From: Coriobacteriia bacterium
GTDB lineage: Bacteria > Actinomycetota > Coriobacteriia > Anaerosomatales > Anaerosomataceae
Length of the DNA stretch: 64,000 nucleotides
Assembly: GCA_030652115.1 (NCBI GenBank)
Contig: JAUSBK010000001.1
Location: 182,254 to 246,253 of the forward strand
Direction of reading: 5' to 3'
Below the pieces are notes generated by a model. It did no database searches, was not told the origin of the DNA, and worked only from the letters and a program-made list of their open reading frames with translations. The position numbers were made by a program, and so were the translations under genes. The first letter of the stretch is position 1. Each line of letters begins with the position of its first letter. Shown one piece after another: positions 1-64,000 of the stretch.

Positions 1-233
1 TCCCACCCGGCCAGATCCACGCCAGCCCGGCGCACTGTCTCGCGCATGACCCGCTTGCAGCGATTCCGGTGCACGGCGGGACCTAGCCGCTTGCCGGCGA
101 CGAACAACACCCGGCCACCACGGTCTGCTCCCTCGGGGGTCGGTGCGGCCAATACAAGAAGCGCCGGGTAGGATACCCGGCGCCCGCCGGCGAAGAGCCG
201 GTCGATCTCATCGTGTGCGGTGATCGTCCGCAT
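1..233 (-). CDS. rnpA: Ribonuclease P protein component, C-terminal part cut by window edge
   Basis: This is the protein subunit of RNase P, which helps the catalytic RNA remove 5' leaders from pre-tRNAs. Seventy-seven codons are visible on the minus strand before the window edge. They contain the family signature FVAGKRLGPAVHRNRCKR (about residues 44-61), the basic RNA-binding helix typical of RnpA. The ATG at 231-233 is chosen because an in-frame TAG lies only a few codons upstream. The gene follows rpmH with a 32-base gap, the usual rpmH-rnpA operon next to the origin. Both are read away from dnaA, probably from the strong promoter at 462-491. The identification is firm; only the C-terminus is missing. 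Confidence 0.93.
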   Translation of the reverse strand, partial: MRTITAHDEIDRLFAGGRRVSYPALLVLAAPTPEGADRGGRVLFVAGKRLGPAVHRNRCKRVMRETVRRAGVDLAGW

Positions 234-265
234 GGTGGCCCTGGCGGCCTACGCTTGCTGTTCCC

Positions 266-409
266 CTACGCGGCGCTCGGGCACAGGACCTTACGGCCCT
301 TGCGGCGACGCGCCGCGAGAACGGCCCGGCCTGCCTTCGTCGACATGCGCTTGCGGAAACCGTGCGTCTTCGCACGCTTGCGGTTGTTCGGCTGATAGGT
401 GCGCTTCAT
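266..409 (-). CDS. rpmH: 50S ribosomal protein L34
   Basis: L34 is a 47-residue basic protein of the large ribosomal subunit. The translation begins [18 protein letters not shown], continues [20 protein letters not shown] and ends CPSAA. This is the near-invariant L34 sequence with a slightly longer C-terminus than usual. A GGAGGG ribosome binding site lies just upstream of the ATG at 409. It is the first gene of the leftward rpmH-rnpA unit beside the origin and is served by a consensus promoter at 462-491. Confidence 0.98.
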
Positions 410-461
410 CGCAGTCCCTCCAAGTCAGTGCCCCGGCGCAGGGCCGGGCACAAGCCTGGCG

Positions 462-491
462 ATTATAGCGGCGTCAGGATTCCGGTGTCAA
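462..491 (-). promoter_or_regulatory. Sigma-70-type promoter for rpmH-rnpA
   Basis: On the minus strand a perfect -35 TTGACA (486-491) and a perfect -10 TATAAT (462-467) are separated by 18 bases. Transcription would start near 455, about 45 bases before the rpmH start codon. This is the best consensus promoter I found in the window and suits a ribosomal-protein gene. Confidence 0.88.
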
Positions 492-576
492 CGCATTGCT
501 GCTTGCGAGGGGTGGATTCGAATGGAAAAGTGCCGGGCCTCACGCTCATACTCGCTCAGGAAAATAGTATGAAATC

Positions 577-1105
577 TGTGGATAGTGTGGAAAACGCAGG
601 ACTCAAGCGTGTCGGGCCTGTGGATAACCATATTCGGCGCGTTGTTGGCGCAGCATCCCCTCTGCTACAATCAGCGCCACTCGAAAGGGAGGCGATTGGC
701 GCTCGTTAGTGGCGGAAACCGCAGGTCAGAAGCTTACACCTGTGATGCTCCGTAGGAGTACAGGGAGTCCGTCGCCGTTGGTTATCCACAGCATCAGGAT
801 TGACCCCGAATCACCATTGACAGTCTAGCGAAGATTTCCACAGCACGGATCCGGTTCTCCACCGGTCCAGGTGTCCCGGAAAGCCATTCCATGGTCTCGG
901 AACGCCTTCACCTGCGTGTTCGACCGGTGTTCGATGGTTCGTGCGGAAAGCTTATCCACAAGTGTGGAAAGTATTGTGGAAAACGTGAGAAACGCCTGTT
1001 CATAGCGTGTCAGGCGCAACGGCTCAAGTGGTGCAGGAGGCTTCTGGACACGGCTTCTACCAGGCGTTTCTCCAACATGTTGTATGTGGATTGTTGTGTG
1101 GATGA
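577..1105. other. Origin region, upstream DnaA-box cluster (rpmH to dnaA side)
   Basis: The 717 bases between rpmH and the next gene hold many DnaA boxes (consensus TTATCCACA). Perfect copies are at 619-627 (minus), 782-790 (plus) and 952-960 (plus). One-to-two-mismatch copies are at 577-585 and 586-594 (adjacent, minus), 834-842 (plus), 963-971 and 975-983 (minus). Weaker ones are at 1085-1093 and 1097-1105. The last boxes lie just ahead of the gene at 1127 and could also mediate DnaA autoregulation. I see no credible gene in 492-1120. Together with the cluster after dnaA this suggests a bipartite origin. Confidence 0.85.
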
Positions 1106-1126
1106 ACGCATCGTCAAGGGGTGAGT

Positions 1127-1945
1127 GTGAAGTCTTTCTATGACCAGCGGGACCCGGCCGCCCGGATCATCCCACCTGATGAGCGGCCGCTTTCGACCGC
1201 GAATCCAGTGTCGTTTGGGACAACCGCGCTTGTCGCGGTTTACGACGCGCTCACAGCTCCGCCCCGTGTGGAGGGGGTGAGTGGTGACTCGGCACGGGAT
1301 CTCATCGAGAACCTCACCACTCGCGCGTACCAGGTGTCACACGAGGCGGGCGGGCAGATCCCCTACACGGTCATCCGCGAGATCGTCGAGAACTTCATCC
1401 ATGCTGGGTTCGACGAGGTTGTGGTGAGCGTCCTTGATCGGGGACAGACGCTCCGGTTCGCAGACCAGGGGCCGGGCATCCCCGACAAGACACGTGTCTT
1501 CCTCCCGGGCTTCACGACTGCCTCTTCGGATATGAAACATGTGATCAAAGGTGTGGGCTCGGGCCTCCCTGTGGCAAGAGAGTGCCTAACATTCTCGGGT
1601 GGAACGATAGAGATCGACGACAACCTCGGTGCAGGGACTGTTGTGACCCTGCGTATGACCTCGCCCGTTCAACCTGCCGAGATCGAGCCGGAGTTCGACC
1701 GACAGACCGAACCATACGAGCCGCCGGAGTTGAGCCTTCGCCAGAAGCAGGTGCTCTCCCTCGCGATGGAGTTGGGCTCACTCGGCCCGACGGTCGTCGC
1801 CCGTGAGCTCGGGGTGGGGTTGTCCACTGCTTTTCGCGATCTCGAGCACCTGACCAGCCACGGCCTCATCACAGCCGACAACGCCGGCAAGCGTGTTCTG
1901 ACCGACCAGGGTGTCCAGTGCCTCGATGCGCTCTTCCGGAGATAA
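1127..1945 (+). CDS. GHKL-type ATPase with C-terminal winged helix, directly upstream of dnaA
   Basis: A protein of about 272 residues. The N-terminal half is a GHKL/HATPase_c nucleotide-binding domain: N-box REIVENFIHA, G1 motif DQGPGIPD and G2 motif GVGSGLP are visible. There is no dimerisation/phosphoacceptor histidine box. The last about 75 residues (from LSLRQKQVLSLAMELG) look like a winged helix-turn-helix, with VARELGVGLSTAFRDLEHL as the recognition region. It is therefore more like an anti-sigma/regulator ATPase joined to a DNA-binding domain than a sensor kinase. The start is placed at GTG 1127 because AAGGGG (1115-1120) is well spaced from it; GTG 1121 is the alternative. It ends 15 bases before dnaA and is probably co-transcribed with it, so a role in initiation or dnaA control is plausible but unproven. 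Confidence 0.8.
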   Translation: MKSFYDQRDPAARIIPPDERPLSTANPVSFGTTALVAVYDALTAPPRVEGVSGDSARDLIENLTTRAYQVSHEAGGQIPYTVIREIVENFIHAGFDEVVVSVLDRGQTLRFADQGPGIPDKTRVFLPGFTTASSDMKHVIKGVGSGLPVARECLTFSGGTIEIDDNLGAGTVVTLRMTSPVQPAEIEPEFDRQTEPYEPPELSLRQKQVLSLAMELGSLGPTVVARELGVGLSTAFRDLEHLTSHGLITADNAGKRVLTDQGVQCLDALFRR

Positions 1946-1960
1946 GGTGGCGATTCGCTG

Positions 1961-3328
1961 ATGCTTGACGTTCAGCAGGTCTGGCAGGACACCCTCGATG
2001 TGGTGCGGGGAGAACTGAATACAACGGCCTTCAAGACATGGTTTGAGCAAACCGCGCCGCTCGGCATCATCGACCAAGAGATGGTCGTGTCCGTGCAGAA
2101 CAACTTCGCTCGTGACTGGCTCGAGACACGGTACTCAAGCCTGCTCGCCGCCGCCCTGACCCAAGTGACGGGGGCACCGATCACGGTTCGCTTCAGTGTG
2201 TCGGGGGAGGCTGCTGCTGCTGCGCTGATCGAACCAGAGACATACGAACTTGCCGCAGAGCCGGAATCGATCGTGGTCCCCCGGGAGCGCGCGGAGGAGT
2301 CGGACCTCGATGCGAAGAGCACGTTCGACTCGTTTGTTGTCGGTCCCTCAAACCAGTTTTCCTACCATGTTGCGCTCGCTGTGGCCGAAACTCCCGGCAC
2401 GGCATACAACCCTCTCTTCATCTACGGTGGGGCCGGTCTCGGCAAGACGCACCTATTGAAAGCGATCGGCTCCTACGTTCGTATGAGCTACCCGTATATG
2501 AAGGTGAAGTACGTCACGAGCGAGCAGTTCACAAACGACTTCATCAAGTCGATCGGGGACAAGAGTAGGATCCCTGGCTTCCGACGCGCCTACCGTGAGA
2601 ACGACGTCCTACTCGTCGATGACATTCAGTTCATCGCCGGAAAGGACAGCACGCAGACTGAGTTCTTCCACACATTCAACACGCTACGCGAGGCCGGCAA
2701 GCAGATTGTGATGACCTCGGATCGGCCTCCCGGAGAGATCGGCAATATCGAGGAGCGTCTTCGGACCCGGTTTGGTGGCGGCTTGATAGCCGACATCCAG
2801 CCGCCTGATCTCGAGACTAGGATCGCGATCCTCCGGCGCAAGGCCCAAGCCGAAGGCCACGCGGTTCCCGATGATGTGCTCGCGCTCATCGCAGACCGCT
2901 TCTCCAGCAACATCCGGGAGTTGTGGGGGGCGCTGTTGCGGGTGGTGGCCTTCAGCTCGGTGACTCGCCACCCGATCAATCTTGATCTTGCGCAGAGCGT
3001 GCTCAAAGACATCATTCCTGAGCGCTCTGTGAAGCCGATCTCGATCTCAGTCATCAAAGACGAGGTTAGTAGGTTCTACGGGATCAGTAAGAACGACCTT
3101 GTCGGCAGCAAGCGTTCTCAGTCCATCGCATATCCGCGTCAGATCGCGATGTATCTCACGCGCGAGCTTACCGATCACTCTCTCCCAAAAATCGGCAGTG
3201 AGTTCGGCGGAAGGGATCACACGACGGTCATCTACGCCAATACGAAGATCCAGCGTTTGATGACCGAACAGCGTGACGTCTACAACCAGATTCAGACCCT
3301 AACCAACCTCATCCGTCAGAAGAACTAG
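1961..3328 (+). CDS. dnaA: Chromosomal replication initiator DnaA
   Basis: DnaA (455 residues) binds DnaA boxes at the origin, opens the duplex and helps load the replicative helicase. The N-terminal domain I starts VWQDTLDVVRGELNTTAFKT. The AAA+ domain has Walker A GGAGLGKTH and Walker B LLVDDIQF. Domain IV ends with the DNA-binding signature GGRDHTTVIYANTKI. The domain II linker (about residues 85-115) is short, giving a typical length. The ATG at 1961 follows AAGGTGG at good spacing. DnaA-box clusters lie on both sides of the gene (577-1105 and 3330-3485), consistent with origin function and autoregulation. Confidence 0.99.
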   Translation: MLDVQQVWQDTLDVVRGELNTTAFKTWFEQTAPLGIIDQEMVVSVQNNFARDWLETRYSSLLAAALTQVTGAPITVRFSVSGEAAAAALIEPETYELAAEPESIVVPRERAEESDLDAKSTFDSFVVGPSNQFSYHVALAVAETPGTAYNPLFIYGGAGLGKTHLLKAIGSYVRMSYPYMKVKYVTSEQFTNDFIKSIGDKSRIPGFRRAYRENDVLLVDDIQFIAGKDSTQTEFFHTFNTLREAGKQIVMTSDRPPGEIGNIEERLRTRFGGGLIADIQPPDLETRIAILRRKAQAEGHAVPDDVLALIADRFSSNIRELWGALLRVVAFSSVTRHPINLDLAQSVLKDIIPERSVKPISISVIKDEVSRFYGISKNDLVGSKRSQSIAYPRQIAMYLTRELTDHSLPKIGSEFGGRDHTTVIYANTKIQRLMTEQRDVYNQIQTLTNLIRQKN

Positions 3329-3329
3329 G

Positions 3330-3535
3330 GTGTGGAAACTCCGGGGAGTAACTGGTGGTGAATGATCCCAGCTTGTGGAGAGAGTGGTGACACTGTGGAT
3401 ATGTGGAGAGACTGGTACAGTTCTCACACAGGTACCCCACAGGCAGAACACCGGTAGTCACCTGGTAGAACAGGCCTACTCCACACTACTAACAGCACCT
3501 ATTACTACGACTACTGATTGATATATCTCTAAGAG
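3330..3535. other. Origin region, dnaA-dnaN gap with DnaA-trio-like unwinding element
   Basis: This 227-base gap contains minus-strand DnaA-box-like sites at 3330-3338, 3374-3382, 3394-3402 (one mismatch) and 3402-3410, and a plus-strand site TACTCCACA at 3477-3485. Triplets in one register follow from 3499: CTA TTA CTA CGA CTA CTG ATT (3499-3519), then an AT-rich run at 3517-3526. Bacillus subtilis oriC has DnaA boxes, a short GC-rich spacer, CTA/TTA/CTT-type DnaA-trios and an AT tract in the same gap. The resemblance suggests this is where DnaA first melts the duplex. The match is by eye; the box-to-trio spacing (13 bases) is longer than in Bacillus unless the CTACTA at 3486-3491 counts as the first trios. 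Confidence 0.65.
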
Positions 3536-3555
3536 ACATAGAGAAAGGGCGGAAG

Positions 3556-4656
3556 ATGAAGATCTCGATCGCGCGCGGCGAACTGCTCGAGGCTCTATCG
3601 GTGGTATCCCGGGGGCTGTCATCACGGACCACACTCCCGATCCTCTCCGGAATCCACATCGCCACCCGCGGAGATTCTGTGATCTTCCAGGCGACCGACC
3701 TTGAGGTCTCGATCAGAACGTCGTGTAAGGCGCGAATCGAACAGGCTGGAGAAAGCGTTCTTCCCGGCAAGCTTCTGACCGATGTCACACGGAGCCTTCC
3801 TGAGGCAGCCGTGACGATCGACACCACGACAACAGGTGTCGCGTCGGTGACGTGTGGTCAGTCATCCTTCTCGCTCAAAACGCTTTCGGCGGAGGACTAC
3901 CCGAGGTTCCCCGAAGTCGACGCCGAGAAGACGGTGTCACTCCCAACTGACACCTTCTCGCATGTCGTACACCAGGTTTCACGTTCTGTGAGCCGAGATG
4001 AGACCCGGCCGATCCTGACCGGCATCCTGGTTGCCGTCGAAGCAGGGTTGCTGCGCATGGTAGCCACCGACTCATACCGCCTCTGCGTACGAGAGGTGCC
4101 ACTCAGTGGAGCTCTCACCGAAATCGAGTTGGTCGTGCCTGGAAAGGCGATGGAAGATGTGGCGAAGTTGATCGGCTCGAGTGAGTCGGTCTCCCTTGGT
4201 GTGGCCGAGAATCAGGTCATCTTCACGTTCGGGGAGACAACGTTCGTTTCCCGCCGCATTGAAGGCGCGTTCCCGAACTACCGCCAGCTCCTGCCGAAGG
4301 AACACACCACCAGAGCTGTCGTTGACCGAATCGAGTTCCTCGAAGCTGTGAAGCGCGTGTCGCTGATGGCCCAGCACAACACACCGCTCCGGGTGAAAGT
4401 CTCGGCTGCTGACCACACACTGACCCTCTCTGCGGCAACCCAGGACATCGGCGACGCCAGTGAGGACATCCAGGTGACTCCGGAGGGGGAGGATGTCGAA
4501 ATCGCCTTCAATCATGCGTATCTCCTAGACGGCATCTCGGTGGCCGAAGACGACACGATCGCACTTGAGGTGACTAGTCCGCTCAAGCCCGGTGTTCTGC
4601 GTCCGACGGAGGGTGACGGCTTCACCTACCTGCTCATGCCTGTTCGCCTCGGGTAG
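3556..4656 (+). CDS. dnaN: DNA polymerase III beta sliding clamp
   Basis: The beta clamp (366 residues) encircles DNA as a dimer and tethers the replicative polymerase and repair proteins. The start MKISIARGELLEALSVVSRG, the internal SRRIEGAFPNYRQLLPKE and the C-terminal TYLLMPVRLG (the conserved MPVR/MPMR end) are diagnostic. Three clamp domains of about 120 residues fill the length. A GGGCGG-type ribosome binding site precedes ATG 3556. It follows dnaA across the putative unwinding region and precedes recF by 15 bases, suggesting a dnaN-recF transcript. Confidence 0.98.
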   Translation: MKISIARGELLEALSVVSRGLSSRTTLPILSGIHIATRGDSVIFQATDLEVSIRTSCKARIEQAGESVLPGKLLTDVTRSLPEAAVTIDTTTTGVASVTCGQSSFSLKTLSAEDYPRFPEVDAEKTVSLPTDTFSHVVHQVSRSVSRDETRPILTGILVAVEAGLLRMVATDSYRLCVREVPLSGALTEIELVVPGKAMEDVAKLIGSSESVSLGVAENQVIFTFGETTFVSRRIEGAFPNYRQLLPKEHTTRAVVDRIEFLEAVKRVSLMAQHNTPLRVKVSAADHTLTLSAATQDIGDASEDIQVTPEGEDVEIAFNHAYLLDGISVAEDDTIALEVTSPLKPGVLRPTEGDGFTYLLMPVRLG

Positions 4657-4671
4657 GAGGCGGCGGCCGGC

Positions 4672-5775
4672 GTGCGTATCACCCAGCTCGAACTCAGGGA
4701 CTTCCGCAACTACACCCATTGGCAGATGAAGCCCGACTCGGCACTGACGGTGTTCGCGGGCCCCAACGCGATCGGTAAGACGAACATCATCGAGGCTATC
4801 CAACTCGTTGCAACGGGCGCGTCTTTCAGGAACCCCCGCTGGGAGGATGTCGTGAGATGGGGGGCAGCCGGGGCGATGGTTGGGATGACCGCTGATGGAG
4901 ATGGCTCTCACGCCGACGTACAGGTAAGGATCGACCCCACGGGTGCGAAGACCTGGATCGTCGGTGGGGTCCGGAAGCGGCGCACTGTGGACGCGTGCCG
5001 GTATGTCCCGATCGTCGCCTTCACACCCGATGATCTCTCGCTCGTCAAAGGGCCCGCGGAACAACGCCGCTCAGCATTGGATACACTCGGTGAGCAACTG
5101 TCTCCGCCCTATGGCGCCTTGCGGCGGGACTACGGGCGCGTCGTGCGCCAGCGCAACACGCTCCTGCGGGAAGGCGCACCGCAGGCCGATGTCGACCCAT
5201 GGAGTAATCAACTGGTTCGGCTTGGTGCGAGGCTGCACACACACCGCCGCCGTCTCGCCCGCCAGGTCCTCGATGCGGCCGCGCCCATCTACACACATCT
5301 GGCCTCGGGTGAGGCGCTCGAAGTCCGGATGTGCGACCGGTGTGGGATTTCCGAGGCGGACCTCACAGCTGAGGTGGAGGTGGCCGCCGCAGAAGCAGCG
5401 CTGTCAGCCGAGCTCGAACGGCGGAACGCCGACGAACGCGCGCGCGGTGTGTCGCTTGTGGGGCCGCATCGGGACGACATCACCTTCCTGGTGGGGGGTA
5501 AAGACGCACGCTCCTTTGCCAGCCAAGGTCAGCAGCGGACGATCGCACTGGCGTGGAAGTGGGCCGAAGTCGTGGTGGTACAGGCGATTTTGAGAAAGAC
5601 CCCGGTCCTCCTGCTTGATGATGTGATGTCCGAGTTGGATGAGGCGCGCAGGGGCGCACTCACGGACCTTGTGCAGCGCGACGTGCAGACATTCGTGACC
5701 ACCACGACGACCGGCTACTTCGACCCGGCGCTTCTGCGCGAAGCGAGGGTCGTAGACCTGAGGGGGGCGGTCTAA
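4672..5775 (+). CDS. recF: DNA replication and repair protein RecF
   Basis: RecF (367 residues) is an SMC-like ATPase that directs RecA loading at single-strand gaps and stalled forks. The start MRITQLELRDFRNYTHWQM is characteristic. Walker A is GPNAIGKTN (about residues 30-38). The signature region VSLVGPHRDDITF, then SQGQQRT, and Walker B LLLDDVMSELD lie toward the C-terminus. The start is GTG 4672, preceded by a GGAGG-rich stretch that overlaps the dnaN stop. The next gene begins three bases after its stop, so translation is probably coupled. Confidence 0.98.
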   Translation: MRITQLELRDFRNYTHWQMKPDSALTVFAGPNAIGKTNIIEAIQLVATGASFRNPRWEDVVRWGAAGAMVGMTADGDGSHADVQVRIDPTGAKTWIVGGVRKRRTVDACRYVPIVAFTPDDLSLVKGPAEQRRSALDTLGEQLSPPYGALRRDYGRVVRQRNTLLREGAPQADVDPWSNQLVRLGARLHTHRRRLARQVLDAAAPIYTHLASGEALEVRMCDRCGISEADLTAEVEVAAAEAALSAELERRNADERARGVSLVGPHRDDITFLVGGKDARSFASQGQQRTIALAWKWAEVVVVQAILRKTPVLLLDDVMSELDEARRGALTDLVQRDVQTFVTTTTTGYFDPALLREARVVDLRGAV

Positions 5776-5777
5776 CG

Positions 5778-6323
5778 GTGGCGCGCATGAAGAAGACCCT
5801 TCCACTACGGACGCTTGTATCCGGCGTGATTCAAAAGACCGACACCGCGGGTCGGCGATACGGATCGCTTGCGGTCGAGGCGTGGCCGAAGGTAGCCGGC
5901 GACGAGATCGCGCGTCACACGCGAGGATTCGCACTCCGCGACAAGCAGGAGCTCGTGGTGTTCGTTGATGGCGCTGCCTGGGCAAATCAGCTATCGCTCA
6001 TGTCCGAGGACCTTCGGCAGAGACTGAACACACATCTGGGTGACAACGCGGTGAAGACCTTGCGATTCACTGTCTCCCGGGCGGTGGCCGAAGCGACCAC
6101 CCGGGAAGGCGTGGAGCAGGCGGCGGAGGAGTACTACACACCCGAGGTCCCCGACCCCGCCCCGCTTGATGGGGTTGAACTCGAGCAGGCGAAACACGTC
6201 GCTACGGCGGTGCGCGATACCGAGCTTCGGGAGGTAGCGCTGAAAGTGATGATCAAGGATCTTGAGCAGAAGAAGGGCGCTCGCCTTCGCACGGGCCGTA
6301 CGGGCCCTGAAGAGGCCTCTTGA
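5778..6323 (+). CDS. DciA/DUF721-domain protein, probable helicase-loading factor
   Basis: A 181-residue protein. Residues about 8-105 match the DUF721/DciA pattern: a start rich in basic residues, AWPKVAGDEIARHTR, then a beta-rich KH-like stretch LVVFVDGAAWANQLS and LNTHLGDNAVKTLRF. DciA proteins interact with the replicative helicase DnaB in bacteria lacking DnaC/DnaI. The C-terminal about 75 residues are acidic then basic and probably flexible. The gene lies between recF and gyrB, its usual place in Actinomycetota. GTG 5778 is preferred because GAGGGGGG lies about ten bases upstream; ATG 5787 is the alternative. The domain call is good, while its exact action here is inferred from the family. 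Confidence 0.88.
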   Translation: MARMKKTLPLRTLVSGVIQKTDTAGRRYGSLAVEAWPKVAGDEIARHTRGFALRDKQELVVFVDGAAWANQLSLMSEDLRQRLNTHLGDNAVKTLRFTVSRAVAEATTREGVEQAAEEYYTPEVPDPAPLDGVELEQAKHVATAVRDTELREVALKVMIKDLEQKKGARLRTGRTGPEEAS

Positions 6324-6360
6324 GGGGTTGGAGAAACCGGGTCAAAAACACCACTTGTGG

Positions 6361-8358
<1,998 letters not shown>

Positions 8359-8383
8359 CGAGTGAGTTGTCCGGAGGAGCCCG

Positions 8384-8905
8384 ATGGCCGCCGATCAGCC
8401 GATACCGCGCTTCGAGCCCCCACCCTGGGAGCAGGAAGCGTTCGACCGCTTTCGCAAGGAGCAGGAAGAGGCGCGGGCCAAAGACGAGCTGAACGCGGCA
8501 TTGCGGGCGGTCCGGGAAGAACCGGCGGATGTACCCGCGAAGCCAGTGGATGCCACGCCGGCGGAGGCCGAGGCGGCCGAAGTGCCGGGCTTTCCACAGC
8601 CTCCTGTCGACGAAGGCCCCCCGGCGGTGCTTCCGGAGGCGAAGGTCGAGTCGATGCTCATCCAGCTCCGAGGCGAAGAGAAGCCTACTCACCCGGTCAA
8701 TATGGTGGTCGTCAACAGCGTCATGGGCTTCATGGCTGCGGTGGGGGTCTACATCCTCATCAGGTCGCTCGTGCTTCTCGGCGATATCCGGGCCGCGGCG
8801 CCGGAGAACATGCTTCTTGCCGTGACGATCTCGTTCGTGGTGTTCCTGACCGGATGCGCGTTCATCGGGGGCGCGTACTTCCTGTACCGCAAGTACCACA
8901 CGTGA
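8384..8905 (+). CDS. Uncharacterised two-pass membrane protein between gyrB and gyrA
   Basis: A 173-residue protein that I do not recognise. The first about 100 residues are charged and proline/alanine-rich, with many Glu and a predicted cytoplasmic helix ([19 protein letters not shown]). Two hydrophobic segments follow: [20 protein letters not shown] (about 106-125) and [20 protein letters not shown] (about 144-163). The basic tail YRKYHT fits a small inner-membrane protein. GAGG lies upstream of ATG 8384. It sits 25 bases after gyrB and 16 bases before gyrA, so it is almost certainly transcribed with gyrase. Small membrane proteins near gyrA occur in other Actinomycetota, but I cannot assign this one to a family. 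Confidence 0.85.
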
Positions 8906-8921
8906 TGAGGAGATACGCTCA

Positions 8922-11483
8922 GTGACTGATCAGGAGTTCGTGTCCAACGTGGTGCCGGTCGATATCGAGGACGAGCTGAGGCGCTCGTTCCTCGAGTACT
9001 CGATGAGCGTCATCGTCGCCCGCGCGCTGCCGGACGTCCGGGACGGGCTCAAGCCGGTGCACCGCCGCATCCTCTACGCGATGCACGAGTCAGGCCTGTT
9101 GCCGAACCGGTCGTACAAGAAGTCGGCGTGGACCGTCGGTGAAGTGCTGGGCAAGTATCACCCCCACGGCGATTCAGCTGTGTACGACACGATGGTGCGC
9201 ATGGCCCAGGACTTTGCGATGCGCGTGCCGCTCGTCGACGGACACGGCAACTTCGGTTCGGTTGACGGCGACTCTGCGGCGGCCATGCGCTACACCGAGT
9301 CGCGCCTCGCACGGCCGGCGATGGAACTCCTTCGGGACCTCGAGAAGGAGACGGTCAACTTCGGCCCTAACTACGACGAGTCGTTGACCGAGCCGCTTGT
9401 GTTGCCGGCCCGCTATCCGAACCTCCTGGTGAATGGTTCAGCGGGTATCGCGGTGGGCATGGCCACGAACATCCCCCCGCACAACCTGAGCGAAGTCATC
9501 GACGCGGCTACCGCGCTCATCGACGACCCGGATATCACCACCGAGGGTCTGATGGAGCACCTTCCCGGGCCGGACTTTCCGACCGGCGGCGCCATCATGG
9601 GCCGCGAGGGGATCCTTTCGGCATACGAGACCGGTCGCGGTTCGATCAAGGTTCGCGGCAAGGCATACGCCGAGCAGACCTCGACCGGCCGGATGCGGAT
9701 CATCATCACGGAGATCCCGTATGCGGTGAACAAGAGCAAGCTCGTCACGAAGATCGCCGAACTCGTTCGCGAGAAGAAGCTGCCTGAGATCTCCGACCTG
9801 CGCGACGAATCGGACCGCAAGGGCATGCGGATCGTGATCGAGCTCAAGCAGATCGCGATCCCGCAGGTCGTCCTCAACAAGCTCTACAAGCATACGCCGC
9901 TCGAGACCGGCATGGGCATCATCCAGCTGGCGCTGGTGGACGGCACGCCCCGAGAGCTCTCTCTCAAGCAGATGCTCGTCTACTACGTGGAGCACCAGAA
10001 GGACGTCATCGTCAGGCGCACGCGCTACGACTTGCGCAAGGCCGAGGAGCGCGCTCACATCCTCGAGGGTTACGTCATCGCCCTCGACAACATCGACGAG
10101 GTCATCAAGATCATCCGTGCAAGCGCGGATGACCAGGAGGCCAAGGCCGGACTGATGGGCCGGTTCGCGCTGTCCGAGGCGCAGACCGACGCCATCCTCG
10201 AGATGCGCCTACGCCGCCTGACCGGACTCGAGCGCAGCAAGATCGAAGAAGAGCTCACGGAGCTGCGCGAGAAGATCGCCTGGTACCAACAGGTACTCGG
10301 CGACATGACGTTCGTCCTGCAGATCATCAAAGACGAGATGGCCGAGATCAAGGAGAAGTTCGGCACCAAGCGCCGGACCGAGATCTCGGGGGTGGCGCGC
10401 GACCTCGACGTCGAGGACCTGATCGCCGAAGAGGACATGGTCGTCACCATCACGAAGGCCGGGTATGTGAAGCGGTTGCCGGTGGCCACCTACCGCCAGC
10501 AGAAGCGTGGCGGCAAGGGGATCTCCGGAGTCAATCTCAAAGAGAGCGACTTCGTGGAGCAGCTGTTCATCAGCTCCACGCACGACTACGTCCTGTTCTT
10601 CTCGACCAAGGGCAAGGTCTACCGTCTCAAGGTCCACGAGCTGCCGGTCGGCTCGCGCCACGCCCGGGGCACGGCGGTCGTGAACCTCTTGCCGTTCGGG
10701 CAGGACGAGCGCATCGCCGCCGCGATCACCACTCGCGAGTTCGGCGCGGATGAGTACCTGCTCTTCGCCACCTCGCACGGCATGGTGAAGAAGACCGCCA
10801 TACAGGCCTACGATCGTTCCCGCCGCGACGGCATCATCGCGATCAACCTGCGTGAAAACGACGAGCTCATAGCGGTGCGTCGCGTGAAGCAGGGCGAGCG
10901 CGTGATGATGGTCTCGGCCGATGGCAAGGCCATCAAGTGGGACGAAGCCGACGCCCGTCCGATGGGCCGCGACACCACCGGCGTCCGAGGCATGAACGTG
11001 AAGGACGACGACCGCGTCCTCGGCATGGAGATCGCGTACCCCGGCTCCGAGCTCTTCGTGGTGACCGAGCGCGGGTACGGGAAGCGCACACCGGTCGACC
11101 AGTATCCGATCCAGAACCGCGGCGGCATGGGCGTGAAGACCATCCAGGTCACGCCGAAGAAGGGTCGCCTGGCCGGCATGAAGATCGTCATGCCCGGACA
11201 TGAGCTCATGCTCATCTCCGATGAGGGCGTCATCATCCGGGTGAAGGCCGAGGACATCAGCCAGCTCGGACGCTCCACGCAGGGCGTCAAGGTGATGAAC
11301 GTGGGCGAGAGCGACCGCGTCTCGGCGATCGCCCGAGTGAGCGGCAAGAAGAAGAAGAAACCCGTGACGGTGGACGGCCAGCAGGCGCTCATCGAGGAGC
11401 CCGAAGACCGCGTGCCAGGCATGACCGACCTCGAGGCCGAGGCCGAGGATCTCGTAAGCGAGGAGTTCGACGAGGAAGAGTAG
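8922..11483 (+). CDS. gyrA: DNA gyrase subunit A
   Basis: GyrA (853 residues) is the DNA breakage-reunion subunit of gyrase. The catalytic tyrosine is Tyr124 in [10 protein letters not shown]. The quinolone-resistance region [10 protein letters not shown] keeps Ser85 and Asp89, the residues normally found in quinolone-sensitive enzymes. The C-terminal domain carries beta-pinwheel repeats, including the GyrA box QKRGGKG near residue 527, which is needed for DNA wrapping and marks gyrase rather than topoisomerase IV. The tail is acidic (EEFDEEE). GTG 8922 follows GAGGAG. A strong hairpin at 11502-11538 ends the unit. Confidence 0.98.
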
Positions 11484-11501
11484 CGTCAGGTCCTGACTCA
11501 C

Positions 11502-11538
11502 CAACGCCCCCTCGGCTACGCATATCGAGGGGGCGTTG
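11502..11538 (+). terminator. Hairpin terminator after gyrA
   Basis: A perfect 13-base stem, CAACGCCCCCTCG (11502-11514) with CGAGGGGGCGTTG (11526-11538), has an 11-base loop. It begins 18 bases after the gyrA stop. No T-tract follows, so it may act as an intrinsic terminator of the kind common in high-GC bacteria or as an RNA-stabilising hairpin. Confidence 0.75.
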
Positions 11539-11592
11539 ATATTCAGTCGGCGCTGGTCGCTCACCATGAGTGCATGCAGTAGGGTTGCGCGC

Positions 11593-11640
11593 TAGTATGA
11601 CGTGAGCCGCCCGGCGCTCCCGACGAAGAGCGCCGTTCTT
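11593..11640 (+). promoter_or_regulatory. Possible -10 element followed by terminator-like leader hairpin before the MFS gene
   Basis: A -10-like TAGTAT at 11593-11598 is followed at 11612-11635 by an 8-base stem (CGGCGCTC / GAGCGCCG, 8-base loop) and TTCTT. The coding start is at 11664. The arrangement of promoter, early hairpin with T-rich tail and then the gene could attenuate transcription, or the hairpin could be a second terminator for the gyrase unit. No clear -35 is visible. Confidence 0.35.
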
Positions 11641-11663
11641 CGTGTCATACAGGGTTGGAGCGC

Positions 11664-12944
11664 ATGTCGCGAGCGTGGAGCATCATCGGCCGGCTGCTTC
11701 CGGCCAGGTACCGCGGCATCGCCCGCGACTTCACCATGAACGCCCGTCGCTACCTCGTGACGGTCTCCCTCCAGAACGCCGGCTATGGCGTCATCGGCAC
11801 GGTGTTCGCCATCGAGCTCAAGAACCGGGGCTTCGCCGAGTCGGTCGTCGGCGACGTCGAAGGGGCGCTCGCGCTCGCCGCAGCGATCGTATGCCTGATG
11901 CTGCCGCCGCTCGTCTCCTCTCTCGGCTACCGGCGTCTCATGATCGCCGCCGGATTTGCGCTCGGTCTCGCACGGCTCGGCCAGGCGTACGTCCCTTCGG
12001 CGACGCTCGTCGTGGCGCTTGGGCTGCTGTACGGTCTCGGGGATGGCGCCATGCAAACGCTTTCGACGGCGTTCCTCTCCGAAAACGCGGGACGCTCGGG
12101 GCGCACACAGCTGTTCACCGCCGACTTCGTGACGCGCACAGCAGCGATTGTCGTGGGGTCGCTCATAGGCGGCGTGACGCCGGCACTCCTGCGTCCGCTC
12201 ACGGGTGAGGCCGAGGCGTATCGCCTCACGATCGTTCTGGCAGCGGTCCTGATGGCGGCAAGCACGGTATTCGCCTCGGGCATCGAGGACCGCCACCAGC
12301 GCGGCGGACGGCTGTTGTCGGAGTGGCTTGCCTCGCTCAAGGGTTTCAGCTCCTGGGGTCGGGTCGGCCGTCTGCTTGTGCCCGAGATGCTCATCTCCTT
12401 CGGCGCCGGCCTAGTGATGCCGTTCGTGGCGCTATTCCTCAAGCATCGGCTCGGCGCGACCGTGACCGAGGTGGGGATCATCCAGGCCGTGAGCGCGCTC
12501 GCGATGGCGACGGCGGCGCTCGCGACCCCGAGGCTGGCGCGACGGTTCGGTCTGGCAGGCACCGTGGTCATCACCGAGCTGGTGTCGCTGCCGTTCCTGA
12601 TCTCGATCCCGTTCGCGGCGAGCCTGCCGGTCGCCGCCGTCCTGTTCTGGCTGCGAGGCATGCTCATGAACATGTCGTGGCCGATCTACAACCAACTCTC
12701 CATGGAGGGGCTGCCGGCTCAGGACAAGCCGCTCGTGGCCGGATGGGTGCGATTCGGCTGGAGCATCGCCTGGCTCGGCGGCAGTGCGCTCGGCGGCCGT
12801 CTCATGGCTGCGTCGTACACGACGCCGTACTTCTACACCGCGGCACTGTACGCGAGTGGCGCGATTGCGACGTTCCTGCTCCTGCGGAAGATCAAGGCCT
12901 CCGAGGAGACAGACGCTGCAGCCGTGTCCGCTGAGGCACGGTGA
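11664..12944 (+). CDS. Major facilitator superfamily transporter
   Basis: A 426-residue membrane protein with about twelve hydrophobic segments in two halves separated by a charged loop (about residues 205-230). That is the layout of MFS secondary transporters. An MFS-like loop follows transmembrane segments 2-3 (SSLGYRRLMIAAGF), and a basic repeat LARRFG follows in the second half. Substrate cannot be predicted; proteins of this shape are mostly drug or sugar exporters. ATG 11664 is preferred (AGGG nine bases upstream). An in-frame TTG at 11655 is possible. The gene stands alone between the gyrase terminator and a HAD phosphatase with its own probable promoter. Confidence 0.88.
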   Translation: MSRAWSIIGRLLPARYRGIARDFTMNARRYLVTVSLQNAGYGVIGTVFAIELKNRGFAESVVGDVEGALALAAAIVCLMLPPLVSSLGYRRLMIAAGFALGLARLGQAYVPSATLVVALGLLYGLGDGAMQTLSTAFLSENAGRSGRTQLFTADFVTRTAAIVVGSLIGGVTPALLRPLTGEAEAYRLTIVLAAVLMAASTVFASGIEDRHQRGGRLLSEWLASLKGFSSWGRVGRLLVPEMLISFGAGLVMPFVALFLKHRLGATVTEVGIIQAVSALAMATAALATPRLARRFGLAGTVVITELVSLPFLISIPFAASLPVAAVLFWLRGMLMNMSWPIYNQLSMEGLPAQDKPLVAGWVRFGWSIAWLGGSALGGRLMAASYTTPYFYTAALYASGAIATFLLLRKIKASEETDAAAVSAEAR

Positions 12945-13005
12945 GGTTCTCACGCGCGGATGTGGCATCCACGAGAAACGTCCCGGCGGGAACTGGCCAG
13001 AATGG

Positions 13006-13011
13006 TAGGAT
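13006..13011 (+). promoter_or_regulatory. -10 element for a probably leaderless HAD-phosphatase mRNA
   Basis: TAGGAT at 13006-13011 lies exactly seven bases before the GTG at 13019. No ribosome binding site fits that GTG. This TANNNT-N7-start layout is the one seen for leaderless transcripts in Actinomycetota. The -35 region is not convincing. The CNNM gene at 62403 has the same layout. Confidence 0.5.
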
Positions 13012-13018
13012 TGCGCCT

Positions 13019-13702
13019 GTGAATGAACACACATCCAGCGCGACGCGCCTTACCGGTCCCGCCGCAGTTCTCTTCGATCTCGACGGCACGGTGGTCGATA
13101 CGATCCCGCACATCCTCGCCTCGTTCCGCCACGCCACGAAAGCGGTCCTTGGCGAGCAGCTGCCGGACGACGTGCTGATGCACCACGTGGGCGTTCCGCT
13201 CGCGGCCCAGATGCGCTACTTCACCGACGACGAGGTCGTCGCCGAGCGGCTGCTTGCGGCATACCGCGAGTTCAATCACCGCACGCACGACGAGATGGCC
13301 CGCCTGTACCCGAACACTCGCTCCACGCTTGACGCGCTGGCCGGGGCGGGCCTGCCGATGGCGATCGTCACCTCGAAGAGCCGGCTGATGGCTCAGCGCG
13401 CGATCGATCTCTTCGGACTGGGCGCGTACTTCTCGGCCGTGGTCACCGCCGACGACACGCCCGTTCACAAGCCCGACCCGCTGCCGGTGCTCGAGGGCGT
13501 CCGGCTGCTCCGCGTGGATCCGGCGCGCGCGGTCTACGTGGGCGACAGCCCTGCGGACATCGAATCGGGCAACGGGGCCGGAGTCGGCACAATCGCTGCT
13601 ACCTGGGGTGTGGCGAGCCGCGAGCGACTTGAGGCCGCTGACCCCGACGCCATCATCGACGACATCGCCGAGCTGCCAGCAGTGCTCGGCGTGAACACCT
13701 GA
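13019..13702 (+). CDS. HAD-superfamily phosphatase, phosphoglycolate phosphatase-like
   Basis: A 227-residue haloacid dehalogenase-type hydrolase. Motif I is LFDLDGTVVDT (nucleophile Asp in DLDGT), motif II is AIVTSKSR, and the conserved Lys is in HKPDPLPVLEG. Motif IV is VYVGDSPADIESGNGAG. A helical cap lies between motifs I and II. This is the Gph/PpaX subgroup, which acts on small phosphate esters or pyrophosphate; the substrate cannot be told from sequence alone. The start is GTG 13019, probably leaderless. A longer frame from 12941 would add residues that do not match the family. The adaptor gene of an ABC exporter follows 25 bases later and may share its transcript. Confidence 0.88.
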   Translation: MNEHTSSATRLTGPAAVLFDLDGTVVDTIPHILASFRHATKAVLGEQLPDDVLMHHVGVPLAAQMRYFTDDEVVAERLLAAYREFNHRTHDEMARLYPNTRSTLDALAGAGLPMAIVTSKSRLMAQRAIDLFGLGAYFSAVVTADDTPVHKPDPLPVLEGVRLLRVDPARAVYVGDSPADIESGNGAGVGTIAATWGVASRERLEAADPDAIIDDIAELPAVLGVNT

Positions 13703-13727
13703 ACGCACTGAGTCCCGGGAGGCATGC

Positions 13728-15257
13728 GTGTCCAAGAGGATCAAGACCATCATCGCGCTCGTCGTCGTGCTTGCGCTGAGCGGGACCGCAGTCGCTCTCG
13801 CGGTCGCGAACTCCGATGTTGCGGAGGTCGAGGTCGGCGAGGTCATCTCCGAGGACCTTGCGGTGCTCGTCTCCGCGTCCGGCGCGGTTGAGGCCGAGGC
13901 CCGGGCGGCTGTCTATCCGCCGACGACGGGAACACTCGCAAGCATCGAGGTGGCCGAGGGCGACGAGGTCATCGCCGGGCAGGTGCTTGCCGTGATGGAC
14001 ACGGCGCCCATCGAGATACAGATCGCGCAGGCGCAGGCCGCGTATCAAGCCGCGCTTGCGCAGCGCAATGCCGTCACCGCGTCGGCTCCGGGCTCCTCCG
14101 CCCTCAAGGCGGCGCAGGCCGGCGTGGACGCGGCATGGTCGGCCTACTCGCTCGCCAATGCCGCGTACGAGGCCGCACTGGCGGGTGTGGGCGCGCCGAC
14201 CGCAAGCGACATCGCCCAGGCACAGGCAGCCGTGGCCCTTGCACAGACGGCGGCAGATACCGCACAGACGGCGTACGACAGCTTCTACAACGGCGTGTAC
14301 CTGCCGGCACCGCTGCCGCGGGACGCAACGCTCGAATCCACCCTCGCGGCGCTCGCGATCGTGCGTGACCAGGCTGCGGCGAGCCTCTTCGACGCGCAGA
14401 CCGGCCTCGCCGCGCTGCTCGCCGCATCGAACAACAGCGCCACCATCGCGCAGGCGAAGATCGCGCGCGACCAGGCGTACGCGGGCTACCTCGCGGCGGT
14501 GTCGCAGCGCGATGCGCTCGCGAAGGCCTCGAACGTGAGCACCTCGCTCGCTGCGGCCAACGCAGCGGTCGCTGCCGCCGAAGCGGCGCTCTCGTACGCC
14601 AACGACACGCTCGATCGGGCGGAGATCGTCGCGCCGGTCGGCGGCGTGGTGCTGTTCTCGGGATCGGGCGCTTCGGCATCGCTGCTCAGCGGCGCCGGTT
14701 TGACGAGCGCCACGAGTCCGGGCAGCACCCTCTCGGTGGGCTCCTCGGTCACGCCCGCCTCGGCGCCCTTTGAGATCGTATCGTTCGACGCGCTGGCCTT
14801 CGCGGCACAAGTCGACGAGACCGATGTGGTGCGGGTCGAGTCCGGCATGAAGGCGGTCATCTCGCTCGACGGCATCATGGACCGCGAGTTCACCGCCGCA
14901 GTCGATCGCATCGGTCGCGAGGCGGTGACGACGCCCACCGGCGGTACGGCGTTTCCTGTGCGCCTGCTGTTCGAGCCCGGCGACGCGGCCGTGCTCCTCG
15001 GCATGAACGGCTCGGTGGAGATCGAGGTCGAGACTATCGGCAACGCGGTCACCATGCCGGTCGAGGCGCTACTCGAAGCGGACGGTGCGAGCTTCGTGTA
15101 CCGCATCGTGGACGGGCGGGCACAGCGAACCGAGATCGAGGTCGGCCGTCTGACGGAGACCCGCGTGGAGATCCTCGGCGGTCTTGCCGAGGGCGACGAG
15201 GTCATCGTGAGTGGCGTCGGCGATCTGAGCGACGGCGACCGGGTCCGGGTTGAGTAG
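13728..15257 (+). CDS. Membrane-fusion (MacA/HlyD-like) adaptor of an ABC exporter
   Basis: A 509-residue protein with an N-terminal signal anchor (IKTIIALVVVLALSGTAVAL). A lipoyl/barrel-sandwich half (EGDEVIAGQVLAVMDTAPIE) follows. Next comes a long Ala/Gln-rich coiled coil of about 240 residues, then the second lipoyl half (DRAEIVAPVGGVVLFSG) and a beta-barrel domain. This is the architecture of periplasmic adaptors that work with MacB-type ABC transporters. In a Gram-positive envelope it would extend outward from the membrane. GTG 13728 follows GGGAGG. The ATP-binding gene begins three bases after its stop and the permease overlaps that, giving a complete three-gene export cassette. Cargo is unknown. 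Confidence 0.9.
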   Translation: MSKRIKTIIALVVVLALSGTAVALAVANSDVAEVEVGEVISEDLAVLVSASGAVEAEARAAVYPPTTGTLASIEVAEGDEVIAGQVLAVMDTAPIEIQIAQAQAAYQAALAQRNAVTASAPGSSALKAAQAGVDAAWSAYSLANAAYEAALAGVGAPTASDIAQAQAAVALAQTAADTAQTAYDSFYNGVYLPAPLPRDATLESTLAALAIVRDQAAASLFDAQTGLAALLAASNNSATIAQAKIARDQAYAGYLAAVSQRDALAKASNVSTSLAAANAAVAAAEAALSYANDTLDRAEIVAPVGGVVLFSGSGASASLLSGAGLTSATSPGSTLSVGSSVTPASAPFEIVSFDALAFAAQVDETDVVRVESGMKAVISLDGIMDREFTAAVDRIGREAVTTPTGGTAFPVRLLFEPGDAAVLLGMNGSVEIEVETIGNAVTMPVEALLEADGASFVYRIVDGRAQRTEIEVGRLTETRVEILGGLAEGDEVIVSGVGDLSDGDRVRVE

Positions 15258-15260
15258 CCG

Positions 15261-16037
15261 ATGACCGGACGACCTGCCGAGCCCCACGTCGTTCTCGAAA
15301 CGCGTGATGTGACGAAGACCTACGTGCTCGAGAGCATCGAGGTCAACGCGCTGCGCGGTGTCGACGTGCGCATCCACCGGGGCGAGATGGTCTCCATCAT
15401 GGGGCCCTCGGGTTCGGGCAAGTCCACGCTGATGCATATCGTCGGACTGCTCGACCGGCCCAGCACCGGGCAGGTGATCCTCGATGGCGAGGATGTGTCC
15501 GAGATGTCGCCAAACCAGCTGTCAGCACTCCGGAACAGGCACATCGGGTTCGTGTTCCAGTCCTTCAACCTGCTCCCGCGCACGAGCGCGCTCGCGAACG
15601 TCGAACTGCCGCTCGTCTACGCCGGTGTGGCGGGTACCGAGCGCTCGCGCCGCGCGAAGGAGGCTCTCGAGCGGGTGGGCCTCGGCGATCGGCTGGGGCA
15701 CTTCTCGAGCCAGCTCTCGGGCGGCCAGCAGCAGCGTGTAGCGATTGCGCGGGCGCTCGTGAACAGTCCGAGCATCGTGCTTGCCGACGAGCCCACCGGC
15801 AACCTCGACTCGCGCTCCGGCGTGGAGGTCATGGCGACGCTCCAGGAGTTGCACGAACAGGGGATCACCGTCGTGCTCGTGACGCACGACGACCGCGTGT
15901 CGCGTCATGCCGAGCGCGTGATCAGCGTGTTCGACGGGCGGGTGCGCTCGGATGTCGCCGTAGAGTCGCGGGTCATGGCTGCCGACGAGGTCGCCGCGAT
16001 GGATGCCGATGACGAGGCGGGGGAGGCGGACGAATGA
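15261..16037 (+). CDS. ABC transporter ATP-binding protein, MacB/LolD-like
   Basis: A 258-residue nucleotide-binding subunit. Walker A is GPSGSGKST, the Q-loop region is GFVFQSFNLLPRTSA, the signature is LSGGQQQRVAIARAL, and Walker B is SIVLADEPTGNLDS, followed by the switch histidine in VLVTHDD. The NLLPRTSALANVELPL segment and short length are typical of the MacB/LolD/FtsE group. The C-terminal about 40 residues are acidic. It starts three bases after the adaptor stop, and its stop overlaps the permease start by four bases, so the three genes are translationally coupled. Confidence 0.95.
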   Translation: MTGRPAEPHVVLETRDVTKTYVLESIEVNALRGVDVRIHRGEMVSIMGPSGSGKSTLMHIVGLLDRPSTGQVILDGEDVSEMSPNQLSALRNRHIGFVFQSFNLLPRTSALANVELPLVYAGVAGTERSRRAKEALERVGLGDRLGHFSSQLSGGQQQRVAIARALVNSPSIVLADEPTGNLDSRSGVEVMATLQELHEQGITVVLVTHDDRVSRHAERVISVFDGRVRSDVAVESRVMAADEVAAMDADDEAGEADE

Positions 16038-17224
16038 ACTTCGTCGAAAGCTTCCGCATCGCCATTCGCGCGCTCGCCGCCAACAAGGCGCGGAGCCTGC
16101 TCACCATGCTTGGCGTGATCATCGGCGTGGCGGCGGTCATCCTGCTCGTGGGCATCGGAACGGGCGTCCAAGACGAGGTCACGGGCTCGCTCGAGGGCCT
16201 CGGCTCGAACCTGCTGTTCGTCATTCCCGGTCAGTACAGCATGGGCATGGATAGCGGCGGTCCGCCGTCGCGGTATTTCACGCTCGACGACGCGGAGACG
16301 CTGCAGCGCCGCGTTGAAGGCGCGAGCGCCGTGGTGCCGATCATGCAGGCGAGCGCCACGATCAAGGCCGGCAACCGGTCACTGCGGGTGGTGGTTGCGG
16401 GGGGCAACGAGTACGGGAGCGAGGTCTTCACCTCGGAGCTGGCGGGGGGCCGTCACTATCGCCGAAGCGAGGTCCAGGCGGCGTCGCGCGTCATCGCGCT
16501 CGGTTACCGGGCCGCGACCGAGCTCTTCCCGAACCAGGATCCGCTCGGCAAGCAGGTGACCCTGAACGGCCAGCGCTTCACCGTCATCGGACACTATGAG
16601 TCCATGGGCGGCGGTCTCGCGGGCGATCAGGACCTGCAGGTCTACATCCCGATCACGACCGCGCAGAAGCTCTTCGGCGTCAACGACATCTCCACTATCG
16701 TCGTGAAGGCGGCCAACCCTGAGGAAGTCGACTCGGTCAGGCGCGAGATCCAGCGGGCGCTCAAGCCCACGTTCGGCGACGAGTTCACCGTCTTCTCCCA
16801 GGAGCAGACGCTCGGCATCCTCTCAGACCTGCTTGGAATGCTCACGTACATGCTCGCGGGTATCGCGGGCATCTCGCTACTCGTGGGCGGGATCGGCATA
16901 ATGAACATCATGTTGGTAAGCGTGAGCGAGCGCACCCGTGAGATCGGCATCCGCAAGGCGGTGGGAGCGCGCACCTACGACATCCTGTCGCAGTTCGTGA
17001 TCGAGGCCGTGGCGCTCTCGATCCTCGGCGGCGTCCTCGGGATCGCGATCGGATGGGGTGGCGCGGCACTCATCGAGATCACGAGCCCGGTGCCGACGAA
17101 CGTGACGCCGTGGGCGGTTGCGATGTCGTTCTTCTTCGCGGTGGGGGTGGGCGTGTTCTTCGGCGTCTACCCGGCGTGGAAGGCGAGCCAGCTCGATCCC
17201 ATCGAGGCGCTTCGCTACGAGTAG
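16034..17224 (+). CDS. ABC transporter permease, MacB/FtsX family
   Basis: A 396-residue permease. A first transmembrane segment (KARSLLTMLGVIIGVAAVILL) is followed by a large extracytoplasmic domain of about 220 residues. Three more segments follow near the C-terminus (about 275-300, 325-350, 360-385). This is the MacB fold, which works by mechanotransmission rather than by moving substrate through the membrane core. The motif SVSERTREIGIRKAVGA between segments 2 and 3 is diagnostic of the FtsX domain. Its ATG overlaps the ATPase stop. Export of a peptide, lipid or toxic compound is likely, but the cargo cannot be named. Confidence 0.94.
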   Translation: MNFVESFRIAIRALAANKARSLLTMLGVIIGVAAVILLVGIGTGVQDEVTGSLEGLGSNLLFVIPGQYSMGMDSGGPPSRYFTLDDAETLQRRVEGASAVVPIMQASATIKAGNRSLRVVVAGGNEYGSEVFTSELAGGRHYRRSEVQAASRVIALGYRAATELFPNQDPLGKQVTLNGQRFTVIGHYESMGGGLAGDQDLQVYIPITTAQKLFGVNDISTIVVKAANPEEVDSVRREIQRALKPTFGDEFTVFSQEQTLGILSDLLGMLTYMLAGIAGISLLVGGIGIMNIMLVSVSERTREIGIRKAVGARTYDILSQFVIEAVALSILGGVLGIAIGWGGAALIEITSPVPTNVTPWAVAMSFFFAVGVGVFFGVYPAWKASQLDPIEALRYE

Positions 17225-17252
17225 GCTTTCGGAGCGGGGCCGCCGCGCGCGA

Positions 17253-17750
17253 TCAGGACATGAAGTCGCTGGGGTCGACGTGGTCGAGGAAGTCGCGGAA
17301 GCGCTCGACCTCTTCCTCCTCATCGACCTCGGTCACCGCAACCGCAGCCTCTTCGAAGATCTCCTCGGCGATGTAGACCGGGCAACCGAACCGCAGAGCG
17401 AGCGCGATCGAGTCCGAAGGGCGCGCGTCGATGGCGATCTCGCGGTCTTCGCCGCGCATCACGAGTGCCGCATAGAAGGTACCTGCCTCGAGCCGCGTGA
17501 TCTCGACGCGGCTTACCAGGAACCCTGCCGCCTCGATAGCGGTCTTGAGCAGGTCGTGCGTCATGGGGCGCGGTGGCTCGATCCCCTGGATTGCGAGCAG
17601 AATAGCGGTGGCCTCGGCGTGACCGATCCAAATCGGGAGCGCACGCCGGATCTCGCCCTCGTCGGCGGAGTTGTCAGCGGGCGCCAGCAGCAGCACCGGC
17701 TGCTCGGTGCTGGCATCGAGGCTTAGTCCTGCGACTTGGACCAGAAGCAT
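17253..17750 (-). CDS. Bifunctional nuclease (BFN/DUF151) domain protein
   Basis: A 165-residue protein. It contains the DUF151 hallmarks: LPIWIGHAEATAILLAIQGIEPPRPMTHDLL, a middle stretch FYAALVM and SDSIALALRFGCPVYIAEEI. Related proteins have been described with RNase/DNase activity in plants, and structures are known from Thermotoga; the role in bacteria is unclear. The C-terminus is strongly acidic (EVDEEEEVERF). The start at ATG 17750 is preceded by GGAGACC; longer frames upstream do not resemble the family. It is convergent with the ABC cassette and divergent from the next gene. Confidence 0.9.
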   Translation of the reverse strand: MLLVQVAGLSLDASTEQPVLLLAPADNSADEGEIRRALPIWIGHAEATAILLAIQGIEPPRPMTHDLLKTAIEAAGFLVSRVEITRLEAGTFYAALVMRGEDREIAIDARPSDSIALALRFGCPVYIAEEIFEEAAVAVTEVDEEEEVERFRDFLDHVDPSDFMS

Positions 17751-17844
17751 GCAGGTCTCCTTCGTCGGTCGTGCCCACAACCCTATCATGCCCGTATGGT
17801 GGACCGGATACGCGGCGTGTACGCTGGCAGGGACAGGAGGCCGC

Positions 17845-18246
17845 ATGGAGCTCGAGATCCGCACACAACGCCGCGAGGAGATGGTGGACATCACCGCCGA
17901 GGTGGCTGCCGCCGTGCGCGGGGCGGGTATGAGTTTGGGGCACGTGTGTGTGTACTGCCCGCACACGACCGCCGGTCTCACCATCAATGAGGCGGCTGAC
18001 CCGGACGTACGCGCCGATATCCTCAGCGGGCTCGGGCGCCTGGTGCCGCGCACCGGGGGGTGGCGTCACGCCGAGGGCAACGCCGATGCGCACATCAAGG
18101 CATCGCTGATGGGCTCCAGCGTAACGGTGCCGATCGACGGCGGAAAGATGGCGCTCGGTACCTGGCAAGGCGTGTTCCTGTGCGAATTCGACGGCCCCCG
18201 GCGGCGCACAGTCCTCGTCTCGGTGACGGGACCCCGCGATTCTTGA
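17845..18246 (+). CDS. YjbQ/UPF0047 family protein
   Basis: A 133-residue protein of the YjbQ family. The conserved metal-binding pattern is visible: VYCPHTTAGLTINEAADPDV and WRHAEGNADAHIKASLMGSS, then GTWQGVFLCEFDGPR near the C-terminus. Weak thiamine-phosphate synthase activity has been reported for family members, but their physiological role is unsettled. ATG 17845 follows AGGAGG at good spacing. It is divergent from the BFN-domain gene and lies just before tRNA-Ile. Confidence 0.93.
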   Translation: MELEIRTQRREEMVDITAEVAAAVRGAGMSLGHVCVYCPHTTAGLTINEAADPDVRADILSGLGRLVPRTGGWRHAEGNADAHIKASLMGSSVTVPIDGGKMALGTWQGVFLCEFDGPRRRTVLVSVTGPRDS

Positions 18247-18292
18247 CGCTGATTCGAGGCGTAGGCTATGGTATCGAGGCTGTTCGCAGCGC

Positions 18293-18369
18293 GGGCCCAT
18301 AGCTCAGCTGGCTAGAGCGCACGGCTGATAACCGTGAGGTCGGAGGTTCAAGTCCTCCTGGGCCCACCA
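18293..18369 (+). tRNA. tRNA-Ile (anticodon GAT)
   Basis: A 77-base cloverleaf. The acceptor stem GGGCCCA pairs with TGGGCCC. The anticodon arm is CACGG-CTGATAA-CCGTG with anticodon GAT at 18327-18329. The T-arm has GGTTCAAGTCC. CCA (18367-18369) is encoded. A strong terminator follows ten bases later, so it is a single-tRNA transcript and not part of an rRNA spacer. Confidence 0.97.
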
Positions 18370-18378
18370 TACGACACC

Positions 18379-18414
18379 ATTCGAGCGGGGCTAAGCGCCC
18401 CGCTCGAATCCTTT
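18379..18414 (+). terminator. Intrinsic terminator after tRNA-Ile
   Basis: A 13-base stem ATTCGAGCGGGGC (18379-18391) pairs with GCCCCGCTCGAAT (18397-18409) around a 5-base loop. CCTTTT follows. This is a classical rho-independent terminator. Confidence 0.9.
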
Positions 18415-18543
18415 TCCAGGGTCGCTCCCTCCGCGCTTCGCGTGCGGGATGACTCCCAGCGAAGGCACCTTCCGGCGCCGAGATTGCGACTCTATGCGCC
18501 AAAGCCGATAAACGGGGTACGTTCTACCTCGGAGGTGGTCGCA

Positions 18544-20178
18544 TTGGTCCCAGGAGAACCCCGCGAGAGCGCGCAGAGTACGTCACCCAGTTCTCATGAG
18601 AACACGCAGATCCCCATACCACCCATCGCGCTAGCCGTTCGTCTGCGCGACAACGCCCCGGAGTTGGATGCGGCGTTCGCGGGCATGAGCGAGCAGGTAA
18701 GCGTCCAGGACGTCCGCCAGAGGTACCTCTACGCCAACAAGGCGGTTCTCGAATCGTTTGGCGAGCAACTCGGCGATGTGGTCGGCAGGACGTGGCAGGA
18801 GCTCGGCGCCGGCGGCGAAGTAGCCGCGGCGCTGCTTGCCCAGCGCGACGAGGTGATCCTATCGGGGAAACCGGTGCGAGGGGAGTTCCCGTATTTGACG
18901 GATACGGGCGAGGGCGTGGTGACGTACGCGATCTCACCGCTGGTGGGGCCCGAGGGCGCGGTGCATGCCACGACGACCGTGTCCCGCGTGACCACTGGCC
19001 CGCCGGAGGCTCCGGAGACCGAGAGCGCCGCGTTCCGGTATCGCGCGGTGTTTGAGCACTCGAGTCAAGGCGCCATGCTGATCGACGGCACGATCACCTC
19101 GATGAATCCAGCCGCGGAGAGCATCCTCGGCCTCTCGATCGAGGACCTCAAGAGGAACGCATTCGACGACCCGCACTGGCATGTCATACGTGGCGACGGA
19201 ACCGTCTTTCCCGCGGGCACCAACCCCCTGAGCGTCGCGCGCGTTACCGGCGAGCCGGTGATCGACGTGTTGATGGGCTTCCTCAATCCGCTCACGGGCG
19301 CGAACCGCTGGCTGTGTGTGAGCGCGATCCCTGTCGTCTCAAGAGAGGGAGCCGACGAGGAGAGCATGACCCTCGTGGTGTTCAACGACGTGACTGCCGA
19401 ACACAACGCAGGTCAAGAGAACCACGAGCTCAGGCGCAGGATGGAGCAACAGGTGCTGGACGGCACCGCTGCGCTCTACGAGGTTAGAGCGCAACTTGCG
19501 GAGGAGCTCCAACACCATGCTATGGCCGATGATCTTGCGCGCCAGAGCCTCGCAGGGACCCTGCGCGCGCTGGCGAGGATCTCCGAGATACGCGACATGT
19601 ACACCGCGGGGCACCAAGGGCGTGTCGCCGGACTGGCCCTGGCCATAGCGGTCGAACTCGGCTGGACGGCCGAGCGCCGACGATTTGTGAGCGTCGCAGC
19701 CTCCCTGCATGACATCGGAAAGCTCGTTGTGCCGGCCGAGATCCTTTCGAAGCCCGCATCATTGACGTACGCCGAGTTCGAACTCGTGAAGAGTCACCCG
19801 GAGGCCGGCGCGGCGATTCTGCAGCACATCACGTTCCCATGGCCAGTGGCCGACGTGGTTGCACAGCACCACGAGCGGCTGGACGGGAGCGGGTACCCGC
19901 AGGGCCTGAGCGGTGACCAGATCAGACCGGAAGCCATGGTGATCGCAGTCGCGGACGTGGTGGAGGCGGTCTCTTCGCACCGGCCGTACCGGGCAGCGCA
20001 CGGCGTGGAATACGCACTCGACTTGATTCGTGCCGGTAGCGGGACGGCGTTCGACCCGAAGGTCGTCGATGCCTGTGTCGCGGTGTTCGAAAAGGGAGAG
20101 TTCGTGTTCGCCGAGAGCACGGTCTTCACGTTCGGAGAGTCTGCAGCTGCAGCGGGGCGTCAGACCCCCGCCACGTAG
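18544..20178 (+). CDS. PAS-domain sensor with C-terminal HD-GYP domain (probable cyclic-di-GMP phosphodiesterase)
   Basis: A protein of about 544 residues. Two PAS domains come first (about 40-160 and 170-300; VFEHSSQGAMLIDGTITSMN marks the second), then a coiled coil and an HD-GYP domain. The HD-GYP motifs are intact: TAGHQGRVAGLA, LHDIGKLVVP, HHERLDGSGYPQGL and ADVVEAVSSHRPYR. A working phosphodiesterase that hydrolyses cyclic-di-GMP in response to a PAS-sensed signal is expected. No membrane segment is seen, so it is cytoplasmic. The start is uncertain: TTG 18544 has GGAGG (18531-18535) at ideal distance, GTG 18535 is the other candidate. The frame continues upstream through the tRNA, which cannot be coding. 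The 3' end lies inside a terminator hairpin. Confidence 0.88.
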   Translation: MVPGEPRESAQSTSPSSHENTQIPIPPIALAVRLRDNAPELDAAFAGMSEQVSVQDVRQRYLYANKAVLESFGEQLGDVVGRTWQELGAGGEVAAALLAQRDEVILSGKPVRGEFPYLTDTGEGVVTYAISPLVGPEGAVHATTTVSRVTTGPPEAPETESAAFRYRAVFEHSSQGAMLIDGTITSMNPAAESILGLSIEDLKRNAFDDPHWHVIRGDGTVFPAGTNPLSVARVTGEPVIDVLMGFLNPLTGANRWLCVSAIPVVSREGADEESMTLVVFNDVTAEHNAGQENHELRRRMEQQVLDGTAALYEVRAQLAEELQHHAMADDLARQSLAGTLRALARISEIRDMYTAGHQGRVAGLALAIAVELGWTAERRRFVSVAASLHDIGKLVVPAEILSKPASLTYAEFELVKSHPEAGAAILQHITFPWPVADVVAQHHERLDGSGYPQGLSGDQIRPEAMVIAVADVVEAVSSHRPYRAAHGVEYALDLIRAGSGTAFDPKVVDACVAVFEKGEFVFAESTVFTFGESAAAAGRQTPAT

Positions 20179-20200
20179 AAGCCGGGGCGGGGGTCTGACG
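20158..20200. terminator. Bidirectional terminator between convergent genes
   Basis: A perfect 15-base stem CGTCAGACCCCCGCC (20158-20172) pairs with GGCGGGGGTCTGACG (20186-20200). It overlaps the end of the HD-GYP gene and lies 13 bases from the stop of the minus-strand zinc-ribbon gene. It could serve both directions. No T-tract is present. Confidence 0.8.
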
Positions 20201-20213
20201 CGTCACGCCCGCC

Positions 20214-20861
20214 TCACCCCTTCTTCGCGCCACACTCCGGGCAGAACTTCGCGCTCTCCGGCACTGCCGCGCCACACTCGGGGCAATACGCCTTCTGCGC
20301 CAGCTTCTGACCGCACTCGGGGCAGAACTTGGCGCCCTTTGTCTCGGCGCCACACGCGGGGCACACGAGCTGCGCACGCTCCTTGACGTCCATGTGCTTG
20401 CCCTCGTGGATGCCGGCGAGCGCTGCCTTCTCACCCGCAGCCTGAACCCTGCCCGCCGCGAACGCGCTCTCGATCTCGACTTCCGCCGAGGGCGCGTCGT
20501 TAAGGCAAAGCCCGGCCTCCTCGTTCCAGCAGGCGTCGCAGAAGTAGTTGGTGCACTTGGGGCACCGATGGAAGTGGACCTGCGCCGCCTCGATGGCGAG
20601 CTGGAACTGCTTGTCGTGCTCGAGCCCGAACGCCTTGTCGGACACGCCGTCGGCCACGTCGCTCACGTTGCCGAGGACCCCGCCGAAGATGCCCGCGGCC
20701 TTGCCGACCCACTCGGCAGCCTGACCGGCCTTGAACGGGACGAACTCGCTGCGCCACGCGTCTCCGCACCGCTCGCAGTTGAACTCGAACTGGAAACCGG
20801 CGCGCGCACCGTCCTCTGCGCTCAGGTCGGTGTAGTTGTCGGAGAACTTGAACTCGGCCAT
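20214..20861 (-). CDS. Zinc-ribbon protein of unknown function
   Basis: A 215-residue soluble protein rich in CxxC pairs. An N-terminal pair (NCERCGDAW) is followed by RCPKCTNYFCDACW and a GLC. The C-terminal about 60 residues contain two double zinc ribbons, CPACGAETKGAKFCPECG and CPECGAAVPESAKFCPECG. A Gly/Val-rich stretch (about 50-80) could be amphipathic. Similar proteins are common in Actinomycetota and Firmicutes, but their function is not known to me; zinc binding and protein or nucleic-acid contact are reasonable guesses. ATG 20861 has AGGGGG-type spacing upstream. The next minus-strand gene ends 82 bases downstream. Confidence 0.85.
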   Translation of the reverse strand: MAEFKFSDNYTDLSAEDGARAGFQFEFNCERCGDAWRSEFVPFKAGQAAEWVGKAAGIFGGVLGNVSDVADGVSDKAFGLEHDKQFQLAIEAAQVHFHRCPKCTNYFCDACWNEEAGLCLNDAPSAEVEIESAFAAGRVQAAGEKAALAGIHEGKHMDVKERAQLVCPACGAETKGAKFCPECGQKLAQKAYCPECGAAVPESAKFCPECGAKKG

Positions 20862-20942
20862 CAGTGCCCCCTCGTGTCACATGAGTCATCACCGACGATG
20901 CTAGGGCGACCGCGCACCGAGCGTCAACGCCGAAATGTCAGA

Positions 20943-22079
20943 TCAGTAGCGCAGCACGGCGACCACGTCAGCTCCATGCGGCATCTGCTCGCCGGGGAGA
21001 CTGACGACCCTCCCACCGTTCTCCAGCGTGTGGAGCGCGGCAAGGTCGAGAAGATCCTCTCCATCGGCGCCGTCCTTCACGGTCACGCGGCCCGAGTCGG
21101 CGTCGTAGGTGCCATGACGCTCGGCCTCATCAGCGAGCAGCAGCGTCTCCACACGCCCGTGGTGCGCCGCAGGCACGATCGTCTCCGGGTCCGGCGTGAT
21201 CTTGGAAGACCCCCACGCCTCCTCGATCCGGGCAACGAGGCGTGCGTACTCCTCTTCGGCGAGGTGGTCGGCCACCTCGGTCGCCCGGGCGTGCAGCGCG
21301 GACGTGGTCAGGGAGTCGGTGTTGCCGGTGATCGCTTCGACGGCGAGGTGTCGGTACGTGTTGGTGTCGCGGTAGAGCGGCAGCAGGTAGTCCACCCCTG
21401 CAAGGATGAGTGGAGCGTCGCTGTCGCGCAGATGGTCGTGCAGACCGCCGTCGATCGCGCGGAAGAACCGGACCAGCTGGTCTTTGACCGGCGTCTCGCC
21501 TGTTCCGTGGAAGATCGCCGGGCCGCGGCTGCCGCTGCCGGAGTGGAACTGCAGCGAGGCCTTCTCAAAGTCGTCCCACTGCATCGCGTCAGACAGGCTC
21601 TCGGGAACGTGCTCGGCTGGCACTTCCGTGAGGGCCGCGCGCGAGCCCTCGAAGAGCCGGACGTGCTTCTGGCTGATCGAGAGCAGCCAGTAGGTCCGAT
21701 GAGTGCCGATGAGATCCAGGACGGGGCGCAGATGATACCGGTCGTTCACCACGACGGACTCCTGTGCGGCGCGTTCCAGCCTGAAGGTACGCATCCCCTC
21801 AGGCCCGATCAGGAGGACCAGGCCCTCGGTCGACCGCAGCCAGAACGGGCGGTCCTCGGACAGCGCCTGAGCGGGTGCGAGCAACCCGACGATCTCGGCG
21901 GGCTTCACGCCGCGTGCTGCGAGTGCGTCAGCGGCGCTCCGCAGCAGGTTCCTGAGGCGTGTGGTGTCCTCCTCCTGGCTTCCGGGACTGAACCGGTGCG
22001 TGGGCATGACGAGCGAGATCCGGTGTCCTCCGCGCGTCCGGGCAAGCTCGAGTGCATCGTCGAGGGTGAGTCCATCCAC
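20943..22079 (-). CDS. baeRF-like protein (archaeo-eukaryotic release factor-related family)
   Basis: A 378-residue protein that resembles bacterial homologues of the eRF1/aRF1 domain fold (baeRF families 3/7). Features are RISLVMPTHRFSPGSQEEDTTRLRNLL near the N-terminus, YWLLSISQKHVRLFEGS in the middle, HDHLRDSDAPLILAGVDYLLPLYR, and a C-terminal domain ending PHGADVVAVLRY. Members have been proposed to act on stalled ribosomes or in stress responses; direct evidence is limited. The start is GTG 22079, preceded by GGGAGG five bases upstream. Longer frames run through the terminator at 22196-22225 and are unlikely. Confidence is moderate for the family and low for function. Confidence 0.75.
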   Translation of the reverse strand: MDGLTLDDALELARTRGGHRISLVMPTHRFSPGSQEEDTTRLRNLLRSAADALAARGVKPAEIVGLLAPAQALSEDRPFWLRSTEGLVLLIGPEGMRTFRLERAAQESVVVNDRYHLRPVLDLIGTHRTYWLLSISQKHVRLFEGSRAALTEVPAEHVPESLSDAMQWDDFEKASLQFHSGSGSRGPAIFHGTGETPVKDQLVRFFRAIDGGLHDHLRDSDAPLILAGVDYLLPLYRDTNTYRHLAVEAITGNTDSLTTSALHARATEVADHLAEEEYARLVARIEEAWGSSKITPDPETIVPAAHHGRVETLLLADEAERHGTYDADSGRVTVKDGADGEDLLDLAALHTLENGGRVVSLPGEQMPHGADVVAVLRY

Positions 22080-22195
22080 GGCAACCTCCCTGTGTCGGGG
22101 CTGGTGGCATCGCTGGAAGGCGGCGGCGTTTCGCGTGTCCGCGCATCCAGGCATAGGTGGATATACCCACCAGCGGGCACATGCCCGAAACGCGC

Positions 22196-22225
22196 AAGTG
22201 CGGCCGCCCGGGGGCGACCGCACTT
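22196..22225 (-). terminator. Hairpin terminator after the proline-rich membrane-protein gene
   Basis: AAGTGCGG(C)CGCCC (22196-22209) pairs with GGGCG(A)CCGCACTT (22212-22225) with one mismatch. It lies 37 bases after the stop of the minus-strand gene at 22262 and upstream of the baeRF-like gene. There is no T-tract. Confidence 0.65.
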
Positions 22226-22261
22226 CGTGCACAACGCTTCAGAGGTGCAGCAGCCCTGCGG

Positions 22262-23011
22262 CTACAGATCCTCTTCAAGCATATCGGCGATGTTCTTGAT
22301 CTCGGTCACGCGCCAGATATCCTCGTCGCCGACGGTCTCCTTGACCATGCCGAGGACGTAGGTGACCTCCTCGCCGTCCTCGATCGTGACGATCGTGATC
22401 TCGGCGGTGCTGTTCTCGATCGACGTAGAGGTGGTGGTGTAGTTCGGGAAGGGAACCTGGCCCTCTTCGAGCGCATCCACGCTGAACTCGCCAATCATCT
22501 CGTCCACGAACGCGTCCTCGGGGAGGATGTCCTCACGCAGCATGCGGTCGGCCTCTTCCTCGCCGAGCTCGGTGACGAGGGACTCATAGTCCGGCGTGCT
22601 CTTCACGTAGTCGATGAAGTCGGAGTACGCCGAGCGGGACACCGACTCCGAGTCGAAGTACTTCTCGAACGTTGCGGTGTCGCCATCGAGTGCCGCCTGG
22701 TTGATCGCGTCGATCGACGCGCCCGGCTCAGCGGCCGCACTGAACAGGGAGACGCCGGCGATCGTAAGGCCGATGCAGCCGAGCAGACCCACACCGACTA
22801 TCGCGAGGACGATCCACAGCCAGGTCTTCTTCTTCGGCGGCGCAACGGGTGCAGGCGCATAGCCGGCCGGTGCAGGCGCATAGCCGGCTGCCGGGGGCGC
22901 AGCGGGCGTCGGCGGAGCCGGCTGCTGGTATGCCGGCGCGGGAGGCTGCTGGGGGTAGGAGGGCGGTGGAGGCGTGCCGGGGGCCGGGTTCTGGCCGGGG
23001 TAGTCGTCCAT
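22262..23011 (-). CDS. Membrane-anchored protein with proline-rich N-terminus
   Basis: A 249-residue protein. The first about 60 residues are Pro/Ala/Tyr/Gln-rich and include the tandem GYAPAPAGYAPAP. KKK leads into one transmembrane helix (WIVLAIVGVGLLGCIGLTIA, about 66-85). An extracytoplasmic domain of about 160 residues follows, with a SIDAINQAALDGDTATFEKYF start and alternating beta strands (TYVLGMVKETVGDEDIWRVTE). This resembles DUF4878/NTF2-like lipoprotein-type domains, but I cannot assign a family with confidence. ATG 23011 follows AGGAG at good spacing. The DNA holds a direct repeat of about 20 bases (22848-22867, 22869-22888) encoding the tandem motif. Confidence 0.82.
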   Translation of the reverse strand: MDDYPGQNPAPGTPPPPSYPQQPPAPAYQQPAPPTPAAPPAAGYAPAPAGYAPAPVAPPKKKTWLWIVLAIVGVGLLGCIGLTIAGVSLFSAAAEPGASIDAINQAALDGDTATFEKYFDSESVSRSAYSDFIDYVKSTPDYESLVTELGEEEADRMLREDILPEDAFVDEMIGEFSVDALEEGQVPFPNYTTTSTSIENSTAEITIVTIEDGEEVTYVLGMVKETVGDEDIWRVTEIKNIADMLEEDL

Positions 23012-23159
23012 GAGATCTCCTCGCATGAAGACGGGCGGCTGGCGTTGTGCAGATTGTGCGCCCCCGCCGTCCGTGCGTCAAAGAGTCCGGCAGTTCCGCC
23101 GGTACCGTCGTTCGGGGATACTCACTAGTGTGCGAGGCTCAAGGAAGGAGCGCGGCGCC

Positions 23160-23972
23160 ATGCCGTCGATCTTGATCACCGGGGTGTCCTCCGGGCTGGG
23201 GCAGGCGCTTGCGCTGCGGGCACACGCGGCGGGGTGGACCGTCTTCGGGACCGTGCGCGACGACACGAGCGCCGAAGCCAACGGGCTGCCCGCCGATGTG
23301 AGCATCTACCGCCTCGAGCTCAGATTCCCGCACGCGGTCAACAGCTTCACGCAGCGCTTCATCGCCGATAACGGCGTGCCGGACGTGCTCGTCAACAACG
23401 CCGGGTACGTCGTCTACGCGCCGGTCGAAGAGGTGTCGGCCGAGACCCTTCGCGACATCTTCCAGGTCAACACGTTCTCGGCGATCGAATTGACGGGTGC
23501 GATGCTCCCGTCCATGCGCGAGCGGGGCAGCGGGACGATCGTGAACGTCAGCTCGATCGGCGGGCGTTTCGTCTTCCCGTTCTTCACGGTCTACAACGCC
23601 ACCAAGCACGCGCTTGAGGGGTTCAGCGAGGGGCTGTGGCACGAACTCAAGCCCTTCGGCGTGCGCGTGAAGATCGTCGAACCCGGCTACGTCGAGACGC
23701 CCATCTACCGGGCGATGGACGACCGCGCCGAGCCGACCGGCCCCTACGCGCCGTACCTTCGGGCGATGAACAGCTTCGGAGCGAGCGTTGAGAAGCGTAC
23801 GGGCGCGGCCGACGCGGCCGATGAGGTCTGGGCGGCGATCATGGACCCCTCGGACCGCTTGCGTTACCCGGTGGCCGCATACGCTCGCGCGCTTCTTCGG
23901 GCCCGCGCACTCCTTGGCGGCCAGCGCTTCATGCGCCTCATGCACCCGCGCTGGATGGGGCAGGACCGCTAG
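23160..23972 (+). CDS. Short-chain dehydrogenase/reductase
   Basis: A 270-residue NAD(P)-dependent oxidoreductase of the classical SDR type. The Rossmann nucleotide-binding motif is TGVSSGLGQA (residues 6-15). NNAG, the active-site Ser in IVNVSSIGG and YNATKHA (Tyr and Lys of the YxxxK motif) are all present. The substrate is unknown; the 17-beta-hydroxysteroid/retinol-type subgroup fits the sequence best. ATG 23160 has AAGGAAGGAG nine bases upstream. It is divergent from the proline-rich protein gene and convergent with the giant glucan synthase gene, from which it is only nine bases apart. Confidence 0.93.
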   Translation: MPSILITGVSSGLGQALALRAHAAGWTVFGTVRDDTSAEANGLPADVSIYRLELRFPHAVNSFTQRFIADNGVPDVLVNNAGYVVYAPVEEVSAETLRDIFQVNTFSAIELTGAMLPSMRERGSGTIVNVSSIGGRFVFPFFTVYNATKHALEGFSEGLWHELKPFGVRVKIVEPGYVETPIYRAMDDRAEPTGPYAPYLRAMNSFGASVEKRTGAADAADEVWAAIMDPSDRLRYPVAAYARALLRARALLGGQRFMRLMHPRWMGQDR

Positions 23973-23981
23973 CCGAAGCCG

Positions 23982-26900
23982 CTACGCGCCGATCAGCCCC
24001 ACAACCACCTCGTGCGTCGCGCCGTCGTCGGTGAGCGCCACGCGGACGCCGGCAAGACGCTGCCCGTCGAGCGTCACGTGCGAGACGCCGCGGTTGACGC
24101 CGCGCGGGTTCTCCACGGTGATCGCATAGGTCGTGGTGCCGAACCGGTAGGTCATCGAGTAGCGGTCCCAGTCCTTCGGGATGCACGGGTCGAACTCGAG
24201 GTAGCGTGTGCCTGACTCGGCAACCGTGCGAAGGCCGAGGATGCCGCGCACCGCCACCTGGAAGAACCAGGCAGCCGAGCCGGTGTACCAGGTCCAGCCG
24301 CCGCGCCCGGTGTGCGGGTCGACCGCGTACACGTCGGCAGCCACCACGTACGGCTCCACCTTGTACCGCTCGACCGCTTCGGCATCGAGCGCATGGGAAA
24401 GCGGGTTGAGCAGGTCCAGCAGCGAGACAGCCTCGTCGCCGTCACCGAGCCGCGCATACGCGAGCGCCACCCAGAGTGCGGCATGCGTGTACTGCCCGCC
24501 GTTCTCGCGTACGCCCGGAACGTAGCCCTTGATGTAGCCGGGGTCGTGCTGCATCGCGTCGAACGGCGGGGTGAGCAGCCTGATGAGCCCGTCGTCCCAC
24601 CTGACGAGCTGCTCCTCGACGGACTCCATCGCCCGTCGAGCGCGATCGCGATCGGCCCGGCCCGAGAGCACGGACCACGCCTGTGCGATGGCGTCGATCC
24701 GGCACTCGGCGGCCTCTGCGGTGCCGAGCGGGGTGCCGTCGTCGAAGAATGCGCGCCGGTACCACGAACCGTCCCATGCGCTCCGCTCGATCGCGGAGAT
24801 GAGCGCATCGGCGCGCGCTCGCAGCTCCGCGGCGCTCTCGGTGTCGCCACGCAGCGTGCAGACCTCGGCGAACGAACGGAACGTCACGTCGAGGAACCAG
24901 GCCATCCAGACGCTTTCTCCCTGGCCGCCGATGCCGACACGGTTCATGCCGTCGTTCCAGTCGCCGCCGCCCATGAGGGGTAGGCCGTGCATGCCGAGTG
25001 GGGCGAGACGGAGCGCAGCCATGCAGTGGTCGTAGACCGACGCGACCTCGAGGGAGGGGTTCGGCTGCAAGTAGAGATCCTCGCGGTCTGCCGGGACCAC
25101 CGCGCCCTCAAGGTACGGCGTCTCCACGTCGAGAACCGAGGTGTCGCCCGTGGCGAGGACGTACTCGGCGGTCACGTAGGCGAGCCAGTGACGGTCGTCC
25201 ACGAAGCGCGTGCGCACGCCGCGGCCAGAGACCGGTTGCCACCAATGCAGCACGTCGCCTTCGGGGAACTGGCGGCGCGACGCTTCGACGATCACCTCGC
25301 GTGCCAGTTCCGGCCGAACGTCGAGCAGCGCCAGGCTGTCCTGGAGCTGGTCGCGGAAGCCGTACGCGCCGGACGACTGGTACGTGGCCGTGCGGCCCCA
25401 CACGCGACACCCGAGCGACTGGTAGAGCGCCGCACCGTTGACCATGAAGTCGAGTCTCTCGTCCGGCGTGCGCGCCTGGATCGTGCCCAACAGTCCGCGC
25501 CATTGGGCGCGTGCCGCCTCGAGCTCGGATTCAGCGGCACCGGGCGCGCGAAGGCGAGTGACGAGCGTGTGCGCGTCCTCGATCGTCTCGCACTGTCCGA
25601 GCATGAAGACCACTTCGGCGGTCTCGCCCGGCGCGAGCTCCAGCGTGTGCATGAGCGCGCCGCAGTTGTCGTGGAAGCGGCCTGTCTGCGCGCCGAGGTT
25701 GCGGCGGCGCATCGCTTCCGGGGAGGCGGGGATGCCGTTGCGGCCGATGAACTCGGTTCGGCTTGCGGTGTACGAGCCGACCATGCCGCTGCATGCGACA
25801 AACGCCGGCCGGCCGGGGAAGTCCAGGTTGAACCAGCTGTGCGCCATCAGCATCTCGGCGTTCTCGTCCCACCACGTGACCACGCGCTGCTGCGCCTTGC
25901 TGCGCGAGTCGCCGAGACTCCACTCGACGAAGTGCGTGGCCGAGATGCGACGCGCACGGTCACCCGTGTTGGTGAGCCGGAGGCGCGCGATGCGCACCGG
26001 GTCTGTGGCCGCCACGAACCAGTCGAGCGCGTGGCTGATGCCATGTCCTTCGTGCTCGAAGCGCGAGTAACCACGTCCGTGGCGCACGATGTATGTGCCG
26101 TCCTCCCACACCGGAAGTGGCGTGGGGCTCCAGAACTCGCCGGTCTCCTCGTCGCGCAGGTAGATGCACTCGCCGCTGCCGTCGGACACCGGGTCGTTGT
26201 TCCATGTCGTGATGCGGTTCTCGTGGCTGTTCTCGGCCCACGTGCACCCGATCCCGGCCTCTGATACGAGCGTGCCGAAGCGAGGCGTGGCGATCACGTT
26301 CACCCACGGCGCGGGCGTGGTCCGGCGGCCGTCCAGGACGATCACGTACTCTTCGCGTTCGCGGTTGTACCCGCCGTAGCCATTGTCGAAGGCGAGTGTC
26401 GGACGCGTGACCGGGGTGACCGGGTACGCCTCGGCCTGGCGGGTGGGCACGAAGCGGTCGGGGTGCTCGGGGTAGCGCGCGCGCTGGTTGAGCTGCAGCG
26501 CGATCGGTCCGCCGTCACCGGTGATGAGCACCCGGGAGACGCTCTCGAGCAGGTTGCGGACCTCGGGAGCCATCTGGTCGGCGGTGCGCAGGTGCACCCC
26601 GCCTGGCTTGTCCGCGAGCTGCAGCGCGTGCGCGGTGCGCATGAGCATGCGCAGCCGGCCGTCGAGTTCCGAGGAGTAGGCGCTCGGCTTGGTGTTGAGG
26701 ATGACGAGATCGGAGACGAAGCCCTTGCTCCGCCAGTACTGATGCGCGAGGAGCGCCTGGCGCACGATCGGGGCCTCCTCGAGCCGGTCGATCGTCACGA
26801 GCAGGATCGGGTCGTCGCCGGAGATGCCGATCTGCCAGAGACCCGACATCCCGAGCCGGTTCTCGGTCTCGGTCAGGCACTTGATTCGCGAGTAGGGGTC

Positions 26901-29900
26901 GGTGAGCAACATGCGCGAGGCCAGACGCAGGAACGTGACCGACTCCTCCGGCGTGATGCCGAGGTCGCGGAGCTCGATCTGGCTGGTGGACCATGCGAGG
27001 TCCGCCGCCCGCTGAGCCGTGACGATGTCCTGGTACTTCTCGGCGAGCGTGAGTGCCCGTTCGCGCGAGTCGGTCACGCCGGTGATGAAGGCCAGCCGCA
27101 CGGTCTCGCCGGGCGCCACCACCACGGGCTGGCGGATGGAGCAGATCGGGTCGAGCACCGCGCCGGTCGTGCCGGTGAGCCGGGCATCGTCCCAGATCGC
27201 GTGCGCGCTTGACGGCGTGCGCAGCCTGCCGAGGAACGCCGCCCGGTCGGTCTCGTAGGACCACGAGCAGCTGCCACGCGTCTCGCAGGCGAGCGTGTGG
27301 AAGCCCCAGTGGCGCCACTCGTGCTCCGAGCGCGGCCGGCGCGTGAACAGCAGCGTTCGGAGCTCGTCGACCGCCTCGGTCTCTACGAACAGGTTGCTGT
27401 ACGCCTTGTGTGCGTGGTCGGCGCCCTGGGGGGCGAGCGTCACCTCGAGGTACGACGTGACCTCGAGGGCGAGCGGCGCGTGGCCATGGTTGGCGATCGT
27501 GAGCCGCCGGACCTCGAGGTCGTCTTCGGGCGAGACGATCACCTCGGTGTGCGTCTCGACGTCGCCGTCGAGCCGTCGATAGTCCGCCTTGTCCGCCGAG
27601 AAGGTCACGTGGTAGTCGTCGGGCTCGGCGAGCGACGGCTGGAACGTGGCCGACCACACCCGGCCGGTCCCCACGTCTTTGAGGTAGAAGAACGTGCCCC
27701 AGCAGTCGCGGGTGATGTCCTCGCGATAGCGGGTGACGGTGCGATCCGCCCAGCGGCTGTACCCGCCGCCGCCGTTGGTGACCATGACCGAGTAGTTGCC
27801 GTTCGAGAGGAAGTGGGTGGCCGGCACGCGCGTGTCTGCCAGGGGATAGGCGCGGGTCACAGGCGGCGGCGTCTCTCGCACCGACCGCACGAACTCGACC
27901 TCTTCCACACGAGGCTGGGCGAGCTGGATGCGCCGAGGCACGCGCTCCTGGAGCAGCAGTTCGGCCGAGCCGACGAGCGGATCGGCGTGGAAGCGGTCCT
28001 GCATCCGGAAGTCGGTGAGCATGTTGCCGAGCGACACGAAGCACATGCCCTGATGGTGCGCCATGTATGCGCGTACGATGGCCCGCTCCTTGCCGGCGGG
28101 GACGCGGCCCGGCGTATAGTCGATGGCCTCGTAGAAACCGTACCGCCCCTCGGCACCCTGGCCCGCAAGCACGGCCATGTTGTCGAGTGCCTCGCGCGGC
28201 GCGACCATGAGCGCGAGCACGGTGGCGTACGGGGCGATCACCACGTCCGCCGAGAGACCCCGCTTGAGACCGAGGCCGGGAACGCCGAACGCCTGGTACT
28301 GGTAGGTGAGATCGACGTCCTTGGCGTTGAACGCGGACTCGGAGACGCCCCACGGCACGCCGCGCTGGCCGCCGTACTGGATCTGCCGACGCACGACGCT
28401 CTTATAGGTGCGGTCGAGGAGAGTAGTCGGCCAGCTCTTCATCACCAGCAGCGGCATAAGGTACTCGAACATGCTCGCGCTCCAACTCACGAGCGCCGTC
28501 CCGCCCTCGGTGCGCGTGATCGCGCGGCCGAGCCGGAACCAGTGCTCCTGCGGGATCTCGCCTTTGGCCACGGCGAGGAAGCTTGCGAGGCGGCACTCGC
28601 TCGCGAGCATGTCGTAGTAGGAGTCATCGAGGCGGCCTTCGGCGGCGTTGAAGCCGATCGAGAACAGCAGCCGACTCTCGGCGAAGAGCATCGCGAAGTC
28701 GGTGTGGTTCCACATCTCGCGAACGATGTCCGCGCCGAGGCGGAGTTCGGCGAGGAGTGCCACCGCCGCGCTGCGACCGCCGCGGATGCCGGCTGCCACG
28801 CGCACGGCCCACTGCGCGTCCCTGCTGTCGCCGGCGGCGAGGGCATCGAGCGCGACAAGCGCGGCTTCGAGGCCTTCGGCGAGTCCGACGAGGCTCGGCA
28901 CGAAGGACAGCAGCGGGGCAAGTGCCGGATCCGGCACGCCTGCATGCGAGCCGGCAGCAGCGAGGACCTCGCGCGCCCACGGCGCACAGGTTCCGATGAG
29001 ATCGAGAGGCGCGCGCACCGCTGCAGCCGCGTCGCGAACCGATGCGGCTGCCCACGCGAGTGCGACGTTCTCGGGATCGGTGCGCATGACCGACGCCATG
29101 CGGCCTTCGAGGGTGCCGGTGAGCGCGGCGAGCCCCTCGAGAGAGGCGAGCCATTCGCCGAGGTTCTCGGGCGGCGTGTCCAGGCTGATGCGGCGGATGA
29201 CCTCTTCGAGCGCCGTGCGTACCTCCGAGAGGGTGCTGTTGCCGCCCGACGACGACCGTGCGGCCTGGAGGTCCTCGAGCGCAAGCCGCACCGTATCGGC
29301 GATCCCGTCGAGTGTGGCGATGTCGAGCAGCGGCCGTTCGGAGATCTCGAGCATCGCCACGCGGAGCGCCACCAGGTGGCCGGCCAGGTTCCCCGAGTCG
29401 ACCGTGGAGACGTAGGTGGGCCTGAGCGGCTGAAGCGTGCGGGTGTCGTACCAGTTGTAGAAATGTCCGCGGAAGCGTTCCATGCCGGTGAGCGTCGTGA
29501 GCGTCCGGGAAACGCTTTCGACGAACCCCGAGACGGTCAGATAGCCGAGGTCGTAGGCGGACACGTACGACAGAAGCTGAAGACCCATGTTCGTGGGTGA
29601 GGTGCGGTGCGCCACCTCATCCTTCGGGTCCTCCTGGTAGTTGTCGGGTGCGAGGTAGTGGTCCTCGGGCGTGACGAAGGTGAGGAAGAAGCGCCAGGTC
29701 AGGCGCGCGACACGCCGCATCACGGCCACGTCGGCGGGCGTCACCCCGGAATCGGGCTCGGGCGTGGGCGTGCTGGCGCGCCACGCGGCCGCGGGCGCTC
29801 CGAGCCACAGCAGGAGGAGTGGGGTGGCCGCGAGCAGTGCCATGAGGCCGCCCGGGCCGAGCGCGATCGGCACTCCAGCCGCGAGGGTGATCGCGCCTGC

Positions 29901-32744
29901 AGGCCACATGCGTCGCACGAAGGCGGAGAGCGTCGAGTTGCCGATCCGTCGCTCGGACTCGGCGGCGGTCTCCCACTCCAGCAAGTTGCGGTGCGAGACG
30001 GTCATCCGCCACAGCGCGCGGACGATCGCGTCGGTCATCACGTACGCCTGGTGCGGCAGAACCGCGATGTTCAGCGCGTTGCGGAGCAGGTCGCGCCGCA
30101 TGTCCGAGACGAACGTCGTCCGGTCGCTGCGCGTGTCGCGCGGCGGGCGACGGAAGAGCATCGAGTCCAGGAGGCCGAAGTAGAGCGGGAAGCCGAGGAG
30201 CGCCAGCACGAGCAGGAGCCACGCCCAGTGTCCTTCGGACAGCACTGCGAATCCCGCGAGCGAGAAGAGCATCATCAGCGGCGGATAGAGACTCCGCCGC
30301 AGGTTGTCCACGATCTTCCAGCGATGCAGCCGCGTGAGCGGGTTCTTCTGGCGTCCGTCGGGCGTCGGGACGCGCGGGAAGAGCCATGGCAGGGTCTGCC
30401 AGTCACCGCGCACCCACCGGTGGAGCCGCGCGCAGTGCGAGATGTAGCTCGCGGGCTGGTCGTCGAGCACCTCCACGTCCGAGGCGAGCGCGGTCCGCAG
30501 GTACGAGCCTTCGAGCAGATCGTGGCTGAGCAGCGTGTTTTCGCAGAAGCGGTCGCCGAGCGCCGCATTGAAGATGTCCACCTCGAAGATGCCCTTGCCG
30601 GTGAACGAACCCTCGCCGAAGACGTCCTGGTACGTGTCGGACACGGCGCCCGCGTATGGGTCGACGCCGGTGATCCCCGAGTAGAGCCACGCGAACAGGC
30701 TGCCGCCAGCGCCTTCAAGTGACATCGACACCCGCGGTTGGACGAGGCCGTAGCCGCGCCGGACCGTGCGCGTGACCGGGTCGAGATGCGCGCGGTTGAG
30801 CGGGTGAGCGATCGTGGAGATCAGCTTGCGGGCGCCATCACGCGGGATCACGGTGTCGGTGTCGAGCGTGATGACGAACGTCAGGCCGGGGAAGATGGCC
30901 GAGTCAGCCTCCACGACCTCGAACGACGTATCGGTGGCACCCCGGAGCAAGCTGCAGAACTCGGTGAGCGCGCCGCGCTTGCGCTCCCAGCCCATCCAGG
31001 TCTTGTCGTGCTCGCTCCAGGTGCGTCCGCGCACGAATAGCCCGAACGGGCGCTCGCCGGGCAGACCATAGCGGTCGTTGAGGATCGCGATACCGCGACG
31101 TGCGGCCTCGATGATCGCGTCGTCCGGCGGCGTCCGCTGCTCGGCTGCGCCTTTGAGGTCCGCAAGCACCGCGAACCGGACGTTGTGGTCCGTGTTCGCC
31201 AGGTAGCCGATCTCCATGTTGTCGATGACGTGCTGGGCGGATTTCGCCGAGGTGAGCAGTGCCGTGTATACGACCATCGTGCAGTGGGCGCCCGACACGG
31301 GATGGCGGTGGTCGATCTTGGGCAGGGTCCGCGCAGGCCACACCCATGCGGCGAGGCGGTTGACCACCGTGAGGGCCACCTCGGAGACCGGCACGATCGA
31401 AAGGAGCCCGAGTGCGACCGCAGGCCAGACGCCTGCGGTCACGGCGTAGGTCACTGCGGCGCATCCGCCCGCAAGTAGGGCGGTGAACAATCCGAGCATG
31501 CTCCAGTAGATCGTGCCGCGCGCAGCGAGGGGCCCGCGGTAGAGACGCTCGCGGGGGTGTGGGCGGTAGCCGATGCTTTGCTCGAAGCGGTATCGCCCGG
31601 CGCTGACCAGGTGGAAGCCGACGTGGCTGCGCAGTCCGTCTGCGGCATCGAGGCGCAATGCCTCGAGGGAGTGGCTGATGACGGCCTCGGCGACCTCGAT
31701 CTCGCCGTGCTCGCATCGGCGGGCGATGCTCTCGATTGCGTGCCGGTAGCGGTCGCGGCTGACAAAGTCCATGCGAGGATACACGCCGGCCGGATCCTCA
31801 CGGAGGATGTGCTCAACGAGACTCGCGTCCTCGAAGAACTCGCGCCACTCGAAGCCGTCCATGAACCGGACGCTCGTGATGGCATTGGCGACCGAGACCT
31901 GATCGGCTGCCTGCTGCTGGTGCGTGGCCTGCGTGAGCCGGGCGAGATCGTCGCCGCGCCGCTCGAGCGTGGACTGAAGCCAGTCTGCGAGTGGCGCAAG
32001 CACCACCTCCTGGCCGGCGAGCCGCTGGGAGAGCCGCACGAGGAACGGCGCGGGCATCTCAACGTGAACGCCGTCGAGTTCAGCGATGCGCGCGGCGACC
32101 GCCTCGGGACCCTCATCGGCCGCGACGATGATGCTGTCCGCGAACCGGTTGCCGCCCACGATGGCCTGATGGGCCTCCAGGACACGCCGGGCCAGCCGCC
32201 GCAGGTCTTCGATGAGGGCGATGCGAAGCATGATCGGCACTGCCCAGACCTCGCCGATCGAGAGCGGCGAGACATCCTGGTAGGCCATGATGAACAGCTC
32301 GAGGCCCTCGCGGTCCACGCGCGCATCGGTGTGCACCACGAGCGCGACGATCGCCTCGAAGATGCGGGGGTACGCAGCGAACTCGCCGTTCTCGAGCCGG
32401 GGAAGCTCGGCGCCGTAGTTTGCCGGCAGGTCATCGCGGACCAGTGTGATCTGCTCCTCGATGAGGTAGAAGTTATCGAGAAGCCACTCGGCAGCGGGGG
32501 ACACGGGCGTGTCGTCGCGGATATCGGCAGCGAGTATGCGGTACACGCCGGCCAGTTCCCGCCCGGCAGCGTCGATCAGCTTCAGCAGGGGTGTCTTCGC
32601 CCGGGTGCTCGAGCGAGTCCACGCCTGGGAACGGGCGAGTTCCCGGGCCGCCGATGCGAGGCGGTCCATGCCGAGGAGTTCGCCGCGGAGAGGCTCGTCA
32701 CCTTCGGGAAGCGGAATGCCGTTCGGCTCTCCGGTGCGATCCAT
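23982..32744 (-). CDS. Giant cyclic beta-glucan synthase-like protein (NdvB/ChvB-like; GT84 + GH94 domains)
   Basis: A 2,920-residue membrane enzyme resembling cyclic beta-1,2-glucan synthases, which polymerise UDP-glucose, cyclise the chain and trim it with a phosphorylase domain. Two hydrophobic regions lie near residues 405-460 and 818-988. The glycosyltransferase core between them has LDTDTVIPRDG (about 628) and HRWVRGDWQ (about 778). A glucoamylase-like domain begins near 1010 (FLTFVTPEDHYLAPDNYQ). The C-terminal half holds two glycan-phosphorylase-type beta-sandwich regions and a GH94 catalytic domain with GGDWNDGMNRVG near 2595. The ATG at 32744 follows GGGAGAGAC. The gene stands alone. 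It is within the NdvB size range and looks intact. Osmoprotection or surface glycan synthesis is likely. Confidence 0.9.
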   Translation of the reverse strand: MDRTGEPNGIPLPEGDEPLRGELLGMDRLASAARELARSQAWTRSSTRAKTPLLKLIDAAGRELAGVYRILAADIRDDTPVSPAAEWLLDNFYLIEEQITLVRDDLPANYGAELPRLENGEFAAYPRIFEAIVALVVHTDARVDREGLELFIMAYQDVSPLSIGEVWAVPIMLRIALIEDLRRLARRVLEAHQAIVGGNRFADSIIVAADEGPEAVAARIAELDGVHVEMPAPFLVRLSQRLAGQEVVLAPLADWLQSTLERRGDDLARLTQATHQQQAADQVSVANAITSVRFMDGFEWREFFEDASLVEHILREDPAGVYPRMDFVSRDRYRHAIESIARRCEHGEIEVAEAVISHSLEALRLDAADGLRSHVGFHLVSAGRYRFEQSIGYRPHPRERLYRGPLAARGTIYWSMLGLFTALLAGGCAAVTYAVTAGVWPAVALGLLSIVPVSEVALTVVNRLAAWVWPARTLPKIDHRHPVSGAHCTMVVYTALLTSAKSAQHVIDNMEIGYLANTDHNVRFAVLADLKGAAEQRTPPDDAIIEAARRGIAILNDRYGLPGERPFGLFVRGRTWSEHDKTWMGWERKRGALTEFCSLLRGATDTSFEVVEADSAIFPGLTFVITLDTDTVIPRDGARKLISTIAHPLNRAHLDPVTRTVRRGYGLVQPRVSMSLEGAGGSLFAWLYSGITGVDPYAGAVSDTYQDVFGEGSFTGKGIFEVDIFNAALGDRFCENTLLSHDLLEGSYLRTALASDVEVLDDQPASYISHCARLHRWVRGDWQTLPWLFPRVPTPDGRQKNPLTRLHRWKIVDNLRRSLYPPLMMLFSLAGFAVLSEGHWAWLLLVLALLGFPLYFGLLDSMLFRRPPRDTRSDRTTFVSDMRRDLLRNALNIAVLPHQAYVMTDAIVRALWRMTVSHRNLLEWETAAESERRIGNSTLSAFVRRMWPAGAITLAAGVPIALGPGGLMALLAATPLLLLWLGAPAAAWRASTPTPEPDSGVTPADVAVMRRVARLTWRFFLTFVTPEDHYLAPDNYQEDPKDEVAHRTSPTNMGLQLLSYVSAYDLGYLTVSGFVESVSRTLTTLTGMERFRGHFYNWYDTRTLQPLRPTYVSTVDSGNLAGHLVALRVAMLEISERPLLDIATLDGIADTVRLALEDLQAARSSSGGNSTLSEVRTALEEVIRRISLDTPPENLGEWLASLEGLAALTGTLEGRMASVMRTDPENVALAWAAASVRDAAAAVRAPLDLIGTCAPWAREVLAAAGSHAGVPDPALAPLLSFVPSLVGLAEGLEAALVALDALAAGDSRDAQWAVRVAAGIRGGRSAAVALLAELRLGADIVREMWNHTDFAMLFAESRLLFSIGFNAAEGRLDDSYYDMLASECRLASFLAVAKGEIPQEHWFRLGRAITRTEGGTALVSWSASMFEYLMPLLVMKSWPTTLLDRTYKSVVRRQIQYGGQRGVPWGVSESAFNAKDVDLTYQYQAFGVPGLGLKRGLSADVVIAPYATVLALMVAPREALDNMAVLAGQGAEGRYGFYEAIDYTPGRVPAGKERAIVRAYMAHHQGMCFVSLGNMLTDFRMQDRFHADPLVGSAELLLQERVPRRIQLAQPRVEEVEFVRSVRETPPPVTRAYPLADTRVPATHFLSNGNYSVMVTNGGGGYSRWADRTVTRYREDITRDCWGTFFYLKDVGTGRVWSATFQPSLAEPDDYHVTFSADKADYRRLDGDVETHTEVIVSPEDDLEVRRLTIANHGHAPLALEVTSYLEVTLAPQGADHAHKAYSNLFVETEAVDELRTLLFTRRPRSEHEWRHWGFHTLACETRGSCSWSYETDRAAFLGRLRTPSSAHAIWDDARLTGTTGAVLDPICSIRQPVVVAPGETVRLAFITGVTDSRERALTLAEKYQDIVTAQRAADLAWSTSQIELRDLGITPEESVTFLRLASRMLLTDPYSRIKCLTETENRLGMSGLWQIGISGDDPILLVTIDRLEEAPIVRQALLAHQYWRSKGFVSDLVILNTKPSAYSSELDGRLRMLMRTAHALQLADKPGGVHLRTADQMAPEVRNLLESVSRVLITGDGGPIALQLNQRARYPEHPDRFVPTRQAEAYPVTPVTRPTLAFDNGYGGYNREREEYVIVLDGRRTTPAPWVNVIATPRFGTLVSEAGIGCTWAENSHENRITTWNNDPVSDGSGECIYLRDEETGEFWSPTPLPVWEDGTYIVRHGRGYSRFEHEGHGISHALDWFVAATDPVRIARLRLTNTGDRARRISATHFVEWSLGDSRSKAQQRVVTWWDENAEMLMAHSWFNLDFPGRPAFVACSGMVGSYTASRTEFIGRNGIPASPEAMRRRNLGAQTGRFHDNCGALMHTLELAPGETAEVVFMLGQCETIEDAHTLVTRLRAPGAAESELEAARAQWRGLLGTIQARTPDERLDFMVNGAALYQSLGCRVWGRTATYQSSGAYGFRDQLQDSLALLDVRPELAREVIVEASRRQFPEGDVLHWWQPVSGRGVRTRFVDDRHWLAYVTAEYVLATGDTSVLDVETPYLEGAVVPADREDLYLQPNPSLEVASVYDHCMAALRLAPLGMHGLPLMGGGDWNDGMNRVGIGGQGESVWMAWFLDVTFRSFAEVCTLRGDTESAAELRARADALISAIERSAWDGSWYRRAFFDDGTPLGTAEAAECRIDAIAQAWSVLSGRADRDRARRAMESVEEQLVRWDDGLIRLLTPPFDAMQHDPGYIKGYVPGVRENGGQYTHAALWVALAYARLGDGDEAVSLLDLLNPLSHALDAEAVERYKVEPYVVAADVYAVDPHTGRGGWTWYTGSAAWFFQVAVRGILGLRTVAESGTRYLEFDPCIPKDWDRYSMTYRFGTTTYAITVENPRGVNRGVSHVTLDGQRLAGVRVALTDDGATHEVVVGLIGA

Positions 32745-32908
32745 GCCCTGTCTCTCCCGTGTCCGAGCGACACGTGTTTGGATGCGGCGGGGTCCACTGC
32801 ACATTGTGCCACGTTTGAGCGTCGGCGGGCGTCGGGGCGAATGCGGCACGCAGGTTGCTTGGGCTGATAGCGCGGACTCCGGTGAGCCGCGCCGAACGAG
32901 GGAGTGAG

Positions 32909-33607
32909 ATGAGTCGCGCGAAGTGGATCGCCCTTGCGGTGGGGCTCGTCGTGTTGGTTGCGGCGGCGTTCACCCTGGGCTCAAGTGGCGCGTCGGGTGG
33001 CCTCGTCGACAGCGGTGAACTGCAGGAGCTCATCGGCGACGGCGTTCGGTTGGTGGACGTACGCACGGTGGGCGAGTTCGAGATGGGGCACATCCCCGGA
33101 GCGCTGAACGTGCCGATGAGCGAGCTCGCGGCAGCGGCGGCATCATGGGACACGGGCGAGCCGATTGCCCTCTACTGTGCGACGGGGAGCCGAAGCGCCG
33201 AGGCGGCGTCGACGCTGCGTTCGCTCGGTTTCGAGGCCGTTTACGACCTCGGCGGCGGTATCGCGGTCTGGGGCGGCGAGATCGAGGACGGCTCGGCGGC
33301 CGTGGCCGCGGCCGAGCCCTCGACATCGGGGCTTCCGGTGATGTACGAGTTCTACACAGACTGGTGACCCAGCTGCCAAGCGATGGCGCCTGTGGTCGAC
33401 AGGCTTACTGATGAGTACGAAGGCACCGTCGAGATTCGCGCCCTGAATGTCGAAAACGACGCGGCGGCGGCCCAGCTCGCTTCGAGTTTCCGGGTGCAGT
33501 ACGTCCCCACCTTCGTCTTCGTGGGCGCCGACGGCACCACGACCGAGACGCTCGTGGGCGAGGTCTCCGAAGATGCGCTGCGCGAGACGCTCGACGCCCT
33601 GAAGTAG
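32909..33607 (+). CDS. Rhodanese-thioredoxin fusion with in-frame TGA (probable selenocysteine), membrane-anchored
   Basis: One continuous frame of 233 codons is interrupted only by TGA at 33365-33367 (codon 153). Residues 6-23 are a signal anchor. Residues about 33-125 are a rhodanese domain (LVDVRTVGEFEMGHIPGALN; active-site loop CATGSR with Cys90; DLGGGIAVWGGE). After a short linker comes a thioredoxin fold: YEFYTDW, then the TGA, then PSCQAMAPVV, and the cis-proline YVPTFVF (Pro200). The TGA replaces exactly the first cysteine of the CxxC site, giving W-U-P-S-C with Cys156 as partner. A SECIS-like hairpin follows at 33388-33404. The start ATG 32909 has AGGGAG upstream. Reading through as selenocysteine fits far better than a nonsense mutation, because the reading frame and the thioredoxin residues after it are intact. 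An extracytoplasmic redox or sulfur-transfer role is likely. Confidence 0.85.
33388..33404 (+). promoter_or_regulatory. SECIS-like hairpin downstream of the TGA codon
   Basis: GCCTGT (33388-33393) pairs with ACAGGC (33399-33404) around the loop GGTCG. The loop starts 26 bases after the TGA. Bacterial selenocysteine insertion elements lie immediately 3' of the UGA and have a short stem and an apical loop with G in the first two positions. The E. coli fdhF loop also contains GGUC. Position and loop fit; SelB recognition cannot be proved by eye. Confidence 0.65.
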
Positions 33608-34013
33608 CCTGAGCGTTCGGGCAGGTATGCCGCGCGTGCAGGTGGGTACGAACTTCTTGAGGACGCAACAGGGCGTCCTGCTCCGTTCTTTGAAGCGAGG
33701 TGACCGTATCGGTCAGCAACGGTGTCTGTTGTTTACCACCGGGGTGGTCGATGAAGGATCCCGCAGGACACGTGCGTAAGAGAGCGTTCGTTCGTGTACC
33801 GTTCGCTTCAACTCGATTGAGTGCGTGTTCATACAGTTCACTACGTTCGTGGAAGACCACGTGGAGTGCGGGGTACCGGGCATAAGCCTCTGGAATCCGT
33901 AGGGGTGCGGCCGGGAGGCGGGAATGCGTCTGCCGGGCCAAGAGCTCCTCAGGATGGCCCTTTGGAGGGGCGACTTGGGCGGTGCGAAGGCCGCCCCGGT
34001 GTCTAGATTCGAC
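33608..34013. other. Gene-free region rich in short hairpins; possible structured RNA
   Basis: About 400 bases lie between the selenoprotein-like gene and the glnB terminator, with no credible protein-coding frame. Several short perfect hairpins follow each other: GGACGC/GCGTCC (33661-33678), TGACCG/CGGTCA (about 33702-33716), ACCAC/GTGGT (33735-33748) and GGGCGG/CCGCCC (33977-33996). Base composition is less GC-rich than neighbouring genes. I could not match it to tmRNA, RNase P RNA, SRP RNA or a riboswitch I know. It may be a non-coding RNA on either strand or the relic of a gene. Confidence 0.35.
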
Positions 34014-34064
34014 AAGCGGCGGGCGCGCATGTGCGCACCCGCCGCTTCTGCGTCCGAAACGCAG
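34014..34064 (-). terminator. Tandem hairpins after glnB
   Basis: AAGCGGCGGG (34014-34023) pairs with CCCGCCGCTT (34038-34047), with an inner GCGC/GCGC stem. A second small hairpin CTGCGT/ACGCAG follows at 34048-34064. They directly abut the glnB stop codon on the minus strand. Neither has a T-tract; termination or mRNA protection is inferred. Confidence 0.7.
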
Positions 34065-34065
34065 G

Positions 34066-36026
<1,961 letters not shown>

Positions 36027-36197
36027 GTGTACCGCCTCCCTCGTTCCAGAAGTCCGAACGGAGGCGCACCGCCTCCCGCCCACCACGCTAGGAGCCGGGC
36101 GTTTCGCGGGTGTTTCCCTTCCGGGGCGCGTCAGATAAATGAAGAAGGCACGGATGTTGCGGGTCCGTGTCGGTGCCCCGCAGGTCCTCAGGGGTGC

Positions 36198-36203
36198 TAT
36201 ACT
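36198..36203 (+). promoter_or_regulatory. -10 element of the tRNA-Ala promoter
   Basis: TATACT at 36198-36203 lies 28 bases before the mature tRNA-Ala 5' end. A standard -35 is not obvious. It is the only promoter-like element in the short divergent gap between amt and the tRNA. Confidence 0.5.
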
Positions 36204-36230
36204 GCCGTCCTGCCGCGGTAGCGGAGCCAC

Positions 36231-36305
36231 GGGCGAGTGGCGCAACGGGAGCGCACCTGCCTTGCACGCAGGGGGTTGTCGGTTCGAATCCGATCTCGTC
36301 CACCA
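36231..36305 (+). tRNA. tRNA-Ala (anticodon TGC)
   Basis: The acceptor stem GGGCGAG pairs with CTCGTCC. The anticodon arm is CCTGC-CTTGCAC-GCAGG with anticodon TGC. The T-arm contains GGTTCGAATCC. CCA is encoded at 36303-36305. A terminator hairpin follows at 36316. Confidence 0.96.
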
Positions 36306-36315
36306 GACATGCATG

Positions 36316-36350
36316 CGGCCGGTCACCCGATGGGGGACCGGCCGTTTCTT
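36316..36350 (+). terminator. Intrinsic terminator after tRNA-Ala
   Basis: CGGCCGGTC (36316-36324) pairs with GACCGGCCG (36336-36344), followed by TTTCTT. It begins 11 bases after the tRNA. Confidence 0.88.
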
Positions 36351-36369
36351 GGCTTCGGACGCGTGCGGG

Positions 36370-37194
36370 CTACTGGTTGTAGTACGGGTCGGTACCGTCT
36401 ACGAGGCTGCTCCACTCGTACGTGCGGTCGCCGAAGATGACCCGCACGCCGAAGGCGAAGTCGGCGCCCGAGGAGTTCACCGCGTCGATGATCGTCTGCG
36501 CGGCCCGCAGGTCGCCCAGAGCCGTCGGGTCGAGGTCGGTACTGATCACAACGTAGCCGTCCGCATCACCCGCATCACTCTCGATGCCGGTGATGCGGGT
36601 GGTCCACGCCTCTGCGGACGGTGAACCGGAGCCGTACGTCTCGTCGATCCAGGACTTGAGCGATGCGGCGTCAGTGGGCGTTGCCGCGGCCTCGAGCTTC
36701 CAGCGTTCGTCGGTCACAGCGACCTGGCCGATCATGTCGCCCTCGGAAGAGAGCACCTGTATCGAGAAGGTATAGGGGTCGCCGTCTGGCGTGGAGAGCC
36801 CGGCAGCGAAGGTGGCGAGCCCCGAAGACATCTGGTCGGAGAGGTCCGCCTGTTCTGGTCCGATGTCGGTGGACACGAGGATGACCGGCCGACGGAGCAC
36901 GGTGAGCCTCTCTACGCTCGTCACGTGTGCGGCCCAATCCGCGCTGGCGTTCCGGATGGCCTCGGCCACCATGTCGCTCTCCCAGTCGATCCCCGAGGGC
37001 GTGTCCTCGGCCGGCTGGGATGTCGCGACCGGATCGGACGCGGGTTCGACCGTCGTGATCTCGGAGCGCACGGGCCAGAACAAGGCCATGCCTGCCACGA
37101 CGGTTGAGATCACGATGCACGCGAGCACGCCGAGGACGATGGCCACGATGATGACCGTCCTGCGAGGCTGTCGGGTCTCTTCGGGCTGCTGCAC
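36370..37194 (-). CDS. Uncharacterised membrane-anchored protein
   Basis: A 274-residue protein with a short cytoplasmic N-terminus (QQPEETRQPRR), one transmembrane helix (TVIIVAIVLGVLACIVISTV, about 13-33) and an extracytoplasmic domain of about 235 residues. The domain appears to contain two similar halves, each with a helix then a beta run (for example RPVILVSTDIGPEQADLSDQ and GYVVISTDLDPTALGDLRAA), suggesting an internal duplication. I do not recognise the family. The start is GTG 37194, with AAAGGATGG upstream. It is divergent from an ABC export cassette and convergent with tRNA-Ala. Confidence 0.78.
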   Translation of the reverse strand: MQQPEETRQPRRTVIIVAIVLGVLACIVISTVVAGMALFWPVRSEITTVEPASDPVATSQPAEDTPSGIDWESDMVAEAIRNASADWAAHVTSVERLTVLRRPVILVSTDIGPEQADLSDQMSSGLATFAAGLSTPDGDPYTFSIQVLSSEGDMIGQVAVTDERWKLEAAATPTDAASLKSWIDETYGSGSPSAEAWTTRITGIESDAGDADGYVVISTDLDPTALGDLRAAQTIIDAVNSSGADFAFGVRVIFGDRTYEWSSLVDGTDPYYNQ

Positions 37195-37351
37195 GGACCC
37201 ATCCTTTCGGAGTGCTTGGACTCCCGGAAGCTGTCCGGGCGAGGTGCCGGTGCAATCTGATATGCGAGGGGTATCATAGTGCACTGTCGACGTTCGTGTG
37301 CGGTCGCTATCGGACGACGAGCGGTGGGGCGTCAGCGACTCAGGGGGTGTC

Positions 37352-38290
37352 ATGGGCACGATCGTAGAAGTCAGCGACCTGGTCAAACGTTTCGGTGACC
37401 TCGCAGCGGTCGATGACGTTTCGTTCGCCATCGAGGAGGGCGAGATCTTCGGCCTGCTCGGTCCGAACGGCGCGGGCAAGACCACCACGATCTCGATGAT
37501 CTCGTGCCTCCTGGAGCCTACGGCTGGGACGATAACCGTGGCGGGCAGCAGCGTCGCCTCCGCGCCTGGCGCGGTGAAGTCGGCGCTGGGTGTCGTGCCC
37601 CAGGAGATCGCGCTCTATCCAACGCTCACCGCCGCAGAGAACCTGTCGTTCTGGGGCCAGATGTATGGCCTCTCGGGAGGCGAGCTCAAGCAAGCCGTCG
37701 CCGACGCGCTCGAGCTCGCGGGTCTCGCGGACCGCGCGAAGGAGCGCATCGAGAAGTACTCGGGAGGCATGAAACGGCGGGTCAACATCGCAGCCGGCAT
37801 CCTCCACAAGCCGAGGGTGCTGCTCATGGACGAGCCCACCGTCGGCATCGACCCGCAGAGCCGCAACCACATCCTCGAAACCGTGAAGAACCTCAACGCC
37901 TCAGGGATGACGGTGCTCTATACGAGCCACTACATGGAAGAGGTCGAGTACCTCTGCGACCGCATCGCCATCATGGATCACGGCAAGATCATCGCGTCGG
38001 GCACGCTGAACGAACTGCGTGATGTCGTGGGCGGCATGGACGTCGTAGACGTGAAGGTGACCGATGTGAGCGACGGCGTGCTCGAGGGGGTTCGCGCCAT
38101 CACCGGTGTGAAGCAAGCCGATCGCACCGACAGCGCGTTGCAGGTGCTCACGCCGAGCAGCGGCTCGATCCTCGGCAAGCTCGTTACCACACTCGAGAGC
38201 GAGGGTGCGCACGTGGCGTCGGTCTCGGTGACCGAGCCGAACCTCGAAAGCGTCTTCCTGCACCTTACGGGCAAGAGCCTGCGGGACTGA
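37352..38290 (+). CDS. ABC-2 type exporter, ATP-binding protein
   Basis: A 312-residue ATPase of the drug/antibiotic-export (DrrA/CcmA-like) type. Walker A is GPNGAGKTT, the signature region is YSGGMKRRVNIAAGIL, Walker B is VLLMDEPTVGIDPQ, and the switch histidine is in YTSHYMEEVEYLC. The C-terminal about 80 residues form the regulatory domain typical of DrrA-like proteins. ATG 37352 follows AGGGGGTG. A possible -10 (TATCAT, 37272-37277) lies upstream. Two permease genes and an EamA-type gene follow with 2-base spacing and 4-base overlaps, so the four genes form one unit. Confidence 0.94.
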   Translation: MGTIVEVSDLVKRFGDLAAVDDVSFAIEEGEIFGLLGPNGAGKTTTISMISCLLEPTAGTITVAGSSVASAPGAVKSALGVVPQEIALYPTLTAAENLSFWGQMYGLSGGELKQAVADALELAGLADRAKERIEKYSGGMKRRVNIAAGILHKPRVLLMDEPTVGIDPQSRNHILETVKNLNASGMTVLYTSHYMEEVEYLCDRIAIMDHGKIIASGTLNELRDVVGGMDVVDVKVTDVSDGVLEGVRAITGVKQADRTDSALQVLTPSSGSILGKLVTTLESEGAHVASVSVTEPNLESVFLHLTGKSLRD

Positions 38291-38292
38291 CG

Positions 38293-39507
38293 ATGAGCCG
38301 ACTGCTTGATATAGCCGCGAAGGACATCAAGATCATGGTGCGCGACCGCGCCGCGCTGCTGGTGATGCTCGCCATGCCGCTCGGGCTGATCTTCATCCTC
38401 GGCTCGGCGCTTGGCAGCATCGGCGAGGGTGACTCGCTCGACGCCCCGGTGGCCATCGTCAACAAAGACGCGGGCGACACCGGCGAGCGGTTCGTCGAGG
38501 GTCTCACCTCCGCGGAGGAGATCGATGCGGTGTTCAACATCAGCGTGCGCGATGATGCCGAGGCGGTCCGCACTGAAGTCGAGCAGGGCGATCTTACGGC
38601 TGCGCTCATCATCCCCGAGGACCTGAGCGAGAAGGTCGTGAGCGGTGAGCCGGTCGCGCTCGAGGTACTGCAGGATCCCGGCTCGCAGATGAGTGCGGGT
38701 ATCTGGGCGGGCGTCGTGCGCGCGGGTGTGGCCAACGCCTCGGCGCAGATCATCGCGATGCAGACGCTGCAGGACGCGTTCGCGGGAGCCGCGCCTTCCG
38801 GTGCCCCGGCGACTCCGCCGGCAGGTTCGGACGCCCCGGCATCGGCACAGCAGATGCCCGAGCTGTCGTTCGATGCGGTGACCGTGCGCGAGGTCGACGT
38901 CGAGATCGAAAAGCAGATCTCGATGATCTCCTACTACGCCGCCGGGATGTCCGGCATGTTCCTGCTCTTCGGCGGGATGTTCGGCGCGTTCTCGTTCGTT
39001 CGTGAGCGTCGTGAGCAGACGCTCGCACGCATGATGGCCACGCCTGCGAGCAAGGTGACTATCGTCGGAGGCAAGGCGCTCGGCGTCTTGCTCATCGCAG
39101 CGCTGCAGTTCGTCGTGCTGCTCGGAGGGACGATGCTGCTCTTCCGGGTGGACTGGGGGACGAACATCCTCGGCACCGTGATCGTCGGTTTCGCCGAAGC
39201 GATCGCAGCCGCGGGCCTGGCGATGACGCTTGCGGCGCTGGGGCGTTCCGAGAGGGCGATCGGCGGCATCGCGCCCGCGTTCATCATGCTGTTCGCCGCG
39301 CTCGGCGGCTCGATGATTCCCGCCGAACAGCTGCCGTCGTGGCTGCTTCCCGCGCAGGTGCTCTCTCCTGTGTACTGGACGGTCAACTCCTTCCTCGATC
39401 TTATGCGGGGAGCGACACTCACCGATGTCCTGCCGAACGTCGGCGCGGTGCTCGCAATCGGGCTCGTGCTCTTCACGTTCGGCGTCTGGCGGCTGAGGTA
39501 CGAATGA
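38293..39507 (+). CDS. ABC-2 type exporter permease (first)
   Basis: A 404-residue permease of the YhgE/Pip-ABC-2 kind. Transmembrane helix 1 (LLVMLAMPLGLIFILGSALG) is followed by an extracytoplasmic domain of about 190 residues with VAIVNKDAGDTGERFVEGL, then five or six helices in the C-terminal half. The motif FGAFSFVRERREQTLARMMATPA, between membrane segments, is characteristic of ABC-2 permeases. The last helix pair ends with PVYWTVNSFLDLMRG. The next permease gene overlaps its stop by four bases, suggesting a heterodimer. Confidence 0.92.
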   Translation: MSRLLDIAAKDIKIMVRDRAALLVMLAMPLGLIFILGSALGSIGEGDSLDAPVAIVNKDAGDTGERFVEGLTSAEEIDAVFNISVRDDAEAVRTEVEQGDLTAALIIPEDLSEKVVSGEPVALEVLQDPGSQMSAGIWAGVVRAGVANASAQIIAMQTLQDAFAGAAPSGAPATPPAGSDAPASAQQMPELSFDAVTVREVDVEIEKQISMISYYAAGMSGMFLLFGGMFGAFSFVRERREQTLARMMATPASKVTIVGGKALGVLLIAALQFVVLLGGTMLLFRVDWGTNILGTVIVGFAEAIAAAGLAMTLAALGRSERAIGGIAPAFIMLFAALGGSMIPAEQLPSWLLPAQVLSPVYWTVNSFLDLMRGATLTDVLPNVGAVLAIGLVLFTFGVWRLRYE

Positions 39508-40685
39508 TGCGCAAGATACTCGCCCTCGCGTGGCTGAACGCGATCCAACTGCTCCGCAACCCTGCCGAGGTGGTCGGCGTTGTGGTGTTGCCACTCGCGC
39601 TCACGATGCTGTTCGGCTCCGCGTTCGCCGGAGCGCAGGCCACCGAGCTCAGCGTGCTTTTCGTGGACGAGGACGCGAGCCAGTACTCCGGGCAGGTGGG
39701 CGAGCTCATCGATGCCGAGGAGTCGCTCAAGACGGAGACCCTGTCTCGCTCCGAGGCCGAGACGAAGATCGCCGAGGGGGATGCAGCCGTGGCCGTGCTC
39801 GTCCCCGAGGGCTTCGGCGATGACCTGGCCGGGGCCGGCGCGACCATCGAGATCATGCGCAACCCGACCTCGCAAAGTGCGTTCGCTGTGTTCTCGGTCG
39901 TTCAGGGCATCGCGATGCGGATGTCGGGCAATGCGGAAGCCGCGCAGATCGTGACCGACATGAACCTGCCTGGCGGCGGCACCTTCGGCGACTGGTACGA
40001 GCGGACCGATGACAGGTGGGAGCCCACACCGCCCATCTACACCGAGGGGCAGACGGTCGTGGCCTCGGAGGTGCGCGGCGACAGCGTGATCGCCGACGGC
40101 GCCACCCAGAGCTCGATCGGCTTCACCGTGTGGTTCATCCTGTTCATGACGTTCGGCAGCGCCGGTGGCATCCTCGAGGAACGCGAGCAAGGCACGCTCC
40201 GTCGCCTGCTGGTTGCGCCGGTGGGCCGGGGCACCATCCTCTCCGGGAAGGTTCTCGGCACGGTGCTCGCGGCGACCGTGCAGGCGCTCGTGCTCGTGCT
40301 CGTCGGCGCCCTCGCCTTCGGCGTGCCGTGGGGTCGTGACCCGCTCGGCGTGGGGCTCGTGCTCGGCTCGTACATACTCGCCGGGACCGGACTCGCGGTG
40401 ATGATCTCTGCACTCGTGCGGACGCGCGACCAGATGGGTGGTCTGTCGCCCCTCGTCTCCACCGGGCTCGCGATGCTCGGTGGCTGTCTGTGGCCGCTCG
40501 AGGTGGTGGCGCCGGCGATGCAGTTCATCGCCAAGCTCACGCCGACAGGCTGGGCCGTGATGGGGCTCACCGACGTGGTCGCGCGCAATCAAGGGGTCGA
40601 GGCCGCCTTGGTTCCCACGCTCGTGCTCCTCGGCTTCGCTGCGGTGACCCTCGGCGTGGGCGCAAAGATGCTGAAGTTCGAGTGA
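39504..40685 (+). CDS. ABC-2 type exporter permease (second)
   Basis: A 393-residue permease homologous to the preceding one. The first helix ([20 protein letters not shown]) is followed by an extracytoplasmic domain with [14 protein letters not shown], and a block of helices with [19 protein letters not shown]. The C-terminus contains [20 protein letters not shown], a typical ABC-2 end. ATG 39504 overlaps the upstream stop; ATG 39507 is equally possible. With the ATPase at 37352 the two permeases form an export complex, perhaps for a drug or lipid; cargo is unknown. Confidence 0.92.
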
Positions 40686-41566
40686 GACGCGCGCTCGAGC
40701 CGAAGACCGCCGTTGCGATCGCGCTCACTCTGCTGCTGTGGTCGTCCGCGTTCGCGGGCATCAAGGTGGGGCTCACAGGCTACGGTCCGGGCGAGCTCGC
40801 GCTGCTGCGATTCGGGACCGCATCGCTCGTGCTCGGCGCGTACGCGCTGGTGACGCGCATGCGCCTGCCGGCGTGGCGTGACGTACCGCGCATCGCGCTT
40901 GCGGGAGCGCTCGGCATCACCATCTACCACGTGGCGCTCAACTTCGGCGAGCAGAGCGTGAGTGCGGGCGCAGCGAGCCTGATCATCGCGTCTGGTCCGG
41001 TGTTCACAGCCATCATGGCCGCACTCGTGCTCGGCGAGCGGCTGACGGGGCTCGGTTGGACGGGTATCGGCATCTCCTTCGCGGGTGTGGCGCTGATCAC
41101 GCTCGGCGAGGGCGGCGGCGTTCGGTTCGAGCCGGCTGCGGCGCTGATCGGCCTGTCTGCGGTCTCGACCGCCGCGTACTTCGTGGTCTCCAAACCGCTG
41201 CTTGCCAGGTATCGGCCGCTCGAGTTCACCACCTACGTCATCTGGTGCGGCACGGTCCCGATGCTCCTGTGGGCGCCGGGTCTTGCCGCCGAGCTGCCGG
41301 TCGCGCCTGCAGCGGCAACGCTCGCGGTGGTGTACCTGGGCGTCTTCCCCGCGGCGCTGGCGTATCTCGCGTGGTCGTATGCGCTCGCTCGCATGCCCGC
41401 CTCGGTGCTCTCGGCGTTTCTCTATCTGTCGCCCGTCTCGGCGATTCTCATCGCCTTCGTATGGATCGGTGAGGTGCCCGAGACGCTCTCTCTCGTGGGA
41501 GGCGCCATCGCCATCGCGGGCGTGGCGCTTGTGAATGCACGCGGACGCGCGCCTGCCGAGGCATAA
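40682..41566 (+). CDS. EamA/DMT-family exporter
   Basis: A 294-residue membrane protein with ten hydrophobic helices in two EamA repeats. The first repeat has [15 protein letters not shown] and [24 protein letters not shown]; the second has [18 protein letters not shown] and [20 protein letters not shown]. Members export amino acids, nucleotides or other metabolites; the substrate here cannot be predicted. The start is GTG 40682, overlapping the second permease stop (GTGA), so it is translationally coupled to the ABC-2 cassette. Confidence 0.92.
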
Positions 41567-41640
41567 GCGCGGGTGCCCGAACGTCTCCGACGCGTGCTAT
41601 CGTCACGAGTGACGGCTCGCGCGACTGCGGAGGAGGAGCG

Positions 41641-43665
41641 GTGTCGGCCGAAGACCAGTCAGGCGCGTTGACCGCTGCGCAGGAATCCGGTGCGCGCGGC
41701 CAACTCTACCGCCCGTATCTTGCGGCGCTCATAGAGGCACAGCCGCTCCCGATGATGTACTACGGATCCGCGGGAGCCGGGCTCCTCCACAACGCGATGG
41801 CCTCGATGCTCATGACGACGGCCTCGGACGGAACGCAGCGTGTGCTCGCGCACGACGGGACCGACCTGTGGACGATCATCGCCGCCCGGAGCGAGGAGGC
41901 GAACCCGATCCTCGATCTGCGGCTGCGCATCCGCCTGGCCGACGGCCAGGCACCGGAGACGACCATCTCCGTCTCGGCCCTGCGCGGAGCCGAAGGCAGC
42001 CTTGCCGGAGCGCTGGTGATCGTTCTGAGCATGCCGAGCCAGCGCCTGCGCGAGGTGATCGCGGGAACGGTGCCGGGCCCGTCATACGACTTCAACCTCA
42101 CCGCAGGACTCCTCGGCGAGTTGGCCGGCGCGGCGCGGGTGGCGGTCTTTGAGGCTGATCCGGACTTCCCGACCGACGTCGGCGTGCTCGCCATGTGGGC
42201 GGTGGACGGCTCCACGTACGATCAGCCGACCGTCCCGCTGCGCGGAACGCTGCTCGACACATTCGGGGGGAAGCGGTTGGTCTGCGTGCCGTCGGGTCTG
42301 TCGGTGGCGTACCCGGACGACCCCTTGGTCGGTGGCGCGGAATACGAGGCGTTCGTGGGCGTTGCTCTCGCGAACCAGTCGGGGCGGCAGGTGGGTCTGC
42401 TCGTGGGCCTGTGGCGCGAACCGCTCATCGATATCCCCGGGACGACAGCCCTCTTCCTCATCGTTGCGAGGCAGGCGGCGCGGGCGCTCATCGACATGGT
42501 CTCGCGCCGCGAGCTCCGTGAGAGCGAGCAGCGGTACGGCTCGGTCTTCGAGGGTAGCGCGGTGCCGATCTTGCTGGTAGAGCCGCACACGACCCAGGTC
42601 GTGGACGCGAATCCCGCAGCGTGCGGAATGTACGGGTATCCGCACGAGGAGTTCGTCACGATGAGCATCCTGCAGATCGACGCGCTTGCCGCGGAGAGCG
42701 TGCAGGCCGAGCTCCAGCGTGCGCTCGAGGGCAGCAGAAGCAGCTTCAACGCCCGGCACATGCTCTCGAACGGCCACGTCCGGGACGTCGAAGTGAGCAT
42801 CGGCCCCATCACGGTAGGCGGTCGTCAGCTGCTGTACCTTATGGTGAACGACATCACCGAGCGCAAGCGCATGGAGGCCGAGCTGGAGCGGAGCCGGCGG
42901 AATCTCGAGATCATCGTCGGACAGCGGACCGAGGACCTGCTGCGCGCGAATGCGGAGCTTCAGCAGGCCTCGACCGCTCGCGACATGGTGTTCGCGAGCC
43001 TCGCGCAGGAGCTTCGGACCTCGCTTCAGACGATCACCGGCTTCTCGGACCTACTGGCCAGCGGTATGGCGGGGACACTCAGCGACGAGCAGCGCAGACA
43101 GGTCCAGATGATCCAGCAGGCCGGCAAGCGCCTGGCCACCTTCGCGACCACCCTCATGGAGTCGCGACGCATCACGCGAGCGGGTCTCAATTGCGAAGCC
43201 GAGGAGTTCGATCTGGTCTCGCTGGTCGAGTCGGTGCTGTTTGGTCTGACCGCTTTCGCCGAGGACAAGGGCCTCTCACTCACCCTCGTCGCCGATGAAC
43301 GTCCCATCGTGGTGACGACAGACCGTTACAAGCTGCAGCAGGTCCTTCTGAACCTGCTTTCCAATGCCGTTCGCTACACGGCACACGGTGGGGCGACGGT
43401 GAAGGTCGCGCGTGCCGGCGAAGACATGGTATCGGTGGCCGTGGAGGACACCGGCCCCGGGCTGCTCCCCGAGCAGCTTGCGACGATCTTCGACGGACCG
43501 GAAGTTCATGACTCGGTGGCAGGTATCGGTCTGCCGACGAGCCGTCGTGTCGCGGCCATGCTCGGCGGGACGATCGAAGTGGTAAGCGCTCCCGGCAGGG
43601 GGTCCATCTTCACGCTGCGGGTCCCGGTGAGCTGCCTTGAGTTCGTACACGAGCCGGAGGAGTAG
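41641..43665 (+). CDS. Histidine-kinase-like sensor lacking the phosphoacceptor histidine
   Basis: A 674-residue protein without clear membrane segments. A GAF-like or unknown sensory region (about 1-290) precedes a PAS domain (about 295-410; RYGSVFEGSAVPILLVEP, ending NDITERKRMEAELERS). A coiled coil and an HisKA-like helix pair follow, then an HATPase_c domain. The ATPase is intact: N-box QQVLLNLLSNAVRYT, G1 VEDTGPGL, G2 GIGLPTSRRVA. The H-box, normally SHELRTPL, reads AQELRTSL, so the histidine is glutamine. It should not autophosphorylate in the normal way. It may act as an allosteric partner or ATP-dependent switch. The start is GTG 41641, after GGAGGAGG. No response regulator is adjacent. 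Confidence 0.88.
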   Translation: MSAEDQSGALTAAQESGARGQLYRPYLAALIEAQPLPMMYYGSAGAGLLHNAMASMLMTTASDGTQRVLAHDGTDLWTIIAARSEEANPILDLRLRIRLADGQAPETTISVSALRGAEGSLAGALVIVLSMPSQRLREVIAGTVPGPSYDFNLTAGLLGELAGAARVAVFEADPDFPTDVGVLAMWAVDGSTYDQPTVPLRGTLLDTFGGKRLVCVPSGLSVAYPDDPLVGGAEYEAFVGVALANQSGRQVGLLVGLWREPLIDIPGTTALFLIVARQAARALIDMVSRRELRESEQRYGSVFEGSAVPILLVEPHTTQVVDANPAACGMYGYPHEEFVTMSILQIDALAAESVQAELQRALEGSRSSFNARHMLSNGHVRDVEVSIGPITVGGRQLLYLMVNDITERKRMEAELERSRRNLEIIVGQRTEDLLRANAELQQASTARDMVFASLAQELRTSLQTITGFSDLLASGMAGTLSDEQRRQVQMIQQAGKRLATFATTLMESRRITRAGLNCEAEEFDLVSLVESVLFGLTAFAEDKGLSLTLVADERPIVVTTDRYKLQQVLLNLLSNAVRYTAHGGATVKVARAGEDMVSVAVEDTGPGLLPEQLATIFDGPEVHDSVAGIGLPTSRRVAAMLGGTIEVVSAPGRGSIFTLRVPVSCLEFVHEPEE

Positions 43666-43672
43666 CCACGCG

Positions 43673-44221
43673 ATGAGCGATCGCACCACTGCAGACCACT
43701 TCGCCGTCCTGCTTGGCACGACGCTCGGCATCGTGGGCATCTTGCTGACGCTCACGCAACTGCTCGGACTTCGCATCATAGAGCTCGGCTGGCCGCTATT
43801 CGTCATCGTGCCGGGGTTCGTCATCGCTGCCGCCGCGTTCGCGTCGCCGCCGGGACGGGGGCTGGGGTACATGGCCGTCCCTGGCATGATCGTGCTGGTC
43901 ACCGGCCTGATTCTCGAGGTGCAGGCCGTGACCGGCGACTGGCAGAGCTGGTCGTACGCATGGGCGCTCGTTGCACCCGGCTCAGTCGGGCTGGGGCTGC
44001 TGCTCGCGGGGCTTCGAGAACGTTCGCGTTGGGCGCGCACAGCCGGTGGGATCCTGCTCGCCGCCGGCGCGGCGCTCTTCGTCTTTGCCGAGTGGTTCTT
44101 CGTCCGCATCGCCGAGGTGGGCGGTCCCGGTCTCGGCTGGGGCTTCGGGCTCGTGTTCCCTGCTCTCGTGATCACGCTCGGGCTGGTGATGGTCGCCCGT
44201 GGACTCGTGCGTGGACGGTGA
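43673..44221 (+). CDS. Multi-pass membrane protein
   Basis: A 182-residue protein with about six hydrophobic segments and short loops. Repeated patterns of an aromatic residue followed by a proline-containing hydrophobic run (LGWPLFVIVPGFVI, YAWALVAPGSVGLG, FGLVFPALVITLG) recall LiaI/LiaF-type membrane domains, though I cannot place it firmly. ATG 43673 follows GGAGGAG, which overlaps the stop of the kinase-like gene, so the two are likely co-transcribed. The 3' end overlaps the start of the nitroreductase-like gene. Confidence 0.82.
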   Translation: MSDRTTADHFAVLLGTTLGIVGILLTLTQLLGLRIIELGWPLFVIVPGFVIAAAAFASPPGRGLGYMAVPGMIVLVTGLILEVQAVTGDWQSWSYAWALVAPGSVGLGLLLAGLRERSRWARTAGGILLAAGAALFVFAEWFFVRIAEVGGPGLGWGFGLVFPALVITLGLVMVARGLVRGR

Positions 44222-45041
44222 GGGCGCGGGCACCCGGCGCCCCATCTACGGCATACCGCCCGGGGAGGCCTCTCGCTGGCTCGAAGTCGTCCCGGTGCGT
44301 CACGCGCGCCGCAGCTACACGGGAGAACCCGTAGCCTCCGCCGAGCTCGACGCGCTCGAGGACCGCGCCGCTTCGTGGCGTCCGTGGCCCGGCGCACGCG
44401 TCGTGGTGATACGCGAGGCGCCGGCGGCGCTCTTCGTCGGCATCGTCGGCGCGTACGGCGGGATCTCGCACGCTCCTTCGGCACTCGCCTTCGTGGGTGG
44501 GGACGGGACGCGCGGGGAGGCGGTGGGCTACACGGGCGAGGGTCTCGTGCTGGAGGCCACCGCACGTGGACTGGACAGCTGCTGGGTGGCCGGGCTGTTC
44601 AGCGCGCATGTGACGGCGGGGCTTGCGGGTCTTGCGCCCGGCGAGCGGGTGCATGCGGTCGCGGCGCTCGGTCACGCCCGGGGGACCGCGACGGTGAAGG
44701 AGCGACTGCTGTTCGGTGCGGGTCGGCCCAAGCACCGCCGCTCGCTCGACGAGATCGCCCCGGGGCACGAGCGGTGGCCGGCATGGGCCCGCGCAGCCGC
44801 CGAGGCGACGCGCGTCGCTCCCTCGGCGATGAACCGGCAGCCATGGCGATTCTCACTTGCAGACAGTGCGCTCACGCTGCGCTTCGCCGGCGCCGACACG
44901 CCGCGCACGTCCAAGCGGCTCGACTGCGGGATCGCGATGCTGCACGCCGAACTCGGCGCGCTTGGTCAGGGTGTCGCGGGAACGTGGGAGTTGCGTGACC
45001 GGCCGGAGGTGGCGGTGTTCCGTCCCGAGCAGGGTCGGTAG
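44199..45041 (+). CDS. Nitroreductase-family protein (TM1586-type)
   Basis: A 280-residue flavin-binding-type protein. VRHARRSYTGEPVASAELDAL near the N-terminus and ATRVAPSAMNRQPWRFSL in the second half are typical of the nitroreductase fold (FMN-binding Arg and Asn/Gln-Pro-Trp motif). YTGEGLVLEATARGLDSCWVAG fits the dimer core. The subgroup is the single-chain duplicated type described from Thermotoga. The start is uncertain: GTG 44199 and GTG 44211 are both in frame and overlap the preceding gene; no strong ribosome binding site separates them. It ends one base before the convergent iron-sulfur protein gene. Confidence 0.85.
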   Translation: MDSCVDGEGAGTRRPIYGIPPGEASRWLEVVPVRHARRSYTGEPVASAELDALEDRAASWRPWPGARVVVIREAPAALFVGIVGAYGGISHAPSALAFVGGDGTRGEAVGYTGEGLVLEATARGLDSCWVAGLFSAHVTAGLAGLAPGERVHAVAALGHARGTATVKERLLFGAGRPKHRRSLDEIAPGHERWPAWARAAAEATRVAPSAMNRQPWRFSLADSALTLRFAGADTPRTSKRLDCGIAMLHAELGALGQGVAGTWELRDRPEVAVFRPEQGR

Positions 45042-45875
45042 CTACCAGGTGACGGCGCCGCTGGCGGCGGTCCGTTCCTCAAGCGAGATCGCATCGGTGC
45101 CGCATGCCGAGCGGCAGATGCCGCATCCGTAGCACGCATCCGTATCGACCACGACCACCCGGCGCTCGTCGAGCGACATCGCTCCGAACGGGCAGCGCTC
45201 CTCGCACGCGCCGCATCCGATACACCCGGTATCGTCCACCCGGGCGACGTACTCGCCCTTCCACATCGACTTGTAGCCGAACTCGAGCGTCGTACGCATG
45301 GCCATGCAGCCGCTCGCGAGGTTGCAGTTGCAGATACCCGCGATGAACGGCGACTTGAAGGTCCACACCGAGTGCATCATGCCCTCGGTCTCGGCGCGGT
45401 GCAGAACGCCGACCGCCTCATCGCGCGTGAGGCGCTGGAACGCGGCGGTGTCGGGACCTGCGCCGAAGTCGCGGAACGCTTCGGCGAACAGGTCGTCTTG
45501 CGGCGTCACGGTCACGCCGATGCAGTAGCCGCGCTCCGGCGTGCCTGCGAAGTGACGACACACGCACGGGAGCTGCACGATCGAGGTGGCGATGTCGAAG
45601 ATGTGCTCGCACTCTTCTATCGGCACGGGCTGGCCGAAGTGATCGCGCATCTGGCGGGGCTGCGAGTACGCGCGGAACGCGCTTTGGATCGGCGCGGGCG
45701 AGGCCTTGAACGCCTTGAGCAGCGGCACGTCGCGGCGCATCCTGCGGCTGAAGCCGCTCACGAAGTCGATGACGTACTCGCGGCGCTCGAGATCGTGTGA
45801 CAGGTCGACGGCGTAGTTCTCGGCCTGGAGGTACCACTTCTTGCCGTCACCGTGCTGGGCACAGAACTCGCACAT
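45042..45875 (-). CDS. Iron-sulfur protein with C-terminal 2[4Fe-4S] ferredoxin domain
   Basis: A 277-residue soluble protein. The last about 65 residues are a bacterial ferredoxin domain with CIGCGACEERCP and CYGCGICRSAC, giving two [4Fe-4S] clusters. The N-terminal about 210 residues contain further cysteines: CEFC at the start, LPCVCRHFAG in the middle and CNCNLASGC just before the ferredoxin. Extra metal or cofactor binding is possible. I do not recognise the N-terminal part. ATG 45875 follows CAGGAGG. It lies 44 bases after the last gene of the ion-pump operon on the same strand and may be its last member, which would link the pump to a redox reaction. Confidence 0.85.
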   Translation of the reverse strand: MCEFCAQHGDGKKWYLQAENYAVDLSHDLERREYVIDFVSGFSRRMRRDVPLLKAFKASPAPIQSAFRAYSQPRQMRDHFGQPVPIEECEHIFDIATSIVQLPCVCRHFAGTPERGYCIGVTVTPQDDLFAEAFRDFGAGPDTAAFQRLTRDEAVGVLHRAETEGMMHSVWTFKSPFIAGICNCNLASGCMAMRTTLEFGYKSMWKGEYVARVDDTGCIGCGACEERCPFGAMSLDERRVVVVDTDACYGCGICRSACGTDAISLEERTAASGAVTW

Positions 45876-45919
45876 GGACCCTCCTGCTCAGGTGGCACGA
45901 GGGTACCATGCTGCGAATG

Positions 45920-48586
45920 CTACTGCGTCAACGCGAGCACGAAGAGCAGCATGATGGCTGCAAGCACCGCGACGTTCAGCCCGATGTCGCGTGCGTAGCG
46001 CTGGATACGAAAACGCATCGTCACGACCGCGGCCTCGTTGGCGAACCGGCTCTGGCCGGATCGGTCCGCCCGCTCTCGCGTGAGCGCGTCCACGGTGAGA
46101 CGGGTCATCTCCAGGAGCCAGGCGGCCGCCCGCTCCATGCGCGTGAGACCGCTCGTGCTTGCTGCCCGCAGTGCCGCAGCGGTGGGGAGCGCTCCGCGTA
46201 GGGCCGAGGTCGCTTCGGCGGTATGACCGAGCGCTGCCGCGCTCAGCGATGGACGCGGGGCGAGCATGTGATCGAAACGTTCGGCCGACAGGAGCGAGTT
46301 CACCTCGGCGGCGATATCGCGCGAGACGTTCTCACCGCGCATCCGACGCGGAGCGAGAGCAAGCGCGGTCTTCGTGATCGGCTCGCGAGTCGCCGCGAGC
46401 AGTCTGACCGCCTCGTCGAACGCCGCTTGCGCCGACTGGAGCCGGCCCGCGCGCGCGAGGTCGGACAGCACACCCATGCGCTCGTTCATGAGGCGTTGCG
46501 CGATGTAGCCGGCGATGTCGCGGACGGAATCGATGAGCGCCACGTCCGTGGGTGCGACAGCATCGCCAGCGCTCCGGGACTGCTCGAGCGCCGCAAGGAC
46601 CGCGAGCCGCACGCTGTCCTGCCGCTCGCGCTCGAGCACCACGTACGCATGGCCGATGAAGTGCTGGTCGCGTGCCCCGGGTGCGCCCGTGAGCATCGTG
46701 GAGATGATCAGCCTGCGTCGGCGCCCGAGCCGCGTCACGGCCTCCGCGTACTCGAACCGACTGCGTCGGAGAACCGCTGAGGTGCCATGCCGCAGCGCCT
46801 CGTAGCCCCGGTCGACAACACCGCAGAGCGCCACGAGGCCCCGCGCCGCCTGACGGTACCAGTAGTCCACGCCGAACCACTTGGGCGCGTGGAGATGGAA
46901 CAGGCCGAACTTCATCCCGACGAAGAAGAACGTGAAGCCGAGTGCGAAGGCGATCACGACGCTCATGAGGTCCGAAGGCGAGAGGAACATCTCGTTCAGG
47001 AACTCGTCGAGGATGTCAGAGTGCAGGGCCCAGGTGTGCAGCCCGGGCTGGAACACGCCTTTGATGAGCAGCTGCGGGAACCAGCCGAGCGCGATGATCG
47101 CGGTGGCGAGGATGCCCATACCGGTGAGCATCCTCCATGGCGCGTCCTTCACCTCGGGGCCGTACTCCACTTTCGGCTTCCCCAAGAAGACCAGCCCGAT
47201 CAGCTTGATGAAAGAACACGCCGTGCCACCGCACGTCACGACGTAGATTTTCTCGGCGATGCCGAGGGAGGCGAGCTCGTGATACTCCCATGCCTCGACG
47301 ATCGCGTGGTGGATGAGGCACTTACTCACGAACCCGTTGAAGAGCGGCACGCCGGTGATGCCTGCTGCCGCGATGCACATGAACACGAACGTGAGCGGCA
47401 TCTTCTTCCACAGTCCGCCTAAGTGGTACATGTCGAGCGAGTGCGTGCGGAAGTAGACCGCACCCACGCCGAGGAACAGGCATGCCTTGAACAGCGCGTG
47501 GTTGACCACGTGATAGAGGCCGCCCGCCACACCCATCGCGCCGTGCGCGCCGAGATAGCCCGCCGCGCCGATGCCCGCGAGGATGAAGCCCATCTGGCTT
47601 ACCGAGTGATACGCGAGCATGCGCTTGGCGTTGGACTGGCCGAGCGCCAGCAGCACGCCGATGGCCATCGTGGCGATGCCGATCCACAGCACCACCAGCC
47701 CGAGCTGTTCGGAGAACTCCCACGCCACCGACTCCACTTCGGCGCCGAGTTCGGGTCGGAAGAGCGCGGTGACTATCCGGAAGATGCCGTACGCGCCGGC
47801 CTTGATCATCACGCCGGAGAGCAGCGCGCTGGCGGGTGCGGGCGCCACCGGGTGCGCGTCGGGGAGCCACACGTGCACGGGCACCATGCCCGCCTTCACT
47901 CCGAATCCGAGGATCAGCAGCACGGCCGCCGCCCACCGCAGAACCTCGCTCCCACCCTCGGGCAGTGGCTCGAGCGCGCCGCTGCCGCCGAGCGCGAAGG
48001 TGAGGAAGATCCCGCCGATGAGCGCGAACCCGCCGATCACCGTCATCCAGAAGTACTTGCCGGCTGCGGCTTTCGCCTCATCCGTTTCGGTGTGGATCAC
48101 GAGCAGGAACGCCACGAGCCCGAGTGCTTCGAAGAACAGATAGAGCGTGACGAGGTCTCCCGCCAGCACCACGCCGAGGTTCGCCGCGAGCACCACGAGC
48201 ACCGTGGTGTGATACCGGTCGTGCTTCTTCTCATGCTTGAGATAGTCGAGCGAGTGGAACGTGGCAGCGAACCACACGAACGACGTGAACAGCGCGAACA
48301 GCATCGAGAACGCGTCGACTGTGAAGGTGAGCTCGCCGAGGAGCGCGGGCACCACGCTCTGGATGCGGTGGTGCTCGGCGATGAGCGGGATCAGCCCGGC
48401 GGCGCCCAGAAGTGTGAGCGCGGTGACGACCACCATGTAGACGTTGCGCACCCCGGGCCACCGCTTGCCGATCGGATAGACGAGCGCGGCGGCCAGGAGC
48501 GGGCCGAACACGAGCGCCGCAGGCAGTGGGCTCGAGACGATGTGCGCAACCTCGGTGGCGACTTCAGCTGCGTGTCCGGCATCCAT
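45920..48586 (-). CDS. Antiporter-like (NuoL/MrpA-type) subunit with long C-terminal extension
   Basis: An 888-residue protein. The first about 560 residues are a proton-channel subunit with the key Glu in LYLFFEALGLVAFLLVIHTET and the key Lys in GFGVKAGMVPVHVWLPDAHP. A second Lys is in SGVMIKAGAYG. Another helix near residue 585 (MSVVIAFALGFTFFFVGMKF) precedes about 280 extra residues that I do not recognise: Ala-, Arg- and Glu-rich helices, then one last helix (NVAVLAAIMLLFVLAL) at the very end. ATG 48586 is preferred because AGGAG is six bases upstream; ATG 48589 is adjacent. It starts ten bases after the preceding subunit gene in the operon. Confidence 0.88.
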   Translation of the reverse strand: MDAGHAAEVATEVAHIVSSPLPAALVFGPLLAAALVYPIGKRWPGVRNVYMVVVTALTLLGAAGLIPLIAEHHRIQSVVPALLGELTFTVDAFSMLFALFTSFVWFAATFHSLDYLKHEKKHDRYHTTVLVVLAANLGVVLAGDLVTLYLFFEALGLVAFLLVIHTETDEAKAAAGKYFWMTVIGGFALIGGIFLTFALGGSGALEPLPEGGSEVLRWAAAVLLILGFGVKAGMVPVHVWLPDAHPVAPAPASALLSGVMIKAGAYGIFRIVTALFRPELGAEVESVAWEFSEQLGLVVLWIGIATMAIGVLLALGQSNAKRMLAYHSVSQMGFILAGIGAAGYLGAHGAMGVAGGLYHVVNHALFKACLFLGVGAVYFRTHSLDMYHLGGLWKKMPLTFVFMCIAAAGITGVPLFNGFVSKCLIHHAIVEAWEYHELASLGIAEKIYVVTCGGTACSFIKLIGLVFLGKPKVEYGPEVKDAPWRMLTGMGILATAIIALGWFPQLLIKGVFQPGLHTWALHSDILDEFLNEMFLSPSDLMSVVIAFALGFTFFFVGMKFGLFHLHAPKWFGVDYWYRQAARGLVALCGVVDRGYEALRHGTSAVLRRSRFEYAEAVTRLGRRRRLIISTMLTGAPGARDQHFIGHAYVVLERERQDSVRLAVLAALEQSRSAGDAVAPTDVALIDSVRDIAGYIAQRLMNERMGVLSDLARAGRLQSAQAAFDEAVRLLAATREPITKTALALAPRRMRGENVSRDIAAEVNSLLSAERFDHMLAPRPSLSAAALGHTAEATSALRGALPTAAALRAASTSGLTRMERAAAWLLEMTRLTVDALTRERADRSGQSRFANEAAVVTMRFRIQRYARDIGLNVAVLAAIMLLFVLALTQ

Positions 48587-48595
48587 CATGCGCTC

Positions 48596-50095
48596 CTAAT
48601 GGAAGAACGCTTCGGCGGCCATGCGCGCCAAGGCCGCGGGCATCCAGGGCAGCGCGGCCCCGAGTCCCAGGGCCACGGTGAGCAGGGAGGTGATCACGAG
48701 CGGCACGAGCATCGAAGCGGGCGCCTCCCGGCCCTCGGTGGCGATCTTGTCTTCGGCGGTGAGCACCGCTTCACGGAAGTACATCCGGTAGACGATCGGC
48801 AGCAGGTAGATAGCGGCCATGAGGGCGCCGCCGAGGAGCACGATGAGCAGCAGCGGCTTCTCCGACTCGAGCATGCCGAGGCCGAGGTACCACTTGCTCA
48901 CGAAACCGGAGAGCGGCGGCGTGCCGATCATGGCGAGCGTGGCGAGCGTGAAGGCGGCGGCGGTGACGGGCATCCGCTTCGCGGCGCCGTTGAGCTGGCT
49001 CACGCGCCGGACGCCGAGCCGCTTGATGAACAGACCCGCGCACAGGAAGAGCGCCCCCTTCATGAACGCGTGATTGGTGATGTGTACCAGTGCGCCGATG
49101 GTGGACTCGGGTTCGAGCAGCGATAGGCCGAGCACCACGTACGCCATCTGGCTGATCGTGGAGTAGGCGAGTCGGCGCTTGAGGTCGTCCTGGTTCACGG
49201 CGAGCATCGCCGCGAAGATCACGGTGAAGCCGGCGATCCAGGTGAGGTAGTGCATCACGTCGAGTTCGCGCATCAACTCGACGCCGAAGACCTGGAACAC
49301 AACACGCATCATGCCGAAGCTGCCGGCCGCGACCATGACGCCGGAGAGCACCGCCGAGAAAGGAGCAGGTGCGGCCGGATGTGCATCGGGCACCCACCCG
49401 TGCAGCGGCACGAGCGCCGCCTTGACCCCGAAGCCCACCATGAAGCACCAGAAGATGGCGAGCAGTCGGGTCGTTCCCATGTCCGCGGTCAGGATGCCGC
49501 CGGTAGTGAGCGTCTGGTCACCTGCGGCGAAGAAGGTGAGCACGATGGCCAGCAGCACGAGCGTTCCGCCGATGAGGATGTAGATGATGTACTTCGTGCC
49601 CGCGGCCATCGCCTCGGGGGTCTCCTCGTGCACGACGAGGGGGTAGGTCAGGATGCTGAACAGCTCGTAGAAGATGAGGAAGGTGAGCAGGTTGCCGGCG
49701 TAGGCCACGCCCATCGTCCATCCGAGGCACAGCATGAAGAAGGCGTAGTAGCGTGCGGGACGATGTCCGTCGGCCATGTATCCCCAGGAGTAGATGAGGG
49801 CGAGGAGCCACAGTACGGCCACCGTGGCGCCGAACAGCGCTCCCATCGTGCCCACGTGGAAGTACATCCAGATGTCCGGTGTCAGCTGCAGCAGCCAGGT
49901 CTCGTACGTGGCGCCGTGCGCCGTTCCGGCAGCGAGCACCAGTGCGAGCGCGGCTACGGCGGCGCAGATGACAGCGAGCCCGATGTCCCTGGCGCGGGTG
50001 GAGATCCGCTGCAACGGGACGGTGAGAATCGCGCCCAGGATCGGGAGCAAGAACAGCAGCGGCGGGACCAACGAGCGAGTCGCCTCGGCTTCCAC
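48596..50095 (-). CDS. Antiporter-like (NuoM/MrpD-type) subunit
   Basis: A 499-residue membrane protein with about 14 helices of the proton_antipo_M type. The essential Glu is in FLIFYELFSILTYPLVVHEETPEA, and the central Lys is in GFGVKAALVPLHGWVPDAHP. The helix that usually carries a second Lys reads SGVMVAAGSFG, so that residue is replaced here. Q-D-D-L-K-R-R-L-A-Y-S-T-I-S-Q matches the family strongly. The start is GTG 50095, after GGGGTGG; a longer frame to the right overlaps the preceding gene and is rejected. It is the third of four tandem MrpD/NuoLMN-like paralogues. Confidence 0.92.
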   Translation of the reverse strand: MEAEATRSLVPPLLFLLPILGAILTVPLQRISTRARDIGLAVICAAVAALALVLAAGTAHGATYETWLLQLTPDIWMYFHVGTMGALFGATVAVLWLLALIYSWGYMADGHRPARYYAFFMLCLGWTMGVAYAGNLLTFLIFYELFSILTYPLVVHEETPEAMAAGTKYIIYILIGGTLVLLAIVLTFFAAGDQTLTTGGILTADMGTTRLLAIFWCFMVGFGVKAALVPLHGWVPDAHPAAPAPFSAVLSGVMVAAGSFGMMRVVFQVFGVELMRELDVMHYLTWIAGFTVIFAAMLAVNQDDLKRRLAYSTISQMAYVVLGLSLLEPESTIGALVHITNHAFMKGALFLCAGLFIKRLGVRRVSQLNGAAKRMPVTAAAFTLATLAMIGTPPLSGFVSKWYLGLGMLESEKPLLLIVLLGGALMAAIYLLPIVYRMYFREAVLTAEDKIATEGREAPASMLVPLVITSLLTVALGLGAALPWMPAALARMAAEAFFH

Positions 50096-50106
50096 ATTAA
50101 CCACCC

Positions 50107-51582
50107 CTACATTCCGAAGACGAACTTGACGGCGGCCTGCGCGAGCGACAGCGGCATACCGGGAACCGATGCTGTGCTGCCGAGGAGGATCACGTATGCG
50201 GCGCATGCGAGCGTTGGAAGCAGCAGCGTCCAGTGCGCCTCGCGAGTCTCGACCTGGCCCCCCGCCGGTGCCTTGAAGAACGCGGTGTAAACGACCGGCA
50301 GCCAGTACGCCGCATTGAGAAGCGAGCTGCTCAGCATCACGATGACGTACCACCACGCGTCTGCCTCGAGCGCGCCGAGCGATAGGTACCACTTGGTGAC
50401 GAACCCCGCGAACAGCGGCACGCCGATGAAGCTGAGGGCGGCGACCGTAAAGGCGCCCATCGTGTACGGCATCCGATAGCCGATGCCGGCAAGCTCGTGG
50501 ACGGTGGTCTTGCCCGTTGTTCGTTGGATGGCGCCTGCCACGAAGAACATCGTGATCTTGGAGAACGCCTGGTTCGCGATGTGGACGATCGCCGCCGTGG
50601 CGGCCAGGGGCGTGAGCAGCGCTGCGCCCAGCACGATGTACGAGAGCTGGCTCACCGTCGAGAACGCGAGCCGCCGCTTGAGATTGTCCTGGAAGATCGC
50701 GATCACCGAGGCGGCGAGGATCGTGAAGGCCGCCAGCGCGGCGAGCCAGTTGCACACGCCGAGCTCTCTGAGCAGCGCCACCCCGAACACGTTGTAGATG
50801 ACGCGCAGAACGCCGAACGCACCGACCTTCACGACGGCGACTGCGTGCAGCAGCGCGCTCACGGGCGTTGGCGCAACCATCGCGCTCGGCAGCCAGCCGT
50901 GAAGCGGCATGATCGCGGCCTTCACCCCGAAGCCCGCGATAAGGCACACGAAGAGCGCGGTAAGAGTGGTGCGCCCGGCTTCGATCGACAGGATGCCGGG
51001 CTGTGACAGCGTCATCGTGCCGGCAAGCTGGTAGGTCCAGATCGAGCCGAGCAGCACGAATGCGCCACCGGTGAGGGTGTAGGCGAGGTACTTGCGCCCC
51101 GCGCGCATCGCCTCCGGCGTCTCCTCGTGGATGACCAGCGGGTACGTGCAGATGGTCAGACTCTCGTAGAACAGGAACATGGTGAGCAGGTTCTCGGCGA
51201 ACGCGACGCCCACCGTGGTGGACACGCACAGTGCGAAGAAGCCGAAGAACCGTCGTCGGTTCGGCTCGCGTTCCATGTACCCGATGGCATAGATGGTCGT
51301 GAACAGCCACAGCGTGGAGGACACGACCGAGAAGAACATGCCGAGCGCGTCGGCGCGGAAGGCGAGTCCCACACCCGGCGTGAACTGGACGAGATCGAAC
51401 GTGTAGACGACGCCCTTCAGGGCACCGGGCAGCATCGACATGACGATGCCGAGTTTGAGGACTGCCGCCGAAAGGCTGAAGAACCGGCGCCAGAACGTGT
51501 GATCTGCGGAGGCGAAGACGAGTGCGGCGCAGATGAGCGACACTGCTGGCGCGAGTGCGGCCCGTGCATCAACGACTTCCAC
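50107..51582 (-). CDS. Antiporter-like (NuoM/MrpD-type) subunit
   Basis: A 491-residue paralogue of the neighbouring subunits. The conserved Glu is in MFLFYESLTICTYPLVIHEET and the central Lys in GFGVKAAIMPLHGWLPSAM. The second Lys (AVAVVKVGAFG) and QDNLKRRLAFSTVSQLSYI are also present, so it keeps the full set of proton-path residues. Its GTG start directly follows the stop of the MrpD-like gene, with GGGGGTGG as ribosome binding site. It is closer in pattern to the next subunit (both share PLVxHEETPEAM) than to MrpD, suggesting duplication within the operon. Confidence 0.93.
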   Translation of the reverse strand: MEVVDARAALAPAVSLICAALVFASADHTFWRRFFSLSAAVLKLGIVMSMLPGALKGVVYTFDLVQFTPGVGLAFRADALGMFFSVVSSTLWLFTTIYAIGYMEREPNRRRFFGFFALCVSTTVGVAFAENLLTMFLFYESLTICTYPLVIHEETPEAMRAGRKYLAYTLTGGAFVLLGSIWTYQLAGTMTLSQPGILSIEAGRTTLTALFVCLIAGFGVKAAIMPLHGWLPSAMVAPTPVSALLHAVAVVKVGAFGVLRVIYNVFGVALLRELGVCNWLAALAAFTILAASVIAIFQDNLKRRLAFSTVSQLSYIVLGAALLTPLAATAAIVHIANQAFSKITMFFVAGAIQRTTGKTTVHELAGIGYRMPYTMGAFTVAALSFIGVPLFAGFVTKWYLSLGALEADAWWYVIVMLSSSLLNAAYWLPVVYTAFFKAPAGGQVETREAHWTLLLPTLACAAYVILLGSTASVPGMPLSLAQAAVKFVFGM

Positions 51583-53073
51583 CTAGCCACCCCCAACCGT
51601 CGCGAGGAGGCGGTTGACCGCGGGCTCGATGAAGCTCAGCGGCACGCGCCCGAGCACGCCCATGACCAGGCAGAGCGTCGCGAGGATGAGCGTCGGCACA
51701 AGCATGGTCGCCGGCGCCTCTTTGACTTCGAGGATCGCGGGATCCTTCGGCTGTTGGAAGTAGAACGCGTTCACCATTCGGATGTAGTAGATGAAGATGA
51801 ACAGCGCCCCGAAGACGAGCGCGAACGCGAAGAACGGATGCCCTGCCTGCATGGCGCCAAGGGCGATATACCACTTGCAGAGGAAGCCTGCCGTGGGAGG
51901 CATGCCGACGATCGAGATTGCCCCGATGGAGATGGCGGCCACGGTGAAGGGCATCGAACGGCCGACCCCGGCGAGATCGGTCAGCGTGCGCTTCCCGGTC
52001 CGGTAGATGAGCGCGCCCGCGCCGAAGAAGAGCGTGGCTTTGATGAGCGCATGGTTGAAGACGTGCACGCTCGCGCCGATCAGACCGTAGGTCGAGGCCA
52101 AGCCGAGCCCCATCACGATGTAGCCGATGTTCGAGATAGTGGAGTACGCGAGCATCATCTTGATGTCGTCCTGGAACACCGCGAAGAATGCGCCCATCAC
52201 GATAGAGATCGCGCCGAGCCACATGAGCACGAGGTTGAGGCCGCTCATGTCGATCGCTCCGGAGCCATAGGCGATCTGATAGACGCGCAGCATGCCGATG
52301 ATGCCGACCTTCACCACGAGGCCCGAGAGAACCGCGGAGATGGGGCTCGGAGCGATAGCGTGGGCATCCGGCAGCCAGATGTGCAGCGGGAAGAGCGCCG
52401 CCTTGACCATGAAGCCGAGCGTGAGCACCGCGAACGCGACCGCGAGCGGTGCCGACGGGGCGCCTTCGAGGCGCGTGGCGATGTCCGCCATGTTGAGGCT
52501 GCCGGTGAGCGCGTACAGCAGGCCGATTCCGAAGAGCACCATGAGCGAGGAGACCGCGCCCATCACGAGGTACTTGAACGCAGCCATCTCCGCGATGCGC
52601 TCGCCGCTCACCGCAACCAGTGCGTAGCCGGAGAGGGACAGAATCTCCATGAACACGAAGAGGTTGAACAGATCCCCCGTGACCGTGAAGCCCATCATCG
52701 CGACGAGGTTGAGCAACAGAAGCGTGTAGTAGTAGGGGATCCTCGGCTCCGCGATGGCGTGGGCCACGTAGTCCTTCGAGTAGACGATTGCCAGAAGGCC
52801 GAGCAGACAGATGATGGCGATCGCAGCGCTGAACTCATCGAAGTGGAGCTCGATCCCGTACGGCGCAACCCATCCCCCGACGACATAGGAGAAGGGTCCC
52901 TCTTGCGACACGCGGGCGATGAGCATCGTTGCGATCACGCTTGCGACCGACATCACGCCAAGCGCCCACCAGAAGGCGCGGTTGCCGTTTCCTCGTGCGA
53001 CCGCAGGCGTGAGCACGGCCGAGGTCATCGGAATCGCGATGAGCAGTGCCAGGAGTGGTGGCCAGGTGATCAT
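51583..53073 (-). CDS. mrpD: MrpD/MnhD-like antiporter subunit
   Basis: A 496-residue subunit typical of Na+/H+ antiporter MrpD or hydrogenase MbhH. The essential Glu is in LFVFMEILSLSGYALVAVSG, the central Lys in GFMVKAALFPLHIWLPDAHA and the second Lys in SGLVVKVGIIGMLRV. QDDIKMMLAYSTISNIGYI is diagnostic. Its ATG overlaps the mrpC stop by one base; GTG 53076 is an alternative, with GGGAG upstream. Its position after MrpE, F, G, MbhD, B and C reproduces the order of the Mbh antiporter half. The subunit should move protons in exchange for sodium. Confidence 0.93.
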   Translation of the reverse strand: MITWPPLLALLIAIPMTSAVLTPAVARGNGNRAFWWALGVMSVASVIATMLIARVSQEGPFSYVVGGWVAPYGIELHFDEFSAAIAIICLLGLLAIVYSKDYVAHAIAEPRIPYYYTLLLLNLVAMMGFTVTGDLFNLFVFMEILSLSGYALVAVSGERIAEMAAFKYLVMGAVSSLMVLFGIGLLYALTGSLNMADIATRLEGAPSAPLAVAFAVLTLGFMVKAALFPLHIWLPDAHAIAPSPISAVLSGLVVKVGIIGMLRVYQIAYGSGAIDMSGLNLVLMWLGAISIVMGAFFAVFQDDIKMMLAYSTISNIGYIVMGLGLASTYGLIGASVHVFNHALIKATLFFGAGALIYRTGKRTLTDLAGVGRSMPFTVAAISIGAISIVGMPPTAGFLCKWYIALGAMQAGHPFFAFALVFGALFIFIYYIRMVNAFYFQQPKDPAILEVKEAPATMLVPTLILATLCLVMGVLGRVPLSFIEPAVNRLLATVGGG

Positions 53074-53429
53074 CACTCGATCTCCCTGAGTTCATCGGCT
53101 TCGATCGTCCCGGTCTGCTTCCAGATCCGAATGATGAGGCTCAGTGCCAGCGCGGTCGTGCTCACCGCAACGACGATGCCGGTCAGGATCAGCGCCTGCG
53201 GGAGGGGATTGATGAACGGCGGCTCGGCACCGGCGCCCATGATCGGCGCATCCCCGCCGTCCACCACGCCAAGCGCGACGATGAAGGCGAAGACGGAGGT
53301 CTCCATGATGTTGAGGCCCATGAACTTCTTGATGAGGTTGCTCTTGGTGATGACCGTGTACAAGCCGATGCAGAAGAGCACCACAGAGGCCACGTAGTCG
53401 AGGTTCTGCCACAGTCCCTGAAGCATCAT
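53073..53429 (-). CDS. mrpC: MrpC/MnhC-like subunit
   Basis: A 118-residue protein related to NuoK and MrpC, with three hydrophobic helices. Features are a VASVVLFCIGLYTVITKSNL first helix, KKFMGLNIMETSVFAFIVAL (the Gly-x-Asn-x-x-Glu pattern of NuoK/MrpC) and DPLPQALILTGIVVAVSTTA-like PLPQALILTGIVV third helix. ATG 53429 overlaps the stop of the MrpB-like gene by four bases. A second ATG follows at once and is equally possible. It belongs to the core of the ion pump. Confidence 0.94.
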   Translation of the reverse strand: MMLQGLWQNLDYVASVVLFCIGLYTVITKSNLIKKFMGLNIMETSVFAFIVALGVVDGGDAPIMGAGAEPPFINPLPQALILTGIVVAVSTTALALSLIIRIWKQTGTIEADELREIE

Positions 53430-54142
53430 TCGGTCCTCATCGCTCGGAAGATGCGGATGAGCACGCACGCACCGCCAACGCCGATACCGATCTCGATGAT
53501 CGTGAGCATGAGCACGCCGATCCATCGCTGCGCTTCGTCCCGGGGGAAGTAGAGATACTCGCCCCAGTACAGCAGCCCGGCCATCCCCACGAGGAAGAAG
53601 GCGATGGGGGCCGCCGCCTGCAACAGATGCTCCGGCTTGCGCGGCAAGAGTGCGTCCGCATCCTCCCGGCTCAAGACCAGCGAGAGCGCGATGACGAGCG
53701 CACCGAGGATGGTGCCGCCCTGGAAGCCACCGCCGGGCGTGACGTGACCGTTGAGGATGACGTAGATGGCGAACATCGCGATGAAGGGCGCCAGCACCCG
53801 GACGATGAATCGCACGACCACGCTCACCGGGAGCTCTGGTGTCGGCGCCACCCTGGGCGCGCGATCCGGCTTGGCGAGCATCAGCACGGCGAGCACAGCC
53901 GCCATGGACGTGAAGATGACCGTGACCTCGCCCTCGGTGTCGAAGCCGCGGTAGTTGAGGATGACGGCGGTCACGATGTTCTCGGCGCCGCCCTCCTCGG
54001 CTCCGTGCTCCAGGTAGTAGGGCGAGACGTGCGTATTCGGCGGTGTGTCAGGCGAGCCGTGTGGCGGCAGCTGGGACATGGCGAGCAGCAGCGGCACGGC
54101 CACCGCGATGAGGAGTGCGACGACGAGGGCTCGACGTATCAT
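53426..54142 (-). CDS. mrpB: MbhE-MrpB fusion subunit
   Basis: A 238-residue membrane protein that combines two subunits. The first about 95 residues resemble MbhE (or the end of MrpA): one N-terminal helix, the motif NIVTAVILNYRGFDTEGEVT and a second helix. The rest is an MrpB/MnhB domain with VILNGHVTPGGGFQGGTILGA, AAPIAFFLVGMAGLLYWGE and a last helix ending IRIFRAMRTE. In Mbh operons these are two genes (MbhE, MbhF). ATG 54142 overlaps the stop of the MbhD-like gene by four bases. Confidence 0.9.
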   Translation of the reverse strand: MIRRALVVALLIAVAVPLLLAMSQLPPHGSPDTPPNTHVSPYYLEHGAEEGGAENIVTAVILNYRGFDTEGEVTVIFTSMAAVLAVLMLAKPDRAPRVAPTPELPVSVVVRFIVRVLAPFIAMFAIYVILNGHVTPGGGFQGGTILGALVIALSLVLSREDADALLPRKPEHLLQAAAPIAFFLVGMAGLLYWGEYLYFPRDEAQRWIGVLMLTIIEIGIGVGGACVLIRIFRAMRTE

Positions 54143-54381
54143 CGCTCGCGCCCCGTGGTCCGACTGATCGCGATCAGGAAGAGCACCGTGGTGATGCCCG
54201 CCCCCACAGCAGCCTCGGTCATCGCCACGTCGGGAGCACCCCGGTGCAGCCACAACAGGCACATGGTCAGGCTGTATGTGGAGAAGACCACGGTGGCCGC
54301 GAGCAGGTCCTTGAGCCGCACCACCGCGACCGAGCAGGCGATCAGCAGCAGGATCAGCGTGATGTCGAAGATGGTGCTCAC
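54139..54381 (-). CDS. MbhD-like subunit (DUF4040, MrpA C-terminal homologue)
   Basis: An 80-residue protein with two to three hydrophobic helices. The motif WLHRGAPDVAMTEAAVGAGI is the hallmark of MbhD and of the C-terminal part of MrpA. As in archaeal Mbh, this part is a separate gene rather than part of a large MrpA. GTG 54381 overlaps the mrpG stop by four bases. It is too small to act alone and must be a structural part of the ion pump. Confidence 0.9.
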   Translation of the reverse strand: MSTIFDITLILLLIACSVAVVRLKDLLAATVVFSTYSLTMCLLWLHRGAPDVAMTEAAVGAGITTVLFLIAISRTTGRER

Positions 54382-54704
54382 GAATCATCACCAGGCTTCA
54401 GCCAGGGCTGGAGTCCGGTGCGGTAAGCCGCGCGCGCCAACGCATGCGCGGCGGTGGGACTCGAGAGCATGACGAGCCCGGCGAGCAGCACCAGCTTCGG
54501 CATGTCCGGCTCGAAGCCGCGGAGAAGGGCGAGCGCCAACAGAATCGAGCCCGCGCCGACGGTGTCGCACTTTGTGGCGGCGTGGGTGCGTGCATAGAAG
54601 TCCGGGAAGCGGAGCATGCCGAGCGTGCCGACGATGAAGAAGAAGGCGCCGAAGCAGCACAGCACGATGGCGAGCGCGTCACGTGCTGAAGTGAGCCACC
54701 CCAT
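54378..54704 (-). CDS. mrpG: MrpG/MnhG-like subunit
   Basis: A 108-residue membrane protein with three helices. FFFIVGTLGMLRFPDFYARTHAATKCDT is the family signature, followed by SILLALALLRG and LVMLSSPTAAHALARAAYRTG. ATG 54704 overlaps the mrpF stop; GTG 54707 is a possible alternative. MrpE, F and G occur in this order both in Mrp antiporters and as MbhA, B and C in hydrogenases. Confidence 0.94.
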   Translation of the reverse strand: MGWLTSARDALAIVLCCFGAFFFIVGTLGMLRFPDFYARTHAATKCDTVGAGSILLALALLRGFEPDMPKLVLLAGLVMLSSPTAAHALARAAYRTGLQPWLKPGDDS

Positions 54705-54976
54705 CACCAGTCACCCTTGAGGTGTCCGGTCTCCAGGAATCGGCCCGCCGCGATGGTGACGACGAAGTTGAGCAGCCCGTAGACGATCGCCACGTCGACG
54801 AACAGGCTCCGCTCGAACACGAACGCGAGGAGACACAGAACGACCATGGTCTTGGTGCCCACCACGTTGATCGCAAGGATGCGGTCGGCGACCGTCGGGC
54901 CGAGATAGCCGCGCAGGAGGCAGAGGAACGCGTTCACAAGCAGCACGATCGCTATGGCCCAGAGGAACGTCGTCAC
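54704..54976 (-). CDS. mrpF: MrpF/MnhF-like subunit
   Basis: A 90-residue protein with three hydrophobic helices. CLLRGYLGPTVADRILAINV and the ending DVAIVYGLLNFVVTIAAGRF identify MrpF/MbhB. The start is GTG 54976, with TAGGAG upstream, eight bases after the mrpE stop. Longer frames upstream overlap mrpE and are rejected. Confidence 0.94.
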   Translation of the reverse strand: MTTFLWAIAIVLLVNAFLCLLRGYLGPTVADRILAINVVGTKTMVVLCLLAFVFERSLFVDVAIVYGLLNFVVTIAAGRFLETGHLKGDW

Positions 54977-54984
54977 GTCGTCTC

Positions 54985-55458
54985 CTAGCCGTCGAAGGTC
55001 CGGGCGACGCGGCGCTCGAAGTCGCCGCTCGAGACCCCGTCCGAGAACGATGCGTTCAGACAATGGATGACGAAGGTGTCCTCGGATACGTCGACGGTGA
55101 TCGTGCCGGGAGTGAGGGTGATCGAGTTCGCGAAGGCCACCCGTGCGGTATCGCTCTTGAAGTGGACACGATGGGCGTGGATGACCGGTGCGATGCCGAG
55201 CTTGGGGTCGAGCACCCGCTCGGCAACGTAAAGGGCCGCCACCACGATCTCCTTGACGAGCCAGAGTAGGTACGCGGGCACCCGGAGCCAGGCGTGCGCG
55301 GTGAGCGGTTCGCGCTCGCCGCGCCACAGGACGTGCTCCGCCCAGTAGCCGATCGCCACGCTCAGGACCAGGCCGATGCCCAGATCGAGCGGCTTGACCG
55401 ACCCGGTGATCACGAGCCAGAAGACGAACAGGACCGCGGAAGAGACGAGGCGTCTCAT
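54985..55458 (-). CDS. mrpE: MrpE/MnhE-like subunit
   Basis: A 157-residue protein. Two N-terminal helices (AVLFVFWLVITGSVKPLDLG and the next stretch) are followed by a cytoplasmic beta-rich domain with FANSITLTPGTITVDVSEDT and FVIHCL, the conserved core of MrpE/MbhA. ATG 55458 overlaps the stop of the GGDEF-like gene by four bases, which makes that sensor-like protein the first cistron of the ion-pump operon. Confidence 0.95.
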   Translation of the reverse strand: MRRLVSSAVLFVFWLVITGSVKPLDLGIGLVLSVAIGYWAEHVLWRGEREPLTAHAWLRVPAYLLWLVKEIVVAALYVAERVLDPKLGIAPVIHAHRVHFKSDTARVAFANSITLTPGTITVDVSEDTFVIHCLNASFSDGVSSGDFERRVARTFDG

Positions 55459-56333
55459 AGCACCGCTGCGTTCTTCTCGCCTGCGTCACGCTCGGCTGCC
55501 CGTCGTTGTCCAAGACGGGACTTCGCCTGCTGCAGCAGTTCGATCTGGTCGACGGCCTCGGCCGGGTAGCTTGCCGACGCGGCGGTCGTGACGCAGGCCG
55601 TCACCGGCTCGAGCGCGTCTCCCTCGAACTCAGCGGCACGGGTCGTCGAGGTGAGCCGTTCGGCGACCGCTGTTGCACGTGCTGCGTCGGCGTGCGGCAG
55701 AGCGACTGCGAAGGTCGTGGGATCGAGCCTGCCGACGGTGTCGGTGGCGCGCACCGTCAGGCGGATGACGTCGCAGAGATGCTGCAGCATCGACTCGGTC
55801 TTGTAGTGTCCGAATACGCGGGAGAACTCGTCGAAGCCTTCCACGTGGACAAGCACGAGCCCCACGTTATGTGCATAGCGATCGCCACGCCGGACTTCGT
55901 CGCCGAGTTCGGAGACGAAGTGCTCCGCCTTGAGCACTCCCGTCAGCGAATCGAAGAGCGATGCGCGCTCAAGTGCCACGCGCTGCACTCGCTGCCGGCG
56001 CGCCTGGAGGCCGACCACGATCCCGCACACAGCAAAGACCCCAAAGCCTGCGACGAGCTCGAGGCCTCGACCGGTGAGCGTCGTTGGTGGTGCGGCGAGG
56101 ATCAGGGCACCTGCGCTGAGTGCTGTCACGAGGATGCCGCCTGCGATGTCGTACGCCAGCGCACCGATGATGATCGGCAGCAGGTACAGGAACCACGCAG
56201 GTGATGGTTCGCCCGACAGCACGATGAGTGCTGTGACGAACGCCAATGCTGCGGCGACGAGCAGGATGCTCGATAGGGCGAACCTGCTTTGCGGGACGCG
56301 TTCCTCCTCGGCGCCAGCGGTCACTTCATACAT
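55455..56333 (-). CDS. Membrane protein with degenerate GGDEF domain, first gene of the ion-pump operon
   Basis: A 292-residue protein. About four or five N-terminal helices (from about residue 20 to 115) precede a GGDEF-type domain. The domain start DSLTGVLKAEHFVSELGDE is recognisable, and FGHYKTESMLQHLCDVIRLT matches the middle helix. The active-site motif GGDEF is replaced by LDPTTF in GRLDPTTFAVALP, so diguanylate cyclase activity is not expected. It could bind a nucleotide or act as a scaffold. ATG 56333 is preferred, with GAGGGG upstream. Its stop overlaps the mrpE start, so translation of the pump is coupled to it. I see no gene in the 247 bases upstream of it. Confidence 0.85.
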   Translation of the reverse strand: MYEVTAGAEEERVPQSRFALSSILLVAAALAFVTALIVLSGEPSPAWFLYLLPIIIGALAYDIAGGILVTALSAGALILAAPPTTLTGRGLELVAGFGVFAVCGIVVGLQARRQRVQRVALERASLFDSLTGVLKAEHFVSELGDEVRRGDRYAHNVGLVLVHVEGFDEFSRVFGHYKTESMLQHLCDVIRLTVRATDTVGRLDPTTFAVALPHADAARATAVAERLTSTTRAAEFEGDALEPVTACVTTAASASYPAEAVDQIELLQQAKSRLGQRRAAERDAGEKNAAVL

Positions 56334-56580
56334 CAGTGACACCCCTCGCTGTAGCCTCAAAGATCTACGCGCGCGATACGCCCCCGCGATCGTCGCGCGC
56401 GACGCCTGACGAACGACCGCATTTGCAGGAAGAACCTGGCGCCACCGATATCATGCCACTTCGCGCACACAGTTACACTGGGGGTTGTTAATAATTATCG
56501 AACCTGTTTTCGTGATCCGCGCAGGCGCGGCATCGCGGCTGACGTTATAGTGGGCGTGCTGGAGATTGCGAGGAGGCCGC

Positions 56581-56808
56581 ATGTCAGAAACGGTGCCACA
56601 GCCCGGCGATCAGGAGACCACCGAGCGCGTGTCCGGCTCCCGCGTCACGGCGTGGCTCGGTGCGGCTCTCCTCGTGGTGGTTGTGCTCGTTGTGTTCATG
56701 CACATCTTCGCCCCCGCGATCGGATCCGATGAGGAGCCACCGCCCGGGCATCCGCAGTCGGCGTGCATCGCCTGCCACCTTGTGACCGGCAGCGCGGGAA
56801 CGGAGTAG
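56581..56808 (+). CDS. Small membrane protein with a CxxCH motif
   Basis: A 75-residue protein. A short charged N-terminus is followed by one helix (AWLGAALLVVVVLVVFMHIF, about 24-43) and an outer tail with CIACH (residues about 62-66) close to the end. CxxCH is the covalent heme-binding motif of c-type cytochromes, and the tail would lie outside the membrane, the side where heme is attached. At this size it would be a minimal mono-heme anchor, or the motif could instead bind a metal. I do not recognise the family. ATG 56581 follows GAGGAGG. The hemolysin III gene starts three bases after its stop. Confidence 0.75.
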   Translation: MSETVPQPGDQETTERVSGSRVTAWLGAALLVVVVLVVFMHIFAPAIGSDEEPPPGHPQSACIACHLVTGSAGTE

Positions 56809-56810
56809 TC

Positions 56811-57476
56811 GTGACGGGCGAGGATCAGTCCAACCACGGACATCCCTACTCGTTGGGCGAGGAGATCGCCAACGCGGTCACGCACGGCGTTGGCGCCGCC
56901 CTGAGCGTCGCGGCGCTGGTCGCGCTCGTGTTCACGGCGGCTCTCTGGGGAAACGGATGGCATCTGGCGAGTGCGATCGTCTACGGCGTGACCATGTTCC
57001 TGCTCTACATCGCCTCGACCCTCTACCACGCGATCACCTATCCGAAGGCGCGCCGGGTGTTCAAAGTGATCGACCACGCGGGCATCTACCTCCTGATCGC
57101 TGGCACCTACACGCCCTTCACTCTCGTGACGATCCGTGACGACGGGGGCTGGTTGCTGTTCGCCGTGGTGTGGACGCTGGCCGCCGTAGGCATAGCGCTT
57201 GAGGCCTTCTGGGTGGACCGGCCGAAGTGGCTCTCGGCCCTCGTCTACCTGGGGATGGGCTGGCTCGCGATCTTCGCCATCAGGCCGATCGCCGCCAACC
57301 TGGAGCCGGCAGGCGTGTGGCTTCTGTTCGGCGGCGGGCTGGCCTACACGCTCGGAACGATCTTCTACGTGCTCAAGCGCGTGAGGTTCATGCACGCGGT
57401 CTGGCACCTATGGGTGCTCGCCGGCAGCGCACTCCACTTTGTTGCTGTGATGTTCTACGTCTTCCCGCGTGCGTAG
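56811..57476 (+). CDS. Hemolysin III/YqfA (PAQR-like) family membrane protein
   Basis: A 221-residue protein with seven hydrophobic helices. SLGEEIANAVTHGVGAALS, TLYHAITYPKARRVFKVIDHAGIY and FMHAVWHLWVLAGSALHFV carry the conserved His, Asp and HxxWH-type residues of the COG1272/PAQR family, which includes metal-dependent lipid hydrolases in eukaryotes. Its bacterial function is not settled, and the hemolysin name comes from a Bacillus cereus member. The start is GTG 56811, with GGAG five bases upstream. It is probably co-transcribed with the CxxCH protein and overlaps the convergent stress-protein gene by 22 bases at the 3' ends. Confidence 0.93.
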   Translation: MTGEDQSNHGHPYSLGEEIANAVTHGVGAALSVAALVALVFTAALWGNGWHLASAIVYGVTMFLLYIASTLYHAITYPKARRVFKVIDHAGIYLLIAGTYTPFTLVTIRDDGGWLLFAVVWTLAAVGIALEAFWVDRPKWLSALVYLGMGWLAIFAIRPIAANLEPAGVWLLFGGGLAYTLGTIFYVLKRVRFMHAVWHLWVLAGSALHFVAVMFYVFPRA

Positions 57477-58315
57477 AAGGTCGTGTCGCAGGTGGGAGGG
57501 GCGAGCAACACCGGTGTCAACGACCCGCGGATGACCGAGCTCGTGACCGAGCCGAAGGCCTGATCGATGGTGTCGTGGCATCCGGGCGCGAGGACGACCA
57601 GGCTGTAACGGCCGGTCGCCGCAAGCCGTGCGACCTCCTCGTCGGGTCTTCCCCGAACGATGGTCGTGATCACCTCGGCAGCACCCGACGCACGTGCGGT
57701 GGCCGCAAAGTCGTCGAGCATCGCGCGCGCCCGGGCCTCACGATTATCACGAACCGCCTCAAAGGACATCTCGATCGCGTGCAGGATCTCGACTCGGGGT
57801 GCACCGGTGCGCACGAGCCCGCACGCGAGCTCACACACGCGCTCGGCGCCCGAGGCGAGGTCCACGGGGACGAGAATCGAGGAAAGCAGTCGAGCGCACA
57901 CGGCCCCGCCCGACTCCGCGCTGGCGCCCGTCGCAGCCGGCACAAGCAGGACCGGGACCGTGCTGAGGCGCACCACGTCCGAGCTGACGCTGCCGGAGAA
58001 CCCCGTGTGGAACAAGCCCTGTCCGCGCGTGCCCATGACGATGATGCCGGCGTTGTGTTCGAGTGCCAGTTGCGTGATCGCATGCGGTGCATAGCCGAGG
58101 GGAGTCTCCACGTGGACCCGCACACCGACGGCCTCGAGCGAGTCGAGTTGCTGCTGGAACGCCACGTCCTGGTCCGCCGAAGGTTCGGTCTCCAGGTCGA
58201 TCGCGTATACCAGGATCGCCTCCCGGACGCCGAGCGCCTTGAGCGCGCCGGCGCAGGCGACGATGCCCTCGGACGCCGGGCCCAGGTCCGTGGCGACTAT
58301 GGCGTTCGAGAACAT
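57455..58315 (-). CDS. Universal stress protein with two UspA domains
   Basis: A 286-residue cytoplasmic protein with two tandem UspA domains. The first (about 1-130) has NAIVATDLGPASEGIVACA and the ATP-binding motif VMGTRGQGLFHTGFSGSVSS with VPVLLVP. The second (about 145-280) has SILVPVDLASGAERV, but its loop LVVLAPGCHDTIDQAFGSVT has lost the Gly-x2-Gly-x9-Gly pattern, so only the first domain is likely to bind ATP. ATG 58315 is in a normal position. Its 3' end overlaps the convergent hemolysin III-family gene. Confidence 0.92.
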   Translation of the reverse strand: MFSNAIVATDLGPASEGIVACAGALKALGVREAILVYAIDLETEPSADQDVAFQQQLDSLEAVGVRVHVETPLGYAPHAITQLALEHNAGIIVMGTRGQGLFHTGFSGSVSSDVVRLSTVPVLLVPAATGASAESGGAVCARLLSSILVPVDLASGAERVCELACGLVRTGAPRVEILHAIEMSFEAVRDNREARARAMLDDFAATARASGAAEVITTIVRGRPDEEVARLAATGRYSLVVLAPGCHDTIDQAFGSVTSSVIRGSLTPVLLAPPTCDTTFYARGKT

Positions 58316-58517
58316 GCGGCCTCCCCTCTGCAGACACCGGTCATGTGGCGGTTCTCTGCTGGATTTGTACCCGCAACGGTTGGTCGGGAGCCCGCGCGAG
58401 ATCCTCCAGCACCGCCGACCGTCGGCCCCTGGCCGCCGTCGGGCGGTTGGGCGTGCCGTTCGTCGGTTTCAGCTGTTATGGTGATTACGCACACAAGGCT
58501 GTCCGACCAACGAGCCG

Positions 58518-58964
58518 ATGTTCTATGATGCAGATGAGCTGCGGGGGCGGCGTCGCCCGCGACTCAGTCGCGGACTGGCACTGAGAGTGGCACTGGGAAG
58601 GTTGGCCTTGTACGATCTGGAAGGTGTGCTGGGTCCGACGGTCATGGAGTTCGTGGATCAGCACGTCCGCTCTCTCCTGACCTGGGACATTCTCGTGTTC
58701 TATCACCGCAATCCGGACGCGGTGTTGGACATCGATGGCCTGGCATCGCGCCTCGGCAGGCGTAGCGAGGAGCTTCAGCCCGAGATCGAGTCGCTCTGCG
58801 ACGGCCACATCCTCTCCCGCGCAGGTGGGCTCATCCGCTACAAGCCGAGCGCCGAGATGCGCGACACGGTCGCCCGCTTTGTGGAAAGCTGCCAGGACCG
58901 CGGCAGGCGCCTTGCGCTCATCGCGCTCGTCTTGCACAAGATCAACCCCGGAATCAGCAGCTAG
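58518..58964 (+). CDS. Possible winged-helix protein
   Basis: A protein of up to 148 residues that I do not recognise. The middle (LLTWDILVFYHRNPDAVLDI, then LASRLGRRSEELQPEIESLC and GGLIRYKPSAEMRDTVARF) looks like a winged-helix domain of the MarR/ArsR shape: helix, recognition helix and wing. The basic N-terminus RGRRRPRLSRGLALRV is doubtful, because ATG 58518 lacks a ribosome binding site. A later start such as TTG 58608 after GGGAAGG would keep the domain. A -10-like TATGGT lies near 58478. It is flanked by two minus-strand genes. Coding by composition is likely. Confidence 0.6.
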   Translation: MFYDADELRGRRRPRLSRGLALRVALGRLALYDLEGVLGPTVMEFVDQHVRSLLTWDILVFYHRNPDAVLDIDGLASRLGRRSEELQPEIESLCDGHILSRAGGLIRYKPSAEMRDTVARFVESCQDRGRRLALIALVLHKINPGISS

Positions 58965-58996
58965 CCGGCGCATCGCGGACACGGCGGTGTTCGCGC

Positions 58997-60319
58997 TCAC
59001 AGGTGATCCGAGACTGTTTCGCTCAAGTCAGCGGGCGGCACGACCTCTACGATGCTCAGCTCCGAGCCGGCCAGGTCCGTCTCGACTTTCGTTTCGAGCG
59101 CGAGACCGTCGGCGCCGTAAACCAGCCGCACCCTCGGCTGAAGCGGATCCTCACCCGGGGCGCACACGACGCCTACCGACAAGTCCGACAATCGGACGAG
59201 GCACCCAACCGGGAACGCGCCCATCTCGCGCACGAACACGCGAGTGAACGTCTGGTCGAGGGAGCCCGTGGTCTCGCGAAGCAACTGGACTACCGCGCGG
59301 TCGGGGGTGAAACCCTCCCCGGCGGGGGGGTCGGTGGTGAGCCGGTCGTAGCGATCCGCGATGCCCACCATGCGGCTGTACGGGTGCGCGATGTAGTTCG
59401 GCTCCATCTCCGGCCAGCCCGTTCCGTCGGGCTTGAAGTGATGCTCGTAGGCTACGAGCATCGCCGACCGGTCTATCTCGGGCATGCGGCTCAGGATCTC
59501 TGCGCCGATGCGCGGATGAAGCAGGCGGATGCGGTCGGCCTGAGCGGGATCGTTCCGGTCGAAGGCGAGCTTGCCGATGTCATGCAGCAGCGCGCACGCA
59601 CCGAGGTTGTTGAGCCCCTCCTGCGGTATCTCCAGGCCCACGCCGATGGTGAGCGAGTAGATCATCGTGTTCACCGAGTGGAACAGGTCGGCATCGCTTG
59701 GATCCCGCATCATCGCCAGGCCGAGGACGGCGGCGCTGTCCTCCATGAACCGGTCGAGGATGCTCTCGACGATCGTCCCCGTCTCGCCGAGGCTTGCTGA
59801 TCCACCGCTGCTCAGCTGGACGTTGATGCGCTTCATCGCGGCTACCAGCCGGTGATACATCGCGCGATCTCGCCCCCGCTGCTCCTCGCGTTCCTGGGCG
59901 GCCTCCGCGTCCGGGCTTTCGAGCCGCTGTGCCGTCACCCCTGCGACTCCACGAGACTCGAGCTCGATCGCTACGTCGAGCTCGGGCGACGGCTTGAGCG
60001 CGAGCACGTCGATCAGCGCCACGGCGTCTGATCCGGTGAAGCCCGAGTGGAACGTCAGGCTCTCGATGCGATGAGCCTCGAAGCACTCAGCCATCGAACG
60101 CATGCCCGGGGCGTCCGCCGGCAGGACGCGGCTGTCGTGGTACAGCCGACCGATATGCAGGTTCAAGGTGAAGGGCCCGGCTGCGGCGGCCTCTCCGACC
60201 CCGCCGACGAAGCCGTCCAGTGCGGCGCGGTGCTCGGGATGGGCCTCGGGATAGAGGCTGTGCGCTTTGCGTGCCCCCGAGAGCGCGGTCACGAGTGTTG
60301 TCGCCGATGCTTCGCTCAC
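58997..60319 (-). CDS. HD-GYP-like phosphohydrolase with shared N-terminal module
   Basis: A 440-residue cytoplasmic protein. The first about 110 residues form a module that is also present in the upstream gene (SGARKAHSLYPEAHPEHRAAL). The middle and C-terminal part is an HD domain with LLHDIGKLAF, LLHPRIGAEIL, YEHHFKPDGTGWPEM and GIADRYDRLTTD. The metal-binding residues are kept and GYP reads GWP, so cyclic-di-GMP hydrolysis is possible but not certain. A beta-rich tail of about 80 residues (FPVGCLVRLSDLSVGVV) ends it. The start GTG 60319 overlaps the stop of the preceding repeat-protein gene by four bases. Confidence 0.87.
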   Translation of the reverse strand: MSEASATTLVTALSGARKAHSLYPEAHPEHRAALDGFVGGVGEAAAAGPFTLNLHIGRLYHDSRVLPADAPGMRSMAECFEAHRIESLTFHSGFTGSDAVALIDVLALKPSPELDVAIELESRGVAGVTAQRLESPDAEAAQEREEQRGRDRAMYHRLVAAMKRINVQLSSGGSASLGETGTIVESILDRFMEDSAAVLGLAMMRDPSDADLFHSVNTMIYSLTIGVGLEIPQEGLNNLGACALLHDIGKLAFDRNDPAQADRIRLLHPRIGAEILSRMPEIDRSAMLVAYEHHFKPDGTGWPEMEPNYIAHPYSRMVGIADRYDRLTTDPPAGEGFTPDRAVVQLLRETTGSLDQTFTRVFVREMGAFPVGCLVRLSDLSVGVVCAPGEDPLQPRVRLVYGADGLALETKVETDLAGSELSIVEVVPPADLSETVSDHL

Positions 60320-62292
60320 GGTCGCGGACCTCCCTTCGGACGCGCGGCAAGTGCCTGCCGGGCGAGGTCCTGGATCTCCGCGAAGTGCCCGCGCTTGATG
60401 AGCGTTCGCTGCCCCGTGACCTTCTCGAGCACGCGAACGGCGTCGGAGTCGGGTGTCCGCGCGAGCGCGCCGAGGATCTCCCGCGCGAGCGCAAAGTCCT
60501 TCCCCGTCCAGTCGAGCGCATCGAAGCCGCGCTCGAGCGCTGTGGCGGTCCCGAGCCCGGGCGAGTGGCCGAGCGAGCGCACGGCGGTCACTGACACCTC
60601 GAGCGCCGGGTCCTTGATAAGCTCGGCCAGGATGCTCACGCCGAGCGCAGCGGATGAGGCCGCCAGCGCCTTGGCAACCTCCTGTCGCGAGCGTTCGTCG
60701 GGCCGACGCGCGAGTGCGATGAGCGCATCGCGCGAGTGCAGGTCGGTCTCCTTTGAGAGGTGGAGCGCCACCGCGCCGGCCTGGAACCACGGGACTTCGG
60801 GCGCGAGGTTCACGAGCAGGCCGACGAGCCTGCGTCCGAGCAGTCGCTCCGCCATCTCAAGACCGCCGCGTTGCCTCTGGTCGATGGCGGCCGCTACGAA
60901 GCGCGCCTGCGCGGGTTGGTCGATACTCCTTAGGATCGACTCGGCATGCCTGACCTGCTCCGGGTCGTCGAGCACGGCGGTCAGCAGGGCCGACATCGCG
61001 TCGGCGGAGGTAGCGCGCTGGAACGCTTCGCGCATCTGCTCGGCCAGGCCCGGCCAGGGCTGCGTGGTGCGCGACTCCCTGCCCGAGAGGTCCGTGAAGA
61101 CCCGACTGGCAAGGGCGGTGTCGCCCTGTTCGATGAGCGAAGGGACGATCGACGCCAGGTTCTGGAGCGTCTTGGACCACAGGTCGAAGTCCTGTTGCTG
61201 GTCGAGCAGCGAGAGCATCGTGTTGACCGTGCGCGTGTTCACGGTGCTCCCGGACGCGCCGATCTCGGTGCGGGCTGCGTGGAGCGATGCCGCGTCGATG
61301 TTGGCGAAGTCCGCGACCCGCTGGTAGTCGAGCTGCCGGTCCGCAAGCGGCATCTCCCGACCGGAACTGGTGCGCGCATCGAGCATCCGGTCGAGAAACT
61401 CGAGCTCGCGTGCGGTGTGACCTTCGCCGGCGAGCATCGGACGCAGCTCGGCGATGATCTGGTCGAGCGAGGCGAACGGGATCGCCGTGAGCACGTTGGA
61501 CATCGAAAGCATGTTCCTGGCATACAGCCCGTCGGCAAGCGAGGTGGCGACCTCGTCGGGCCGCAGCGACCCCATCATGCCCTTCAGCACGGGCGCTCCA
61601 TCGCTGTCGCCCAGCGCGAGACCCACGAGCGCGTCACGACTTGCGGTGTCCTGCGCGGCATACGCCTTGCCGAGGGCCGCCTGTAGCGATTCGAGGCCGC
61701 CGGGCCCTACAGCGCGTGCAAGCTCGGCCAGCCCGTCCGAGAGCGCTCCAGGATCGCCCGCGGCCGCCGTCGCTAGCCAGGTCGCGAGCTTCTGTTCGTC
61801 CCCGGCGAGTTCCCGCAGAAAGGCGTCGATGTCCCCGGCGGCCTCCATCTCGGCGGCGACGGTGGTAAGCACCACTTCGGAGACGACGATATTCGCGGCT
61901 CCCGCCATTGCGAGCGCGGCCGCCGCGCCTCCACCAGCGAGCACCTCGGCAGGGTCACGCAGCACGACATCCATGAACGCCGAGAGTTCGGTGGTTGTGC
62001 AGCCGGGTAGGAAGTCGACCTGCGCCACTCCGTGCGACGTGAGCAGGTTGGCGAGATCGACTGCGCCCGCCGTGTTCACCGGGGCGCCGCGGAAGGAGAA
62101 GCCCTCCCGGGCCACCACGAGCGGGAGCGTGGGCTGGGCCTCGAGGACGCCGGCAAGGGCATCGGTGGCGGTCTGCATCGCCTGTGTGGGGATGGGGCTC
62201 GAGGGCGGATAGAGCCGCAGCGTCTTGGCTGCCGTTGTCAGCGACCGGATGACCGCCTCGACGGCTCGCATCTCCACGCTCAGTTCTGGCAC
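60316..62292 (-). CDS. HEAT-like helical-repeat protein with shared N-terminal module
   Basis: A 658-residue protein of mostly helices with no membrane segment. The N-terminal about 110 residues resemble those of the downstream HD protein (AAKTLRLYPPSSPIPTQAM, then VVAREGFSFRGAPV). The remaining length is alpha-helical and ends with HEAT-like repeats, for example RRPDERSRQEVAKALAAS and DPALEVSVTAVRSLGHSP. Such repeats usually hold protein partners. The start GTG 62292 has GGGGG eight bases upstream. The two genes are translationally coupled (GTGA overlap), so the proteins probably work as a complex. Function unknown. Confidence 0.82.
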   Translation of the reverse strand: MPELSVEMRAVEAVIRSLTTAAKTLRLYPPSSPIPTQAMQTATDALAGVLEAQPTLPLVVAREGFSFRGAPVNTAGAVDLANLLTSHGVAQVDFLPGCTTTELSAFMDVVLRDPAEVLAGGGAAAALAMAGAANIVVSEVVLTTVAAEMEAAGDIDAFLRELAGDEQKLATWLATAAAGDPGALSDGLAELARAVGPGGLESLQAALGKAYAAQDTASRDALVGLALGDSDGAPVLKGMMGSLRPDEVATSLADGLYARNMLSMSNVLTAIPFASLDQIIAELRPMLAGEGHTARELEFLDRMLDARTSSGREMPLADRQLDYQRVADFANIDAASLHAARTEIGASGSTVNTRTVNTMLSLLDQQQDFDLWSKTLQNLASIVPSLIEQGDTALASRVFTDLSGRESRTTQPWPGLAEQMREAFQRATSADAMSALLTAVLDDPEQVRHAESILRSIDQPAQARFVAAAIDQRQRGGLEMAERLLGRRLVGLLVNLAPEVPWFQAGAVALHLSKETDLHSRDALIALARRPDERSRQEVAKALAASSAALGVSILAELIKDPALEVSVTAVRSLGHSPGLGTATALERGFDALDWTGKDFALAREILGALARTPDSDAVRVLEKVTGQRTLIKRGHFAEIQDLARQALAARPKGGPRP

Positions 62293-62389
62293 GCGCGATA
62301 CCCCCGGATCGGCTCGGTCACCGCTGCAATCGTACTGTAGTGCATACGGGTGCGCGTAGGCGCACCCGGTCGGGTCCAACGATTCCTGC

Positions 62390-62395
62390 TACCCT
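62390..62395 (+). promoter_or_regulatory. -10 element for a probably leaderless CNNM-family mRNA
   Basis: TACCCT at 62390-62395 lies exactly seven bases before ATG 62403. There is no ribosome binding site in between. The layout is the same as for the HAD phosphatase at 13006. A minus-strand -10-like TACGAT near 62329-62334 may serve the divergent repeat-protein gene. Confidence 0.5.
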
Positions 62396-62402
62396 TATCG
62401 TC

Positions 62403-63710
62403 ATGGAGGGCATGTTGGGTGAGATTCTTCTTGTGATCGTCCTCATCGCGATCAACGGCTACTTTGCGGCTGCCGAGATCGCGCTCGTCAGCGCGCGCCG
62501 GGCGGCCCTCAAGATGGATGCCGACGAAGGCTCGCAGAGCGCGCGTTCCGCCCTCAAGCTCACCGAGGACCCGTCGCGGCTGTTGGCGGCCATCCAGGTG
62601 GGCATCACTCTCGTCGGCTTCGGTGCCTCGGCTACGGCTGCGGTCACACTCGCCGAGCCCGTAGCGCAGTGGTTCGCCGGACTCGGTGTGCCGTGGATCC
62701 GGTCGGTGGCCTCGGGCCTCGGCGTCTTCTTCGTGACGCTCGTGATCTCGTACCTGACGCTCGTCTTCGGCGAGCTGGCGCCCAAGCGGCTCGGTCTGCA
62801 GCGCGCCGAAAGCGTGGCGAAGTCGGTCGCCGGTCCGGTGACGGTGCTGCAGAAGATCACCGCGCCGCTCATCTGGGTGCTCTCGCACTCCACGGACGCC
62901 GCCGCCCGGTTGCTCGGCGTAACGCCGGGCTCGGTGCGACCAGGGGTGACCGAGGAGGAGATCAAGCTCCTCGTGACCGAGCAGGGCACGCTGCTTCCCG
63001 ATGAGAAGCGCATGATCCACGAGATCTTCGAGCTGGGCGACATGGTCGCCAAGGAGATCATGGTGCCCCGCGTGGACGCGCTGATGCTTGAAGACACGGC
63101 GACGGTGGGCGAGGCCATCGAGGCCTTTCGCACGTCGGGGTACTCACGTCTTCCGGTCTTCCATGAGGACGCGGACACCGTGATAGGCATCGCGATGCTC
63201 AAGGACCTCGTGGGGCCCGCGTCACGGGGCGGCTTTGAAGACCCGGTGGCCGACTACGTTCGACCCGCCGTGTTCGTGCCCGAGACGAAGCCCATACTCG
63301 TGATGCTCAAGGACATGCAGAGCGCGCACAACCACCTGGCCGTCGTGGTCGACGAGTACGGCGGGACTGCGGGCCTGGTCACCATCGAGGACATCGTCGA
63401 GGAGATCATCGGCGAGGTGGCCGACGAATTCGACCGCGAGCGCAAGTACATCACCGTCCTCGGGCCGGACGAGTGGATGGTCGACGGCCTGCTCTCAGTC
63501 CATGAGGCGAATGAGACGCTCGGCTGGGACCTGCCGCTGTCCGACGAGTACGAGACCGTCGCGGGGTGGCTGCTGGTCGAACTCGGTCACATACCTGCCG
63601 GCGGCGAGGAAGTGCGCCACCACGACCTCGTCGTTGGCGTCGACGCTGTTCGGCGTAGACGTATCGCGCGAATCCGGGTATCAAGGACTTCGGTGCCCGA
63701 CGAATCGTGA
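62403..63710 (+). CDS. CNNM/HlyC-CorC family membrane protein (probable Mg2+/Co2+ exporter)
   Basis: A 435-residue protein with the CNNM layout. The DUF21 membrane domain (about 1-190) contains INGYFAAAEIALVSARRAAL and VISYLTLVFGELAPKRLGLQ, the family's conserved helices. Two CBS domains follow (about 205-330), with EIMVPRVDALMLED, RLPVFHEDADTVIGI and VVVDEYGGTAGLVTIEDIVE. The C-terminal CorC/HlyC domain is near 350-425 (GWLLVELGHIPAGGEEV). Members export magnesium or cobalt or control ion homeostasis. The start ATG 62403 appears leaderless; a frame further upstream is possible but lies before the putative -10. Confidence 0.95.
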   Translation: MEGMLGEILLVIVLIAINGYFAAAEIALVSARRAALKMDADEGSQSARSALKLTEDPSRLLAAIQVGITLVGFGASATAAVTLAEPVAQWFAGLGVPWIRSVASGLGVFFVTLVISYLTLVFGELAPKRLGLQRAESVAKSVAGPVTVLQKITAPLIWVLSHSTDAAARLLGVTPGSVRPGVTEEEIKLLVTEQGTLLPDEKRMIHEIFELGDMVAKEIMVPRVDALMLEDTATVGEAIEAFRTSGYSRLPVFHEDADTVIGIAMLKDLVGPASRGGFEDPVADYVRPAVFVPETKPILVMLKDMQSAHNHLAVVVDEYGGTAGLVTIEDIVEEIIGEVADEFDRERKYITVLGPDEWMVDGLLSVHEANETLGWDLPLSDEYETVAGWLLVELGHIPAGGEEVRHHDLVVGVDAVRRRRIARIRVSRTSVPDES

Positions 63711-63767
63711 GCGGGGAGCCACGATGCGGGACTGCACGAATACCCTTATTGAGAGCGAGTGATACCT

Positions 63768-64000
63768 ATGTCCGACGAGAACACCCCTCTGCCCGACAGC
63801 AGCGTTCCGGTCGAGCCGGAGCCGACTCCGGTGCCGGCTCCAACGCCGGTGGCGCACGTGGCGGTGACTGCCGCCGAGAAGCCGGGTAGGACGCGTTCGG
63901 GCGCGGTCTGGTGGGGAGTCATCCTCATCGTGGGCGGCCTGGCGCTGCTGGCGAGCCAGCTCGTGCCCCAGTTCCAGCTCTGGCGGTTCTGGCCGCTCAT
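63768..64000 (+). CDS. Membrane protein, N-terminal part only (window edge)
   Basis: Seventy-seven codons are visible before the window ends. A Pro/Val/Ala/Glu-rich N-terminus (EPEPTPVPAPTPVA) is followed by a hydrophobic helix VWWGVILIVGGLALLASQLV and an aromatic stretch LWRFWPLI. The W-x-G-x-ILIxxG...FWPL pattern is that of LiaI/LiaF-type (DUF5668-like) membrane domains. ATG 63768 has a GAG-rich upstream sequence. The rest lies beyond the window, so the function cannot be judged. Confidence 0.72.
   Translation, partial: MSDENTPLPDSSVPVEPEPTPVPAPTPVAHVAVTAAEKPGRTRSGAVWWGVILIVGGLALLASQLVPQFQLWRFWPL

Follow-up and report, generated by a model that had tools for sequence, protein, structure and literature searches.

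Introduction

A thioredoxin carrying selenocysteine (Sec) in a UxxC motif and five forms of rhodanese selenoprotein, one of which is TsoB, have been catalogued (PMC13188914). The limits given there for a bacterial SECIS element are a stem of 4–16 bp, a loop of 3–9 nt with a G in the first two loop positions, a loop located 16–37 nt after the UGA, and an MFE of at most −7.5 kcal/mol (PMC13188914). Among rhodaneses outside the cytoplasm, periplasmic PspE converts thiosulfate into a persulfide (PMC10215317), and PMC2593051 cites work that, by its title, concerns the interaction of E. coli GlpE with thioredoxin.

The gene described here lies in a stretch of 64,000 nucleotides from a Coriobacteriia bacterium, which is referred to as the window. 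It encodes a rhodanese and a thioredoxin domain in one chain, and an in-frame TGA occupies the redox site of the latter. The product is probably, with good confidence, a Sec-decoded extracytoplasmic redox protein that acts as a sulfane-sulfur reductase, where this confidence is weighted to the identity of the protein over its substrate.

Reading Frame and Domain Organization

Translation of the window gives a single frame of 232 residues at positions 32909–33607 of the plus strand once the TGA is read as a residue. The frame begins with the ATG at 32909 and is closed by the TAG at 33605–33607, and the orthologues align with it from residue 1 to the end. A likely ribosome-binding site, GAGGGAG, is located at 32898–32904, as judged from the sequence. 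Standard ORF calling terminates the gene at the TGA and gives an ORF of 170 amino acids.

The order within the fusion is a hydrophobic N-terminus, the rhodanese domain, a linker, and the thioredoxin domain. The hydrophobic anchor corresponds to a predicted helix of residues 4–23 (32918–32977), and the lipoboxes of orthologues are found at the aligned place. The rhodanese domain at residues 37–122 (33017–33274) matches PF00581 with 70.5 bits (gathering cut-off 22.2; E 1.8e-19), and its catalytic cysteine, Cys90, is encoded by TGT at 33176–33178 within C-A-T-G-S-R. The thioredoxin domain at residues 140–229 (33326–33595) is supported by thioredoxin-fold matches and by PF00085 at residues 143–229, with 58.5 bits against a gathering cut-off of 23.5 (E 7.4e-16); the thioredoxin equivalog TIGR01068 matches residues 140–229 with 57.8 bits, which is under its curated cut-off of 96.8. 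The motif of this domain is YTDW-U-P-S-C, where U is the TGA codon 153 at 33365–33367 and the resolving Cys156, at 33374–33376, is invariant in 30 orthologues; 79 codons follow on the 3′ side of the TGA. The initial annotation, which had proposed one frame with both domains, a rhodanese cysteine at residue 90, and a TGA at the first position of the thioredoxin CxxC followed by 79 codons, is confirmed in these respects.

Conservation of the In-Frame TGA

The fusion recurs among the 40 relatives searched, with exactly one TGA in each copy. In the 30 copies translated in full, the TGA is at the same place and the residues around it are conserved. When the search was extended to 398 genomes of the class, 53 full-length copies were obtained from 51 genomes, all within the order of the window and spread over 14 families, and each contained one in-frame TGA. 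The position of this TGA was checked in 45 distinct windows and was the same codon throughout, and cysteine was not found there in any of the 53 full-length fusions of the order. Outside this count is one more copy, from G128, that is broken across frames.

The ratio dN/dS on the 3′ side of the TGA is 0.07–0.27 in seven pairs, close to the values on the 5′ side, from which the sequence beyond the TGA is judged to be under purifying selection. The standard code closes the frame at the TGA, and selA, selB, and selC are missing from the window's own assembly, as would be the case for a decaying pseudogene produced by a nonsense mutation or a sequencing error. The probability of such an origin is nevertheless negligible, as one TGA is retained in each of the 53 full-length copies and selection continues past it.

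Cys90 and Arg95 of the rhodanese domain are each kept in 29 of the 30 orthologues. In one orthologue, L026, a tyrosine is found at the position of Cys90 (YYATGSR), which suggests that this rhodanese may have lost sulfurtransferase activity.

Outside the order, a phylum-wide sample of 396 genomes yielded rhodanese-only or thioredoxin-only parts and not the full fusion. The rhodanese-only matches were from other classes of the phylum, and at least some of them extend into the anchor region. These matches, together with a stop that spares the whole rhodanese domain and the linker, would also be expected if the UGA were a selenium-dependent switch, by which the rhodanese alone is made without selenium and the full fusion with selenium, both products being useful. 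We consider such a switch rather improbable, since the order of the domains by itself trivially produces this layout; the switch is compatible with the main explanation, in which the UGA is decoded as Sec, and does not exclude it.

The initial annotation had named, as a check, an alternation of cysteine and TGA at codon 153 among homologues. Such an alternation was not found within the order, where all 53 copies have TGA, but it does hold for a more distant homologue: in the fusion of Persicobacter, with the motif W-C-A-T-C, a cysteine is aligned to codon 153, and ordinary thioredoxins are likewise cysteine counterparts. A contig scan with a cysteine pattern at codon 153 returned only thioredoxin-type relatives.

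Apparent fusions with an internal TAG were also obtained from G181 and G393. A recoded UAG was rejected in these cases, where the TAG is a stop between adjacent genes. These two loci (L167 and L168) each consist of a rhodanese gene and a Cys-thioredoxin gene that are adjacent and in the same frame, and the fusion may have arisen from such a layout.

Hairpin Downstream of the TGA

A hairpin, GCCTGT-GGTCG-ACAGGC, begins 21 bases after the TGA and occupies positions 33388–33404 of the plus strand, exactly as had been noted at first. The 21-nt stretch around it folds with −10.3 kcal/mol, and only 1 of 200 shuffled sequences folds as well. With a loop of 5 nt (GGUCG in the RNA), a stem of 6 bp, GG at the start of the loop, a spacing of 26 nt between the UGA and the loop, and the folding energy given above, it is within all the limits of PMC13188914.

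All six pairs of the stem are formed in each of the 45 distinct sequences, even where the bases differ. At the fourth pair, 29 sequences have U-A, 15 have C-G, and 1 has G-C, and the fifth pair occurs as G-C, C-G, U-A, A-U, and G-U. In the fourth pair, the third position of a proline codon is paired with the first position of codon 165, so that residue 165 follows the stem: the proline codon and its paired codon are CCT-AGG in 29 sequences, CCC-GGG in 15, and CCG-CGG in 1, and residue 165 is arginine with CCT (AGG) or CCG (CGG) and glycine with CCC (GGG), with no exceptions among the 45. An RNA element thus shapes the protein here, where the choice of arginine or glycine at residue 165 is set by the need for the SECIS stem.

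When these genes were resampled with synonymous codons, the six pairs were retained in about 7% of the draws per sequence. The covariation score for 35 sequences is 0.245, compared with a mean of 0.094 after shuffling, and none of 500 shuffles reached as high a value. When the partner strand was slid by 1–3 bases in the same 35 sequences, pairing decreased from 100% to 20–52%. The kinship of the sequences weakens the covariation counts, but the slid-partner controls keep the same kinship. At the hairpin register of eight Cys-thioredoxins from elsewhere, 0–3 of the six pairs are present.

Two other thioredoxin genes of this type were observed in the same genome. The first (L106, G000:C7:76841-77161, minus strand) is a second Sec-thioredoxin, a lipoprotein without rhodanese and with the motif S-U-P-S-C; its hairpin, GCCCGT-CGTGA-ACGGGC, is in register with that of the fusion. 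The other (L107, G000:C13:107944-108231, plus strand) is a third Sec-thioredoxin candidate, which is membrane anchored with the motif T-U-V-S-C; the motif is followed by a strong hairpin containing GGUC, and a permease-like gene is nearby.

Selenocysteine Machinery

Among 41 genomes, selB and selA were each found over cut-off in 32 and tRNA-Sec in 31, and in the relatives the three genes are mostly close together. Two tRNA-Sec matches each were observed in G005, G017, and G037, those of G037 being about 2.3 kb apart. Both congeners of the window's genome, G001 and G002, have selA, selB, and tRNA-Sec. Profile and tRNA searches of the window's own assembly did not find selA, selB, or selC (tRNA-Sec). 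The top matches to the selB profile there, all below cut-off, were rejected as other translation GTPases, judged by context and score to be EF-Tu beside tRNA genes and proteins like IF-2 or EF-G. At every RF01852 match that was examined with ARAGORN, an ordinary tRNA gene was found, which for the top match was tRNA-Ser; one match had scored 47.6 against a cut-off of 47.

The own genome does contain selD, with an in-frame TGA and an adjoining yedF-like gene, yedF being named from its sequence. A strong hairpin was observed after the TGA of this selD gene (L047/L095, G000:C3:160143-161060). In G002, selA follows yedF, and the own contig C3 is syntenic with G002 as far as yedF. Past yedF, the remaining 3.4 kb or so up to the end of C3 contain a PIN-type gene and a portion of a large gene, whose homologue in G001 lies a few kb from selA. 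Because the genes in question are linked in a single block that would lie past the end of C3, and because two congeners have them, their absence is probably an assembly gap near this end, which is the simplest reading of indirect evidence. The draft assembly of G013 (96% complete) likewise has the TGA fusion and lacks selA, selB, and selC, while G038 (99% complete) has neither these genes nor, at the threshold used, the fusion, as expected. Of the sel genes sought to support the proposed selenoprotein, selD was thus present in the own genome and selA, selB, and selC in most relatives; the last three were missing from the own assembly, so that the absence of selB and tRNA-Sec, named at the outset as grounds for refutation, literally applies to this assembly.

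The same absence would be compatible with a UGA read as another amino acid through codon reassignment or suppression. This is highly improbable. In eight orthologues (L012, L013, L015, L016, L025, L028, L031, and L033), a TGA terminates the fusion gene that also carries the internal TGA, which argues that UGA is still a stop; the covarying hairpin, the sel genes of the relatives, and the cysteine opposite residue 153 in Persicobacter also stand against such a reading. We therefore return to Sec. The conservation of the TGA, the purifying selection downstream of it, the hairpin, and the selA, selB, and tRNA-Sec of relatives agree with the initial proposal for residue 153, and UGA-153 is almost certainly decoded as selenocysteine, as far as comparison of sequences can tell.

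Cellular Location and Gene Neighborhood

A lipobox closes the hydrophobic stretch in 8 of the 30 orthologues, from which both domains should lie outside the cytoplasm; the membrane-anchored, extracytoplasmic placement proposed at the outset is thereby upheld as a prediction. In G029 and G115, which belong to two families, ccdA is located directly 3′ of the fusion; these were the only two such cases among the loci searched. The own genome encodes a CcdA homologue (57% identical) and two further DsbD-type proteins. The adjacency of ccdA in two families suggests that electrons for the fusion may be delivered through the membrane.

On the other side, a minus-strand gene at 23982–32849 of the window encodes a protein of 2955 residues containing glucoamylase and GH94 domains. 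In 18 of 19 loci the fusion has a GH94-type gene as its divergent neighbor, an arrangement that is probably plain synteny and no clue to function.

Proposed Reaction

The following course of events may be considered. By binding the hairpin located 21 nt past UGA-153, SelB would deliver Sec-tRNA-Sec, so that Sec is inserted in place of a stop, and the N-terminus would anchor the fusion in the membrane with both domains outside the cytoplasm. Thiosulfate, polysulfide, or a persulfide would donate a sulfur atom to Cys90. Sec153 would then attack the persulfide of Cys90 and, together with Cys156, would release sulfide and form a selenenylsulfide. Finally, cytoplasmic thioredoxin would supply the electrons with which a CcdA-type membrane protein returns the U-P-S-C site to its reduced state. 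Precedents for this scheme are the reaction of PspE with thiosulfate (PMC10215317) and the work on GlpE and thioredoxin that PMC2593051 cites.

That the protein is in this manner a self-contained sulfane-sulfur reductase has, in our estimation, an even chance. The more specific relay within the molecule from persulfide to selenol, in which sulfane sulfur or selenium is reduced outside the cytoplasm with electrons arriving via CcdA, is put forward tentatively. The predicted structure has a pTM of 0.54, so that the orientation of the domains, and with it any contact between Cys90 and Sec153, is uncertain. If true, a persulfide-to-selenol relay within one chain has not been described previously, and it would be a use of selenium in the breakdown of persulfides outside the cell.

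The selenoprotein could also act through its thioredoxin half as a general disulfide reductase outside the cytoplasm, for example on cytochrome c or stress-damaged proteins, and use its rhodanese half chiefly for binding or sensing. Such a function is in keeping with the thioredoxin-only Sec lipoproteins in the same genome, the ccdA neighbors, which fit disulfide reduction equally well, and the orthologue L026 without Cys90. It is nonetheless unlikely, considering that Cys90 and Arg95 are so widely kept among the orthologues and that the fusion itself has been maintained across 14 families.

Comparison with Known Systems

A Sec rhodanese-thioredoxin fusion is absent from the 2026 inventory of 119 families and subfamilies (PMC13188914), and no paper on a rhodanese-thioredoxin fusion was found in the open-licence literature. 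The Sec-containing fusion appears to be previously undescribed. The initial claim of a probable new type of selenoprotein is narrowed to that of a new variant, as Sec-thioredoxins are a known class and Persicobacter has the fusion in a cysteine version. The selenoproteome gains a domain architecture that is conserved through one order, at genes that gene callers would truncate.

Compared with the known Sec-thioredoxin (PF00085, UxxC), the present protein has the same thioredoxin fold with Sec first in the active-site motif, but it has an active-type rhodanese in front and is exported with an anchor. TsoB (NF045694, rhodanese/DsbD fusion-like) is likewise a selenoprotein with a rhodanese part and a thioredoxin-like part; however, TsoB is listed with two Sec residues in UxxxxU and a profile length of 572, whereas the fusion has one in-frame TGA and scores 42.6 bits against a cut-off of 805, with only the thioredoxin-like part matched. 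The rhodanese-like selenoprotein forms 1–4 (PMC13188914), including NF041203, to which the fusion scores 35.3 bits against a cut-off of 115, also place a rhodanese in a selenoprotein. They are listed as rhodanese-domain families with UxxS, UxxG, or CxU, whereas the present fusion has cysteine (TGT) in its rhodanese and carries Sec in the thioredoxin domain. The E. coli PspE is an exported rhodanese of single-domain type that acts on thiosulfate (PMC2593051, PMC10215317) and, unlike the present fusion, has neither a thioredoxin domain nor Sec. A further likeness in layout is given by plasmid pPP1 of Persicobacter psychrovividus (L195), where a lipobox, a rhodanese, and a thioredoxin are in one frame as here; it differs in having W-C-A-T-C instead of W-U-P-S-C, with 26% identity and no hairpin at this register. 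As read from its sequence, this Cys fusion shows that the rhodanese-thioredoxin combination is older or arose more than once.
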